NCBI GenBank assembly: GCA_024648695.1
Contig: JACAVV010000035.1
Span: forward strand, 1 to 46,742
From: Nitrospina sp.
GTDB lineage: Bacteria; Nitrospinota; Nitrospinia; Nitrospinales; JACRGP01
Length of the DNA stretch: 46,742 nucleotides
Reading direction: 5' to 3'
This document shows, piece after piece, positions 1 through 46,742 of this stretch; within the stretch, counting starts at the first letter, position 1, and each line of letters starts with the position of its first letter. Made by a program: the position numbers and the translations under genes. The notes under the pieces are model-generated. The model saw nothing but the letters and a program-made list of their open reading frames with translations. It searched no databases and was not told the origin of the DNA.

Positions 1-114
1 TCCAAATCCACTTTTTATTTGCATCTTAAAGAGTGTGAGTTTAGGTTTAATCATAGAGATCAAGATCTCTATAAATTGCTACTAAAAATCATCAAAAAAC
101 GACCTCTTAACTAG
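1..114 (+). pseudogene. 3' end of an IS1595-family (ISXO2-like) transposase gene, cut by the window edge
   Basis: Frame 1 is open from the first base to a TAG at 112-114. It encodes a 37-residue tail containing HLKECEFRFNHR and then DLYKLLLKIIKKRPLN. This His-rich, Arg-rich ending followed by a Leu/Lys helix matches, from memory, the C-terminus of IS1595-type DDE transposases. The rest of the gene lies outside the window, so whether the element is intact cannot be told. It points directly into a desaturase that lacks its N-terminal part, in the same reading frame, which suggests that the insertion cut that gene. The right terminal inverted repeat should lie between 115 and about 150, but it cannot be identified without the left end. 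Confidence 0.65.
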
Positions 115-165
115 TCTTGTACCTTTTTTAATTCTTACTATTTAAAGCTTTGCTCCGGAATAATT

Positions 166-1125
166 ATGGCTGTAACCATCGCTCAACTCTTTGTAATAGG
201 TCATGATGCTTGCCATAACAGTCTCACACCTAGCAAAACAATCAATCAATTTGTAGGTCGGTTGGCTTTTTTGCCTTCCCTTCATTCGTATACTTTGTGG
301 GAGTACGGACACAACAGATATCATCATAAATTTGTCATGCTAAAAGAAAAGGATCCGTTTGGAGTCCCTTTGAGCAAAATGGAATATGATTCCTTATCAC
401 CTTTAAATAAAACTATAGAGCGGTTTTATCGAAGCCCTATTGGAATTCTTTTTTGCCATTTAACAAGAGGGTGGTGGTTAAAAATGTTTGTTCCCCCACC
501 TTATAATAAGATGCTCAAATCCTATTTTCCTAAAAGCACTAAAGAGATCATTATTTTTATTCTCGATTGCTTTTTAGTCTGGTTCTTTTTTATTTTTGCA
601 GTTGTCATCTTACCTCTGGCAATATCCAAAACTGGTTCTTTCATCATTTATCTGGAGTTCTTAATCTTTACTGTTCTGGTTCCATTTTTACTTTGGAACT
701 TTTTAATGTCGTTTGTTACTTACCTCCACCACACCCACCCTCAAATTAAATGGTATTTAAAGGAGAATGATTTAGGTTTCATTAACGCTCAGGTTCATTC
801 CTCCACCCATGTGATTTTTCCATTCCACTTCAATACGATATTTCTATTCATAATGGAGCATACGGCTCATCACCTTATGAGAGAAAAAATTCCCTTTTAT
901 CATTTGAATATCGTCCAACAGAAAATAGAGGAGGCATTTCCAGATAAGGTGATTACTTATCGTTGGACATTTAAAAAATATCTGGAAATTTCCAGAATTT
1001 GCAAACTTTACGATTTTAAGAATCAACGATGGTTGGATTTTCAAGGAAACCCCACATCACCAGAGCTTATAGGCCAGAAAGGAAAATCAAGATCATCATC
1101 ACTCGTATTTCAAAAGAACTTCTAG
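166..1125 (+). pseudogene. Fatty acid desaturase, N-terminally truncated next to an IS end
   Basis: The product is a membrane di-iron fatty acid desaturase (acyl-lipid type), which introduces a double bond into acyl chains. Three histidine boxes are visible: HDACH at residues 13-17, HNRYHH near residue 49, and HTAHH near residue 231. Hydrophobic stretches around residues 125-145 and 160-185 are the expected membrane hairpin. Full-length relatives carry roughly 60-90 residues, including the first membrane segments, before box 1. Here only 12 precede it, and the frame upstream closes at 112-114, at the end of a transposase remnant. The ATG at 166 has no good ribosome binding site. The downstream part is intact with no internal stop, so the truncation is either recent or the fragment is tolerated. 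The gene is A+T-rich compared with the nitrogen cluster downstream. The family call is strong; loss of function is inferred. Confidence 0.8.
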
Positions 1126-1129
1126 CAGA

Positions 1130-2596
1130 TTGAAGATCTTTCCAATTTTGAAAAAGCTCTATGGATATTTGGGAGCAGATAATACCTTGCCTAAAATTTG
1201 TTTTTCAAAACCCGTTGCACTAACGCCAAAAATATTATTCTTCTTAATATTTTTTATTTTACATATTGCCATTCCCTCTAAAGCCAAGGGCGAATTGTAT
1301 CGATTATTAGGCCAAAGCGCGAGAGCAACGGGCCAATCATTTGCTGTTGTATCCGATGCGTCTGACCCATCGGCCATTTTTTTTAATCCTGCAGGGCTCT
1401 CCCAGTTAGAGGGAATACAGTTCTTTATGGGAACAAACTTGGTAGGAGGTTATCTTCATCATTCTGGAGAAACAGGAGGAAAATCTCAGGGAGATTTTGA
1501 TGGGACCCTGGCATTTCCCCCTCCCAGCGCTTTTTGGGCAACAGCAAATCTAAAGGATTTAGGGGTAATAAAAAAAAAGGGAATTAACATAGGGTTTGGA
1601 GTCAATACTCCGTATGGTCTTAGAACCAGGTACTCAAACAAAGACCCGATTGCCAATGTAGCAACCCTTTCACATTTTTCACTTTTGGATTTTAAGTTCA
1701 GTTTAGGTTTTAATATCAGCGAAAAGATTTCAATTGGGCTGGGCCTGGATTATTATTTTTTCCCGGGTTTTTTAGGGCAAGGAAATGTAGTTCAAAATTG
1801 GGTCGCTGGACCGGAGTTTTCGGCATTTGGAATCTCTGAAGGGACCCCTCTTGAAATCCGAGGAAATGATTCTGCCTTTGGATTCAATGTTGGCATTCTA
1901 TACACCCACATTAGAAACCCTGAAGGAAAACCTCTTTTAAATTTTGCTTTCGTTTATAAAAAAGGAATCGAATTGGATTTGGAGGGAGAATTTCGAATAA
2001 ATGGAGTCAAAACAACTGAGGCTCTGGCAGATTTCAATTTGCCCGATATCTATACCATGGGAACTGCTTTTTGGCCCATTCGAAACAAAGATCATGAATG
2101 GAAATTGGAATTGAACTTTGAGATAGCCAACTGGAATTCAGCAAATGACTTAAATATTCGATTGTCTAATGGTTTGGCTCTTTCCCAACCTCAAAACCTG
2201 AGGGAAGCTTTTCTCGTATTACTGGGAACAGAGTTTATTTGGTTAAATCCAAAAATACTGCCGAATTGGGAAATCGCTCTTCGAGGCGGGTATGGTCATA
2301 CTCAAACTCCAAACCCAAAAGAAACTTTAGCCCCAGCCATACCGGACTCAAACAGTAATAATTTAAATATAGGAGGGGGTTTTTTCTGTAAATCTGGCGG
2401 TAAACTTTTCAGTATAATTAGCTGTGGCAACCCGGCTTCTAAAAGTATCGGTTTCAAAGGAATGGGGATCGATTTAGCTTATCAAGCCATTATCTTTGAG
2501 CCAAGATCCGTAACAAACCATACAAACCCAAGAGTGAATGGGAATTGGGAAACATTGATACATGTAGGAAGTTTAAATTTTAACTTTAAGTTTTAG
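1130..2596 (+). CDS. FadL/OmpP1/TodX-family outer membrane transport protein
   Basis: This is a long-chain fatty acid or hydrophobic-compound porin, predicted as a beta-barrel in the outer membrane. The mature start GELYRLLGQSARATGQS, then DASDPSAIFFNPAGLS, is the conserved N-terminal hatch region of the FadL family. A hydrophobic segment at about residues 34-48, ending in PSKAKG, looks like a signal peptide. Alternating amphipathic strands follow, and the chain ends in NFNFKF with a terminal aromatic, as in barrels recognised by the BAM machinery. At 488 residues it is slightly longer than E. coli FadL. The TTG at 1130 is the only early in-frame start and makes the n-region unusually long; a later TTG near 1187 would give a more normal leader. 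It lies 4 bases after the desaturase and shares its A+T-rich composition, suggesting a lipid-related pair. Confidence 0.85.
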   Translation: MKIFPILKKLYGYLGADNTLPKICFSKPVALTPKILFFLIFFILHIAIPSKAKGELYRLLGQSARATGQSFAVVSDASDPSAIFFNPAGLSQLEGIQFFMGTNLVGGYLHHSGETGGKSQGDFDGTLAFPPPSAFWATANLKDLGVIKKKGINIGFGVNTPYGLRTRYSNKDPIANVATLSHFSLLDFKFSLGFNISEKISIGLGLDYYFFPGFLGQGNVVQNWVAGPEFSAFGISEGTPLEIRGNDSAFGFNVGILYTHIRNPEGKPLLNFAFVYKKGIELDLEGEFRINGVKTTEALADFNLPDIYTMGTAFWPIRNKDHEWKLELNFEIANWNSANDLNIRLSNGLALSQPQNLREAFLVLLGTEFIWLNPKILPNWEIALRGGYGHTQTPNPKETLAPAIPDSNSNNLNIGGGFFCKSGGKLFSIISCGNPASKSIGFKGMGIDLAYQAIIFEPRSVTNHTNPRVNGNWETLIHVGSLNFNFKF

Positions 2597-2789
2597 TTAG
2601 TCCCCTTCCAGTTTTAACGAATTAAGGCATCTTTTTAGGATTTGAAAAAACAGAAGGAAATCGCCTTCCTCCTCTCTAAACTACAAAAACCATTTTTAAT
2701 CAGTGGAGTCTAAACTGATTACCCTGTCAGGATGGAATTCTTTGCTTTGGAAAATCAATATGTAAAATTCCTGCTTAAATGAATCGTCC

Positions 2790-3545
2790 CTGAACCGGAT
2801 TCAGGGCTTTCATAAAACGTTTAATGGAAAAATCCTCTTTCAGAATTTGGACTTTGAAGTGAGTCGAGGCGAAGTGGCTGTGTTGATCGGCTCTTCCGGG
2901 AGTGGCAAAAGCACTTTGCTTAGGTGTATCTCCGGATTGGAACCTTTCGAGCGGGGACAGCTAAGTGTGGCAGACCAGATCCTTCGCGGAACGGAACACT
3001 CGTCCTGGACATGCAGAGAACAGGAACATTTACGGAATCTTCGGATTCGCGTGGGAATGGTGTTCCAGCAGTTCAATTTATTTCCGCATAGGACCGTTTT
3101 GGAAAACGTCATTGAGGGTCCGACTCAGGTATTAGGGATCGAACTGGAGGAAGCAACACTCAGTACGTGCAAGGTTCTGGAGCGTGTGCGCATGGAAGCT
3201 TTATCGGATCGTTACCCCGCCAATCTTTCCGGCGGCGAACAGCAACGCGTGGCCATCGCGCGGGCGCTTGCGATGGAACCGCGAGTCATATTGTTCGATG
3301 AGCCCACATCGGCTCTGGACCCTGAAACCGTGGGAGATGTGCTGGATGTATTACGCAGTCTGGCGAAAGAAGGGAGAACCATGCTCATTGCCACTCATGA
3401 AATGCAATTCGCCCGGGAGGTAGCGGACAGCATTCATATGCTGGATGCCGGCAGGATTATTGAATCGGGTAAGCCGAACGAGATGTTTCAATCGCCAAAA
3501 ACTGAGCGTACGCGAAATTTTCTGAAACGAATTTTGAAGCGTTGA
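2790..3545 (+). CDS. ABC transporter ATP-binding protein, polar amino acid (GlnQ/HisP) type
   Basis: This is the cytoplasmic ATPase subunit of a polar amino acid importer by family. Counting from 2790, Walker A GSSGSGKST is at residues 34-42, the signature LSGGEQQR at 146-153, Walker B ends in D170-E171, and the H-loop histidine is at 203. The first ATG/GTG/TTG in frame is the TTG at 2847, but starting there would delete the conserved N-terminal strand. The open frame continues upstream and encodes NRIQGFHKTFNGKILFQN, the usual A-loop region. I therefore place the start near the CTG at 2790. An ATG at 2779 is in another frame and stops after four codons, so a small frameshift or sequencing error is also possible. 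No permease or binding protein gene is adjacent, so the subunit is an orphan here. Confidence 0.82.
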   Translation: MNRIQGFHKTFNGKILFQNLDFEVSRGEVAVLIGSSGSGKSTLLRCISGLEPFERGQLSVADQILRGTEHSSWTCREQEHLRNLRIRVGMVFQQFNLFPHRTVLENVIEGPTQVLGIELEEATLSTCKVLERVRMEALSDRYPANLSGGEQQRVAIARALAMEPRVILFDEPTSALDPETVGDVLDVLRSLAKEGRTMLIATHEMQFAREVADSIHMLDAGRIIESGKPNEMFQSPKTERTRNFLKRILKR

Positions 3546-3621
3546 AGCGGAGTTTTGCCTAATCCGCAAACACGCGAAAATCTGTTGCCCTCGGAAAGTG
3601 AGGACGGTATACTTCCCCACC

Positions 3622-4977
3622 ATGAAAACCGAAAGTCCAAAACACAGAGGTCTCTGGACCACCCGTCTCGGATTCATCCTGGCCGCTTCCGGTTCTGCCG
3701 TGGGCCTGGGCAATATCTGGAAATTCCCCTATATCGCGGGACAAAACGGTGGAGGCGCTTTTGTTCTGGTGTATCTGGTTTGTATCTTCGTGGTGGGACT
3801 CCCCATCATGTTGTCGGAGTTTGTCGTTGGCAGAAATACTCAGCAAAGCCCGGTCGGTGCCTTTCAAACATTGAGTCCCAAAACGCCGTGGGTGGGCATC
3901 GGGTTCATAGGTGTCCTTGCCGGGTTTTTGATCCTTTCATTTTACGGCGTGGTTGGCGGCTGGACCCTGGCTTACATTGTGAAGTCGATATCAGGGTCAG
4001 TGGATCATTTTGGCTCGCCCAAGGAAGCCGGTGATTTTTTCGGCCAGTTTATTGGACACACCTGGGAGATCGTTTTTTTTCACGCCCTGTTCATGGTGCT
4101 CTGCGTTCTGATTGTCATCAAAGGCGTGCATGGCGGCATTGAACGCGCCTGCGATGTGTTGATGCCGACACTGGTGGTGATTTTATTGGTTCTCATGATT
4201 CGCTCTCTCACTCTGGACGGGGCGATGGAAGGGGTTCGCTTTTACCTGTACCCTGATTTCAGTAAGCTCAATCCGCAGGTCATACTCATCGCCTTGGGCC
4301 AGGCCTTCTTTTCATTGAGCCTGGGAATGGGTTGCATGATCACTTACGGCAGTTACCTGTCCGAAAAGGAAAACCTGGCGTCCTCAACCATATATGTTGT
4401 CATTTTCGATACCCTCATTGCCCTGCTGATGGGAATGGTGATATTTCCGGCCGTATTCGCCATGAACCTGGAACCCACCGAGGGGCCGAGTTTGGTTTTT
4501 ATCGTATTGCCCGCCGTATTTTCCCAAATGCCCTTCGGGACCCTGGTGTCGATCATATTTTTCACCCTGCTGGCTATTGCGGCACTCACTTCCGGAATTT
4601 CCTTGCTGGAAGTGGTGGTGGCGTATTTCATCGACCAGCGGGGCTGGACCCGAAAACAGGCGGTGCTGATTGCGTGTACGGTGATCTTTCTGTTTGGAGT
4701 TCCGTCCGGACTTTCCTTTGGTGCTCTCGGAGATTTCAAGATATTTGGAATGACCTTTTTCGACAATGTGGACAACATAACTTCCAACTACCTCCTGCCT
4801 ATTGGAGGGATGCTGACCGCCATTTTCGTCGGCTGGATCTGGGGACCGAAAGCCGCAAAACAGGAAATTGAGCAAAACGGCGTGCGCTTTGGATGGGTTG
4901 GACCGTGGTCCTTTTTAGTAAAATACGTCACCCCTGTTGCCGTCGGATTCGTTTTCCTGGCGAAATTTTTTAAATAG
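3622..4977 (+). CDS. Sodium-dependent transporter of the SNF/NSS family
   Basis: This is an inner-membrane, LeuT-fold symporter using the sodium gradient to import amino acids or related amines. The hallmark first-helix motif GSAVGLGNIWKFPY lies at about residues 24-37, and eleven or so strongly hydrophobic segments follow, as expected for bacterial members (about 440-500 residues; 451 here). I chose the ATG at 3622 because GLWTTRLGFI begins shortly after it, as in relatives; the GTG at 3598 would add eight atypical residues. It lies 76 bases downstream of the orphan ABC ATPase on the same strand, so the two may be co-transcribed, although members of these families normally act independently. 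The substrate cannot be read from the sequence. Confidence 0.9.
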   Translation: MKTESPKHRGLWTTRLGFILAASGSAVGLGNIWKFPYIAGQNGGGAFVLVYLVCIFVVGLPIMLSEFVVGRNTQQSPVGAFQTLSPKTPWVGIGFIGVLAGFLILSFYGVVGGWTLAYIVKSISGSVDHFGSPKEAGDFFGQFIGHTWEIVFFHALFMVLCVLIVIKGVHGGIERACDVLMPTLVVILLVLMIRSLTLDGAMEGVRFYLYPDFSKLNPQVILIALGQAFFSLSLGMGCMITYGSYLSEKENLASSTIYVVIFDTLIALLMGMVIFPAVFAMNLEPTEGPSLVFIVLPAVFSQMPFGTLVSIIFFTLLAIAALTSGISLLEVVVAYFIDQRGWTRKQAVLIACTVIFLFGVPSGLSFGALGDFKIFGMTFFDNVDNITSNYLLPIGGMLTAIFVGWIWGPKAAKQEIEQNGVRFGWVGPWSFLVKYVTPVAVGFVFLAKFFK

Positions 4978-5864
<887 letters not shown>

Positions 5865-5888
5865 TTCTACCGCATTCGTTATTTTTAA

Positions 5889-5930
5889 CCCGTTCCTGTT
5901 ACCAGGGCGTCAGCCCGAAACAGGAACGGG
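5889..5930 (+). promoter_or_regulatory. Two-tier perfect hairpin between glnB and glnA
   Basis: The arms CCCGTTCCTGTT (5889-5900) and AACAGGAACGGG (5919-5930) are perfectly complementary over 12 bases. The 18-base loop itself contains GGGC (5905-5908) and GCCC (5913-5916), which form an inner stem. No T-run follows, so it is not a standard intrinsic terminator. It could attenuate read-through, stabilise the glnB mRNA or mark a processing site between the two genes. Confidence 0.6.
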
Positions 5931-6015
5931 ACATACTGGTTTCAGCATTTTTTCATTTTGATATTTACAGTCTACAAAAATTTATTGAACACCTTAATTG
6001 GGAGGAGAGTGCTAG

Positions 6016-7428
6016 ATGACACCTAAGGAGGTAATTGATTACGCCAAGAAGAACAATGCCCTGATGGTCGATATGAAGTTCATGGACCTTTTGGGCACCT
6101 GGCAACATTTTTCTGTGCCGGTGAGCGAGCTTGAAGAACATTTGTTTGAAGATGGACTCGGATTCGACGGGTCCAGTATCCGTGGCTGGCAGGCGATCAA
6201 TGCCAGTGATATGCTGGTGGTCCCGGATTCCACCACGTCGGTTATGGATCCATTTACGGCGATACCCACCTTGAGCATGATTTGTAACATTGTCGACCCC
6301 ATCACCAAGGAAAAATATTCCCGCGACCCCAGAAACATTGCTCAAAAAGCGGAAGCTTATTTGAAGTCTACAGGAATCGGCGACACCGCATTCTTCGGAC
6401 CGGAAGCGGAGTTTTTTCTTTTCGACGACGTGCGCTATCAGTTGACCACAAACAGTTCTTCCTACTTTGTGGATTCGGTGGAAGGGAACTGGAACACCGG
6501 GCGCGACGAGCAACCCAATCTGGGATACAAGCCACGGCATAAAGAAGGCTACTTCCCGGTATCACCAACCGACAGCCTCCAGGACATTCGCTCGGAAATG
6601 ACTTTGTTGATGGAAAAAGTCGGAATGGCTATGGAATGTCATCACCACGAAGTGGCCACCGGCGGACAGTGCGAAATCGATATGCGCTACGCTCCTCTGG
6701 TTCAGTGCGCTGATCAGTTGATGTGGTACAAATACATCGTTAAGAACGTTGCGAAAAAGCATAACAAAAGCGCCACGTTTATGCCCAAGCCTTTGTTCGC
6801 TGATAATGGATCGGGTATGCACGTTCACCAAAGTATCTGGAAAGACGGCAAGCCTTTGTTCGCGGGTAACGGCTATGCAGGAATCAGTGAATTAGGGTTG
6901 AATTATATCGGTGGTGTGTTGAAACATTCGCGTGCCCTGGCCGCCTTTGTAGCGCCGACCACCAATTCTTACAAGCGCCTGATTCCAGGTTTCGAAGCTC
7001 CTGTTAACCTGGCTTATTCCAGTCGAAACCGCAGTGCCGCCATTCGTATTCCCATGTATTCACCAAGCCCCAAAGCGAAACGTATTGAAGCGCGTTTCCC
7101 GGATCCATCATGCAACGGCTACCTGGCCTTCTCTGCAATGCTTATGGCGGGTCTTGACGGTATCGAGAACAAGATCGATCCCGGCGAGCCGTTGGACAAG
7201 GATATCTATTCTTTGGGACCGGAAGAGCTTGCGAACATCCCCACCCTGCCTGCTTCTCTGGACGAAGCCCTGGACGAGTTGGAAAAAGATCACGAATTCC
7301 TTCTGAAAGGCGATGTGTTTACCGAAGACATCATCACTCGCTGGATCGAATACAAGCGCGAAAACGAAATCGATCAATTGCGCAAACGTCCGCATCCGAT
7401 GGAATTTTACATGTATTACGATATTTAA
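6016..7428 (+). CDS. glnA: Glutamine synthetase, type I
   Basis: The enzyme makes glutamine from glutamate, ammonia and ATP; type I enzymes are dodecameric. Visible landmarks are the N-terminal latch region [12 protein letters not shown], the metal-site segments AEFFLF and [25 protein letters not shown], the substrate loop region [24 protein letters not shown], and the glutamate-bearing [11 protein letters not shown]398 lies in DIYSLGPEE, where E. coli GlnA carries its adenylylated tyrosine (Y397), so this is the GlnE-regulated beta subtype. The 470-residue length is typical. The start is supported by GGGAGGAGAG just upstream of the ATG. GlnB lies upstream and glnE downstream, and a strong terminator follows the gene. 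Confidence 0.97.
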
Positions 7429-7471
7429 AGAATCGTTTACAAGGTTCTTTAACTGTTTATTGGCAAAATCG

Positions 7472-7501
7472 CCCCCCGGACTTTTCCGGGGGGTTTTTTT
7501 T
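7472..7501 (+). terminator. Rho-independent terminator of glnA
   Basis: CCCCCCGG (7472-7479) pairs with CCGGGGGG (7486-7493) around a six-base loop, followed directly by an uninterrupted run of T. Confidence 0.93.
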
Positions 7502-7566
7502 TGATAAAGTATCGCACCTTAACTTTACCGCATTGAACTTATAATGAACCCTTGGTCAGCCAATCC

Positions 7567-8358
7567 ATGAATTATCCTTTATTTCAGGTCGACGCTTTTA
7601 CGGACAAACCATTCAAAGGGAACCCTGCCGCGGTGTGCCTGCTTCCCCATGCGGTTGAGGATGCCTGGATGCAGTCCCTGGCCTGCGAGATGAACCTTTC
7701 CGAAACTGCGTTCCTGCATCCCGAAAAAGGTGGTTACCGGCTACGTTGGTTCACGCCTCTCACGGAAGTCGACCTGTGTGGTCATGCCACTCTGGCCAGT
7801 GCCCATGTGCTATGGGAGCATAAGGTGTTGTCCGCAGACAAAACAGCGGTTTTTCTCACTCGCAGTGGAATGTTATACGCAAAAAAGAAGGGCGACTGGA
7901 TTGAACTGGAGTTTCCCTCTACGCCTCCGCAACCCTGTCCTGTGCCTGCAGGCCTTGAAAGTGCTTTGGGTGTTCAGGCGATGTACTGTGGCTGGAATGA
8001 AACGGATTTCCTGATTGAGATTAAATCTCTGGAAACTTTGAAGCAATTGACTCCCGACCTGGAGCTTCTCAGGACAATTGAAACGCGGGGTGTTATAGTG
8101 ACCTGTCCTTCAAATTCAAAAGAGTTTAACTTTTATTCACGCTTTTTTGCTCCCCGGGTGGGAATTGACGAAGACCCGGTAACTGGTTCGGCGCACTGTT
8201 GTTTGGCTCCTTACTGGAGTGAAAAATTGGGAATAAATAACCTTTCAGGATATCAATCTTCATCAAGGGGTGGGTTCGTGCGCATGGAAAACCATCCTGA
8301 TAAAGTGATCCTGGGAGGCCAGGCAGTCACAATTTTTTCCGGGAAAACGACTTCCTGA
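7567..8358 (+). CDS. PhzF-family isomerase
   Basis: This is a member of the PhzF/YddE phenazine-biosynthesis-like family, whose fold is related to diaminopimelate epimerase. From the ATG at 7567 the protein begins MNYPLFQVDAFTDKPFKGNP, the conserved family start. The catalytic glutamate lies in SETAFL at E46, and GIDEDPVTGSAHC near the C-terminus is the second conserved loop. The length, 263 residues, is typical. A TTG 15 bases upstream would add five residues without similarity. No phenazine genes are nearby, so it is probably a housekeeping isomerase of unknown substrate. It sits between glnA and glnE, downstream of a terminator, so it probably has its own promoter. Confidence 0.9.
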   Translation: MNYPLFQVDAFTDKPFKGNPAAVCLLPHAVEDAWMQSLACEMNLSETAFLHPEKGGYRLRWFTPLTEVDLCGHATLASAHVLWEHKVLSADKTAVFLTRSGMLYAKKKGDWIELEFPSTPPQPCPVPAGLESALGVQAMYCGWNETDFLIEIKSLETLKQLTPDLELLRTIETRGVIVTCPSNSKEFNFYSRFFAPRVGIDEDPVTGSAHCCLAPYWSEKLGINNLSGYQSSSRGGFVRMENHPDKVILGGQAVTIFSGKTTS

Positions 8359-8397
8359 TGGACTTATGTTTTCCTCAACCCTGTTGCCTGAATAATA

Positions 8398-11300
8398 ATG
8401 GATGCCATTGACAGCCTTATCATAGTCCTCTTCCAGTCTGAAGCTCCTGAGGATCCTCCGGCACAACTTTCTGAAACTTTAAATGTTGAGAACACCAAAG
8501 GTTGTTGGCGAATTTTGAAGAATTTATCAAGACAGGCAAATTTCAGAACGCTTTATCCACAGTTTTTTCCAACCCTCCTTAAACACACGGCCCAGTCTTA
8601 TAACCCTGATCTGGCCCTTTCCAATCTCGAACGTTTTGCAGAAAAGATTTTGGACAAGGATCATTTGTATTCCTTGTTATCGGGCGATGAGAATCTTCTG
8701 CAGGCGCTACTGGTTCTTTTCTCAGGGAGCCAGATTCTTTCGGACACGCTTTTATACCACCCTTTTCATTTCGATTGGTTGCGTCAGCCGGAAACTTTGA
8801 ACACCTCGAAATCCAAAGACGTTTTGTTTCGGGATTATCACGAAATGGCCGGGATAGATGTGTTGACCGACAAGACACCGAGCTTACTGAGGAAATTTAA
8901 AAAGCGCGAATACATTCGTATTGGCTTACGGGATCTGTTGGGTTACGCGGAAATGAAGGAAACCGTGGTGGATCTGGCGAACCTTGCCGATGTTTGTTTA
9001 CATGTGGCTATTGAGTATTGCGAAACCCAACTGGAGAAACGCTTCGGAACACCCTTTTACAAGGATGCCGACGATAAAGAGAGAAAATGTGAGTTTGCCA
9101 TTTTGGGCATGGGTAAGCTGGGCGGACAGGAATTGAATTTCAGTTCGGACATTGATCTCATTTATATCTACAGTTCCAGCCGGGGAGAAACCCGCGCGAC
9201 CGAGCCGGGCCAATCGGTCACTCAAATCAGCAATCACGAATATTACACCAAGCTGGGCCAGGCTGTTACTAAAACGATCAACGAAATCACTGCCGAAGGC
9301 AATGTGTTTCGCGTCGACCTCGACCTCAGGCCAGAGGGTAAGAGTGGAGAAATTGCCAATTCTCTGGCGAGTTGCGAAATTTATTATGAGTCCTGGGGAA
9401 GGACCTGGGAGCGGCAAGCTCTCATCAAGGCCCGTACCTGTGCGGGAAGTGAAGCCTTGGGCCTGGAGTTTTTCCAACTGATCGAACCCTTCATTTATCG
9501 AAAAAGCCTGGACTTTGAGGCGATCGAAGAAATCAAGGGCATGAAGGAAAAAATCAATCAGCACATCAAACAAAAGAAGGAGGAGCACGGTAATATCAAA
9601 CTGGGTTTTGGTGGGATTCGCGAAGTGGAATTTTTTGTGCAAGCTTACCAGCTTTTGTTCGGGGGACGGGATCCTTCCTTAAGGGAGCGCAATACACTCA
9701 AACTTCTGGACCGGCTCAAGCAGTGTAAATTCCTGGACGATTCTGAATATACCGGGCTCAAAGAGGCTTATGTGTTCTTAAGGAATCTGGAAAACCGGGT
9801 CCAGATTTCTTTCGGAATGCAAACGCATCTCATGCCAAAGGATCGCAGGGATCTGGCTATTCTGGCACGAAAAATGAAAATGGCAGGTGGAAGCCAGGAC
9901 GAATTGATTCGAAATCTTCAACATGAATATAAGAAACATACTCAATGGGTTGGGAACTTATTTGCCCAACAATTTAAAAATCCGGACCCCAGGGAAGCTG
10001 AAGCGGCATCCGAAAACCTGGGACCTCGGGCACTTTCGGAATCTGATTTTTCGCCCGACCTGTTGCAATCGCCTCCTTTTGTCGATCCGGATCAGGCGTA
10101 CCGGTTTCTAAAGTCTATGCGCGACGGACCCGAATTTTCGCATCCTTCAGAGAAAAGTATAAAAAACTTTTATGAGGTCCTTCCCCTAATCATCAAACAT
10201 TGCGAAACCTTGCCTCAACCGAATTCAGCGGTTGAAAATCTGGTTCGATTTGTTGAAGCCAGTAAGGCCCGTGAATCTTTTCTAAGCTTGTTTTGTGAGA
10301 ATGGCCGACTTCTGGAACTGCTATTGCGGTTATTTGGTGGAAGCGACCACTTGTCGCAAATTCTTGTCCAGCAACCTACATTAATGGACGTTTTGCTCAA
10401 TCGCGATTCTTTGTACCGTTACAAATCACAAGCCAGGATGGCCGAGGAACTTGAAATTCAATTGGACAGGGCTGAATCGGAAGAGGAATTTCTGATAGGC
10501 TTGCGCAAGTTCAAACTGGGAGAAGAACTGCGAATCGGGATTCGATACCTGCTGGGCGAATCGGATTTGCCGGGTACTCTGGAAGACCTGTCGAATCTTG
10601 CGGATACCTTTTTGCAGGCGGTTACGGAAAAGGCTCTGGATGAGGCCCAGACAGAATCAGGTGACGGTGGTCTGGCATCAAAGGAATTTGCCATAATGGG
10701 CATGGGGAAGTTGGGTGGACAGGAACTGAATTTTGGCTCGGATCTGGATGTTGTCTTCGTATACGGAGAATCAGATTCGCCAATGGGTGAAGGCATCGAT
10801 TTGATGTCGCATTATTCCAGTGTCAGCCAAAAAATCGTTCGCTGGACATCAGCCATGACAGCGGCGGGTTACGCTTACCAAATCGATACCGACCTGCGTC
10901 CTGAGGGCGGGGCCGGAACCTTGACTCATTCCCTGAAAGGCTACGAAAGGTATTTTGAGTCTCGTGCCCGCATATGGGAACGGCAAGCGCTGACACGCGC
11001 CAGATTCGTCGCGGGCAACCCGGATCTGGGAAAGCAGTTTTTGAAAATCGCTCACACTTTCGCGTTTGAGCAAAAACTGGAGCACGGTTCTCTCATAGAA
11101 ATTTCGCGTCTTCGCGAGCGTATGGAAAAAGAGTTGGCCCAGGAAGATAAAAAAGGAAAAAATGTCAAGCTGGGATATGGCGGCCTGGCAGACATTGAGT
11201 TTACTTTGCAAATTCTGCAACTTAAACATGGTCACCAATACCCACGCCTTCGGCAACCTAATACGCTGAAGGGTCTGGAGGTGGTTGCCCAAAGTGGCAT

Positions 11301-11598
11301 TTTATCGAATCAGGATGTTGATATGTTGAGGCTGTCTTATTTATTCCTGCGCAATCTGGAATGCGCTTTGAGAATCATTGGCAAAAGTCCGTCAAGCCAT
11401 TTAACCGATTGCGAAACCACCTTGTCCGCACTGGCCCGCCTCCTTGATTACAATCAAAACACGAATGAACCCCAGGGTGAAGCCTTGATGGCGGACTACA
11501 AGGAAACCACAGAAAAGGTTCACGCCTTCTATCGCAAAACAATAGGCTCCCTCCTCCGCCAGGCGACGCCTGGAGGAAGTGTTGATCGAAGGGAATAG
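8398..11598 (+). CDS. glnE: Bifunctional glutamine synthetase adenylyltransferase / deadenylase
   Basis: This cytoplasmic enzyme adds AMP to, or removes it from, the GlnA tyrosine (here Y398) in response to P-II and glutamine. Two nucleotidyltransferase domains are visible. The first starts near residue 237 with GMGKLGGQELNFSSDIDL. The second starts near residue 767 with GMGKLGGQELNFGSDLDV. Each is followed by the DLRPEG motif and RTWERQALIKAR or RIWERQALTRAR. By family convention the N-terminal half removes AMP and the C-terminal half adds it. At 1066 residues it is somewhat longer than E. coli GlnE (about 946). With glnB and glnA it forms an adenylylation module; only the P-II uridylyltransferase GlnD is missing from the window. 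Confidence 0.96.
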   Translation: MDAIDSLIIVLFQSEAPEDPPAQLSETLNVENTKGCWRILKNLSRQANFRTLYPQFFPTLLKHTAQSYNPDLALSNLERFAEKILDKDHLYSLLSGDENLLQALLVLFSGSQILSDTLLYHPFHFDWLRQPETLNTSKSKDVLFRDYHEMAGIDVLTDKTPSLLRKFKKREYIRIGLRDLLGYAEMKETVVDLANLADVCLHVAIEYCETQLEKRFGTPFYKDADDKERKCEFAILGMGKLGGQELNFSSDIDLIYIYSSSRGETRATEPGQSVTQISNHEYYTKLGQAVTKTINEITAEGNVFRVDLDLRPEGKSGEIANSLASCEIYYESWGRTWERQALIKARTCAGSEALGLEFFQLIEPFIYRKSLDFEAIEEIKGMKEKINQHIKQKKEEHGNIKLGFGGIREVEFFVQAYQLLFGGRDPSLRERNTLKLLDRLKQCKFLDDSEYTGLKEAYVFLRNLENRVQISFGMQTHLMPKDRRDLAILARKMKMAGGSQDELIRNLQHEYKKHTQWVGNLFAQQFKNPDPREAEAASENLGPRALSESDFSPDLLQSPPFVDPDQAYRFLKSMRDGPEFSHPSEKSIKNFYEVLPLIIKHCETLPQPNSAVENLVRFVEASKARESFLSLFCENGRLLELLLRLFGGSDHLSQILVQQPTLMDVLLNRDSLYRYKSQARMAEELEIQLDRAESEEEFLIGLRKFKLGEELRIGIRYLLGESDLPGTLEDLSNLADTFLQAVTEKALDEAQTESGDGGLASKEFAIMGMGKLGGQELNFGSDLDVVFVYGESDSPMGEGIDLMSHYSSVSQKIVRWTSAMTAAGYAYQIDTDLRPEGGAGTLTHSLKGYERYFESRARIWERQALTRARFVAGNPDLGKQFLKIAHTFAFEQKLEHGSLIEISRLRERMEKELAQEDKKGKNVKLGYGGLADIEFTLQILQLKHGHQYPRLRQPNTLKGLEVVAQSGILSNQDVDMLRLSYLFLRNLECALRIIGKSPSSHLTDCETTLSALARLLDYNQNTNEPQGEALMADYKETTEKVHAFYRKTIGSLLRQATPGGSVDRRE

Positions 11599-11916
11599 TC
11601 CTGTGAAACTGTTGCTCGGTCGGTGAATATGAATCCCTTCTTCACACTCAAGGAGATTGATGAATCGTTTGAGTAGCAGACCTAATGCAGAAATTTATTT
11701 CGTGGTGTGTTAGCCAAAATTGGTTGATATTGTGTTGATCTGTTACCGGCAGATATATTCCAGACAATTTTGCAAACGTGAGGTTGATTTGATGACATTT
11801 AATGGGCAAAAAAGATAAACTTTGAGGTATGCTTTTTCAAAATTCCACGCTGAGAGAAAAAATTTTCCATCAAATGGATTGAAATCCTCCAGAGTATATA
11901 AGAAATTGACAAATCT
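11599..11916 (+). other. 318-base gap between glnE and the MFS gene
   Basis: I saw no recognisable gene, terminator or promoter of good quality. A 17-codon open frame at 11660-11713, MNRLSSRPNAEIYFVVC, follows an AAGGAG only four bases upstream; that spacing is too short to support translation with confidence. Confidence 0.5.
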
Positions 11917-13215
11917 ATGATCGCAAAGATCCTTCCCATATGGGCTTTATTTTTGGGAATAGGACTGATTACCATTGGCAATGGATTACAAGGAACCCTT
12001 CTTAGCCTCCGGGGAATTATTGAAGGGTTTTCCACCTTAAGCATTGGAACCATCATGTCTTCTTATTATGGTGGTTTTTTTATGGGATCGATTCTTATTC
12101 CCAAATTGGTTAAAAGGGTAGGGCATATAAGGGTTTTTGCCGCTTTTGCGTCATTGGCTTCGGTCACCATTCTTGCTCACTCCGTGATTTTACAGCCCTT
12201 CATTTGGGGAGTGATTCGATTCTTATCCGGATTTTCATTCGCGGGACTTTTTATTGTGGCTGAAAGTTGGTTGAACGATCAGAGCGAAAACGATACCCGG
12301 GGAAAGATTCTTTCCATTTACATGGGGGTAAATCATGGCGGTTTTTTTCTGGGCCAGATACTCCTTAACTTTGGGAATCCTGAAGGGTATTTTTTGTTTA
12401 TTTTGATCTCCATACTGCTTTCTCTTTCCTTGGTACCCATTCTCCTTACAGCGAGTCCTGCTCCGAGTTTTGGAGATCCTGAACATATCAACCTGAATAA
12501 GCTTTACAACATTTCGCCAACAGGAGTCGTTGGTGCCGCTGTCGTAGGGTTGACCCATGGGAGTCTTTGGGGAATGGGGCCCGTTTTTGTTCAAAAACTA
12601 AATTTTGGTACCCAGTACATTTCTATTTATATGGGAGCCCTCATTCTTGGTGGGTTTATATTACAATGGCCCATAGGATTTTTATCCGATAAATTTGATC
12701 GCCGGTTCGTTCTCAATATTGTTTTGTGGTCCTCGTGTGCATTATCACTGCTTTGCGCTTTTCTTCCTCCAACTGGAGACCTAGTGTTATTGATTGGTGC
12801 CTTCCTGTTGGGCGGCGCATTACTTCCCTTGTATTCTTTATGTATAGCGCACACAAATGATCATTTATCTCGCAATCAAATGGTTTCAGCGAGTAGTACC
12901 ATGGTGCTTGTGTATGGTGGGGGTGCTTTTATGGGCCCTGCCATAGCCTCGATTTGGATGGTCTTTACCGGACCCTTTGGCTTATTTTTTCATTTATGTG
13001 TCGTTCAATTTTGCTTAGGGATCTTTTTCTTTTATAGAATTCAGAAAAGCCCGCCTGTTTCTCTTGAACAACAAGAGCCGCTCACTTTGATTCCACCCAG
13101 AACCTCACCGGTTGTGGCCTGCTTGACCTCTGAAGAAGTCAAGGATGAAACGGATGCTAACTTTAATTATGACAATGTGGATAACCAGAGTCCTCAGAAA
13201 GGAACGTTAAATTAA
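11917..13215 (+). CDS. MFS transporter, YcaD-like
   Basis: This is an inner-membrane major facilitator superfamily permease with about twelve hydrophobic segments. The N-half carries GTIMSSYYGGFFMGSI and then LIPKLVKRVGHIRVFAA, the loop after the second helix. FIVAESWLND, DTRGKILSIYM and the C-half loop GFLSDKFDRRFVL are typical of the YcaD/CMF branch. The 432-residue length fits, with a polar tail after residue 380. The ATG at 11917 has no strong ribosome binding site but begins the first membrane helix correctly. The substrate is unknown. Base composition is more A+T-rich than in the glnE gene before it, which could reflect membrane-protein codon content or acquisition. Confidence 0.88.
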   Translation: MIAKILPIWALFLGIGLITIGNGLQGTLLSLRGIIEGFSTLSIGTIMSSYYGGFFMGSILIPKLVKRVGHIRVFAAFASLASVTILAHSVILQPFIWGVIRFLSGFSFAGLFIVAESWLNDQSENDTRGKILSIYMGVNHGGFFLGQILLNFGNPEGYFLFILISILLSLSLVPILLTASPAPSFGDPEHINLNKLYNISPTGVVGAAVVGLTHGSLWGMGPVFVQKLNFGTQYISIYMGALILGGFILQWPIGFLSDKFDRRFVLNIVLWSSCALSLLCAFLPPTGDLVLLIGAFLLGGALLPLYSLCIAHTNDHLSRNQMVSASSTMVLVYGGGAFMGPAIASIWMVFTGPFGLFFHLCVVQFCLGIFFFYRIQKSPPVSLEQQEPLTLIPPRTSPVVACLTSEEVKDETDANFNYDNVDNQSPQKGTLN

Positions 13216-13292
13216 AGGCTATTGCACAGGAATTGTCATTTTACTTAAAGAAAGGATGATTCGAAGTATCCTAAAAAATAGACATTAGTAAT

Positions 13293-13970
13293 TTATTGTG
13301 TAATAAAAATTATTTGCGTGTTTTGCGTTGCCTGAAAGGCAAGCCGGTCTCCACGAAATAAATCCCCTTCTTTTACTGTCCTTCCATTGGCGATGCCTTC
13401 TCCCGAGGAAAGGTAAGCTAAGAATGGTTGATCGCAATCATAAGATTGATTGGCCTCAAGCAATCCTACCCGGATAAAAGTCTGGTTGTCGAAGGTTTCT
13501 GCCTGGTTGTCTGGTCCACCATGGACGGTCTTTACCTTACTCCGTTGAAGTTGATAGTGTTTGTATCCAGCCGCCTGGCCCGGTTGGTCGGGAAGTACCC
13601 ATATTTGAATCATACGATTTTGAGTATCGTCCGGATTGACCTCATTGTGGGAAAAACCCTCACCGCCCGCACGTTGCACCTGGACTTCGTTGGCTTTCAA
13701 TTCCCTTCCGTGTTCCAAAGAGCCTTCGTGGGCAATGCGGCCTTCCACCATTACTGAAATCACATCCACTTCGCGATGGGAATGCATGCGGGTTTCTCCA
13801 TTAGGATTGAATCTCGCATCTGCAAGGTATACAAAATTTCCGAATCCTTCCCAGGTTCCGGGTTCTGTATAAGCGCCAAAAGCCCTGGCGCCCATGACCA
13901 GGCGGTGCTCGGTCAATCCGGCGAATCCGCCGAGTTTCAATTCATCGCGATGCAATATTTCCAAATTCAT
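13293..13970 (-). CDS. Pirin family protein (bicupin)
   Basis: This is a cupin-fold metalloprotein of the pirin/YhaK-YhhW group; some members act as quercetin 2,3-dioxygenases and others have regulatory roles. The N-terminal cupin carries the metal ligands H63 and H65 (ETRMHSHREVD) and H108 and E110 (GFSHNEVN), the His-His-His-Glu set of pirins. The 225-residue length matches the short bacterial form. The gene is transcribed divergently from the SRPBCC gene, with about 120 bases between their starts. The function in this organism cannot be told from sequence. Confidence 0.9.
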   Translation of the reverse strand: MNLEILHRDELKLGGFAGLTEHRLVMGARAFGAYTEPGTWEGFGNFVYLADARFNPNGETRMHSHREVDVISVMVEGRIAHEGSLEHGRELKANEVQVQRAGGEGFSHNEVNPDDTQNRMIQIWVLPDQPGQAAGYKHYQLQRSKVKTVHGGPDNQAETFDNQTFIRVGLLEANQSYDCDQPFLAYLSSGEGIANGRTVKEGDLFRGDRLAFQATQNTQIIFITQ

Positions 13971-14024
13971 TCTTTAGTTCCGTTGTGTGTTGTGATAGGG
14001 GAGGACAGCCTCAGGCTCCCTCAG

Positions 14025-14054
14025 TTGTTGTTTTGACCTTGACTCTATTATAAT
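14025..14054 (+). promoter_or_regulatory. Candidate sigma-70 promoter for the SRPBCC-yjbQ genes
   Basis: TTGTTG (14025-14030), 18 bases, then a perfect TATAAT (14049-14054) lies 38 bases before the start at 14093, in the divergent intergenic region. Confidence 0.5.
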
Positions 14055-14092
14055 AACGCATGTAAAACTGCTTATATATATCTGGAGTTCAC

Positions 14093-14548
14093 ATGTCAGT
14101 CATTCGGCATCGAGTGGGAATTAAAGGAGCCGTTGGGGATATATTTCGTGCGATAAGCGAAGCGGAAGGCCTGGCCGCCTGGTGGTCGGGAAAAGCTACC
14201 GGGTCGGGTGCCCTTGAATCCGAGATAGAACTGGATTTTCTGGGGCGTTACCCCAATCAGCTTTGGAAAGTGGTGGAATGGATTACCCACTTACGGTTTC
14301 GACTAAGAATGATGTCCAGCAATCCCCCGTGGCAAGGATCTGAACTTCTTTTCGAACTTAAGGAAGCTCCAGAGCAGGTGTTTGTGACCCTCACGCATTT
14401 CACAGCCGAAGATATTTCTGAGGATGCGTTTCTATTTTTCTCTACCAAGTGGCCAACTTTTCTTTTAAGCTTGAAAGACCTGATTGAAACCGGTGTAGGC
14501 AAACCCTTTCCCAACGATATCCGGATTCAACACGATATTCCCTACTAA
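14093..14548 (+). CDS. SRPBCC (START/Bet v1-like, AHSA1-type) domain protein
   Basis: This is a small cytoplasmic protein of 151 residues filling one helix-grip lipid/ligand-binding fold. The opening IKGAVGDIFRAISEAEGLAAWWSGKATG is typical: an initial strand, an alpha segment ending in a double-tryptophan turn, then strands such as EIELDFLGRYPNQLWKVVEW. The C-terminal long helix begins around residue 120 (FFSTKWPTFLLSLKDLIETG). A GGAG box six bases before the ATG supports the start. The yjbQ-like gene follows 32 bases later, so the two are probably co-transcribed. The ligand is unknown. Confidence 0.85.
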   Translation: MSVIRHRVGIKGAVGDIFRAISEAEGLAAWWSGKATGSGALESEIELDFLGRYPNQLWKVVEWITHLRFRLRMMSSNPPWQGSELLFELKEAPEQVFVTLTHFTAEDISEDAFLFFSTKWPTFLLSLKDLIETGVGKPFPNDIRIQHDIPY

Positions 14549-14580
14549 TTAAATTTAAACGTAGGCCCCTACCAATTCTT

Positions 14581-15000
14581 ATGCGGCAAGAAACTTATGA
14601 AATCCAAACCCGCACGCAGGGCCGGAAACTATATAACATCAACCATGAGATCGTTTCCTGGGTTCACAAACAGGGTATGACCACTGGCGTACTGACCGTT
14701 TTCATTTCCCACACTTCCGCTTCGCTCACTATTCAGGAAAATGCCGATCCCGATGTCCTGCGCGATCTGGATGCGTTTTTTTCACGTATGGTCCCGGACG
14801 GCGATCCCCAATACTTGCATTCCGCTGAGGGACCAGATGACATGCCGGCCCATATCCGGTCTGCGCTTACACAAACGCAATTAAGTATTCCGCTGGTCCG
14901 GGGTCAACTTGCTTTGGGAACCTGGCAGGACATATATTTGTTCGAGCACCGCACCCATCCTCACACACGTCGAGTGGTTCTGCATTTATTGGGGGAATAA
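14581..15000 (+). CDS. YjbQ family protein (UPF0047)
   Basis: This is a compact protein of 139 residues in the family sometimes annotated as secondary thiamine-phosphate synthase. The signature is visible: TVFISHTSASLTIQENADPDV at residues 39-59, YLHSAEGPDDMPAHIRS in the middle, and GTWQDIYLFEHR near the end, with the conserved Thr-Ser, Glu, His and Trp residues. It has standard length and an ATG start. No other thiamine synthesis gene is nearby, so a thiamine role rests on family assignment only. Confidence 0.92.
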   Translation: MRQETYEIQTRTQGRKLYNINHEIVSWVHKQGMTTGVLTVFISHTSASLTIQENADPDVLRDLDAFFSRMVPDGDPQYLHSAEGPDDMPAHIRSALTQTQLSIPLVRGQLALGTWQDIYLFEHRTHPHTRRVVLHLLGE

Positions 15001-15020
15001 GGAAATCGTTTTAATATTCA

Positions 15021-15048
15021 TTGCAGTCAGGGGGGGCTATGTTAAAAT
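15021..15048 (+). promoter_or_regulatory. Candidate sigma-70 promoter for the 15118-17164 gene group
   Basis: TTGCAG (15021-15026), 16 bases, then TAAAAT (15043-15048), about 70 bases before the first gene of the group. Confidence 0.45.
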
Positions 15049-15117
15049 TATCAATTATTTATAAGTTTTTTTAAAACCGGATTTTAAAATTTTCAAAAAA
15101 CATTCCTTTTTAATTTT

Positions 15118-15432
15118 ATGGACTCCTTCAATTTAAGCGGTTTGATACTTTCGCTGGCGGTAGTGCTTGCGTGTATATTAAAGCAGGTGGCGCACTACGT
15201 TTCGAATTTGAAAGGCCCTAAACGCATTCATAATCTGATTCTGGAAACGGTGGACACGCGCGGTAATTTGAAAATGGTTGAGATTGATCCCAAAAACTTC
15301 GAAGAGGTTGAGCTTCTGGGTACCTGTTTAAATGAAAAGAAGAATCAACCCGAGATGAAAGTCTTCCTGGGTTCTATGGATGTAGACACGCCCACCAAAC
15401 AACACATTTCGGTTTATTCTGTCAATGTCTAG
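15118..15432 (+). CDS. Small membrane-anchored protein of unknown function
   Basis: I do not recognise this 104-residue protein with confidence. Residues about 5-27 form one hydrophobic helix. A basic stretch follows, then a predicted beta-hairpin (LILETVDTRGN and then LKMVEIDPKN) and a second short beta-rich part ending HISVYSVNV. The layout of membrane helix plus a short beta unit recalls, by eye only, the small constant component EACC1 described in bacterial conflict systems. The start has no clear ribosome binding site. Its last 8 bases overlap the start of the next gene, indicating translational coupling. Confidence 0.65.
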   Translation: MDSFNLSGLILSLAVVLACILKQVAHYVSNLKGPKRIHNLILETVDTRGNLKMVEIDPKNFEEVELLGTCLNEKKNQPEMKVFLGSMDVDTPTKQHISVYSVNV

Positions 15433-15838
15433 GAAACCGGGTAAAAGGCCATCTGGGACTGCAGGGCTGGCAGGCATTGGAACCGGGACTGCCCTTGTCT
15501 TTTATGCAAATACCCTTACCGAACAAACCGCGCTGAAGCAGTTTCTGGTTATCATTGCACCGGCGGTCTCTGTCGGGGTTTGTTTTATCTGGTCATGGTG
15601 CCAGAATTACTTTTGGGAAAAACGCACCGTTAGAATAATTTACAAGTCACTTCAGGAGTGCAGGAAAACTCTGGAAAACACATTGAAAAACCCCCAGTCT
15701 TCAGATCGCTATAAAGCCCAGGTTCGTCAAACCAGAGATTTGCTGAAGAGTATAAAAATCGATGTTCACGAGCCCGAACCCGAGAGCTCTCCCACACCTG
15801 AAGAGTCCCAACCAAACGTAGATTCATCGAAAAATTAG
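15425..15838 (+). CDS. Two-helix membrane protein of unknown function
   Basis: The 137-residue product has a hydrophobic segment at about residues 14-30 and a second at 40-63, the latter with the pattern APAVSVGVCFIWSW. A cytoplasmic, charged, probably helical part (residues 64-110, including ECRKTLENTLKNPQSSDRYK) and an acidic, Pro/Ser-rich tail follow. From memory, the AP-SV membrane helix followed by a Leu-rich segment with an NP-S-R motif occurs in small membrane partners of predicted bacterial effector systems; this needs a profile search. It overlaps the previous gene by 8 bases and ends 9 bases before the receiver-TPR gene, so the three form one unit. Confidence 0.65.
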   Translation: MSRKPGKRPSGTAGLAGIGTGTALVFYANTLTEQTALKQFLVIIAPAVSVGVCFIWSWCQNYFWEKRTVRIIYKSLQECRKTLENTLKNPQSSDRYKAQVRQTRDLLKSIKIDVHEPEPESSPTPEESQPNVDSSKN

Positions 15839-15847
15839 ACTGTAAAC

Positions 15848-17164
15848 ATGCCTGGATCCAATCCCTCCAAAGGAGAAAAAAAACATAAGGTTGTGGTCAT
15901 CGACGATGATCAATCGGCTCTCAAAATGGTTAGCAACGCTGTGGAAAAGGCGGGGTATCAATGTTTAACCGCCACCAACGGGAAGGAAGGCGCCCAGCAG
16001 TTTAAAGCCCACCGTCCGATTTCCCTGGTGATTTGCGATCAGGTAATGCCGAAAATCACGGGCATAGAATTGTTAAGCAGAATCAAGCAGGCGTCGCCGC
16101 AGACCATTCGGGTGCTGATCACTTCTACTGAGGAATCGGAAGTGGTGCAAAACGCGGTCAATAAAGGTGAGGTGTTTCGTTTCATCAAAAAACCGGCTGA
16201 TGTGGAGGAGATTAAAAAGGTTGTTCAGGCCGGCATTGAAGAATACGAAAAAAACCTGAAGACGAAAAAAATGCTCGCCGAAGCCGAAGGCCAAACCGTC
16301 CTGGTGAAAAAGTTTAAAGGCATTGCTGTGGTTTTGGGGGGCGTTGTTTTATTGTTGGCGGTATCTTTTGGGTATTTCAGTTGGCAATCGGGTCATGAAG
16401 AGGAGCCCGTTTCCGTTCATGAAGAAGAATTGCAGGTAGAGGGTTTGGCCGCAAACCCCAAGTGGCAGGAATTGCAAACGTTAATCTCCAACAGGCAATA
16501 CGAAGACGCCCTGGCTTTGCTTGCGGAGTTCGATCCCCTGTTGCCCGAAGTTATGAATACCCATGCCCTGGTGTATTTAAAAATGAACCGCTCTCCGGAT
16601 GCAGAAACCTGGGCTAAGGAATCGTTGAAAACTGATCCGCATCAAGGCATCCCGTATGCGGTTTTAGGAAGGGTCTACTTTTTAAGTGGTCGCTTTGACG
16701 AAGCCATGGACACTTCACGTCAAGCCATTCTTTATGATCCGAAATTGCCCATAGCTTACCGCACCATCGGAGAAGTCTATTTGCGTCGCAATCGGGTGAA
16801 AGATGCGTTGAAGGTTTTGCAGGAGTCGGATCGCCTGGAACCGGGCAATTCCGATGTATTAAATGTGATCAGTTCGACTTACGTAAGGAACAAGGATTTC
16901 GAAAATGCTCGCGATGCCGCATTAAAGGCTTTGAAAATCAATCCTGATCATCCGGGCGCGAATTTCAATCTGGCGATCATTTATTTCAATCTGGGGGAAG
17001 GGGAAAAAGCCATGACGCACAACCAGAAAGCTGAGGATCTTTTTCTGGAACTGGAAGAAACCCATTGGCTCGGCAAAGCCCGCCACAATAAAAAGCTGAT
17101 CATGAAAAAATTCAACATCGAAGAACCACCTCCTCCCGAAATATCCGCCGAGTCTCCTGAATAA
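15848..17164 (+). CDS. Membrane-spanning response regulator: receiver domain, one TM helix, TPR repeats
   Basis: Residues 13-125 are a receiver domain: the acidic cluster D19-D21, the phospho-acceptor D64 (VICDQVMP), T92 and K114-K115 before P116 are all in place. A linker rich in Lys/Glu leads to a strongly hydrophobic segment at about 156-177. The part after it (roughly 195-420) is built of tetratricopeptide repeats, for example IPYAVLGRVYFLSGRFDEAM and ANFNLAIIYFNLGEGEKAM, and ends in a proline-rich tail. By the positive-inside rule the receiver is cytoplasmic and the TPRs are periplasmic. No histidine kinase is adjacent and there is no DNA-binding output. The gene follows two small membrane protein genes by 9 bases. 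Confidence 0.85.
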   Translation: MPGSNPSKGEKKHKVVVIDDDQSALKMVSNAVEKAGYQCLTATNGKEGAQQFKAHRPISLVICDQVMPKITGIELLSRIKQASPQTIRVLITSTEESEVVQNAVNKGEVFRFIKKPADVEEIKKVVQAGIEEYEKNLKTKKMLAEAEGQTVLVKKFKGIAVVLGGVVLLLAVSFGYFSWQSGHEEEPVSVHEEELQVEGLAANPKWQELQTLISNRQYEDALALLAEFDPLLPEVMNTHALVYLKMNRSPDAETWAKESLKTDPHQGIPYAVLGRVYFLSGRFDEAMDTSRQAILYDPKLPIAYRTIGEVYLRRNRVKDALKVLQESDRLEPGNSDVLNVISSTYVRNKDFENARDAALKALKINPDHPGANFNLAIIYFNLGEGEKAMTHNQKAEDLFLELEETHWLGKARHNKKLIMKKFNIEEPPPPEISAESPE

Positions 17165-17258
17165 TTTCGTTTAACCAAAAGCTCCGCCGCAGGGGCAGGG
17201 CATCCTCGGAATGAATAAGGCATAAGCCAAATTTAAAAATGACGATTGGAGCGGGGAA

Positions 17259-17870
17259 ATGACAACAATACCATTCATAAGCAGAAAATTGGCCTTCAAT
17301 AAGGGGCTGGCCTTTTCGAACTATTCTTTTTTATGTTCCATTTTATTTTTCCTTTGGGTTTCTGCAGGGCTGATACTATTGAAACCGTCGATTGGCTTTT
17401 GCGACTCTAAAATTCTTGAAGGCATAAAAGCGATATGGACCAGTGAAATAAAGGAGGATCAGTATGTCAATGATTTTCCAAATAACGGTGAGGCCCCGTT
17501 TGCCCCGATTTATTTATGGGTGAAATTTAAAGGCAATCAGGAAATGCTGGAAATTATTAAAGAAGGTGCTTTCCCTCCTTTATACACCAAATGGTTTTAC
17601 TACACCACCATTCGTGCATCGTTTGTGGAAGACGCGCCCGAAAGGATTTACACCAGGAAATCCTTTGCCGAATACCAAAAAGAATTTGATGAAAGAGGAT
17701 ACGTTACCTGGACGTATATTCTCCTTTTAAATGAAAAAAAACGCAAGGGCCTTTGGGAGGTGGATTTGTTTTTTAAAGATCACTCTCCCATATCCTGCTA
17801 TGTAAATAATCGTTTGGAAAACTGCAATTTTAAAATACATTTGGGGCGGCTCAATTGGGATACGGACTGA
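17259..17870 (+). CDS. Exported protein of unknown function
   Basis: I do not recognise this 203-residue protein. It has a basic n-region, a hydrophobic segment at about residues 22-45 and then GFCDSK, consistent with a signal peptide or signal anchor. The remainder is rich in aromatic residues and has a probable beta-structure (FAPIYLWVKFKGN, KWFYYTTIRASFVEDAPERIY, GLWEVDLFFKD). Two cysteines near the end (SCYVNNRLENC) could form a disulfide in the periplasm. GGAGCGGGG just ahead of the ATG is a good ribosome binding site. It lies 94 bases after the receiver-TPR gene and 33 before the next membrane protein gene. Confidence 0.7.
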   Translation: MTTIPFISRKLAFNKGLAFSNYSFLCSILFFLWVSAGLILLKPSIGFCDSKILEGIKAIWTSEIKEDQYVNDFPNNGEAPFAPIYLWVKFKGNQEMLEIIKEGAFPPLYTKWFYYTTIRASFVEDAPERIYTRKSFAEYQKEFDERGYVTWTYILLLNEKKRKGLWEVDLFFKDHSPISCYVNNRLENCNFKIHLGRLNWDTD

Positions 17871-17903
17871 GGGGTTTATCATTGATCTATACGGGGGTTA
17901 GAA

Positions 17904-19220
17904 ATGACAAGCGAAATCAATTCACCAAAAAAAAAGGATGGGTTGGCTAATGAATATTCGGAAATTTCTAAAATTCCACTTGTCCGGGAGTTCGAAGAAT
18001 CGCTCCGGGACGCCCAGATTCTTCTGGCGTATACATGTAGAAATGGTCTGGTAGTGCCGGATGAGGTCATAGAGACCCTGACTCTGGCAAAGGCTTTGGT
18101 CGATTCAGATAAGCTGACCGTGCAGGATGAAGCTCGATTTTGGAAGGCGTATTCTATTTTATCCAATTTGGCTTTGCCAGTTTCGGTTGAAAGCTTAAAG
18201 GCAACCAAGGGAAGTCTGGTTACTTATAAAAGTGTATTTACCGGAAAAGACAAAAAAAGATGGGAATCCCCTGCCAAAGATGCTGTAAAAAAATACAAAA
18301 GGCTGACGATTTGCGTCTTCCTTTTCGTCCTGGTGACCCAGATTTACTGGTTTGTCGGAACCACCGCATTGAACGATTTTGAATACATTGCTCAACAATC
18401 CAACGAAATTGAACTGGAACTGAACAATCGCAATTCAATTCGAATCAAGAGAGGGGAAGTCAGGGCGTATCAAGCACTGCCCCAGGATGAGGCAAAAACG
18501 GTTCGGTTGAAAAAACTTCAGGAAGACCTGAAAGTCCTGGAGTTGAGGGCCAATAAAAAGTTTGCCGACTCCTATTCCGTAGACCTTGAAAGCAAATTGA
18601 AAAATTTGAATAATTCCTGGGACACGAATAATGAAATTCTTGAAAGGTGGAGCAAGTTATGGAAAATTGTCGTCGCCATTCCTTTATCTGTACTGGAATG
18701 GTTTGATCCTGACAACGACGAGGATCTGAGACTTGAAGACTCAATCCAGGCGGAAGTAAGCCCAGTAATTAAAAAATTGATTTCCGTAAATTCGGGTAAT
18801 TTTGTTCTCTACGCTATTCAAAGTTACCTTTTGCCTTTACTTTACGGTTGGTTAGGGGCGTTGATTTTTGTATTGAGAACTCTGCCTCATGAAATCACGG
18901 AACTGACCTTTTCGGAAAAATCCAAAACTATTTATTCCTTGAGGCTTTATCTCGGGGCGTTGGCCGGCCTGGCCATCATTTTATTTCCTTCCGATCCAAA
19001 CCATACGGTAATTTCTCCGGAATATTCCGGTATAGGTTTGCCCAATCCGTCGCAAAACGCAGAAGGAGCTTCGGGACAGAATGGAGTGGTGTCCACCAAT
19101 AGTTTGTCTCCACTCGCCCTGGCATTTCTGGCAGGCTATAGCGTTGAGTTGCTGTTCACGGCCATGGATAAATTTGTCTACGCGTTCACTGGCGAGGGAA
19201 AAAAGTCCAAGGAGAAATAA
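17904..19220 (+). CDS. Multi-pass membrane protein with central coiled coil, unknown function
   Basis: The 438-residue protein starts with a cytoplasmic helical part of about 130 residues. Membrane segments are visible at roughly 133-155, 300-327 (PLLYGWLGALIFVLRTL), 347-363 and 402-425. Between the first and second lies a charged, heptad-like stretch (about 160-215, including VRLKKLQEDLKVLELRANKKF) that could form a periplasmic coiled coil. The LYGWLGA...LR pattern followed by LRLYLGALAGL recurs in uncharacterised bacterial membrane proteins that I have seen, but no function is known to me. GGGGG precedes the ATG. It is probably in one unit with the exported-protein gene before it. Confidence 0.75.
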   Translation: MTSEINSPKKKDGLANEYSEISKIPLVREFEESLRDAQILLAYTCRNGLVVPDEVIETLTLAKALVDSDKLTVQDEARFWKAYSILSNLALPVSVESLKATKGSLVTYKSVFTGKDKKRWESPAKDAVKKYKRLTICVFLFVLVTQIYWFVGTTALNDFEYIAQQSNEIELELNNRNSIRIKRGEVRAYQALPQDEAKTVRLKKLQEDLKVLELRANKKFADSYSVDLESKLKNLNNSWDTNNEILERWSKLWKIVVAIPLSVLEWFDPDNDEDLRLEDSIQAEVSPVIKKLISVNSGNFVLYAIQSYLLPLLYGWLGALIFVLRTLPHEITELTFSEKSKTIYSLRLYLGALAGLAIILFPSDPNHTVISPEYSGIGLPNPSQNAEGASGQNGVVSTNSLSPLALAFLAGYSVELLFTAMDKFVYAFTGEGKKSKEK

Positions 19221-19280
19221 AACATAAAGGGACCATCAAGCCCGTTTTTCCTTTTCTAATATGGGAATGGAAAAAAATAA

Positions 19281-19337
19281 CCCCTCTCCCCTGGCAGGAT
19301 AGGACTGGGGTGAGGGGGGAAATAAGGCCGAAGGCCC
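19281..19337. repeat. Dispersed hairpin repeat, copy 1
   Basis: CCCCTCTCCCC (19281-19291) faces a G-rich arm ending near 19319. It is followed by AAATAAGGCCGAAGGCC, which folds into a GGCC-GAA-GGCC mini-hairpin. The same two-part module recurs at 25656-25710. Confidence 0.7.
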
Positions 19338-19345
19338 ACATGTGA

Positions 19346-20068
19346 TCAATATTTTTTATCAGAAACAGAAGTTAAAATCGGAATGGATTCTTTCATTTCG
19401 GGTTTTAACAAATCCCAATAAATTCCCTGGGGGCGCATGTGTGGTGACTTACATTTAATCACCTGAGTCGGTGTGATGATGTGATCGAGCGGGATATCAT
19501 AAGGCTGGATCTCCCACGATTCGTCTACCACCTGCTCGTCGTGAACAGTGCTGATGATAACAGATTTATTTGTGATGATCCCCAACTCGCGTCCGATAGC
19601 AAATTCCAGATCCGAGTAGCCGCCCCCCTTACCGATCCGTGCACCATCACGACGCACTGCCACGGAACCCGCGCTGATCAAATCGATGACTGGCATATTT
19701 TGAGGCGTGACGGGGTGGCCAAAATCAAAGGCTCCCTTGATGCTTGACGCTTTACGGTAATCATCCGAATCGATTTTGTGCGGATCCAGACAAATGAAAC
19801 ACTTCTCCTCCCGCAAACGCGGCACCGCCATGAACACCATCTTGCCATCCTTCAAAGCCTGAAGCCTCAGCGGCAATTGCGGGCTGTCCGGATTGCATTT
19901 CAGGTTGGTAGCTTTTTGGTAAAAGCTTTGCTGACGCAACAACTCCACTGCCGCCTCCGCTCCCTTAAAATTCGGAATCCGGTTCTTGATAGGAAAAGGA
20001 AACCGTGCCAGCTTGTGTTCCTGCAGGCGAGTCCAAACCGATTCACGAATTGCGCGTTTGGATTTCAT
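19346..20068 (-). CDS. 5-formyltetrahydrofolate cyclo-ligase family protein (MTHFSD-like)
   Basis: This belongs to the 5-FCL superfamily, which converts 5-formyl-THF to 5,10-methenyl-THF with ATP. The nucleotide/folate loop RIGKGGGYSDLEFA is at about residues 143-156, preceded by DLISAGSVAVRRDG; the typical C-terminal VHDEQVV segment follows. At 240 residues and with DIPLDHIITPTQVI it resembles the MTHFSD-like branch (COG0212, longer form) rather than the canonical short YgfA. The N-terminal KRAIRESVWTRLQE helix supports the start at 20068. It is a single gene, not obviously in an operon. Confidence 0.85.
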   Translation of the reverse strand: MKSKRAIRESVWTRLQEHKLARFPFPIKNRIPNFKGAEAAVELLRQQSFYQKATNLKCNPDSPQLPLRLQALKDGKMVFMAVPRLREEKCFICLDPHKIDSDDYRKASSIKGAFDFGHPVTPQNMPVIDLISAGSVAVRRDGARIGKGGGYSDLEFAIGRELGIITNKSVIISTVHDEQVVDESWEIQPYDIPLDHIITPTQVIKCKSPHMRPQGIYWDLLKPEMKESIPILTSVSDKKY

Positions 20069-20535
20069 AGGAGAGCCTTCGGTCCAAGTGGATTCAATAA
20101 AATATAAATTTCATTTCTATTTCCCAGGCGGTATCTCTTTTTGCAATATCATAATTGCTTGCGGTTGTACATTCCCCACTGAACTAGGAAAAAACTAACC
20201 TTTTGGGACCCCGTTATTAGCGAAATTAAAATTCAAAAAAGTTAGAAAAACGAACGTACGTCATTCTGAGTAAAGTGAAGAGTCTCTGATTGAATAGTAA
20301 ATTTGAGTTAAACCTTTGTTACCCCCATAACCTATTCTTTCCTGATTGAAAAAATTTGCATTCGATTTGGAAACAAACTGTCAAAGAAAAATCTTTCATG
20401 CGTTAAATAGTTTACCAGAGATCCTTCACTGCGTTCAGAATGACACTCTTTGCTTTTAACAGCAGAAGATTTTTTACTCATATGCTCGTATTTTCCCCAA
20501 CTATGGTTTATTTGGGTCTTGAGCTGGTAAAGGAA
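20069..20535. other. 467-base gap with an inverted-repeat element
   Basis: No gene is supported here. The 20260-20444 inverted-repeat pair described separately occupies the middle; the rest is A+T-rich and featureless to me. Confidence 0.6.
20260..20444. mobile_element. MITE-like element with 29-base terminal inverted repeats
   Basis: The left arm at 20260-20288 begins GTCATTCTGAG and includes AGTGAAGAG-TCTCTG. The right arm at 20416-20444 is its imperfect reverse complement, 23 of 29 bases by my alignment. About 127 A+T-rich bases without a coding frame lie between. The GTCATTCTGA...GTGAAG...TCTCTG motif is one I know as a dispersed repeat in several bacterial phyla. No clear target-site duplication was seen. 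Confidence 0.6.
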
Positions 20536-20844
20536 TCACGTATTCAACGTTTTCCCCAATTGCTTCTCCACGGATGCGATTTTAGACTCCAGTCTTCCGG
20601 TCTTCCCTTTGCGGTAGTCTATTTTGATGGAGCATGTGATGCGGTTGCAGTCGGAGCTCATTTTTTCGTAGCATTCTTTGATGACCGGCATCACTTCATC
20701 CCATTCGCCTTCCAGGCAGGTGCCCATGGGAGTCAGTTTGTAGCTGACGCCGCTTTTGGACACGATGTCCAGTGATCGGCTGACGTATTTGCTTAGGCTT
20801 TCTCCTTTATCCATAGGCGACATGCTGAATTCAAGTAATATCAT
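20536..20844 (-). CDS. MTH1187/YkoF-like family protein (thiamine-binding type)
   Basis: This is a 102-residue protein with the compact alpha/beta fold of the MTH1187 (DUF77) family; relatives bind thiamine or related pyrimidines and form tetramers. Landmarks are the start MILLEFSMSPMDKGESLSKY, the segment GVSYKLTPMGTCLEGEWDEVM, and ITCSIKIDYRKGKTGRLESKI towards the end. AAGGAG about nine bases before the ATG supports the start. It stands alone. The biological role of this family is not settled. Confidence 0.9.
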   Translation of the reverse strand: MILLEFSMSPMDKGESLSKYVSRSLDIVSKSGVSYKLTPMGTCLEGEWDEVMPVIKECYEKMSSDCNRITCSIKIDYRKGKTGRLESKIASVEKQLGKTLNT

Positions 20845-20976
20845 GATGAAGAATCTCCTTATATTGGTTTGCTCGTTGAAAACTAATGAGTTTTGGCTGT
20901 TTTGCTAGCGATTTATAAAAAAATTTTTACTTGCATTTTAGGACCGAAATATGAAATGATCAACCTTTCCAGACAT

Positions 20977-21075
20977 AGGGCACCTCTAAAAATTTCCAGA
21001 GGCCTCGCGCCTACCCTAATGATAAGGGAAAGCGAGTTGCCATTAGATAATAATTCGAATTTTTAGAGGCTCTCT
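20977..21075. mobile_element. Short MITE-like inverted-repeat element upstream of pheA
   Basis: CCTCTAAAAATTT (20983-20995) and GAATTTTTAGAGG (21057-21069) are inverted copies over 12 of 13 bases, flanked by AGGGCA on the left and CTCT on the right. The roughly 60-base core has no coding frame. The GGGCACCTCTAAAAA-type end resembles the terminal repeats of some insertion sequences, so this may be a non-autonomous derivative. It ends about 45 bases before pheA. Confidence 0.6.
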
Positions 21076-21120
21076 TAAAAGTCCCTGGGAAGATTCCATT
21101 ACGAAGGCGGTATTGTTTTT

Positions 21121-22200
21121 TTGCAAGAAGAAATTGAAAAGGTACGGGGTGAAATCGACAAAATTGATGAAGATATCGTTCGTCTTCTAAGCGCCCGAGC
21201 CGAAAAGTCCATTGAAATCGGAACTATTAAAAAGTCCGATCCTGAAAATTCCAAAGAAATTTTCGATCCCACTCGAGAAGAGAAAGTCCTTAAAAAAGTC
21301 ATTTCGCTGAGCAATGGCGTCCTTAAGGAGAGGCATTGCAGGGCAATATATAAAGAGATTTTTTCCGCCTCTCGCGACCTTCAGAAACCTGTCAAAATTT
21401 CCTTTCTAGGCCCCAAAACTACGTTTACACACCAGGCGGCTGTGGAGAAATTCGGTCATTCTTGCGATTTCCAACGCCAATCCAGCATCAACGCCGTTTT
21501 CGCTTCCGTAGAAAAGGGGGAATCCGATTTTGGGGTGGTTCCTATTGAAAATTCCATTGAAGGGGTTGTGAACCCGACACTGGACGCATTCATCGATTCG
21601 TCTTTACATATTGTTGATGAAATTAAAATGAGCATTCGATTGCACCTGATGTCGCAATCGGAAAGCATGGGGGAGATCAAAGCCATCTTTTCTCATCCCC
21701 AGCCTTTTGGCCAATGCCGGAACTGGCTGTTCAATAACCTGCCCAATATCGAACAGATCGTAACCTCAAGCACTGCAGAAGCCGCCCGCATGGCCAGTGA
21801 ACATGCTAAAAATGCGGCGATAGCGGGTTCTTTGTCCGCAGAGGCTTACAACTTGAATATCCTGGCTCATAATATTCAGGATCAGGCGGAAAATTTCACG
21901 CGCTTTCTATTTATAGGTAAATCAGCCGGCGAACGGGCTGATAAAAATAAAACGTCCATTCTGTTTTCTATCAAAGACGAAGCGGGTTCTTTGCTGAACG
22001 CTTTACAGTTGTTTGCGAGCAACCAGATCAATCTGACCAAAATTCAGTCGCGCCCCCTGCGCAACCGACCCTGGGAATATTTGTTTTTTGTGGATTTCGA
22101 TGGCCACGCAGATGATCCTCCGATTCAGAAAGTTCTGGAAACTTTGAAAAAACAAAGCCTGTTTCTCAAGGTCCTGGGATCTTACCCCAGGAAAGTGTGA
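21121..22200 (+). CDS. pheA: Bifunctional chorismate mutase / prephenate dehydratase (P-protein)
   Basis: It converts chorismate to prephenate and then to phenylpyruvate for phenylalanine synthesis. Residues 1-85 are an AroQ chorismate mutase helix bundle (VRGEIDKIDEDIVRLLSARAE). Residues about 92-270 are the prephenate dehydratase domain, with SFLGPKTTFTHQAA, GVVPIENSIEGVV and NFTRFLFIG, the region of the conserved TRF motif. Residues about 278-355 are a C-terminal ACT domain (SILFSIKDEAGSLLNALQLF and ESRP-like IQSRPLRNRPWEYLFFVDF) for phenylalanine feedback. The 359-residue length is typical. The start is a TTG with GAAGGCGG ten bases before it. It lies 9 bases ahead of tyrA-cmk, and an inverted-repeat element sits in its promoter region. 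Confidence 0.95.
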   Translation: MQEEIEKVRGEIDKIDEDIVRLLSARAEKSIEIGTIKKSDPENSKEIFDPTREEKVLKKVISLSNGVLKERHCRAIYKEIFSASRDLQKPVKISFLGPKTTFTHQAAVEKFGHSCDFQRQSSINAVFASVEKGESDFGVVPIENSIEGVVNPTLDAFIDSSLHIVDEIKMSIRLHLMSQSESMGEIKAIFSHPQPFGQCRNWLFNNLPNIEQIVTSSTAEAARMASEHAKNAAIAGSLSAEAYNLNILAHNIQDQAENFTRFLFIGKSAGERADKNKTSILFSIKDEAGSLLNALQLFASNQINLTKIQSRPLRNRPWEYLFFVDFDGHADDPPIQKVLETLKKQSLFLKVLGSYPRKV

Positions 22201-22209
22201 GGATCTGAA

Positions 22210-23742
22210 ATGGAGGTGCGATTTGATCGCATGGCGATCATTGGCGTTGGTTTGCTAGGGGGATCTCTTGGCAAGGCTTGTATTGAAAAGGGATTGGTAA
22301 AGCGGATTGTGGGGTTTGGCAGAACAGAGATCAAACTCAAAATGGCTGTCGCATTGGGAGCGGTTCAAGAGTATTCGCTGGACTTGAAAAGCGCGGTGAA
22401 AGATGCGGACCTGGTGGTGTTGTGCACGCCGGTACTCAGTTTTGGCGACTTGATGGAACGCATGAAACCGCATTTGAAACCGGGATGTATTCTCACCGAC
22501 GTGGGTTCGGTAAAAGGTCAGGTCATAAAAGATGTGTCGGCGCATTTGCCGGACGGCGTTCACTTCGTACCGTCACACCCCATCGCAGGTGGGGACCAGA
22601 CGGGGGTGGAACATTCGTCTGCCGGGTTGTTCTGCAACCGCCATTGTATTGTGACGCCTGTGGAATCAAACGACCCTCAGGTTCAGGAACGTGTGGTCTC
22701 GCTTTGGGAATCAGTGGACGGACGTGTGACGGTGATGACGCCTGAAGAACACGACCGGATTTTTTCCGGAGTCAGCCACCTGCCTCATGTTGCCGCGTTT
22801 GCTTTGGTGAATTTGATTGGCGAAATGAAATCGAATGGTGTGACCATCGATACGTTTGCCGGGCAGGGCTATATGGATTCCACCCGCATTGCCAAAGGCG
22901 ATCCGGCGATGTGGAGCGACATTTGTTTGGCCAATCGTGATGAGGTGTTAAAAGGAATCGATGGACTGCAAATGCATTTGAATCAGATGCGGTCCCTGAT
23001 CGAAAACAATAATGGCGCCGAATTGCAAAAAGAGATTCGTAAGGCTCAGCAACAAAGGGAGTCGCTTGAAAGTAAGGTCCATCAACCTATCGTAGCCATA
23101 GATGGTCCGGTGGGAAGCGGCAAAAGTACTTTGGCCAAGGAGTTGGCCAGGCGATTGAATTTGCGCCACATCGAAACCGGGTCCATGTATCGGGCCGTGG
23201 CGTATAACGCCTTGCAGAAGAATATTGATATCGCTGAGGAAGACAAAGTGACGGACATAGCGAAAGCGCTATGCATTGATTTTGTTCCCAGTGATAACGG
23301 GCAGAGGGTGATGGTCAAAGGCAACGATGTCACTCAACTCCTGCGAGAAGAAAAGATCAGTCAGGCGGCATCCCTGGTGGCGAAATACCCTGGGGTGCGT
23401 GCGGTATTGACGGAGAAACAACGGGAAATGGGCCGCACCGGCAATGTGGTCATGGAAGGACGCGATATTGGCACGGTGGTGTTTCCCGACGCAGACAAGA
23501 AATTTTTTATCGACGCCGATCCGGTATTACGGGGTAAACGGCGTTATGAAGAACTGGTCACGAAAGACCCGGGTCTTGATCTGGAAGATGTGATTCATCA
23601 GGTCAGGCAAAGAGATCATGAAGACCGAAATCGTGAGGTGGCTCCGCTGAAGCAGGCGGAGGATGCAATTGCTATCGACACCACCCAATTAACTATTCAG
23701 GATGCCTTGGAAATTTTGGTGCGTTTGATTCAAACCTCCTGA
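22210..23742 (+). CDS. Fused prephenate dehydrogenase and cytidylate kinase
   Basis: One uninterrupted frame of 510 codons encodes two enzymes. Residues 1 to about 290 are TyrA: an NAD-binding GVGLLGGSLG at 12-21, TDVGSVKG, PSHPIAGGDQTG and SHLPHVAAFAL are all present, making 4-hydroxyphenylpyruvate from prephenate. After a charged helical linker (about 270-292, RKAQQQRESLESKVHQ), residues 293-510 are a full cytidylate kinase. They carry the P-loop DGPVGSGKST, RHIETGSMYRAVA, the GRDIGTVVFPDA loop and the KRRYEEL segment. In many proteobacteria tyrA, aroA and cmk are neighbours; here aroA is absent and the two outer genes are joined. The linker shows no stop or internal start with a ribosome binding site. 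It follows pheA by 9 bases and precedes rpsA by 35. Confidence 0.93.
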   Translation: MEVRFDRMAIIGVGLLGGSLGKACIEKGLVKRIVGFGRTEIKLKMAVALGAVQEYSLDLKSAVKDADLVVLCTPVLSFGDLMERMKPHLKPGCILTDVGSVKGQVIKDVSAHLPDGVHFVPSHPIAGGDQTGVEHSSAGLFCNRHCIVTPVESNDPQVQERVVSLWESVDGRVTVMTPEEHDRIFSGVSHLPHVAAFALVNLIGEMKSNGVTIDTFAGQGYMDSTRIAKGDPAMWSDICLANRDEVLKGIDGLQMHLNQMRSLIENNNGAELQKEIRKAQQQRESLESKVHQPIVAIDGPVGSGKSTLAKELARRLNLRHIETGSMYRAVAYNALQKNIDIAEEDKVTDIAKALCIDFVPSDNGQRVMVKGNDVTQLLREEKISQAASLVAKYPGVRAVLTEKQREMGRTGNVVMEGRDIGTVVFPDADKKFFIDADPVLRGKRRYEELVTKDPGLDLEDVIHQVRQRDHEDRNREVAPLKQAEDAIAIDTTQLTIQDALEILVRLIQTS

Positions 23743-23777
23743 ACTTTTAAAAACCATTAACAGAGACACTTAATATC

Positions 23778-25481
23778 ATGAAGAAAAGTAACAAACTCGT
23801 GGTGGAGGAAGAAGAATTCGATGAATACGATGATCAGGAGCCAATGTCCGATGAAGACAGAGCGGCTTTTGAGGAAATGGAACAGTATTTCGAAAGTAGC
23901 CTCCGCCAATTCAAGGAAGGAGAGATAATTACCGGCCGTGTGATCGGCATCAGCAAAGACACGGTAACTGTGGACGTTGGATTCAAATCCGAAGGCATCA
24001 TCAATCTGCACGAATTCCCCGAAGCCGAACGTAAACTGGCGATTGGTGACGACGTTGAAGTGTTTCTCGAGCATGTGGAAGACAACGATGGAATCGTTGT
24101 ACTCTCGAAAGAAAAGGCCACCAAAATCAAGATCTGGGACGAGTTGGTTCAGGCTTACGAAAAGGAAGCGATTATCACCGGAACCGTGGTGGCCAAGGCC
24201 AAGGGTGGTTTGACGGTCGATATTGGGTTGAAAGCATTTTTGCCAGGCTCCCAAATCGATTTGCGTCCGGTACGCAACCTGGAAAAGTTGATCAACGAAA
24301 AGTTCGAAATGAAGATCATCAAGATGAACAAAAAGCGCGGCAATATTGTGCTGTCCCGCCGAATCCTGCTCGAAGAGCAACGCAAGCAGGCGCGCGAAGA
24401 AACGCTCTACAAAATGGAAGAGGGCAATCAGGTCGAGGGTATCGTCAAAAACATCACGGAATACGGTGTGTTTATCGACCTCGGCGGTATCGACGGACTG
24501 CTCCACATCACCGACATGTCCTGGGGACGCGTGAATCATCCGTCCGAAATGTTTTCTATTGGCGACAAGGTCAATGTCATGGTCCTCAAATACGACCGCG
24601 AAAAGGAGCGTGTTTCTTTGGGGCTCAAACAGTGCACGCAGGATCCCTGGATCGATGTGGAAAAGAAATACCCTGTGGGTACGAAGATCTCCGGCAAGGT
24701 GGTCAGCATCACGGATTACGGTGCCTTTGTGGAACTGGAAAAGGGTATCGAAGGTTTGGTCCATATTTCCGAGATGACATGGAGCCGCCAACCGAAGCAT
24801 CCGAACAAGATCGTGACTCTGGGCGATACGGTGGATGCTGTGGTGCTCACTCTCGACAAGGAAAAGAAACGTATCTCTCTGGGTATGAAGCAGATCGAGC
24901 CAAATCCCTGGGAAAACATCGAGGAAAAATATCCAATCGCTTCGGAAGTGGAAGGCATGGTTCGCAATCTCACCGATTTCGGCGCGTTCGTCGAGTTAGA
25001 AGATGGGGTGGATGGCTTGATCCACATTTCCGATTTGTCCTGGAGCAAAAAGATCAAGCATCCGTCAGAGGTTCTCAAGAAAAAGGAAAACCTCAAGGCC
25101 ATCGTGCTCAGCATCGACAAGGAAAATTGTCGGATCTCCTTGGGTATCAAGCAATTGGAGCCGGATCCCTGGCAGGATATGGTTAAGAACTATCCGATTG
25201 GTACCGAAGTGGATGGTAAGATTGTCAAGGTAACCGGATTCGGTGCGTTTGCTGAGTTTGGCGATGGCCTGGAAGGTTTGATCCATATTTCGCAGTTGAG
25301 TTCCAAAAAGGTCAGCCACCCCGAAAAGCTTTATAAGGTGGATGATTCGATCAAGGCGAAGGTGATTAAGGTTGATATCGAAAACAAGAAAATCGGTCTC
25401 AGCATCAAAGCCTTCGAAGAAAACCTGGATGTGGCCGAAATCGAAAAAGAGCAGGCTCTTCTCGATCAGGCACCCGAATAA
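23778..25481 (+). CDS. rpsA: 30S ribosomal protein S1
   Basis: This ribosomal protein binds mRNA during translation initiation. Six S1 OB-fold repeats are visible over the 567 residues, separated by basic linkers. The best four C-terminal ones carry GVFIDLGGIDGLLHITDMSW, GAFVELEKGIEGLVHISEM, GAFVELEDGVDGLIHISDLSW and GAFAEFGDGLEGLIHISQL, followed by RISLG[ML]KQ-type ends. The two N-terminal repeats, which anchor S1 on the ribosome, are more diverged as usual. An acidic N-terminal extension (EEEEFDEYDDQE) is present. The cmk-rpsA linkage is widely conserved. Confidence 0.97.
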   Translation: MKKSNKLVVEEEEFDEYDDQEPMSDEDRAAFEEMEQYFESSLRQFKEGEIITGRVIGISKDTVTVDVGFKSEGIINLHEFPEAERKLAIGDDVEVFLEHVEDNDGIVVLSKEKATKIKIWDELVQAYEKEAIITGTVVAKAKGGLTVDIGLKAFLPGSQIDLRPVRNLEKLINEKFEMKIIKMNKKRGNIVLSRRILLEEQRKQAREETLYKMEEGNQVEGIVKNITEYGVFIDLGGIDGLLHITDMSWGRVNHPSEMFSIGDKVNVMVLKYDREKERVSLGLKQCTQDPWIDVEKKYPVGTKISGKVVSITDYGAFVELEKGIEGLVHISEMTWSRQPKHPNKIVTLGDTVDAVVLTLDKEKKRISLGMKQIEPNPWENIEEKYPIASEVEGMVRNLTDFGAFVELEDGVDGLIHISDLSWSKKIKHPSEVLKKKENLKAIVLSIDKENCRISLGIKQLEPDPWQDMVKNYPIGTEVDGKIVKVTGFGAFAEFGDGLEGLIHISQLSSKKVSHPEKLYKVDDSIKAKVIKVDIENKKIGLSIKAFEENLDVAEIEKEQALLDQAPE

Positions 25482-25816
25482 CAGGCCGGCCCACGGCCGG
25501 AGGAAGCACCAGCCTCAGCGGTTGGTTGTATGCTATATCCTACGGGCTGGGGAATGCTGAGTGACACCTTGAATGGCGGTGTGGCTGGGGTCGCTTTGCT
25601 ACCGCCGCGAAAGGGTGTTCGCCCTGTTTCTTATGTAAGTCTCTCATTAGCCAAGCCCTCTCCCCAGGTGGGAGAGGGTAGGTTGAGGGAGCAAAATAAG
25701 GCCGAAGGCCTACCTTTTAATAGTTTTCCATTTTCTCACTGAGTCCTTTAAAATATTTTCAGTGGGTTTTGGCTTGCCTGTTTAAATTTTATTAGTTTAT
25801 TGACTCTAATTACCCC
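25482..25816. other. 335-base gap after rpsA rich in hairpins
   Basis: CCGGCC-CAC-GGCCGG at 25486-25500, directly after the rpsA stop, is a compact stem with no T-run. Further on are the dispersed repeat at 25656-25710 and a small AGGG-TGTTCG-CCCT stem near 25612. No gene is supported; a 70-codon frame here is an artefact of the repeat. Confidence 0.6.
25656..25712. repeat. Dispersed hairpin repeat, copy 2
   Basis: CCCTCTCCCC (25656-25665) pairs with GGGAGAGGG (25670-25678). It is followed by GAGGGAGCAAAATAAGGCCGAAGGCC, whose last ten bases form the same GGCC-GAA-GGCC mini-hairpin as copy 1. Confidence 0.75.
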
Positions 25817-26743
25817 ATGTTTGATACCAATTTAAGAACCCCTCCTATTCAACGCGAGAAATCTTCCTTTCGTAAAGGTTTCGTTGTGTTTCTGGGAGCT
25901 TTGGCCCTGTTATTCGGTCTCTCCTGGATTTTTTCCTTAATGGTTCCGGAAGATCTTTCTAAAATACGACCTAAAATCGCTTTGGTTGAAGTGACCGGCA
26001 TGATTCTGGATTCCAAAGATGTGGTGCGCCAGCTTTCTGATTACCGTCGCGATGAAACCATTCAAGGCATCATTCTACGCGTCGATTCGCCCGGTGGCGT
26101 GGTCGCCCCTTCGCAGGAAATTTATAGTGAGGTGATTCGCGTCAAACAAAGCGGCAAACCCATATATGTTTCAATGGGTGCGCTGGCGGCGTCCGGGGGA
26201 TATTACGTGGCTTGTCCAGCGGATAAAATTGTTGCCAATCCAGGAACCTTGACCGGCAGTATCGGAGTTATCATGACCTTTGCCAACAGTAAGCCCTTGC
26301 TGGATAAAATTGGTGTGAATCCTGAGATCATTAAGAGTGGACCGTTTAAAGACAGTGGCTCTGCCGTCCGTCCCATGAATCCTGAAGAACGCAAGGTTCT
26401 TCAAGGAGTTGTGGACGATGTGTATGACCAGTTTGTCGAGGCTGTGGCTAAAGGACGTAACCTCACCAAAGACGATGTGAAAAAATTTGCAGATGGTCGT
26501 ATTTTTACAGGCCGCCAGGCTCAAGGATATCAATTGGTGGACTATTTGGGGGGCCTCGAAAAGACGATCGAATTGTTAAAAAAGGAGTTAGGGATTAAAG
26601 ACCGGGCGCGCATCGTTCAGGAAAAGCCTCAAAGGACACTTATGGACTGGGTTATGGAGTCTAGAACCCCTGAAAAGCTTCTTCAATCATTAAACCCGAT
26701 TCAGCAGGGACCGCGCTTGCAATTTTTGTGGACCCAAAACTAA
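25817..26743 (+). CDS. sppA: Signal peptide peptidase SppA, single-domain form
   Basis: This inner-membrane serine protease of family S49 degrades cleaved signal peptides. A basic N-terminus is followed by one membrane anchor at residues 22-42. The S49 core begins with RVDSPGGVV (88-96); the nucleophile is S126 in AASGGYY and the general-base lysine is K178 in SGPFKDSGS. The 308-residue length fits the short single-domain form rather than the duplicated E. coli enzyme of about 618. There is no clear ribosome binding site ahead of the ATG. The order rpsA-sppA-HU/IHF gene is common in other bacteria. Confidence 0.95.
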   Translation: MFDTNLRTPPIQREKSSFRKGFVVFLGALALLFGLSWIFSLMVPEDLSKIRPKIALVEVTGMILDSKDVVRQLSDYRRDETIQGIILRVDSPGGVVAPSQEIYSEVIRVKQSGKPIYVSMGALAASGGYYVACPADKIVANPGTLTGSIGVIMTFANSKPLLDKIGVNPEIIKSGPFKDSGSAVRPMNPEERKVLQGVVDDVYDQFVEAVAKGRNLTKDDVKKFADGRIFTGRQAQGYQLVDYLGGLEKTIELLKKELGIKDRARIVQEKPQRTLMDWVMESRTPEKLLQSLNPIQQGPRLQFLWTQN

Positions 26744-26810
26744 AGTCAAGGAGGGGGAAAATAAGAGCCTTCGCTTTATTTCCAGAAAATGTTTCAAAAG
26801 CGTAAAACCC

Positions 26811-26839
26811 TTGACTTCATTGAACTTAAAGCTTATACT
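26811..26839 (+). promoter_or_regulatory. Sigma-70 promoter of the HU/IHF gene
   Basis: TTGACT (26811-26816), 17 bases, then TATACT (26834-26839): one mismatch in each hexamer and optimal spacing. It lies 65 bases upstream of the start codon. Confidence 0.8.
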
Positions 26840-26904
26840 TCCTGTGATATTATCCCATTCAACCTATTCCAATTATTAATATCCTTAGGGGGGGCAAATT
26901 TGGG

Positions 26905-27189
26905 ATGACCAAGGCTGAGTTGGTAGAAAAAGTTGCAGGAAAAATAAATTTAACGAAAAAGCAGACGGAAGTGATCGTCAACACGGTGTTCCAAAGCATC
27001 ACCGAATCGCTGAGCCAGGGTAAGAAAGTTGAGCTTAGGGGTTTTGGTAGCTTCAGGATTCGTGACAGGAATGCCCGCATGGGAAGAAACCCCAAGTCGG
27101 GTGATAAGGTCGCTGTTCCTGCAAAAAGAGTTCCCTTTTTCAAAGCGGGTAAGGAGTTGCGGGAACTCGTGGATAGTGAAGACAGCTGA
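26905..27189 (+). CDS. HU/IHF family DNA-binding protein (integration host factor type)
   Basis: This is a small basic nucleoid protein that bends DNA as a dimer. The N-terminus MTKAELVEKVAGKINLTKKQ and the VELRGFGSFRIRDRNARMGRNPKSGD segment, whose R-N-P tip inserts into the minor groove, are the family hallmark; VPFFKAGKELRELV closes the fold. The length is 94 residues. HU, IHF-alpha and IHF-beta cannot be separated safely by eye; linkage to rpsA and sppA favours IHF-beta. A strong promoter and a terminator bracket it, so it is transcribed alone. Confidence 0.9.
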   Translation: MTKAELVEKVAGKINLTKKQTEVIVNTVFQSITESLSQGKKVELRGFGSFRIRDRNARMGRNPKSGDKVAVPAKRVPFFKAGKELRELVDSEDS

Positions 27190-27225
27190 TTCTTTCCTGT
27201 TGTAACTTATTAGATTATTTGTGTT

Positions 27226-27250
27226 AAAAGCAGGCTTGCCTGCTTTTTTT
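27226..27250 (+). terminator. Rho-independent terminator of the HU/IHF gene
   Basis: AAAAGCAGGC (27226-27235) pairs with GCCTGCTTTT (27238-27247) around TT and runs into a T-tract. Confidence 0.92.
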
Positions 27251-27352
27251 ATGTTTGAATTTGTTTGGACCGGAAGCACGAGTTTCCTGATCCAATCCCC
27301 TCTACCTCGATGATTGTCCCTCAAATGGCCACCATCCCATCCATAATCTGAA

Positions 27353-28429
27353 ATGTCCGGAAATTCGTTTGGCAAATTGTTTAAGATTTCCACCTGGGGA
27401 GAATCCCATGGTGCCGGAATAGGTGTGGTCCTGGAAGGTTGTCCTGCAGGACTTCCCATCACGGAAGAAGAAATTCAGATCGAACTGGATCGTCGTAAAA
27501 CCGGGCAAAGCAAGGTGACCACATCACGCAAGGAAAGCGACAAGGTGCGTATCCTTTCCGGCGTGTTCAAGGGCAAAACGACCGGGACCCCTATCGGATT
27601 GTGGGTGGAAAACCAGGATGCCGACTCTTCAAAATACGAACTGATCAAGGATTTGTATCGGCCGGGTCACGCCGATTTCACCTACCAGATGAAGTACGGG
27701 TTCCGTGATTACCGGGGCGGTGGTAGGTCGAGCGCTCGCGAAACCGCTGGCCGTGTTGCCGCCGGAGCGATTGCTAAAAAACTGTTGGCCAAACACAAGA
27801 TTCGGATCGTTGCCTACAGTAAACAAATTGGGCCGCACATTGCCAAAACTATTGATTATGATGAGATTGAAAACAATATTGTGCGTTGTCCCGACAAAAC
27901 CATTGCCGAAAAAATGGTGAACCATATTTTGAAGGCAAGAAAGCAGGGTGATTCGGTAGGAGGTGTGGTTGAAGTGGTTGCTATGGGCGTTCCCCCTGGA
28001 CTGGGTGAGCCCGTATTCGACAGGTTGGATGCCGATTTATCCAAAGCCATGATGAGTCTCCCCGCTGTGAAAGGTGTCGAGTTTGGCACCGGTTTTTCAG
28101 CCGCGACGATGAAAGGTTCGCAACACAATGATGCTTTCGAAATGGAAGGCAAACGAGTGCGTACGCGGACCAATCATGCAGGTGGTATTTTGGGCGGCAT
28201 TAGCACAGGCGAAGATATTGTCCTTCGCTTTGTTGTGAAACCGACCTCTTCCATTCTAAAAGAACAAGACACCGTAACGAAGCAGGGAAAGCCAGCCACT
28301 ATTCGGGTGGAAGGCCGGCACGACCCATGTGTGTCACCCAGGGCGGTTCCCATTGCCGAAGCCATGATGGCCCTCACTCTGGTGGATCATCTCATGCGAA
28401 ACAAGGTGTCTCAGGCCAAAAATATTTAG
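27353..28429 (+). CDS. aroC: Chorismate synthase
   Basis: It makes chorismate from 5-enolpyruvylshikimate-3-phosphate with reduced FMN. The start MSGNSFGKLFKISTWGESHG is canonical, including the conserved histidine in GESHG. RGGGRSSARETAGRVAAGA holds the FMN/substrate arginines, and RVEGRHDPCVSPRAVPIAEAM is the C-terminal signature. The length is 358 residues, typical. It supplies the substrate of the PheA and TyrA enzymes encoded 5-6 kb upstream. The ATG is not preceded by a good ribosome binding site. The next gene starts 9 bases after the stop. Confidence 0.97.
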   Translation: MSGNSFGKLFKISTWGESHGAGIGVVLEGCPAGLPITEEEIQIELDRRKTGQSKVTTSRKESDKVRILSGVFKGKTTGTPIGLWVENQDADSSKYELIKDLYRPGHADFTYQMKYGFRDYRGGGRSSARETAGRVAAGAIAKKLLAKHKIRIVAYSKQIGPHIAKTIDYDEIENNIVRCPDKTIAEKMVNHILKARKQGDSVGGVVEVVAMGVPPGLGEPVFDRLDADLSKAMMSLPAVKGVEFGTGFSAATMKGSQHNDAFEMEGKRVRTRTNHAGGILGGISTGEDIVLRFVVKPTSSILKEQDTVTKQGKPATIRVEGRHDPCVSPRAVPIAEAMMALTLVDHLMRNKVSQAKNI

Positions 28430-28438
28430 GTCATTGTT

Positions 28439-29233
28439 ATGAAAGCCGGTTTTATTCAAACGTATCCAGAGTTTGGGGAGGTGCAGTCAAACCTCAAGCG
28501 TGCATCGGCGCTTATGGAAAAAAAATCTGCTGAGCTTTGGGTTCTGCCGGAACTGTTCTCAACTGGTTACCAGTTTCATAATATTGACGAAGCACGGAAT
28601 CTTGCCGAATCCATTCCCGACGGACCCGTATGCCGGGCCTTGATCGATTGGGCTGGACTGCATAAAACCCATATCATTGCAGGTTTAGCCGAGATTGACG
28701 GGGAATCTATTTACAACTCTGCGGTATTCATAGGGCCCGATGGATATATTGGAACCTATCGAAAAGCGCATATTTTTGATTCCGAGCGTGCCGTTTTTGA
28801 AGCCGGAGAACTTCCGTTAAAGGTGTATGATATTGGAACCGCCCGGGTCGGGATTATGATATGTTTCGACTGGCGATTTCCCGAGACCGCCAGGTCGCTG
28901 GCTTTGCAGGGAGCGGATATCATTGCGCATCCATCCAACCTGGTGTTGCCCCATTGTCCTCAGGCGATGATCACTCGATGTCTGGAAAATCGGGTTTACG
29001 CCATTACAGCGGACCGTGTGGGAGTAGAGGATCGCGATCTCGATAACCCATTAAAATTCATAGGTCAAAGTCAGATAGTGGATCCGGATGGCAACATTCT
29101 GTACCGGGCTTCAGAGGATAGTGAAGAAGTGTGTGTGGTGGAAATCGATATAGAAAAAGCGCGCAATAAGAAAATTAATTGCGAGAACGACCTTTTTTCT
29201 GACCGAAGAGTCGACCTTTATAAGTTACAATAA
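28439..29233 (+). CDS. Carbon-nitrogen hydrolase, nitrilase superfamily
   Basis: This is a cytoplasmic amidase-type enzyme of the nitrilase superfamily with the catalytic triad E38 (VLPELF), K109 (YRKAHIF) and C142 (MICFDWRFPE). The 264-residue length suits the carbamoylase/omega-amidase-like branches. Close relatives hydrolyse N-carbamoyl amines or small amides, but the substrate cannot be read from sequence. It is 9 bases downstream of aroC and is probably co-transcribed with it. Confidence 0.92.
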   Translation: MKAGFIQTYPEFGEVQSNLKRASALMEKKSAELWVLPELFSTGYQFHNIDEARNLAESIPDGPVCRALIDWAGLHKTHIIAGLAEIDGESIYNSAVFIGPDGYIGTYRKAHIFDSERAVFEAGELPLKVYDIGTARVGIMICFDWRFPETARSLALQGADIIAHPSNLVLPHCPQAMITRCLENRVYAITADRVGVEDRDLDNPLKFIGQSQIVDPDGNILYRASEDSEEVCVVEIDIEKARNKKINCENDLFSDRRVDLYKLQ

Positions 29234-29347
29234 ACCCATCAAATTCGAGCCAGGGCAATTGGATGCCTTTGGTGAAAATTAATCGCGAGTAAAAGAATTG
29301 CCTGCGCGCCCTCCGCGTTGGATCTTTGTACAGGAGAGGACATTGAT

Positions 29348-29770
29348 ATGGAGGAAAAATCCAGATTTTTAAAGGGTCCGGACGGAACCATTTACGATAC
29401 GAAAACCAGTCTTACCTGGAAGGTCAACGATTCCTGGCTGGACCTGGAGCGTGAAGTTACCTGGTACGAAGCTGAGCGTTATTTGGAAGAAACCAATCAA
29501 ACCCAGTTTGGCGGACATAGCGATTGGCGGATGCCCACCGTTCAAGAGGCATTATCCCTGTTTGATAAAGATAAACTGAATAAAGACTTTAAAAACGGGG
29601 ACATTCACCTCGATCCCCAATTCGCGCCCGGTGGCGGAAACACCACATGGACCTGCGATACACGGGGAGAACGTGACGCCCAAATTCTTTTTTATGTTAA
29701 TGGCTGTGCCTATTGGTACGAAAAAGACGATAAAACCATCTCGCATTCAGTACGCTTGGTTAGACGTTAA
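29348..29770 (+). CDS. DUF1566 (Lcl C-terminal-like) domain protein
   Basis: This is a 140-residue protein that is essentially one DUF1566 domain: DTKTSLTWKVN near the start, SDWRMPTVQEALSLFD in the middle and SHSVRLVRR at the end are its hallmarks. There is no signal peptide, unlike many members that are surface-exposed or exported. The ATG at 29348 is preceded by AGGAGAGG; a TTG at 29318 lies upstream of that site and is not used in my reading. The function of the domain is unknown. Confidence 0.85.
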   Translation: MEEKSRFLKGPDGTIYDTKTSLTWKVNDSWLDLEREVTWYEAERYLEETNQTQFGGHSDWRMPTVQEALSLFDKDKLNKDFKNGDIHLDPQFAPGGGNTTWTCDTRGERDAQILFYVNGCAYWYEKDDKTISHSVRLVRR

Positions 29771-30075
29771 AAGATTGTGAAGGGCAGGGGGGAGATTGTC
29801 CCCCTTGCACAAAACTCCTGTAACCTTGAAAGGTATTTGGTAATTTTCTTGATCTCATCCGAAAAAAATTGACAACTGTCTAATTTTTTCTTACCTTAGG
29901 TTGGAAGCCTTGGTAAACTTTCCTCAATTCCTATGTAAATCAGTCGCTTACCTGAACCATCATTTTAATTTTTTTCTATATTTTATTTCCTGACTAATGA
30001 TCCTATTTTGAGCTGTTTCCATGGTCAGGAATTTGGTCAAAAAAGTAAACCTGAAAAGGTTTCAAGGGCAGACCT
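29771..30075. other. 305-base gap ahead of the carH-like gene
   Basis: The stem AGGGGG (29786-29791) / CCCCCT (29800-29805) follows the DUF1566 gene without a T-run and may be its terminator. The promoter for the carH-like gene is at 29869-29897; the remaining roughly 175 bases look like an A+T-rich leader. Confidence 0.6.
29869..29897 (+). promoter_or_regulatory. Candidate autoregulated promoter of the carH-like gene
   Basis: Consensus TTGACA (29869-29874), 17 bases, then TACCTT (29892-29897). The -35 hexamer overlaps GACA-AC-TGTC (29871-29880) within an AATT...AATT frame, a small palindrome of the kind MerR-family repressors bind. The promoter call is moderate; the operator is an inference. 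Confidence 0.5.
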
Positions 30076-31008
30076 ATGAGTACTAGCGAGTCTAAACCGG
30101 AAGGATTAAAAATTGGTAATCTGGCGGAGGTCACCGGTATCAGTGTGCACACCTTACGCATGTGGGAACGGCGGTATGGTGTTCCCAAGCCCGTACGTCT
30201 TGCTTCCGGCCATCGTCGATACCCTCGCGAGGAGGTTCCAAGGTTATGCGCCGTGGCGCGGGCGTTGGAAGCGGGTTACCGGGCCAATCGCGTGGTCACC
30301 GCCACTCTGGATGAATTAAAAAGTTTATTGCATGAACCTCGTCCTTCTCTCGGGAACAGCGCGTCGGAGTCTGCCGGAAAACTTGAAGAGGCGGAAGTTT
30401 CCAAAAACCTGATAGAAGGTTGGATTGAATCGTCGCTGTTGTTTGAAAGCCAACCTTTGACCAACAGTTTTTATGAAGAATGGGGGCGCCGGGGACCGCA
30501 TGCGTTTGTTGAGACTTTGGCAATCCCTTTTATCCATGAAATAGGAATCCGTTGGCAGGCGGGTGAGATGACGGTTTCCCAGGAGCATTTCGCGTCTCAG
30601 CATCTTAGTGATTTTTTAGGAACAAGCTGGCGCAATTTGAATGAACGCAACCAGGGCGCTCCGATTTTGTTCACCACGTTGCCCGGAGATGATCATTGTT
30701 TGGGGCTTCAGTTAGGTGCCGTGATGGCCGCTTCTGCCAGACGCCGTGTCGTTTTTCTGGGCACCAACACCCCTTGTGAAGAAATCATATCGGCGGTGTT
30801 GAAATCACAATCGCAAGCTCTTTGCGTTGGCGTATCGGTGACCATGCAATCTTATCAGGTTTTGCCTCACCTCAACAAAATCCGGCAAAGGTTGGAGGAT
30901 TCTTTTCCAATCGTGTTGGGGGGTAAAGGGGTTCCGGAGGATATGCCGGGCTTTTTGTATTTTGAAAACTTCCAGGCTTTTTACGATTGGTGTCTTGGAT
31001 TAAAATAG
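30076..31008 (+). CDS. MerR-type regulator with B12-binding domain (CarH/LitR-like)
   Basis: Residues 10-80 are a MerR winged-helix DNA-binding domain (LKIGNLAEVTGISVHTLRMWERRYG, HRRYPREEV). Residues about 110-185 are the helical cap of B12 photoreceptors with the W-x9-EH motif: W160, E170, H171. Residues about 195-308 are a Rossmann B12-binding domain with the cobalt-ligand motif D205-x-H207-x-x-G210 and GGKG near 288. In CarH, adenosylcobalamin holds a DNA-bound tetramer in the dark and light breaks it. The residue after the cap tryptophan is Q161, whereas Thermus CarH has H132, the upper axial ligand of the light state. No carotenoid gene is in the window. It lies 39 bases before a COG0523 GTPase gene. 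Confidence 0.88.
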   Translation: MSTSESKPEGLKIGNLAEVTGISVHTLRMWERRYGVPKPVRLASGHRRYPREEVPRLCAVARALEAGYRANRVVTATLDELKSLLHEPRPSLGNSASESAGKLEEAEVSKNLIEGWIESSLLFESQPLTNSFYEEWGRRGPHAFVETLAIPFIHEIGIRWQAGEMTVSQEHFASQHLSDFLGTSWRNLNERNQGAPILFTTLPGDDHCLGLQLGAVMAASARRRVVFLGTNTPCEEIISAVLKSQSQALCVGVSVTMQSYQVLPHLNKIRQRLEDSFPIVLGGKGVPEDMPGFLYFENFQAFYDWCLGLK

Positions 31009-31047
31009 CCACATTAATTGCTTTATTAAATCGGTTCTTCTAAAATT

Positions 31048-32052
31048 ATGTCTCATGGTTCATCATCAACGGGAATCCCCGTTACTTTACTATCCGGGTT
31101 TTTAGGCTCCGGAAAAACCACCCTGCTCAATTATATCCTGCAAGCTAACCACGGCAAGCGCATCGCCGTGATCGAAAACGAATTTGGTGAAATCGGGATC
31201 GATCATGATTTGGTGATTGGTGTTGATGAGGATATTTTTGAGATGAGCAACGGTTGTATCTGTTGCTCGATCAAAGGTGATCTTGTCGAAACCCTGAACC
31301 GGCTTTTGGATCGTAAGGATAAATTCGATTCCATTTTAATCGAGAGCACCGGTCTCGCTTCGCCGGGACCCATCGCGCAGGCTTTTTTGGTGGAGGAAAC
31401 CGTTCAACACGGGTTGTACCTCGATGGCATCATCACCCTGGTCGATGCCAGGCACATTGAACAGCAACTTGTGGATGCCGATGTGGCCTGGGAGCAAATT
31501 GCATTTTCCCATGTAATCTTGATCAATAAAATCGATCTGGTCACGAAGGAAGAGTTGAAGGCGGTGGAGGAACGCGTTCGCCAGATCAACCCGGCGGCCG
31601 GGGTTCTGATTTCGGAACATGCCCAAACGGACCTGGACCGCATTATGAACATTGGAGGATTCGAACTGCATTCCGGTTTGGAAGATCTTCTGCAGGAGCA
31701 CGATCACCACGATCATGAACTCGGAAACGATGCGTACAGCGCACAAGGAATCCAATCCGTATCCATCACGGATTCAGGAACACTTGATATCAACCGGTTT
31801 AATATTTGGCTTCAAACGCTTTTAATTGTTGAGGGGATGGATGTGTTTCGCGCCAAAGGCGTATTGAATCTACCCGATACCGACCAGCGCTATATTTTTC
31901 AAAGTGTCTATATGATGTTTGATGGCGAGCATGACCGTCCCTGGGGCGATAGTGAACGTCAGAACCGTATTGTTTTTATAGGCAGAAACCTGGACTCCGA
32001 AAAACTCAAGCAGGGGTTTCAAAATTGTTTGCTGGAACCGGACTCCCATTAA
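31048..32052 (+). CDS. COG0523 (CobW/YjiA/ZigA) family metallochaperone GTPase
   Basis: This is a G3E-family GTPase that delivers or inserts metal ions. The Walker A motif GFLGSGKTT is at 17-25. ENEFGEIGIDHDLV and the metal-binding C70-I-C72-C73 (NGCICCSIKGDL) follow, and NKIDLV provides base recognition. A histidine-rich loop, EHDHHDHE, lies at about residues 218-225, and a CobW C-terminal domain closes the protein. The metal could be zinc, iron or cobalt and cannot be assigned from sequence. It follows a B12-dependent regulator gene, which makes a cobalt/cobalamin link worth considering. Its end overlaps the open frame, but not the likely start, of the MscS-like gene. Confidence 0.92.
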   Translation: MSHGSSSTGIPVTLLSGFLGSGKTTLLNYILQANHGKRIAVIENEFGEIGIDHDLVIGVDEDIFEMSNGCICCSIKGDLVETLNRLLDRKDKFDSILIESTGLASPGPIAQAFLVEETVQHGLYLDGIITLVDARHIEQQLVDADVAWEQIAFSHVILINKIDLVTKEELKAVEERVRQINPAAGVLISEHAQTDLDRIMNIGGFELHSGLEDLLQEHDHHDHELGNDAYSAQGIQSVSITDSGTLDINRFNIWLQTLLIVEGMDVFRAKGVLNLPDTDQRYIFQSVYMMFDGEHDRPWGDSERQNRIVFIGRNLDSEKLKQGFQNCLLEPDSH

Positions 32053-32114
32053 GCGAACAAGTTTCAAATTTTAGAGCTTCCCACTTTAAACCTTTTTTTG
32101 TTAGAGAGCTAACT

Positions 32115-33989
32115 TTGTCATTCCATCCATTTCCGCTAAAGGCGCAGAACTTACCATTCATCGCCATTGTTTCGTTACTTTTATTTACATTCAATGCTTC
32201 TTGGGTATTAGGACAGGAAGCGCCTAAAAATATTAAAGACGCGCCTGTAGAAAGTAAAAAGGATGAAAAAAAGAATGGTGATGCCAAAAAATCAGAAAAT
32301 GGCAAGGAAGAAAAAAAGGAAGAAGTTAAAGAACCTGAACTGACGCCTCTGCAAAAACTTCAGTTTCAATTGTTTCAGGTGACCAAAAGAAGCGTCCTCA
32401 TCCGCCAGGATCTAGTGGAGCTTCGCAAGAAACCCAGCACCAAAGAAAATGATGATCGAATCATCGAGCTTCAGTTAGAGCTGGATTCATTGAATCGTAA
32501 CTTCGAATCTTTGGCCACCCAACTTCATGAAGAGCAAAGGCCGAAGACCAAGGAAGAGGAATTCAGCTGGACTCAGGAATTACAGGAAATCACCCAACCC
32601 ATTTTGCAGGCTATTCGCGAGGTAACCTCCCGTCCCCGAAGAATTGAAACCCTCAAGGCTAAAATTGAATCACTGAAAGTCAAAATCAAGAATTACGAGT
32701 CAGCGCGGAAAAACCTGAAATCACTGCAAGAGTTGGAAAATGGAGTGCCCGATGTGATTGAGGAGGATAAAGCCAAAGACATCACCAAAAAAACTCTTAG
32801 CAAAACATTTCATTCCAATCTGGATACTCTTTATGACAAATACAACCCGGAAATATTAACCGTTGAATTGGAAGAAACATTACGCAAACTGATAAAAATT
32901 CAACAGGCAGACCGATCCGTCTTTGGAATCGTTGCCGAAGCAATGGCAGAGTTTTTTCAGGTGCGTGGCCGAAACTTTGGAATCGGCTTGGCCACGTTCG
33001 TTGGCCTGTGGTGGGTCTTGAACTATATATTTGTCTTCCTCAATGAAAAAACCAATTTATTTTCAGTGTTCAAACGCCCCATTCGCAAAATCATTAAAAC
33101 GGCATTCAGCATTTTCGCTTTAGGCTTTTCCATCATGGCTAGCTTATTGACTCTTTACCTGTTGAATGACTGGTTGCTTCTCAGTATGGTAATCATGATT
33201 TTGATTGCCATTGGTTGGACATCACGTAATTTGCTTCCTAAATTTTTTAGAGAATTGCGTTTAATATTGAATTTGAGTACCGTCCGCGAAGGCGAACGTC
33301 TTTTTTGGAAAGGAGTGCCCTGGTTGATCAAGGAGTTGGGGGTTTACGCCACCCTGATGAATCCCAGGCTGGAAGGCGGTACTTTCAAACTTCCGGTAGG
33401 TGAATTGTTTGGACAACATTCCCGTCCCTTTGTAAAAGGAGAACCCTGGTTTCCGTGCCAACCCGGAGACTATGTGATCTTGTCCGATGACACCTTTGGG
33501 AAGGTGCTCAGCCAAACCCCGGAACAAGTCATTTTAGAAAGCTTCGGTTCACGAAAGTTTTATATGACGCCGGAGTTTCTCACTCTCAAGCCCAGGAACC
33601 TTACCGACGGCTATTTACTGGTCATTGTTTTTGGTCTGGATTATGGAATCCAGTCCAGAATTTCCAAGGAAATCCCTGCTATTTTTGAAGAAGGACTTAG
33701 GAATCGATATCAAAATGAAATGGAGTCAGTGCCTCCCGTCATTGAAACCCTTAAGGTGCAGTTTGATTCAGCCGCGGCGAGTTCCTTGAATATTAAAATT
33801 TTTGTCAAAGTGAATGGTAAGAACGCAGGTGAATATTATTATTATAATCGGCTCACCAATGCTTACCTGGTCGATATTTGTAACGAGCATGGATTGACCA
33901 TTCCGTTTACCCAATTGACCCTCTCGCTCGATCCCGATTTAATGGAAGAAAAGAGTCTCGGGAAACAGTTGGGATTGCAACAGCCCTGA
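32115..33989 (+). CDS. MscS-like mechanosensitive channel with long coiled-coil N-terminus
   Basis: From the TTG at 32115 the protein is 624 residues. A signal peptide (FIAIVSLLLFTFNASWVLGQE) comes first. A very charged Lys/Glu linker and about 220 residues of heptad-rich helix follow, which should form a periplasmic coiled coil. Three membrane segments then appear (near 290-315, 330-355 and 360-385), and a C-terminal cytoplasmic part shows the MscS beta-domain layout (FPCQPGDYVILSDDTFGKVLSQTPEQVIL) and an alpha/beta end. Typical MscS glycine/alanine pore-helix repeats are weak, so it is a divergent member. The upstream TTG at 32025 lies within the COG0523 gene and would lengthen the n-region by 30 residues without hydrophobic character. 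A NADAR gene follows 3 bases later. Confidence 0.75.
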   Translation: MSFHPFPLKAQNLPFIAIVSLLLFTFNASWVLGQEAPKNIKDAPVESKKDEKKNGDAKKSENGKEEKKEEVKEPELTPLQKLQFQLFQVTKRSVLIRQDLVELRKKPSTKENDDRIIELQLELDSLNRNFESLATQLHEEQRPKTKEEEFSWTQELQEITQPILQAIREVTSRPRRIETLKAKIESLKVKIKNYESARKNLKSLQELENGVPDVIEEDKAKDITKKTLSKTFHSNLDTLYDKYNPEILTVELEETLRKLIKIQQADRSVFGIVAEAMAEFFQVRGRNFGIGLATFVGLWWVLNYIFVFLNEKTNLFSVFKRPIRKIIKTAFSIFALGFSIMASLLTLYLLNDWLLLSMVIMILIAIGWTSRNLLPKFFRELRLILNLSTVREGERLFWKGVPWLIKELGVYATLMNPRLEGGTFKLPVGELFGQHSRPFVKGEPWFPCQPGDYVILSDDTFGKVLSQTPEQVILESFGSRKFYMTPEFLTLKPRNLTDGYLLVIVFGLDYGIQSRISKEIPAIFEEGLRNRYQNEMESVPPVIETLKVQFDSAAASSLNIKIFVKVNGKNAGEYYYYNRLTNAYLVDICNEHGLTIPFTQLTLSLDPDLMEEKSLGKQLGLQQP

Positions 33990-33992
33990 GCT

Positions 33993-34559
33993 TTGAATAT
34001 TCGATCTCGTGAAGAATTAATAGATTGGGTCCGGCAGGGCCAAAAAATCAAATACATTTTTTTCTGGGGAAACGAAAAGCCAAAGTCCGGTGTCTCTAAA
34101 ACCTGTTTTAGCCAGTGGTATAATTCACCCTTTACCCTGGATGATGCCACCTACTCCACCGCCGAACATTACATGATGGCCGAAAAAGCCAAACTGTTTG
34201 GTCAAAGGGACATCACGCAGAAAATAATTACCTGTGGTCACCCAGGAGAGGCCAAAAAGCTGGGCCGGGAAATAAAAGGTTTCAATGAAACGATTTGGGA
34301 AGAGCATCGATACCAGATTGTCATTGCCGCCAACTGCGCCAAGTTTGGCCAAAACCCCGAATTAAAAAGATTCCTACTGAATACAGGAAACCGGATACTG
34401 GTAGAAGCCAGTCCTGTCGATAAAATCTGGGGCGTGGGTTTGGCGGAGGGTCATCCGGACATAGAAAACCCGTCTCAATGGAAAGGGGAGAACCTTTTAG
34501 GCTTTGCGCTGATGGAAGTCCGTGACCAATTGCGGGAACAAAACTTAAGAAAATTATAG
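33993..34559 (+). CDS. NADAR (YbiA-like) family protein
   Basis: This is a 188-residue member of the NADAR family, whose members act on ADP-ribose or N-glycosidic bonds (YbiA is linked to riboflavin intermediates; others remove ADP-ribose from guanine). Recognisable parts are FFWGNEKPKSGVSKTCFSQWY, the YSTAEHYMMAEKAKLFGQ helix with the conserved glutamate, IWEEHRYQIVIAANCAKFGQN, and ILVEASPVDKIWGVGL with the catalytic-region Asp, ending in WKGENLLGFALMEVRDQL. The start is a TTG 3 bases after the MscS-like stop, indicating coupling. The N-terminal about 17 residues (MNIRSREELIDWVRQGQ) are a short extra helix. Confidence 0.92.
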   Translation: MNIRSREELIDWVRQGQKIKYIFFWGNEKPKSGVSKTCFSQWYNSPFTLDDATYSTAEHYMMAEKAKLFGQRDITQKIITCGHPGEAKKLGREIKGFNETIWEEHRYQIVIAANCAKFGQNPELKRFLLNTGNRILVEASPVDKIWGVGLAEGHPDIENPSQWKGENLLGFALMEVRDQLREQNLRKL

Positions 34560-34607
34560 TCGAATCAAGGGGAGGGTAGCGGTTCCCTCCCCACTTGATT
34601 TTGTTAT

Positions 34608-36431
34608 TTACAAAATTGCAAGGAAATTGCAGGCCTGGTAGCAGGCGTTGCAGTTGATGCACAAATCCATGTCGATGTGTGCCGCAACTTTTCTCGTTCC
34701 ACCTGTGATCGCTCCTGTGGGACAGGGTTTGATACAAGCACCGCAGGCCACACAGTCCTCTTCTTTTACGTAATAACGATACAAGCCGGTACACATGGCG
34801 GCATCACAGATTTGATCCTGAATATGCCGCTCGTATTCTTTGCGGAAATACTTCAGTCCGGTGAGCACCGATTTCACAGCGGTTTCACCCAATCCGCATA
34901 AAGAGGTTATGTTGATCTCTTCACACATGGCTTGCAGTTTATCGAGATACTCCATCTTACCGCGGCCTTCGGCGATGTCGTCGAGCATATTCTTGATGAG
35001 AGTCAGCCCGATTCGGCACGGTGTACATTTTCCGCACGTTTCACCTTCATTGAAACCAATCGAGAAACGCGTCAGGTCGATGATGCAGGCCGAATGGTCG
35101 TAAGCCGCCATGCTGGCCTGACCCATGATAGCGCCCGCTTCAATGAGGCTCTCGTAATCAGTTTTGGTATCAGCTTTTTCTGGTGGAAGGAATCCGCCGG
35201 TGACCCCGCCTACATGGATCACCTTCAGTTTCTTTTTCTTCATGATACCACCACAATAGTCGTCGACGATTTCACCAAGGGTGGTGTTCATATCGAGTTC
35301 CATCAGGCCGTTATATTTGATGTTGCCCGCGATTGCCCAGGTTTTACAACCGTGAGCATTTTCGGGTCCCATTCCGCGGTACCAATCGGCACCTTTTTTA
35401 ATGATGCTGGCCACGGTTGCATACGTTTCCGCATTATTCAAGCTGGTCGGATTACCCCACAATCCTTTTTCGGTGGAATGCGGCGGTTGCGCCTTCGGGA
35501 ACGGACGGTTGCCTTCGATGGATGACAACAATGCCGTGGATTCCCCACCAATAAACGCTTCCATCCCTTCGTGTACCCGGATGTTGATGCTGAAATCAGA
35601 ACCCATAATCTTGTCGCCCAGGAATCCACGTTCACGGCATTGCTCAAGGGCCATGTTGAGGCGTCTGACAGCAATCGAATAATCGGAACGGGTGTAGATG
35701 ATTCCTTCCGTCGCCTGAATGGCATAAGCGGCAATGAGCAATCCTTCAATAACCTGATGCGGGTTTCCCTCCATGATACTGCGGTCCATGTAGGAAGCCG
35801 GATTCCCTTCGTCGCCATTGACCACGATAAATTTTTCGTCAGATTTCTGATTGGCCGCCTTTTCCCACTTGACACCTGTATAGAATCCGCCGCCCCCTTT
35901 ACCACGCAGTCCGGATTTCTTGACTTCTTCAATGACTTCTTTGGGCTTCATGGATTTCAGCACTTTTTTCAGCGCTTCGTAGCCACCCACTTCAATGTAT
36001 TCATCAATGTTTTCGGGATCGATTCGCCCACCGAACTCCAAAGCCACCCTGCTCTGTTTTTCCAGGGTTTCGTAATAATCTTTTTTCGCCGCCGCTTTCG
36101 CAAACACTTTACCACCGATAACGTGGTCATTGAGGATTTTGGTAACCATTTCCGGTTTGACTTTTTCGTAAGTCACACGGTCCTGTCCGGGAACGTAAAC
36201 GTCCACCAGAACATCGCGACTGCAGTAGCCCCGGCAACCCACCTGACCCATTTTGCAACCACCTTTTTCGGCGAGTTCGGCATTGCCCTTCAATTCGGCA
36301 AGCTGTTTTTCGAATTCGTTATACACGTCCTGGGCACCTTCTGCCACGCCGCTCAAGCTCATGCAAACGGTGATCTTAACGGTTTCTTTTCCCTGTTCGG
36401 TTTTCTTAGGAGCCTCTTTAACAGCTTCCAT
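34608..36431 (-). CDS. NuoF/HydB-like FMN and iron-sulfur flavoprotein with C-terminal 2[4Fe-4S] domain
   Basis: The 607-residue protein has four parts. First is a thioredoxin-like N-terminus (to about 100), normally a [2Fe-2S] site, here with C23, C59, C66 and C70. Next is a NuoF FMN/NADH domain (about 165-400, with SGLRGKGGGGFYTG and NGDEGNPASYMDRSIMEGNPH). A SLBB-type segment and the N3 cluster site ETCGKCTPCRIG follow. Last is a two-cluster ferredoxin domain (CVACGACIKPCP and CINCNACYQAC). This is the plan of HydB/HndC-type subunits of bifurcating hydrogenases and related NAD(P)H:ferredoxin enzymes. No NuoE, NuoG or hydrogenase partner is adjacent. AAGGAGA precedes the ATG. It probably transfers electrons between NAD(P)H and ferredoxin in the cytoplasm. 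Confidence 0.9.
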   Translation of the reverse strand: MEAVKEAPKKTEQGKETVKITVCMSLSGVAEGAQDVYNEFEKQLAELKGNAELAEKGGCKMGQVGCRGYCSRDVLVDVYVPGQDRVTYEKVKPEMVTKILNDHVIGGKVFAKAAAKKDYYETLEKQSRVALEFGGRIDPENIDEYIEVGGYEALKKVLKSMKPKEVIEEVKKSGLRGKGGGGFYTGVKWEKAANQKSDEKFIVVNGDEGNPASYMDRSIMEGNPHQVIEGLLIAAYAIQATEGIIYTRSDYSIAVRRLNMALEQCRERGFLGDKIMGSDFSINIRVHEGMEAFIGGESTALLSSIEGNRPFPKAQPPHSTEKGLWGNPTSLNNAETYATVASIIKKGADWYRGMGPENAHGCKTWAIAGNIKYNGLMELDMNTTLGEIVDDYCGGIMKKKKLKVIHVGGVTGGFLPPEKADTKTDYESLIEAGAIMGQASMAAYDHSACIIDLTRFSIGFNEGETCGKCTPCRIGLTLIKNMLDDIAEGRGKMEYLDKLQAMCEEINITSLCGLGETAVKSVLTGLKYFRKEYERHIQDQICDAAMCTGLYRYYVKEEDCVACGACIKPCPTGAITGGTRKVAAHIDMDLCINCNACYQACNFLAIL

Positions 36432-37096
36432 GGGGGCGTTCTCCTTAATACTTGATATTTTCGAGGACGGTTAGGTCCTGACGGGTTGATTCAAAACAAA
36501 TGTTCCCGCAATCAACGGAAATCTAATGTTATAACATCTCACAAAATGGATAGAAATGCCAAGTATTTTAGAATCAGAGGCCACTATTGTCAATCGTTGG
36601 AAAGGGATTTCTGAAAAATTATTGCTTGTTTTGGAAGTGTTGAGATAAAGCATTTAAAATAAAGGCTTTATGCTAACGGTTATCAGGTTGAGATTGTACG
36701 GAAACAGACAGATTTGGTTATAGTTTGGACATCTTTAGGGTAAAACTCTCATAATTCATTTAATAATGAAAGTATCTTGAAAGTTTTTATCTTTTACGGG
36801 TTTATCGATTTTGTTCTGATCCCTGCCCTTGTGGTGAATGTCTTAAATCAGAAATTGGAAGTTTGATTCTGAGTCACCCGGTTTGCGATGAATGCACCGC
36901 GCTAGAGCATTAGGAACATCTTTTCTTCCGGTGAAATCAAAAATTTGATTTTTTCCGCTATTGTCTTCTTTTTTTTTATTATTATAATACATCCATCCTT
37001 AGCCTGGGTATTATCCAAATTATTTTTGGGTCGAATCCCCCAAGGTCGTTTTGTTCCTGTAATTCAATTTCACTGATTTCATACCAGGTGTCGATA
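36432..37096. other. 665-base divergent gap between the NuoF-like and DUF502 genes
   Basis: No gene or RNA was recognised. The region is A+T-rich and must hold promoters for both flanking genes; I could not identify a convincing -35/-10 pair by eye. Confidence 0.5.
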
Positions 37097-37792
37097 ATGT
37101 TGTTTAGTCGTTTTAGAAAAAGGTTACGCAATATTTTTGTGACGGGCTTGCTGGTCACGGTCCCAGTGGTTTTCACTTTTTTTATTTTGAATTTTCTTTT
37201 TAAAACCCTGGACAATTCCCTGTCGCCAGTATTCACAAAACTCCTTATTTTTATGGGAGTCTCCCTAAAAGAGGGTTTTCGGGTGCCGGGGATCGGTCTT
37301 TCCATGACCGTTCTGATCATTCTTGTGGTGGGTTTGTTAACCACCAATATTTTTGGAAAAAAGCTGGTTGCCGTGGGTGAGGCTATTGTTGAAAAAATTC
37401 CATTCGTACGCAGTGTCTATAATGGAACAAAACAGGTAGTGTCTTCGGTGGCGCAGGCGGATACTAGGGCTTTCAGCAAGTGTGTGCTGGTAGAGTTTCC
37501 GCGGCAGGGAGTTTATGCTATGGGCTTCGTGACTGGTGTTGCCAAGGGTGAGGTGCAGGTCAAGACTGCGGAGAAGGTTTTAAATATATTCATTCCCACC
37601 ACGCCCAATCCGACCTCGGGTTTTCTTGTTTTTGTCCCGGAGAAAGAAACCATTGAACTTACCATGACCATTGAAGATGGCATCAAACTTATCATCTCGG
37701 GTGGAATCGTCACTCCGGATTACCATGGAGCCGCTATCAAGGAACTGGAAGGGGTTCAGGGAGTCACCGAGCTAAAGGATATGAAAGTTTGA
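37097..37792 (+). CDS. DUF502 family membrane protein
   Basis: This is a two-helix inner-membrane protein of unknown function (COG2928). A basic start (FSRFRKRLRN) is followed by a first hydrophobic helix at about residues 14-36, a short loop containing PVFTKLLIFMG and FRVPGIGLS, and a second helix at about 65-85. EKIPFVRSVYNGTKQVVSSV, the most conserved part of the family, leads into a beta-rich domain (CVLVEFPRQGVYAMGFVTG and NPTSGFLVFVP). I chose the ATG at 37097 because of AGGTG just upstream; a GTG nine bases earlier is possible. Its stop overlaps the next start codon. Confidence 0.9.
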   Translation: MLFSRFRKRLRNIFVTGLLVTVPVVFTFFILNFLFKTLDNSLSPVFTKLLIFMGVSLKEGFRVPGIGLSMTVLIILVVGLLTTNIFGKKLVAVGEAIVEKIPFVRSVYNGTKQVVSSVAQADTRAFSKCVLVEFPRQGVYAMGFVTGVAKGEVQVKTAEKVLNIFIPTTPNPTSGFLVFVPEKETIELTMTIEDGIKLIISGGIVTPDYHGAAIKELEGVQGVTELKDMKV

Positions 37793-38466
37793 GCGGAAAT
37801 GAGCTTGATGATCTCAATGTTCTGTTCCTTGATAACCACCTGATAGCCTTTGAAAAACCTTTCGGCTTGCTAACTCAATCGGACCATACCGGGTCACCTT
37901 CCTTACTGAACCTGGCAAAAGCCTGGATAAAAACTGAATTTAACAAGCCGGGCAATGTTTACCTTGGAATGATCCATCGCCTGGATCAACCGGTTGCCGG
38001 AGTGATATTATTTGCTCGAACCTCTAAAGCCGCTTCCCGCCTGTCGGCGCAATTTCGCGAAAAGAGCACACAAAAATTTTATCGAGCCATTGTAGAGAAC
38101 CGGGTTCACCCGGAAGAAGCGTCTCTGGTTTCTTATTTGGTAAAGGGCAAAAACTGCAAGGCCACGGTGTATCCGCGCTCGACACCCGAAGCGAAACGGG
38201 CGGAATTGAGTTATCGGCAACTTTGTTCTTTCCCGGAAAACAGTGAACTGGAAATTTTGCTTCACACCGGCCGCTTTCACCAGATTCGCGCGCAGTTGGC
38301 CTTTGCAGGCCACCCCATTGTGGGCGATGTGAAATACGGAGCCAGGTATGATTTACCGAACCGGCACATTGCCCTTTTCGCAAGCAAGCTGGTGGTCCGA
38401 CATCCGGTGAGCAAGGAAACTTTGACCATTGAATGCCCGGAGCCCAAAGGCTGGCCTTTTATTTAA
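37789..38466 (+). CDS. RluA family RNA pseudouridine synthase
   Basis: This enzyme converts uridine to pseudouridine in rRNA or tRNA. FLDNHLIAFEKPFGLLTQ opens the catalytic domain, HRLDQPVAGV carries the nucleophile D66, and LHTGRFHQIRAQLAFAGHPIVGDVKYG is the family's C-terminal signature. At 225 residues it lacks the N-terminal S4 domain of RluC/RluD, resembling RluA or TruC-type enzymes. The TTG start overlaps the DUF502 stop as TTGA, a sign of translational coupling. The target base cannot be predicted. Confidence 0.93.
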   Translation: MSGNELDDLNVLFLDNHLIAFEKPFGLLTQSDHTGSPSLLNLAKAWIKTEFNKPGNVYLGMIHRLDQPVAGVILFARTSKAASRLSAQFREKSTQKFYRAIVENRVHPEEASLVSYLVKGKNCKATVYPRSTPEAKRAELSYRQLCSFPENSELEILLHTGRFHQIRAQLAFAGHPIVGDVKYGARYDLPNRHIALFASKLVVRHPVSKETLTIECPEPKGWPFI

Positions 38467-38747
38467 CTCCTACCTTTTTTCTGGAGGGTGTGGATGGTTC
38501 CGAAAAGGTTGTTGGCGATGGGGTTTCCGCTTTCCTGTCTTTAAATTTTGTGCGATTGCCATTTTTTCTGTTCCCTTTTGCGTTTCTTGTATTCCTGCCA
38601 AAGTTCCCTCGCCCGGTCTAGGTCGTTTTGCTGAAACTTCTTTGTTCCGCCACGGTGATCGGATTTTGAATCAACTAAATCGAAATTGAAAGATGCATAT
38701 AAAAAGTTTACTGAAAGGATGTCATTTTTTAAGTTTAAAAATATGAG

Positions 38748-41700
38748 CTAGGTTTTTTTATTTTTTACGTTTGGTTTTACTGAAAACTCTGTAAGGTTTT
38801 GAATCATGCTGTAGAAGGAGGGAACCAGTAAGGTGCCGATTATGGCCGAGGCAAGCATTCCACCAAATACTATGGTTCCCAGAGACTGTCGGCTATTGGC
38901 TCCCGCCCCGGTGGCGATCACCAAAGGCAAGACTCCCAGAATGAAAGAAATTGCCGTCATCATCACCGCCCGAAAGCGAAGCCGGGCAGAGGTGATCGCC
39001 GCATCGTATATGGACTTCCCGTCTTCCCTAAGCGACTTGGAAAACTCAATGATCAGGATGGCATTTTTGGAGGCCATACCTACCAGCATGATCAATCCGA
39101 TCTGGGCGTAGATATCGAGATTATGCCCAAATTGGCGTGATGCTAATAAGGCTCCTCCTAAAGCAAGCGGAACCGATAGAATGACTCCCCAGGGAATGGA
39201 CCAACTTTCATACTGGGCAACCAGAAACAGGTAAACCAAAATCAGCGCCAACGCAAATACCAGGGCTCCCTGGTCTCCAGCTTTGATTTCCTGAAATGTC
39301 ATGCCGGACCATTCAAACCCCATTCCTTCGGGAAGGACCCGTTGGGCCAGATCCCGGACCGCTACAATTGCCTGTCCGGTGCTGAAACCTTGTCCCGGCG
39401 ACCCATTGATTTTAGCCGATCGGTACATATTGAAGCGGGTAAGCGATTCGGGACCCAGCGTGGATGAAGTTTTGGTCAGGGTATTTAACGGCACCATGGT
39501 TCCGTCTGCGCTCCTGACATAAATCCGTCCAATATCGCCAGGATCGTCACGATAGCTGGATTCTGCTTGTATCATGACTCGATAGACACGACCGAACTTA
39601 TTAAAGTCATTCACATAAAATGAACCCAACTGAGATTGAAGGCTTGAAAAAATGTCCGCAACAGGAATTCCCAGGGCTTTCGCTTGAAGGCGGTCGATAT
39701 CCAGGGTGATCTGTGGGACCTCAGCTGTAAATGTGCTGAACACATTTTGTAACTCCGGTACCTGGTTTGCTTCAAACACAAAGCCTCGCATTGCAGAGGC
39801 AAGGTTTTGAGGATCTCCCCCCCGTAGATCCTGCAATTGCATTTCAAAACCACTGGCGTTTCCAAGGCTCCTAATAGGAGGCGGTGTGAATGCGATGGCG
39901 CGGGCACCGGGCACGTGGCTTGTCATTTCCCAGAGCCGACCCAGAAGGGCCTGGCTTGAAAGAGCGGGTGTTTTCCGTTCCGCCCAGGGCTTTAGCACCG
40001 CAATGACGGTTCCTGAATTGGGCTTCGTACCGCTAATCAATCCCCTACCAACAAGGGCAACGATGTTTTCGACTCCGGGAAGGGTTGTCACCATATCTTC
40101 AACCTGTTGAATAATCTGGTCTGTTCGATTTATGGATGCTCCGTCCGGTAATTCAAGATCAACAAATAAAACGCCCTGATCTTCCTGTGGAATAAAACCC
40201 GTTGGTGAGTTGACAAAAACCCAATATGTCCCTCCGCCGATAATAAGAAACAGCAGGAAGCTGACGACTAGCCCTTTTAAAAGTAGCCTGACAAAAAACA
40301 GGTAGGCCGAGGAAATTCGGTCGAACACAGCCTCAAACCATCGCAGGGCAAACCAGGGGCGACTCTCTCTTTTTCGTAGCAAAATCGAGCATAAAGCGGG
40401 GCTCAAGGTTAATGCATTCAGGGAGGAGAAAGATACGGCGATGGCAATGGTTACCGAAAATTGTCTGTAGAGCTGGCCTGGAATTCCAGCCATAAATGCA
40501 ATGGGCACAAACACCGCCAGTAAAACCAGGGTGGTGGCAACTACTGGTCCAAACACTTCGTTCATAGCTATGCGCGTGGCTTCTTTGGGTGGCATCCCGT
40601 CTTCAATATGTCTTTGGACATTTTCCACCACGACAATGGCATCGTCCACCACCACGCCAATAGCCAGGACAAGCGCAAAAAGGGTCAGCGAATTTATTGA
40701 ATAATCGAAGGCCAGGAGCAGGGCGAATGTCCCGATTAATGATACCGGAATCGCCAAAGCGGGAATCAGGGTGGCGCGCCAGTCCTGAATAAAGATATAA
40801 ACCACCAACACAACCAGGGCTAGCGCGATAAACAGGGTTTCGACCAGTTCCTGAAGGGAGCTTTCAATAAATGCAGTAGAGTCATAGCCGATTGTATAGT
40901 CAATATCATCCGGAAAGTTCTTCGACAACTCAGCGAGCTTGTCTCTGATTCTTTGGGCAACATCCAGAGCGTTTGCATCCGGCAATTGAAAAATGGCAAA
41001 GCTGACAGCCGGCGAATGGTTGAGGCGGGTAAAGGTTTCATAGGTTTGTGAACTAAGCTCTACCTGCGCAACATCTCTTATTCGCACCGCAGACCCGTTA
41101 GGTTTAGCGAGGATAATTATGTTTTCAAATTCGGAGACATCTGACAGCCGGCCTTTGGCCTGAATGGTGTATTGAAATTGCTGATTGGGAGATGCGGGTG
41201 CCTGACCCACTTTCCCCGCCGCGGCTTGAAGGTTTTGGTCGCGGATGGCGCTGATAACATCATTCGTGGTTATTCCCAAATCAACCATCTTGGCCGGATC
41301 CAGCCACATCCGCAAGGAGTAATCCAGTGCTCCAAAGATGACTACCTGGCTCACCCCCGGAACGCGGGATAAAACATCTTTTATATTTATAGAAATGAAG
41401 TTACTTAAAAATAATTGATCGTAAGTTTTATTTGGGGAAGAAAAACCGATGATCTGGAGCATTTCCGGGGACAGTTTTCTTACCGAAACTCCTGACCGGT
41501 TGACTTCCTCTGGTAATGACGGGGTGGCCAGGGACACTCGATTCTGAACATTAACCGCCGCCATATCGGGATCGGTTCCGACCTCAAATGTAACATCCAG
41601 CGTATAAGAACCACTATCCGTACTATTGGATGACATGTAAAGCATATCTTCCACGCCATTGACCTGGGCTTCTATTGGAACTGCCACTGTACTTTCGAGG

Positions 41701-41870
41701 ACGGCGGCACTGGCTCCGGGATAACTTGTAGTGACCTGGACGACAGGTGGTGCAATTCGCGGGTATAGAGACACCGGTAGTTGAGGAAGCGCTACCAGAC
41801 CGGCAATTACAATGATAATGGATATGACAAAAGCGAATCGTGGACGATTAATAAAGAAATGGCTGAACAT
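38748..41870 (-). CDS. RND efflux pump inner-membrane transporter, HAE1 (AcrB-like) family
   Basis: This proton-driven multidrug exporter works as a trimer in the inner membrane. At 1040 residues it has the expected twelve-helix duplicated plan. The start [18 protein letters not shown] and [24 protein letters not shown] are typical. The proton-relay pair is visible in [19 protein letters not shown] near residue 405, and the partner lysine lies in [15 protein letters not shown] near 940. Porter-domain segments such as [22 protein letters not shown] are intact. It forms one operon with the adaptor gene 3 bases upstream in transcription order and the outer-membrane factor gene. No regulator gene is adjacent. 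Confidence 0.96.
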
Positions 41871-41873
41871 TCT

Positions 41874-43058
41874 TTATTTTCTTTTGGGTTGAGGAATGCG
41901 TGAAGATGAAGTATCTACGGTTATTCCTGGTCTGACTTTCTGGAGGCCTTCAGAAATGACCCACTCCCCGACTTCCAGTCCCGACTTTACGATCCATTTC
42001 ACCCCATGTTTTTCTCCCACTTTAATAGGTCGTTTATGGACCCGGTTTTCTGCATCCACGACCAGAACAAATTTTCCCTGCTGATCTTCTTGAATGGCGA
42101 TCTGGGGAATGACTTTCTCCGAACGAATCTCGTCACGTTGAACAATCACCTTCACAAACTGTCCGGGCATTAACAAACGGATCGTATGTGGGATATCTGC
42201 CTTTCCCGGCAAAACATTTTTACTTGGATTGGAAAATATGGCGCGGATAGTGATCGTACCTGTTTTCTCATCAACGATATGGCTGACAAAATCTTCCGTC
42301 CCCTTGAAAGGGTAAAAGGTTCCATTGGGTAATAGAAGTTTGGGTGTAAATGTGGTGGCTCGGCCTTTTTTTAGCTGGTTTTGAAATTCGGTGAGCACTT
42401 CAGCCGAACTCACCGTAAAAAGAACATACCTCGGGTCCATTTGAACCAGGGTGGCGAGGGGACCCGTCTCCGGTGAAACCAGATTGCCTTCGTTTACCGT
42501 TACCAGGCCTATTCGACCTGCGATTGGAGATCGAATTTCGGTGTAGCTCAAGTTTAATTTCGCCTGTTCCAGATTGGCCTGGGCCTCCAGAAAACTGGCT
42601 TCGGCTTTAAGAACATCACTTTGCGCTTTGTCCAGATCGGATTGGGACACAGCGCCTTTTCGAACGGAACGAACCCGTTTTAAATAGATTTTCGCATTTT
42701 CAACTGTCGCCTGGGCCTTGGCAACATTGGCTTCGGCCGCCCTTACCGCAATTCTATAGGGTTTTTGCTCGATAATGAAAAGCAGGTCTCCCTTGGTAAT
42801 TTCCTCTCCTTCCTTAAAATTTCTTTTTTCAAGGTAACCTTGTACACGGGCTACAAGGTTCACCGTTTTGACTGGAGTGATCCGCCCAACCAGTTCATGG
42901 GTTCGAATGACTTTTTCCAGAACAACAGGGGCCACCGTCACCGAAGGGGAAGGACGTTTAGTTACAGGCGCCGCGCTATTCACCTGCTGGCACCCATTCA
43001 GGGTGGCCAACAGCATAAGCCCTGGAATTAATAGATACTGCTTTTGAATTTTAAACAA
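41874..43058 (-). CDS. RND efflux periplasmic adaptor (AcrA-like lipoprotein)
   Basis: This membrane-fusion protein links the RND pump to its outer-membrane channel. The signal peptide ends in a lipobox (TLNGC), so the protein is probably lipid-anchored at the inner membrane. VNLVARVQGYLEKRNFKEGEEITKGDLLFIIEQ is the first half of the lipoyl domain. A coiled-coil hairpin spans about residues 105-160 (SDLDKAQSDVLKAEASFLEAQANLEQAK), and LSYTEIRSPIAGRIGLVTVNEGN completes the lipoyl domain. Beta-barrel and membrane-proximal domains follow to residue 394. It sits between the pump gene (3 bases away) and the OMF gene. Confidence 0.95.
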   Translation of the reverse strand: MFKIQKQYLLIPGLMLLATLNGCQQVNSAAPVTKRPSPSVTVAPVVLEKVIRTHELVGRITPVKTVNLVARVQGYLEKRNFKEGEEITKGDLLFIIEQKPYRIAVRAAEANVAKAQATVENAKIYLKRVRSVRKGAVSQSDLDKAQSDVLKAEASFLEAQANLEQAKLNLSYTEIRSPIAGRIGLVTVNEGNLVSPETGPLATLVQMDPRYVLFTVSSAEVLTEFQNQLKKGRATTFTPKLLLPNGTFYPFKGTEDFVSHIVDEKTGTITIRAIFSNPSKNVLPGKADIPHTIRLLMPGQFVKVIVQRDEIRSEKVIPQIAIQEDQQGKFVLVVDAENRVHKRPIKVGEKHGVKWIVKSGLEVGEWVISEGLQKVRPGITVDTSSSRIPQPKRK

Positions 43059-43082
43059 AATTGAATCCCGGTCCTTGAGCCA

Positions 43083-44579
43083 TTATGAGTTTATGTTGTT
43101 ATTAAGAGCATCCACCATTAAGGGTTTCCAACCTCCCCCAAGGGCTTTGTATAGCCTTATCAAATTAGAAACCACTTTGCCTTCACTTGTGGCCAGTTTA
43201 TCCTGAAAAGTAAAAAGGGATCTTTCCGCTTCGAGAACACCCAAAAAATCGGACAGGCCGGCCTTGTACAATTCCTGGGCGAGGTCTACCGCCTCTTTGG
43301 CGGATGCGATGGACTTGAGTAAGTATTCCCGCCGGATTTGTTCTTCGGCATAATCTATCAAAGCATTTTCAACTTCCTTCACCGCTTTCAATACTGCAGA
43401 TTCATATCGAATCAGTGCCTGTTCCTGGATTTCATCTTCAACTTTAATGTTTTGCCTTATTCGGCCCGCACTAAAAATATTCCAGGTCACCTGAGGACCA
43501 ATTTGATAAGCCGCGGCGGGTCCTGCGAAAAAGCTTGCCGCTGAAATGGATTCCAGCCCCACCGAACCTAACAATCTGAGCTTAGGGTAAAGATCCGCAG
43601 TGGCGACACCCACTCGGGCAGTCTGGGCCGCCAATTCTCTTTCTGCCTGACGGATATCCGGTCTTCTTCGTAAAAGGTCTGCCGGAACCCCCACAACCAC
43701 TTCAATTGAAGTTAAAGGAATTTTGGAATTATCATCAAGGCTTTGCTTTAGTGTACCGGGAAACTCACCAAGTAATACAGCAAGACCATTCTTGGCCTTT
43801 TCAATTCCAATTTTCAGGGTGGGAATTTCTGATTTTGTACTCTCCAGGTTGTATTGGGCCTGTGCTTTGGTCAACGTTGTTGTCAATCCCGCTTCCAATC
43901 GGGCCTCTACAATTTCTAACGAATTTTCCTGGGAATCACGGTTCTTTTCTGCGGCCCGAAGCCGGGCTTGAAAAGTACGGATTTCCAGATAATTCAGAGC
44001 CACCTCGGCTCCTAAAGTGACGAGGATATCATTTAATTGTTCCTGTGTTGCTTGCAATGTTGCATCCGCCGCCTCAATGGAACGTTGAATGCCTCCAAAT
44101 AAATCGATTTCCCAACTCGCATCAAAACCAGATGAGTATAAGGTGCTTGTTTGGCTTGTACCAAGTGCATTGAGGGATCTTTGTTTCGTAATGTCGCCCC
44201 CCAGGTTGACGTTTGGAGCCCGACCGGCACTGGCAATTTCCCGGCGAGCGCGTTCCTCTCTGACGCGGGACTGGGCCAGTTTTAAATCCAGGTTGTTTTC
44301 AACCGCTTTTTTAACCAATTGATTCAACAGGGGGTCTTCAAGAGTATTCCACCAGTCGGCCAGCATTTCGGGAGTCACCCGCTTGACAGGAATATCCGGG
44401 TAGTCTTCTTCAGAATTGGGATCTTTGGGTTTGAAGGATTGATTCTCAAGTTTTGTATTAAAACTTTTTGGTACTTTGGGTTCCGGAGGGATGTAATCGG
44501 GTCCAACCGTAATACACCCTCCTAAGAACAAAAAAAAGAACACCGCAGTAAAATTTATTAAAGGACTTGCATGGCCCAT
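43083..44579 (-). CDS. Outer-membrane efflux lipoprotein, NodT/OprM-type
   Basis: This TolC-like channel subunit forms a trimer spanning the outer membrane and periplasm. From the ATG at 44579 a signal peptide ends in a lipobox (FLGGC), so the mature protein starts CITVGPDYIPPEPKVP, the usual NodT-family opening. Two outer-membrane-efflux repeats are visible. WWNTLEDPLLNQLVKKAVENNLDLKLAQSRVREERA opens the first. The second contains GVPADLLRRRPDIRQAERELAAQTARVGVATADLYPKL. Frames starting at 44645 or 44660 would lengthen the n-region to an implausible size. It is the first gene of the operon with the adaptor and the pump. Confidence 0.95.
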   Translation of the reverse strand: MGHASPLINFTAVFFFLFLGGCITVGPDYIPPEPKVPKSFNTKLENQSFKPKDPNSEEDYPDIPVKRVTPEMLADWWNTLEDPLLNQLVKKAVENNLDLKLAQSRVREERARREIASAGRAPNVNLGGDITKQRSLNALGTSQTSTLYSSGFDASWEIDLFGGIQRSIEAADATLQATQEQLNDILVTLGAEVALNYLEIRTFQARLRAAEKNRDSQENSLEIVEARLEAGLTTTLTKAQAQYNLESTKSEIPTLKIGIEKAKNGLAVLLGEFPGTLKQSLDDNSKIPLTSIEVVVGVPADLLRRRPDIRQAERELAAQTARVGVATADLYPKLRLLGSVGLESISAASFFAGPAAAYQIGPQVTWNIFSAGRIRQNIKVEDEIQEQALIRYESAVLKAVKEVENALIDYAEEQIRREYLLKSIASAKEAVDLAQELYKAGLSDFLGVLEAERSLFTFQDKLATSEGKVVSNLIRLYKALGGGWKPLMVDALNNNINS

Positions 44580-44966
44580 AATTTTTGAATGGCTTTCCCC
44601 AGATTGACGGATGGAGCTAATAGATAGCCTATTGAATTTTAACATCTTAGCGAAGAACAATCATTCGTGAATATATAAATTTTCAAGGAAGCTAAATTTG
44701 AATAACAATACTCTCACGAAACCTTTTGAGCCATTCATTAAAACGGGGTCAATGGAATAGGGACCCATGGGAGCAGAAATAGGAGTCAAAATGGGGAAAG
44801 TATTATTGTTTATATATTAAAGGAAGTTTTAGGAGGCAGGCTCCGATTTGGTAGCAGTGTGTGTATTTCGACTTTTGCCTGCCGTATTTGGTTTAGATTA
44901 TTGATTTTGTCATCAAGACTATTTCCATGTCTCCATTTTCTTCCTCAATTGCGATAAAATAGAGGG
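44580..44966. other. 387-base divergent gap between the RND operon and the GNAT gene
   Basis: No gene or clear promoter was recognised. No operator-like palindrome of note was seen, although regulation of the efflux operon would be expected to act here. Confidence 0.5.
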
Positions 44967-45518
44967 ATGGACATACAAATTCGCAAGGTGATCGGTTCAG
45001 ATGAACAGGATATAACGAATGTTGTGGTTTCTGCATTTGGTGACGAGGAAGGGCAAGAAATTGCAGATCTAATTACTGCTTTGTTGGCTGATCCCAGTGC
45101 GCAACCCTTGTTATCGCTTGTGGCAACGGCCCATGAAAATATTGTTGGGCATGTACTTTTTTCCAACGTATGCATTAAGAATGCTCAGCGAGTCGTTTCG
45201 GCCACAATTCTTGCTCCTCTTTCAGTGCATCCTGAATATCAAAAGCAGGGTATTGGCGGTCGGCTTATTGAAGAAGGTCTGAACAGGTTGAAGGCGGCGG
45301 GTGTGGAACTGGTCTTCGTCCTTGGCCATCCTGACTATTACGCAAAGTATGGTTTTTCATCTGCCGGAATAAAGGCATTCGACGCACCCTATCCAATCCC
45401 GCCTCAAAACTCTGAGGCCTGGATGGTCCAGGAACTCCGTCCCGGCATCATCGGTCATGTGCGCGGACAAGTGGTGTGCGCTGATACGCTCAATGAAGAA
45501 AAGTATTGGCAAGAGTGA
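44967..45518 (+). CDS. GNAT family N-acetyltransferase (YhbS-like)
   Basis: This is an acetyl-CoA-dependent acetyltransferase of 183 residues. The acetyl-CoA loop is VHPEYQKQGIGGRLI (around residues 89-103), followed by the helix EEGLNRLKAAG and VFVLGHPDYYAKYGFSSAG, typical of the YhbS-like COG3153 branch. GAGGG immediately before the ATG supports the start. The substrate is unknown. It is a single gene, divergent from the RND operon. Confidence 0.9.
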   Translation: MDIQIRKVIGSDEQDITNVVVSAFGDEEGQEIADLITALLADPSAQPLLSLVATAHENIVGHVLFSNVCIKNAQRVVSATILAPLSVHPEYQKQGIGGRLIEEGLNRLKAAGVELVFVLGHPDYYAKYGFSSAGIKAFDAPYPIPPQNSEAWMVQELRPGIIGHVRGQVVCADTLNEEKYWQE

Positions 45519-45662
45519 GTTTAGGAGTAATCGCAAATAAGCCGGTAATTGTTGATGAGGGAATGTCAGAGGTTCTTCTTTGATATCTGTTTGAGGGCTA
45601 TGCGCCGTTGTGTTTGGCTTGGTTTATGCCGGTCATCTTGTTAGGGGGGGAAGGAACCTGTT

Positions 45663-45707
45663 GCGCCCCTTTTCCCCACCCCGAGAGAGAGTGGGGATGA
45701 GGGGCGC
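45663..45707. repeat. Large stem-loop after the GNAT gene
   Basis: GCGCCCC (45663-45669) pairs with GGGGCGC (45701-45707), and TCCCCAC pairs with GTGGGGA inside it. It may act as a bidirectional terminator between convergent genes, and resembles in style, not in exact sequence, the CCCTCTCCCC repeats. Confidence 0.65.
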
Positions 45708-45798
45708 TTTCGAAACCCTTGACTTGAAAAGATTTCGCTAAAACCCGTCACCTGATGGTAGAGGTCAGGTTGATAAGAAATATCGGTTACGCAATCTG

Positions 45799-46323
45799 CT
45801 ATTCCTTTTTGGCTTCCGGGACCTTGGCGCCGATGGCTTTGAGGCCGGCTTTGGCGCAGGCTTCGTCCAGATGCGCTCCTGGAGCGCCGCCAACGCCGAT
45901 CCCACCAACGGTAACTCCATCGAATTGGATAGGCAGACCGCCTCCCAGCAACAGGATGTTTTCATTCATCTTGCCCAGTGCCTGGATGGCAGGCATTTTC
46001 ACGACAAGTTTCGCCAAATCCATCGTGGGTCGTCCCAGGCTGGCAGACGTGTAGGCTTTTCTGAAACTGCTGTCAACAGTGTGAGGTCCCGCGCCATCAC
46101 CGCGAATCTGCGCCTTCAGGTTGCCGCCCATATCGACTACGGCGACACTTACTTTGTAACCGTCTTTTTCGCATTGCGCCCTTGTGGCCTCTGCGGCCTT
46201 GTATGCGCTTGCAAGATTGATGTTACGTACCTGCACCGTCGTTTCCGCTACGGCGGATGCAGTCCACGTGGTCATTGCCAGAACCACCAGGGTTGCCGTA
46301 ATCCATGTTGTTTTAAAATTCAT
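45799..46323 (-). CDS. Exported GlcG/HbpS family (heme-binding-type) protein
   Basis: This is a 174-residue protein of the GlcG/HbpS (DUF336) fold. Residues 1-26 are a clear signal peptide ending ASAVAET, so the mature protein is periplasmic or secreted. The domain shows VRNINLASAYKAAEATRAQCEKDG, VSVAVVDMGGNLKAQIRGDGAG, SFRKAYTSASLGRPT and NILLLGGGLPIQFDGVTVGGIGVGGAPG, all standard. Members bind heme or act in oxidative-stress sensing in some actinobacteria; the role in this organism is unknown. AAGG upstream of the ATG is a weak ribosome binding site. Confidence 0.9.
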   Translation of the reverse strand: MNFKTTWITATLVVLAMTTWTASAVAETTVQVRNINLASAYKAAEATRAQCEKDGYKVSVAVVDMGGNLKAQIRGDGAGPHTVDSSFRKAYTSASLGRPTMDLAKLVVKMPAIQALGKMNENILLLGGGLPIQFDGVTVGGIGVGGAPGAHLDEACAKAGLKAIGAKVPEAKKE

Positions 46324-46623
46324 AATGATACCTTTGTTAGGTTGTAATGATAATGTGAGTGAGGGTTCCCACTAAAGAGCAATAAAACCTGAAGTTTTCC
46401 TGCTCTGGGCTATGGTTGTTTTTATGATGATTATTTCCATAATGAGGAATTATACCTCAATCTTTAAAGCGGCAACAAAGAGACTTAATCGTTTTACCTT
46501 TTAGGATCGTTTTCCCTGATATCGAAATGATTTTGATTGAAGCCAGGTTTTATTTAAAAATGTTTTTCAGGTCCTGTTCAGGCCGGACTTTTTTGGGGCC
46601 AGGCAAAACGCAGGCAAAAAAAA

Positions 46624-46647
46624 CCCTCTCCCCACGAGGGGAGAGGG
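46624..46647. repeat. Dispersed hairpin repeat, copy 3 (perfect 10-base stem)
   Basis: CCCTCTCCCC (46624-46633) and GGGGAGAGGG (46638-46647) are perfect reverse complements around ACGA. The AAATAAGGCCGAAGGCC half of copies 1 and 2 is absent here. Confidence 0.75.
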
Positions 46648-46679
46648 TATTGCAAGGAGGTCAAGCTAGGGAGATAAAG

Positions 46680-46730
46680 ATGAAAAAACTTCGGTTGCCG
46701 TTGGTCAGGCGGCTGATTAATTCTGTATGA
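46680..46730 (+). CDS. Possible 16-residue leader peptide, translationally coupled to a downstream start
   Basis: ATG at 46680 encodes MKKLRLPLVRRLINSV and stops at TGA 46728-46730. AGGGAGA lies about six bases before the ATG and AAGGAGG somewhat further upstream. The stop overlaps an ATG at 46727 (ATGA), which opens a frame running out of the window. It may be a leader peptide or the remains of a gene start; nothing else supports translation. Confidence 0.3.
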   Translation: MKKLRLPLVRRLINSV

Positions 46731-46742
46731 TCATCGCGATGT

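Follow-up and report, generated by a model that had tools for sequence, protein, structure and literature searches.

A gene in the window, by which we mean the whole 46,742-nucleotide stretch of Nitrospina sp. DNA analysed here, encodes a two-component receiver joined by a single transmembrane (TM) helix to a TPR superhelix predicted to lie outside the cytoplasm. Judged from sequence, the protein appears to be the receiver-bearing member of an exported TPR family, with the receiver placed ahead of its membrane anchor. Two-component systems usually run outside-in: sensing is done by a membrane kinase, and the response is made in the cytoplasm by a soluble regulator. Our best reading of the window protein, to which we give an even chance, is an inside-out response regulator in which the state of the receiver sets the assembly of envelope TPR scaffolds.

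Results

Domain order and predicted structure

The reading frame is intact, starts with ATG and begins 9 bp past the stop of the preceding ORF (Table 1). Its N-terminal part scored 80.3 bits against the Pfam family Response_reg (PF00072, curated cut-off 30.2) and is thus a receiver. Pfam TPR families cover about residues 240-400 (TPR_2, E 2.8e-19). An AlphaFold model was computed from an input alignment of 30 sequences drawn from the genomes retrieved in the analysis. The receiver fold in this model matched PDB 3kcn_A with a TM-score of 0.91 normalised to the target (Foldseek), and the matches for the model comprised TPR superhelices, PilF and MamA included, as well as receivers such as 3kcn. 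The TPR half was modelled as six helix hairpins and a capping helix, with pLDDT mostly 95-99; a reading of the sequence alone that preceded this work (the sequence-only reading) had counted about five TPR units. Mean pLDDT over the whole protein was 89.5, and since pTM was only 0.58 the placement of the receiver relative to the TPR half is not predicted. Residues 181-196, between the long helix and the TPRs, are acidic and of low confidence in the model.

The layout of receiver, TM segment and TPRs proposed in the sequence-only reading was confirmed by the ORF, the Pfam domains and the single hydrophobic segment. That reading had called for a search for this architecture elsewhere; a search for relatives recovered the whole layout in two further genomes, with identity of about 40%, and because of this recurrence we regard it as more than chance. 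Within the window's genome, the window gene alone among 81 receiver ORFs has a convincing TM helix behind an N-terminal receiver; in two further candidates flagged as receiver-TM, the segments belong to a CheB methylesterase and a GAF-GGDEF protein.

Table 1. Features of the receiver-TPR gene and its upstream neighbours (window coordinates).
Feature	Position	Strand	Evidence or remark
YjbQ/UPF0047 gene, in synteny with the TPR gene in the order	14581..15000	+	PF01894 E 1.3e-40; TIGR00149; synteny
Small ORF, 104 aa, one N-terminal hydrophobic helix, no family	15118..15432	+	overlaps next ORF by 8 bp
Small membrane ORF, 137 aa, no family	15425..15838	+	ends 9 bp before receiver-TPR gene
Receiver-TM-TPR protein, 438 aa	15848..17164	+	ORF, Pfam, AlphaFold, full-length orthologues L009, L010
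Receiver domain, residues 15-126	15890..16225	+	PF00072 E 1.5e-22
Acidic pocket D19-D20-D21	15902..15910	+	sequence; invariant in three orthologues
Phospho-acceptor D64 (predicted)	16037..16039	+	alignment A1; Asn in both orthologues L009, L010
T92 switch residue	16121..16123	+	invariant in three orthologues
K115 of K-P motif	16190..16192	+	invariant in three orthologues and in 17/17 receivers of alignment A5
Helix 119-180, unbroken from receiver alpha5 through the linker to the TM segment	16202..16387	+	AlphaFold/DSSP
TM helix core, residues 159-177 (IAVVLGGVVLLLAVSFGYF)	16322..16378	+	hydropathy, flank charges
TPR superhelix, residues 204-422, predicted exported	16457..17113	+	Pfam, AlphaFold, orthologue anchors

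The two small membrane ORFs between 15118 and 15838 may share a transcript with the receiver-TPR gene; no counterparts of either were found in the syntenic loci of relatives. Downstream, a second 438-aa ORF (17904-19220, + strand) matched nothing in Pfam or NCBIfam and contains some four hydrophobic segments. Further along, a single ORF (22210-23742, + strand) encodes a TyrA-Cmk fusion, in which residues 21-276 are prephenate dehydrogenase and residues 295-508 cytidylate kinase; the genes on either side encode a chorismate mutase-prephenate dehydratase and a protein with six S1 domains.

Membrane topology and the exported TPR family

The protein contains one strong hydrophobic segment (19 residues with a Kyte-Doolittle mean of 2.45 and a sum of -1.03 on the insertion scale), flanked by the basic VKKFKG on the N-terminal side and the acidic SGHEEEPVSVHEEE on the C-terminal side, an N-in/C-out pattern. 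The outside location of the TPRs, put forward earlier with a call for topology prediction, is thus predicted from a single TM helix with positive-inside flanks and backed by orthologues that appear to be exported. With the membrane side taken from these two lines, charge bias and exported orthologues, we consider the inside-out topology (receiver in, TPRs out) well supported. TPR proteins are often cytoplasmic, and the topology rests on a hydropathy scan; the hydrophobic stretch could accordingly be a membrane-surface or buried helix in what would be a receiver-TPR adaptor with cytoplasmic TPRs. We hold this to be very improbable in view of the clean, single 19-residue peak, the positive-inside flanks and the lipoprotein signals or N-terminal anchors of the orthologous TPR domains. 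Moreover, the segment was modelled as a lone helix outside both folds, which speaks against burial in a soluble fold, the outcome that the sequence-only reading had named as fatal to its proposal.

A search of 77 genomes of the phylum returned a match at E <= 1e-30 in 35, beyond the window's family mostly to the TPR half alone, and the other families of the order encode orthologous TPR proteins without a receiver. The 30 orthologues in the TPR tree divide into 3 with a receiver, 16 with a lipobox (Cys then Gly; the count includes L039, assigned by eye from LVLFTVSCGG) and 11 with a short tail and TM anchor. In family f4 most TPR proteins have an N-terminal lipoprotein signal whose last residues are ACG or SCG; a short tail and TM helix stand at this place in f3, in f2 and in two genomes of f4. 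Gly after the lipobox Cys would predict sorting to the outer membrane by the E. coli rule. The internal TM helix of the window protein, after the receiver, stands where its relatives have a predicted lipobox or anchor. As the orthologous TPR domains are lipoproteins or signal-anchored, the TPRs of the window protein are predicted to lie outside the cytoplasm as well, and this kinship is the strongest evidence for the predicted inside-out topology.

Family membership is also apparent from a C-terminal W-x-x-K-x-R motif, whose W407, K410 and R412 are nearly invariant in alignment A2 and present in the window protein, and from a conserved placement near yjbQ that the window gene shares. In 9 of 10 loci of the order inspected in detail, yjbQ adjoins or is near the TPR gene. 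It lies upstream on the same strand in the window and in G001, G002, G023, G025, G015, G047 and G064, and nearby in G009 and G008; it was not seen near the TPR gene in the inspected locus of G057. G003 and G004, of the window's family, and G049 possess yjbQ with no close TPR relative beside it, and in G059 a divergent TPR gene lies by yjbQ.

Distribution and probable origin of the fusion

The receiver-TM-TPR protein was present in 3 of 387 genomes sampled from the window's phylum and other phyla, searched by similarity rather than architecture with few candidates scored per genome; G001 and G002, both within the window's family, were the only other genomes with a full-length orthologue. The three receiver-bearing forms group together in both the TPR tree (93/91) and the receiver tree (97/95). 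Since the orthologous TPR proteins elsewhere lack a receiver, bear export signals or anchors and in most loci inspected are encoded near the same yjbQ, the receiver is probably a late addition, made once, in the ancestor of the window gene and its two family orthologues, onto an existing exported TPR protein. A scan of viral contigs found no relatives, and a scan of the GTDB contig collection gave four matches, each to single domains only.

Other membrane-tethered receivers in the order

The design had been called uncommon before; this describes the exact protein but not the design, as the order holds at least three other receiver-TM-exported-domain architectures. Among the nearest non-orthologous relatives of the window receiver in the phylum are hybrid kinases, HD proteins and several more membrane-tethered forms. 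One of the latter, a protein of about 350 aa with a receiver, a coiled coil, a TM helix and an Lcl_C domain (PF07603), is encoded by 19 genomes, which belong to three families of the order (the G057 copy has internal stops and the G019 copy is incomplete); it was not found outside the order in the genomes sampled. Examples are L146:1486-2517, L145, L151, L153, L155, L159, L161, L170, L205 and L209, among others. All 11 sequences aligned in A4 keep the phospho-Asp; L205, L209 and L208 have Glu at this site. With Pfam applied to representative neighbours only, the Lcl_C-type gene in f4 and G001 comes after an HDOD-type gene and a HisKA-HATPase-REC-REC kinase, and in f3 it adjoins a GAF-MshEN-T2SSE ATPase.

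G064 contributes two further kinds. One 607-aa ORF (L043:1922-3745, + strand) contains a receiver (PF00072), a long coiled coil, MotB_plug and OmpA and adjoins a MotA-like ORF (assigned by eye); its product is predicted to be a receiver fused to a stator-type peptidoglycan-binding protein. Two similar receiver-TM-short proteins of 255 and 259 aa (L042:1164-1931 and L044:1558-2337) have a Cys-containing C-terminal part, and both genes sit downstream of a kinase of the PAS-HisKA type (one of the two kinases was checked by Pfam).

The receiver tree implies at least three changes in the tethered state. A single origin of all tethered receivers in the order was rejected with p-AU 0.019, for a group named after the sequences had been seen. 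Membrane tethering thus appears to have arisen more than once within one receiver clade, and the receiver-TM-exported-domain design is a local theme of the order and not a one-off.

The receiver active site and the loss of its phospho-Asp in orthologues

D19-D21, D64, T92 and K115 were each found exactly where the sequence-only reading had put them, so that phospho-Asp, acidic pair, Thr/Ser and Lys are all present in the window receiver. Both full-length orthologues keep the acidic pocket, the Thr and the Lys while D64 is replaced by Asn. The phospho-site is therefore not conserved; phospho-switching is plausible for the window protein, going by its residues, and is not the rule of the receiver-TPR family. 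No kinase gene was found beside the window gene among the window ORFs scanned. Together with the Asn in both orthologues, this weakens the earlier claim that phosphorylation may change protein assembly in the periplasm. In the sister genus, whose receivers lack D64, the next sizeable gene 3' of the receiver-TPR gene encodes a REC-PAS-PAS-HisKA kinase.

Between L009 and L010, dN/dS in the receiver codons is about 0.21, calculated from only three non-synonymous and four synonymous changes, which is suggestive only of constraint persisting in spite of D64N. Between L009:1501-2772 and L010:1504-2775, dS is about 0.05 in the receiver and about 0.21 in the TPR part, i.e. roughly four times lower in the receiver; recombination or constraint at the DNA level are possible readings of these small numbers.

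Loss of the phospho-acceptor in both orthologues, with the fold retained and the codons seemingly constrained, would suit a receiver that acts as a constitutive cytoplasmic docking domain and recruits the envelope TPR protein or sets its position, for instance by a kinase cluster or a secretion ATPase, independently of phosphorylation. The Glu at the phospho-site of some receiver-TM-Lcl_C proteins points the same way. Against docking stand the full active site kept in the window gene, the Asp invariant among the Lcl_C proteins of A4 and the hybrid kinase next door at several of their loci. We consider docking unlikely for the window protein; because D64 has been lost there, it is a serious rival at least in the sister genus. 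With Asn in the orthologues and Glu in the three Lcl_C proteins, phosphorylation is not a uniform requirement.

Receivers without a DNA-binding or enzymatic output can serve as phosphate sinks, and TPRs bind partner proteins. The topology is equally compatible with signalling in the opposite direction, in which the occupancy of the periplasmic TPRs would tune phosphate uptake by the receiver and report envelope assembly inward. The loss of D64 in the orthologues fits a sink poorly there, and we judge this outside-in sensor or sink quite improbable, more so than docking.

Discussion

A possible inside-out regulator

In the inside-out response regulator that we favour, the receiver would lie in the cytoplasm at the membrane face, its alpha5 predicted to continue without a break through the linker and the single TM helix, and the six-TPR superhelix would hang in the periplasm, where the homologues are lipoproteins according to their signal sequences. 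D64 would most likely be phosphorylated by a histidine kinase encoded elsewhere. Phosphorylation would alter self-association or partner binding of the alpha4-beta5-alpha5 face of the receiver, so that the attached TPR domains would approach each other or separate; the assembly of an envelope client would be controlled in this way. A single TM helix cannot easily relay a conformational change unless the protein oligomerises; the coupling might consist of a change of oligomeric state along the alpha5-TM helix. In the sister genus, where the phospho-Asp is Asn, the receiver is probably fixed or a phosphorylation-independent docking module. We infer both mechanism and client of the window protein, and the type IV pilus or a secretion machinery is no more than a lead to the client. 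The parallel fusions in the order and the several Lcl_C loci with an adjacent hybrid kinase support the inside-out regulator.

Taken more broadly, the order may possess a lineage-specific class of inside-out regulators, in which one receiver clade was repeatedly tethered by TM helices to TPR, Lcl_C, MotB-OmpA or short Cys-containing outputs and through which histidine kinases would control the periplasm directly, without transcription. This is a tentative proposal that we rate somewhat below an even chance. If the output of a receiver lay beyond the membrane, phosphotransfer could reach envelope assembly directly, and the parallel receiver fusions point to a little-explored outward route of two-component signals into the cell envelope. 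Several versions exist in one order, one of them by a hybrid kinase at several loci, which opens the idea to testing, and the D-to-N and D-to-E changes found in nature are ready comparisons for the contribution of phosphorylation.

Comparison with known systems

We found no description of a receiver-TM-exported-TPR protein in the open-access literature, a scope that leaves subscription journals largely outside. With canonical response regulators the window protein shares the full receiver (acidic pocket, phospho-Asp, Thr, Lys); it differs in an output that is predicted to lie across the membrane instead of being DNA-binding or enzymatic, and in a phospho-Asp that is not conserved in orthologues. 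The available text of an archaeal survey describes MetOD3-REC-MetOD2, where receiver and membrane-anchored domain occur in one protein; among the other proteins in its list are REC-PAS-TPR and TPR-REC, and it contains no receiver-TM-exported-TPR arrangement (PMC5847659).

PilF/PilW lipoproteins and MamA have a TPR superhelix of similar size (TM-scores normalised to the target of 0.64 for PilF 2ho1 and 0.72-0.74 for MamA 3vty), and the receiver-less orthologues are, like PilF, lipoproteins; neither PilF/PilW nor MamA has a receiver, unlike the window protein. Assignment of the TPR half to either family was rejected, as the window protein and the orthologue L047 scored 49 and 76.8 bits against PilF/PilW (TIGR02521, cut-off 154) and 54.7 and 89.1 bits against MamA (NF040959, cut-off 200).

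The receiver-TM-Lcl_C proteins of the same order have a related receiver, a linker, a TM helix and a predicted exported C-terminal domain, and their receivers group with that of the window protein with weak support (85/67), whereas their output is Lcl_C, their linker a longer coiled coil and their spread wider.

The nearest functional analogue is LapD of Pseudomonas, in which c-di-GMP is the signal passed outward and a periplasmic protease the target under control (PMC3032553). LapD relays an internal signal from a cytoplasmic regulatory domain across the membrane to an output in the periplasm, as the window protein would. The two are alike in function only, Pfam finding neither a GGDEF-EAL module nor the periplasmic domain of LapD in the window protein, which in their stead combines a two-component receiver, one TM helix and a TPR superhelix as output.

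Follow-up and report, generated by a model that had tools for sequence, protein, structure and literature searches.

CarH homologues are said to be defined by the motifs Wx9EH and [DE]xHx2[GP]x41SxT/Vx22-27GG (PMC8156234). The light state of the wild-type Thermus thermophilus CarH (TtCarH) domain, which is bis-His, is described in PMC10442372 as peaking at about 359 nm, compared with 352 nm for the H132A variant; the same account has H132A still mostly tetrameric in light and mentions an earlier report of its disassembly. A different substitution, G192Q, is described in PMC8221060 as turning TtCarH mainly dimeric. As operators, CarH binds tandem 11-bp direct repeats, according to PMC9304148, where CarA is characterized as being without the cap Trp, and class II LitR is presented in PMC9758184 as retaining one of two B12 domains and as being driven by a LOV protein. 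Position 132 is occupied by other residues in light-responsive proteins named in PMC11796333, which gives Arg for CtMerR, Gln for SasPcob and Tyr for AbDPcob, and also the SignatureFinder elements GxxW, EH, GxxH and GxxxP; for SasPcob, PMC10979010 describes a monomeric light state with water/hydroxide-ligated Co(III). With Arg, Gln and Tyr proteins in print, proteins without His132 are already known from nature.

We compared with these systems a gene in a 46,742-nt stretch of DNA from a Nitrospina sp. (contig JACAVV010000035.1, hereafter the window). A sequence-only reading had taken it for a CarH-like B12 light sensor that lacks the usual histidine ligand of the light state and has over its own −35 box a palindrome that would fit dark repression. 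The features of the locus are collected in Table 1.

Table 1. Features of the CarH-like locus, with positions in the window
Feature	Position	Strand	Basis or remark
Lcl C-terminal-domain protein	29318-29770	+	PF07603, 9.5e-20; directly upstream of the CarH-like gene
Candidate operator, CarH-type half-sites arranged as an inverted repeat, AAATTGACAACTGTCTAATT	29866..29885	.	
TTGACA, candidate −35 box	29869..29874	+	Inside the inverted repeat
TACCTT, weak candidate −10 box	29892..29897	+	17-nt spacer
CarH-like MerR-B12 regulator, 310 aa	30076..31008	+	ORF, Pfam, alignment, model
Adenosyl cap W-Q-x8-E-H, codons 160-171	30553..30588	+	Codon 161 CAG (Gln) at the TtCarH His132 position
Lower axial ligand motif D-D-H-C-L-G, codons 205-210	30688..30705	+	His207 at the TtCarH His177 position
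Codon 252 GGC (Gly)	30829..30831	+	Ser in 121/128 aligned rows
CobW-type GTPase	31048..32052	+	39 nt downstream, possibly co-transcribed

Domains, fold and family placement

The window protein carries a MerR-type DNA-binding head (MerR_1, PF13411, residues 12-69, 2.1e-13), a B12-binding_2 domain (138-177) and a B12-binding domain (PF02310, 197-293, E 3.1e-8), and its closest PDB sequence match is the T. thermophilus CarH/LitR chain 3whp (E 2.3e-24). An AlphaFold model with 55 relatives of the window protein as additional input has a mean pLDDT of 93.5, and its top Foldseek match is full-length CarH. In the structural comparison the top rows are the light and dark states of SasPcob (Z 21.3 and 21.2), tied by the rule of the comparison tool with the TtCarH B12 domains at Z about 21 (for 8c73, Z 21.0 and rmsd 2.5 Å over 194 residues). 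All four SignatureFinder elements are present as well, and, judged from domains, these elements and a gap-free alignment to TtCarH, the gene is a real CarH-like B12 regulator that had been read correctly at the residue level. The NCBIfam equivalog model for CarH, NF052513, scores it at 114 bits, under the curated cut-off of 400 (TtCarH reaches 510 and a His-bearing paralogue from the same genome 131), and for that reason we label it CarH-like rather than CarH. The window protein does not show the CarA trait of a lost cap Trp, since W160 is present, nor the class II LitR trait of keeping only the four-helix B12 domain, since the PF02310 domain is present.

The Wx9EH cap motif is complete (W160, E170, H171), and so are D205-x-H207-x2-G210 and G282-G283 of the second motif, in which Ser is replaced by Gly252 and residue 254 is Ser. 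The equivalent Ser in methionine synthase is part of a ligand triad. Among the aligned rows Gly252 is common only to L152 and L158 besides the window. In the 128-row alignment described below, the window protein has Arg at the position of TtCarH G192, Asn at that of D201 and Asp at that of R176, the last two being the salt-bridge pair of the TtCarH oligomer; with these oligomer-contact positions changed, the oligomer of the window protein may differ from the Thermus tetramer. The lower ligand itself varies elsewhere: a six-row Nitrospinota subclade (L023, L026, L027, L028, L032 and L089; SH-aLRT 99) keeps W-x9-EH with Tyr in place of His177, and L018 has Gln at the same position. Such Tyr-177 and Gln-177 proteins would need another way of holding cobalamin.

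Gln161 at the His132 position

The residues W160, Q161, E170-H171 and D205-D-H207-C-L-G210 all lie where the sequence-only reading had put them. Its central claim, that Gln follows the cap Trp at the place of His, is borne out by phmmer, which sets Q161 on Thermus CarH His132 without a gap, and by the MAFFT alignments, which concur. The structural comparison, which gives ranges rather than residue pairs, fits the same assignment, as the aligned ranges begin at residue 107 of the model and 78 of the chain, an offset of 29 that equals 160-131. We looked in the alignments for another histidine at the H132 position and found none there. As substitutes, His154 was discarded since it aligns to Arg125 instead (at which 6 of 128 rows, window included, have His), and so were His142 and His176, which lie elsewhere in the two cap helices as seen in the AlphaFold model.

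Residue 132 among relatives

The cap Trp is present in all 109 distinct rows of a first alignment, made up of Nitrospinota genomes (window included) and 80 named loci that were the best 80 of 573. The residue that follows is Glu in 34 rows, Ala in 32, Met in 14, Ser in 9, Leu in 8, Arg in 4, Gln in 3, Val in 2, and Cys, Asp and His in 1 each. A second alignment reaches 128 rows through 9 further Nitrospinota proteins and 10 proteins encoded in plasmid records, one of which is TtCarH; it has Trp131 in 127 rows, Glu141 in 126, His142 in 128, His177 in 120 and His132 in 6, counts that come from a window-biased sample. The census was gathered with window-like queries (best 80 of 573) and supplemented by the 9 Nitrospinota loci, the 10 plasmid records and further loci. 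It leaves out the loci L055-L083, identical copies, and any ORF that is shorter than 180 aa or contains ambiguous letters. Within this sample residue 132 varies widely, and the cap and the lower ligand are mostly constant. Since the sample is window-biased and holds no CarH from Bacillus, Streptomyces or Myxococcus xanthus, 6 of 128 is not a family-wide rate.

In a quick tree, which has some long rows and SH-aLRT as its sole measure of support, all six His132 rows, one of which (Gemmatirosa) is without the Trp, fall inside a 16-row clade that holds TtCarH (SH-aLRT 98). The window protein belongs to a 39-row Nitrospinota clade (SH-aLRT 95) in which residue 132 is Glu in 33, Ala in 3, and Val, Arg and Gln in 1 each, with no His. 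A second Nitrospinota CarH-like clade has Phe after the cap Trp in six members (L198-L203) and His in three (L003, L196, L197). The description of His132 as the usual residue does not hold up against 6 of 128 rows in this biased sample and 0 of 39 in the window's own clade: most of the relatives examined are likewise without the histidine, so its variation looks ordinary, and in the window's clade its absence is the rule, with precedent in print. According to PMC9304148 the His is present in many myxobacterial CarH proteins; this "many", and the 6 of 128 rows here, argue that His132 is not family-defining. Our literature searches, which were not aimed at that alone, found no census of residue 132.

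Promoter and candidate operator

The palindrome over the −35 box is there as proposed, TTGACA lying inside an inverted repeat composed of two facing copies of the published half-site nAnnTnnACAn. When the 305-bp gap upstream of the gene was shuffled with dinucleotides preserved, a convergent half-site pair appeared in 9 of 5000 shuffles and a looser GACA/TGTC palindrome in 42 of 5000. Across the 4.2-Mb genome the strict inverted half-site pattern occurs at 2 places (four rows, both strands), the second of them inside an ORF, and the reversed control gives the same counts. The palindrome is therefore unlikely by chance in the gap, yet carries no genome-wide signal. A palindrome regulon was discarded, as AATTGACANNTGTCNAA, allowing up to 2 mismatches, matched the genome 23 times forward and 12 times reverse, and the control 14 and 15 times. 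A sigma-70 consensus scan of 29700-31100 called no promoter. A riboswitch in the long leader was likewise rejected (29600-31200 matched nothing in Rfam at E values up to 1), as was a structured leader, the folding being no better than that of shuffles (z −0.10).

Tandem operators were sought as two TnnACA sites 11 bp apart, and none is present on either strand of the 305-bp gap. In a first set of 33 upstream regions, which includes that of L004 (a MerR head only), the window alone has the inverted pair and no region has a tandem one; a second set, of 33 regions taken at operon starts and carH-like genes, yields a loose inverted pair for the window, L041 and L051 and a tandem one for L037 and L041, both sets being counted without shuffles. 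Among 69 non-Nitrospinota upstream regions the inverted pair is found in 3 (mononucleotide shuffles: mean 0.75, largest 3) and tandem TnnACA also in 3 (mean 0.38, largest 2). Other palindromes lie upstream of L006/L037 and L042, and no single operator design emerged across the upstream regions of relatives.

Of the dark repression proposed at this site, binding at the −35 palindrome may well occur, and self-repression of the gene at its own promoter is plausible on the DNA pattern, whereas the tandem repeats of described CarH operators are not found in the gap. The palindrome could instead be fortuitous, with no self-regulation and with the protein acting on promoters elsewhere. We regard this as a substantial possibility, though not the one we would choose, and it is compatible with the best explanation of the protein; the near-match and strict-pattern counts, which resemble those of the controls, and the rarity of the pair upstream of relatives speak for it, against which stand the low frequency of such a pair in gap shuffles and its position on TTGACA.

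Genomic neighbourhood and possible targets

The CobW-type GTPase encoded behind the CarH-like gene has a CICC motif and a His-rich stretch; none of the other 20 regions mapped (two from the same genome) has a clustered homologue. The gene after it encodes a protein of 654 aa that matches no Pfam family at E 0.001. The same genome encodes two further CarH-like proteins, L002 with Glu and L003 with His at position 132, as well as a Cob_adeno_trans (PduO-type) adenosyltransferase and a photolyase. The L003 gene (region L035, 9573-11489) adjoins a gene that combines 2-thiouracil-desulfurase and DUF1722, and a photolyase is encoded at a distance of about 6 kb. As a carotenoid target, the single PF00494 match was rejected, since it fits best as squalene synthase (152 bits; model cut-off 287) with CrtB models lower, and a furan-lipid target was rejected on finding no DUF1365 match in the genome, which is 97% complete. 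With no evident phytoene synthase and no DUF1365, the genome makes neither a carotenoid target nor a furan-lipid target evident.

A common operon in relatives comprises a Pfam-less protein, a DUF1731/polyketide-cyclase-like epimerase, a CbiX-like protein, DUF4149 and a lipocalin; the window copy is not part of this conserved operon. Genes for a lipocalin, an SDR and a thiol peroxidase are found in some Nitrospinota operons. A cluster of Pfam-less proteins with repeats discernible by eye (c1; L034 10947-12330 and homologues) is often encoded directly upstream of the Nitrospinota CarH-like gene. By BLAST on the fetched flanks, a UfaD-UfaO-UfaM-like trio (FAD oxidoreductase, DUF1365 and CMAS methyltransferase) is complete in 27 of 69 non-Nitrospinota loci, a count made without a random-locus control and with 22 of the 69 loci shorter than 12 kb. 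Two full trios were confirmed by Pfam, one at L096 and the other at L041, which is a Nitrospinota locus; at L146 the same check confirmed the FAD gene. UfaM, UfaD and UfaO are described as making furan fatty acids in Rhodobacter (PMC7380195), and PMC9758184 counts UfaM with the genes that light induces in Pseudomonas putida under class II LitR. These neighbourhoods support a light or photo-oxidative role for the His-less relatives.

A possible mechanism and its alternatives

On balance we lean towards the window protein being a repressor that acts in the dark with AdoCbl bound and that light would inactivate by way of a water/hydroxide cobalt state, without a bis-His latch. In the mechanism that we infer, the class-I LitR/CarH-like repressor would bind adenosylcobalamin in the dark with His207 under the cobalt, W160, E170 and H171 would cap the adenosyl group, and the repressor would oligomerise. 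The oligomer would sit on the inverted repeat that covers the −35 box of its gene, holding down this gene and perhaps the CobW GTPase gene behind. Light would cleave the Co–C bond and, residue 161 being Gln, the upper site would be taken by water/hydroxide, as in SasPcob, rather than by a second histidine, and loss of the adenosyl group alone would loosen the oligomer and free the DNA.

The dark-repressor reading is favoured by the TtCarH-like domains, the four SignatureFinder elements and the structural matches to SasPcob and TtCarH, by the adenosyltransferase and photolyase in the genome and the light- or oxidation-linked neighbours of relatives, and by the light response of a natural Gln protein and the 9/5000 frequency of the convergent pair. 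It is weakened by Gly252, the low NF052513 score and Arg/Asn/Asp at G192/D201/R176, as well as by a repeat that is non-tandem and rare upstream of relatives, a gene outside the conserved operon and the lack of an evident target. The suggestion that light-state chemistry could differ draws its support from precedent, namely SasPcob with its Gln and TtCarH H132A, and by analogy may hold here. The same H132A variant indicates, again by analogy, that light might leave the DNA binding of a Gln protein unchanged, since H132A stays mostly tetrameric in light (PMC10442372).

This behaviour of H132A leads to an alternative in which the window protein reports AdoCbl supply rather than light, its oligomer surviving photolysis for want of the His132 latch. 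The CobW-type GTPase gene directly behind would suit such a role, but SasPcob, with Gln at the same place, is described as going monomeric in light, and His-less relatives adjoin light and oxidative-stress genes; we consider this alternative unlikely. Drift to B12 independence, with a partner protein in control as in CarA or LOV-driven class II LitR, would account for the loss of the motif Ser and for the altered oligomer-contact positions, but is quite improbable given that none of W160, E170, H171 and H207 has been lost; in the accounts cited above, by contrast, CarA is without the Trp and class II LitR has retained a single B12 domain of the two.

There is also a broader and rather doubtful proposal, in which the Thermus bis-His state would be a trait of one branch and most B12 photoreceptor repressors, the window protein included, would switch without an upper protein ligand. 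The bound water/hydroxide cobalamin could then be re-adenosylated in place, making the switch resettable, and the Nitrospinota Glu (here Gln) would tune it. If this were true, the best-studied CarH light-state chemistry would not be representative of the family, and the natural Gln, Glu, Ala, Met and Phe proteins would form a ready series for testing the purpose of the histidine. By itself the window protein is an ordinary member of this His132-replacement series.

Comparison with known systems

T. thermophilus CarH/LitR (5C8D, 5C8E, 5C8F) shares with the window protein the MerR head, the four-helix cap with W-x9-EH and the Rossmann domain with [DE]xHxxG, in a whole-length match of 29% identity; relative to it, the window protein has His132 replaced by Gln, the motif Ser replaced by Gly, and Arg/Asn/Asp at G192/D201/R176, and its candidate operator is inverted rather than tandem. 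The photocobilin SasPcob (8J2W, 8J2X) has Gln at the His132 place like the window protein and is its top structural match over the B12 region, in a tie with TtCarH, but differs in its globin-type biliverdin-binding part and, going by its description in PMC10979010, apparently has no DNA-binding head. CtMerR of Chloracidobacterium thermophilum (8JBS, 8JBT; Z 20.0-20.1) is a MerR-family protein whose B12 domain is also without His132, and is described as a light-responsive tetramer; it differs from the window protein in having Arg at 132. Members of the Nitrospinota CarH-like clade, to which the window protein belongs, often lie in an operon with the epimerase/CbiX/lipocalin set and mostly carry Glu at 132 (33/39), whereas the window copy carries Gln and lies outside that operon.
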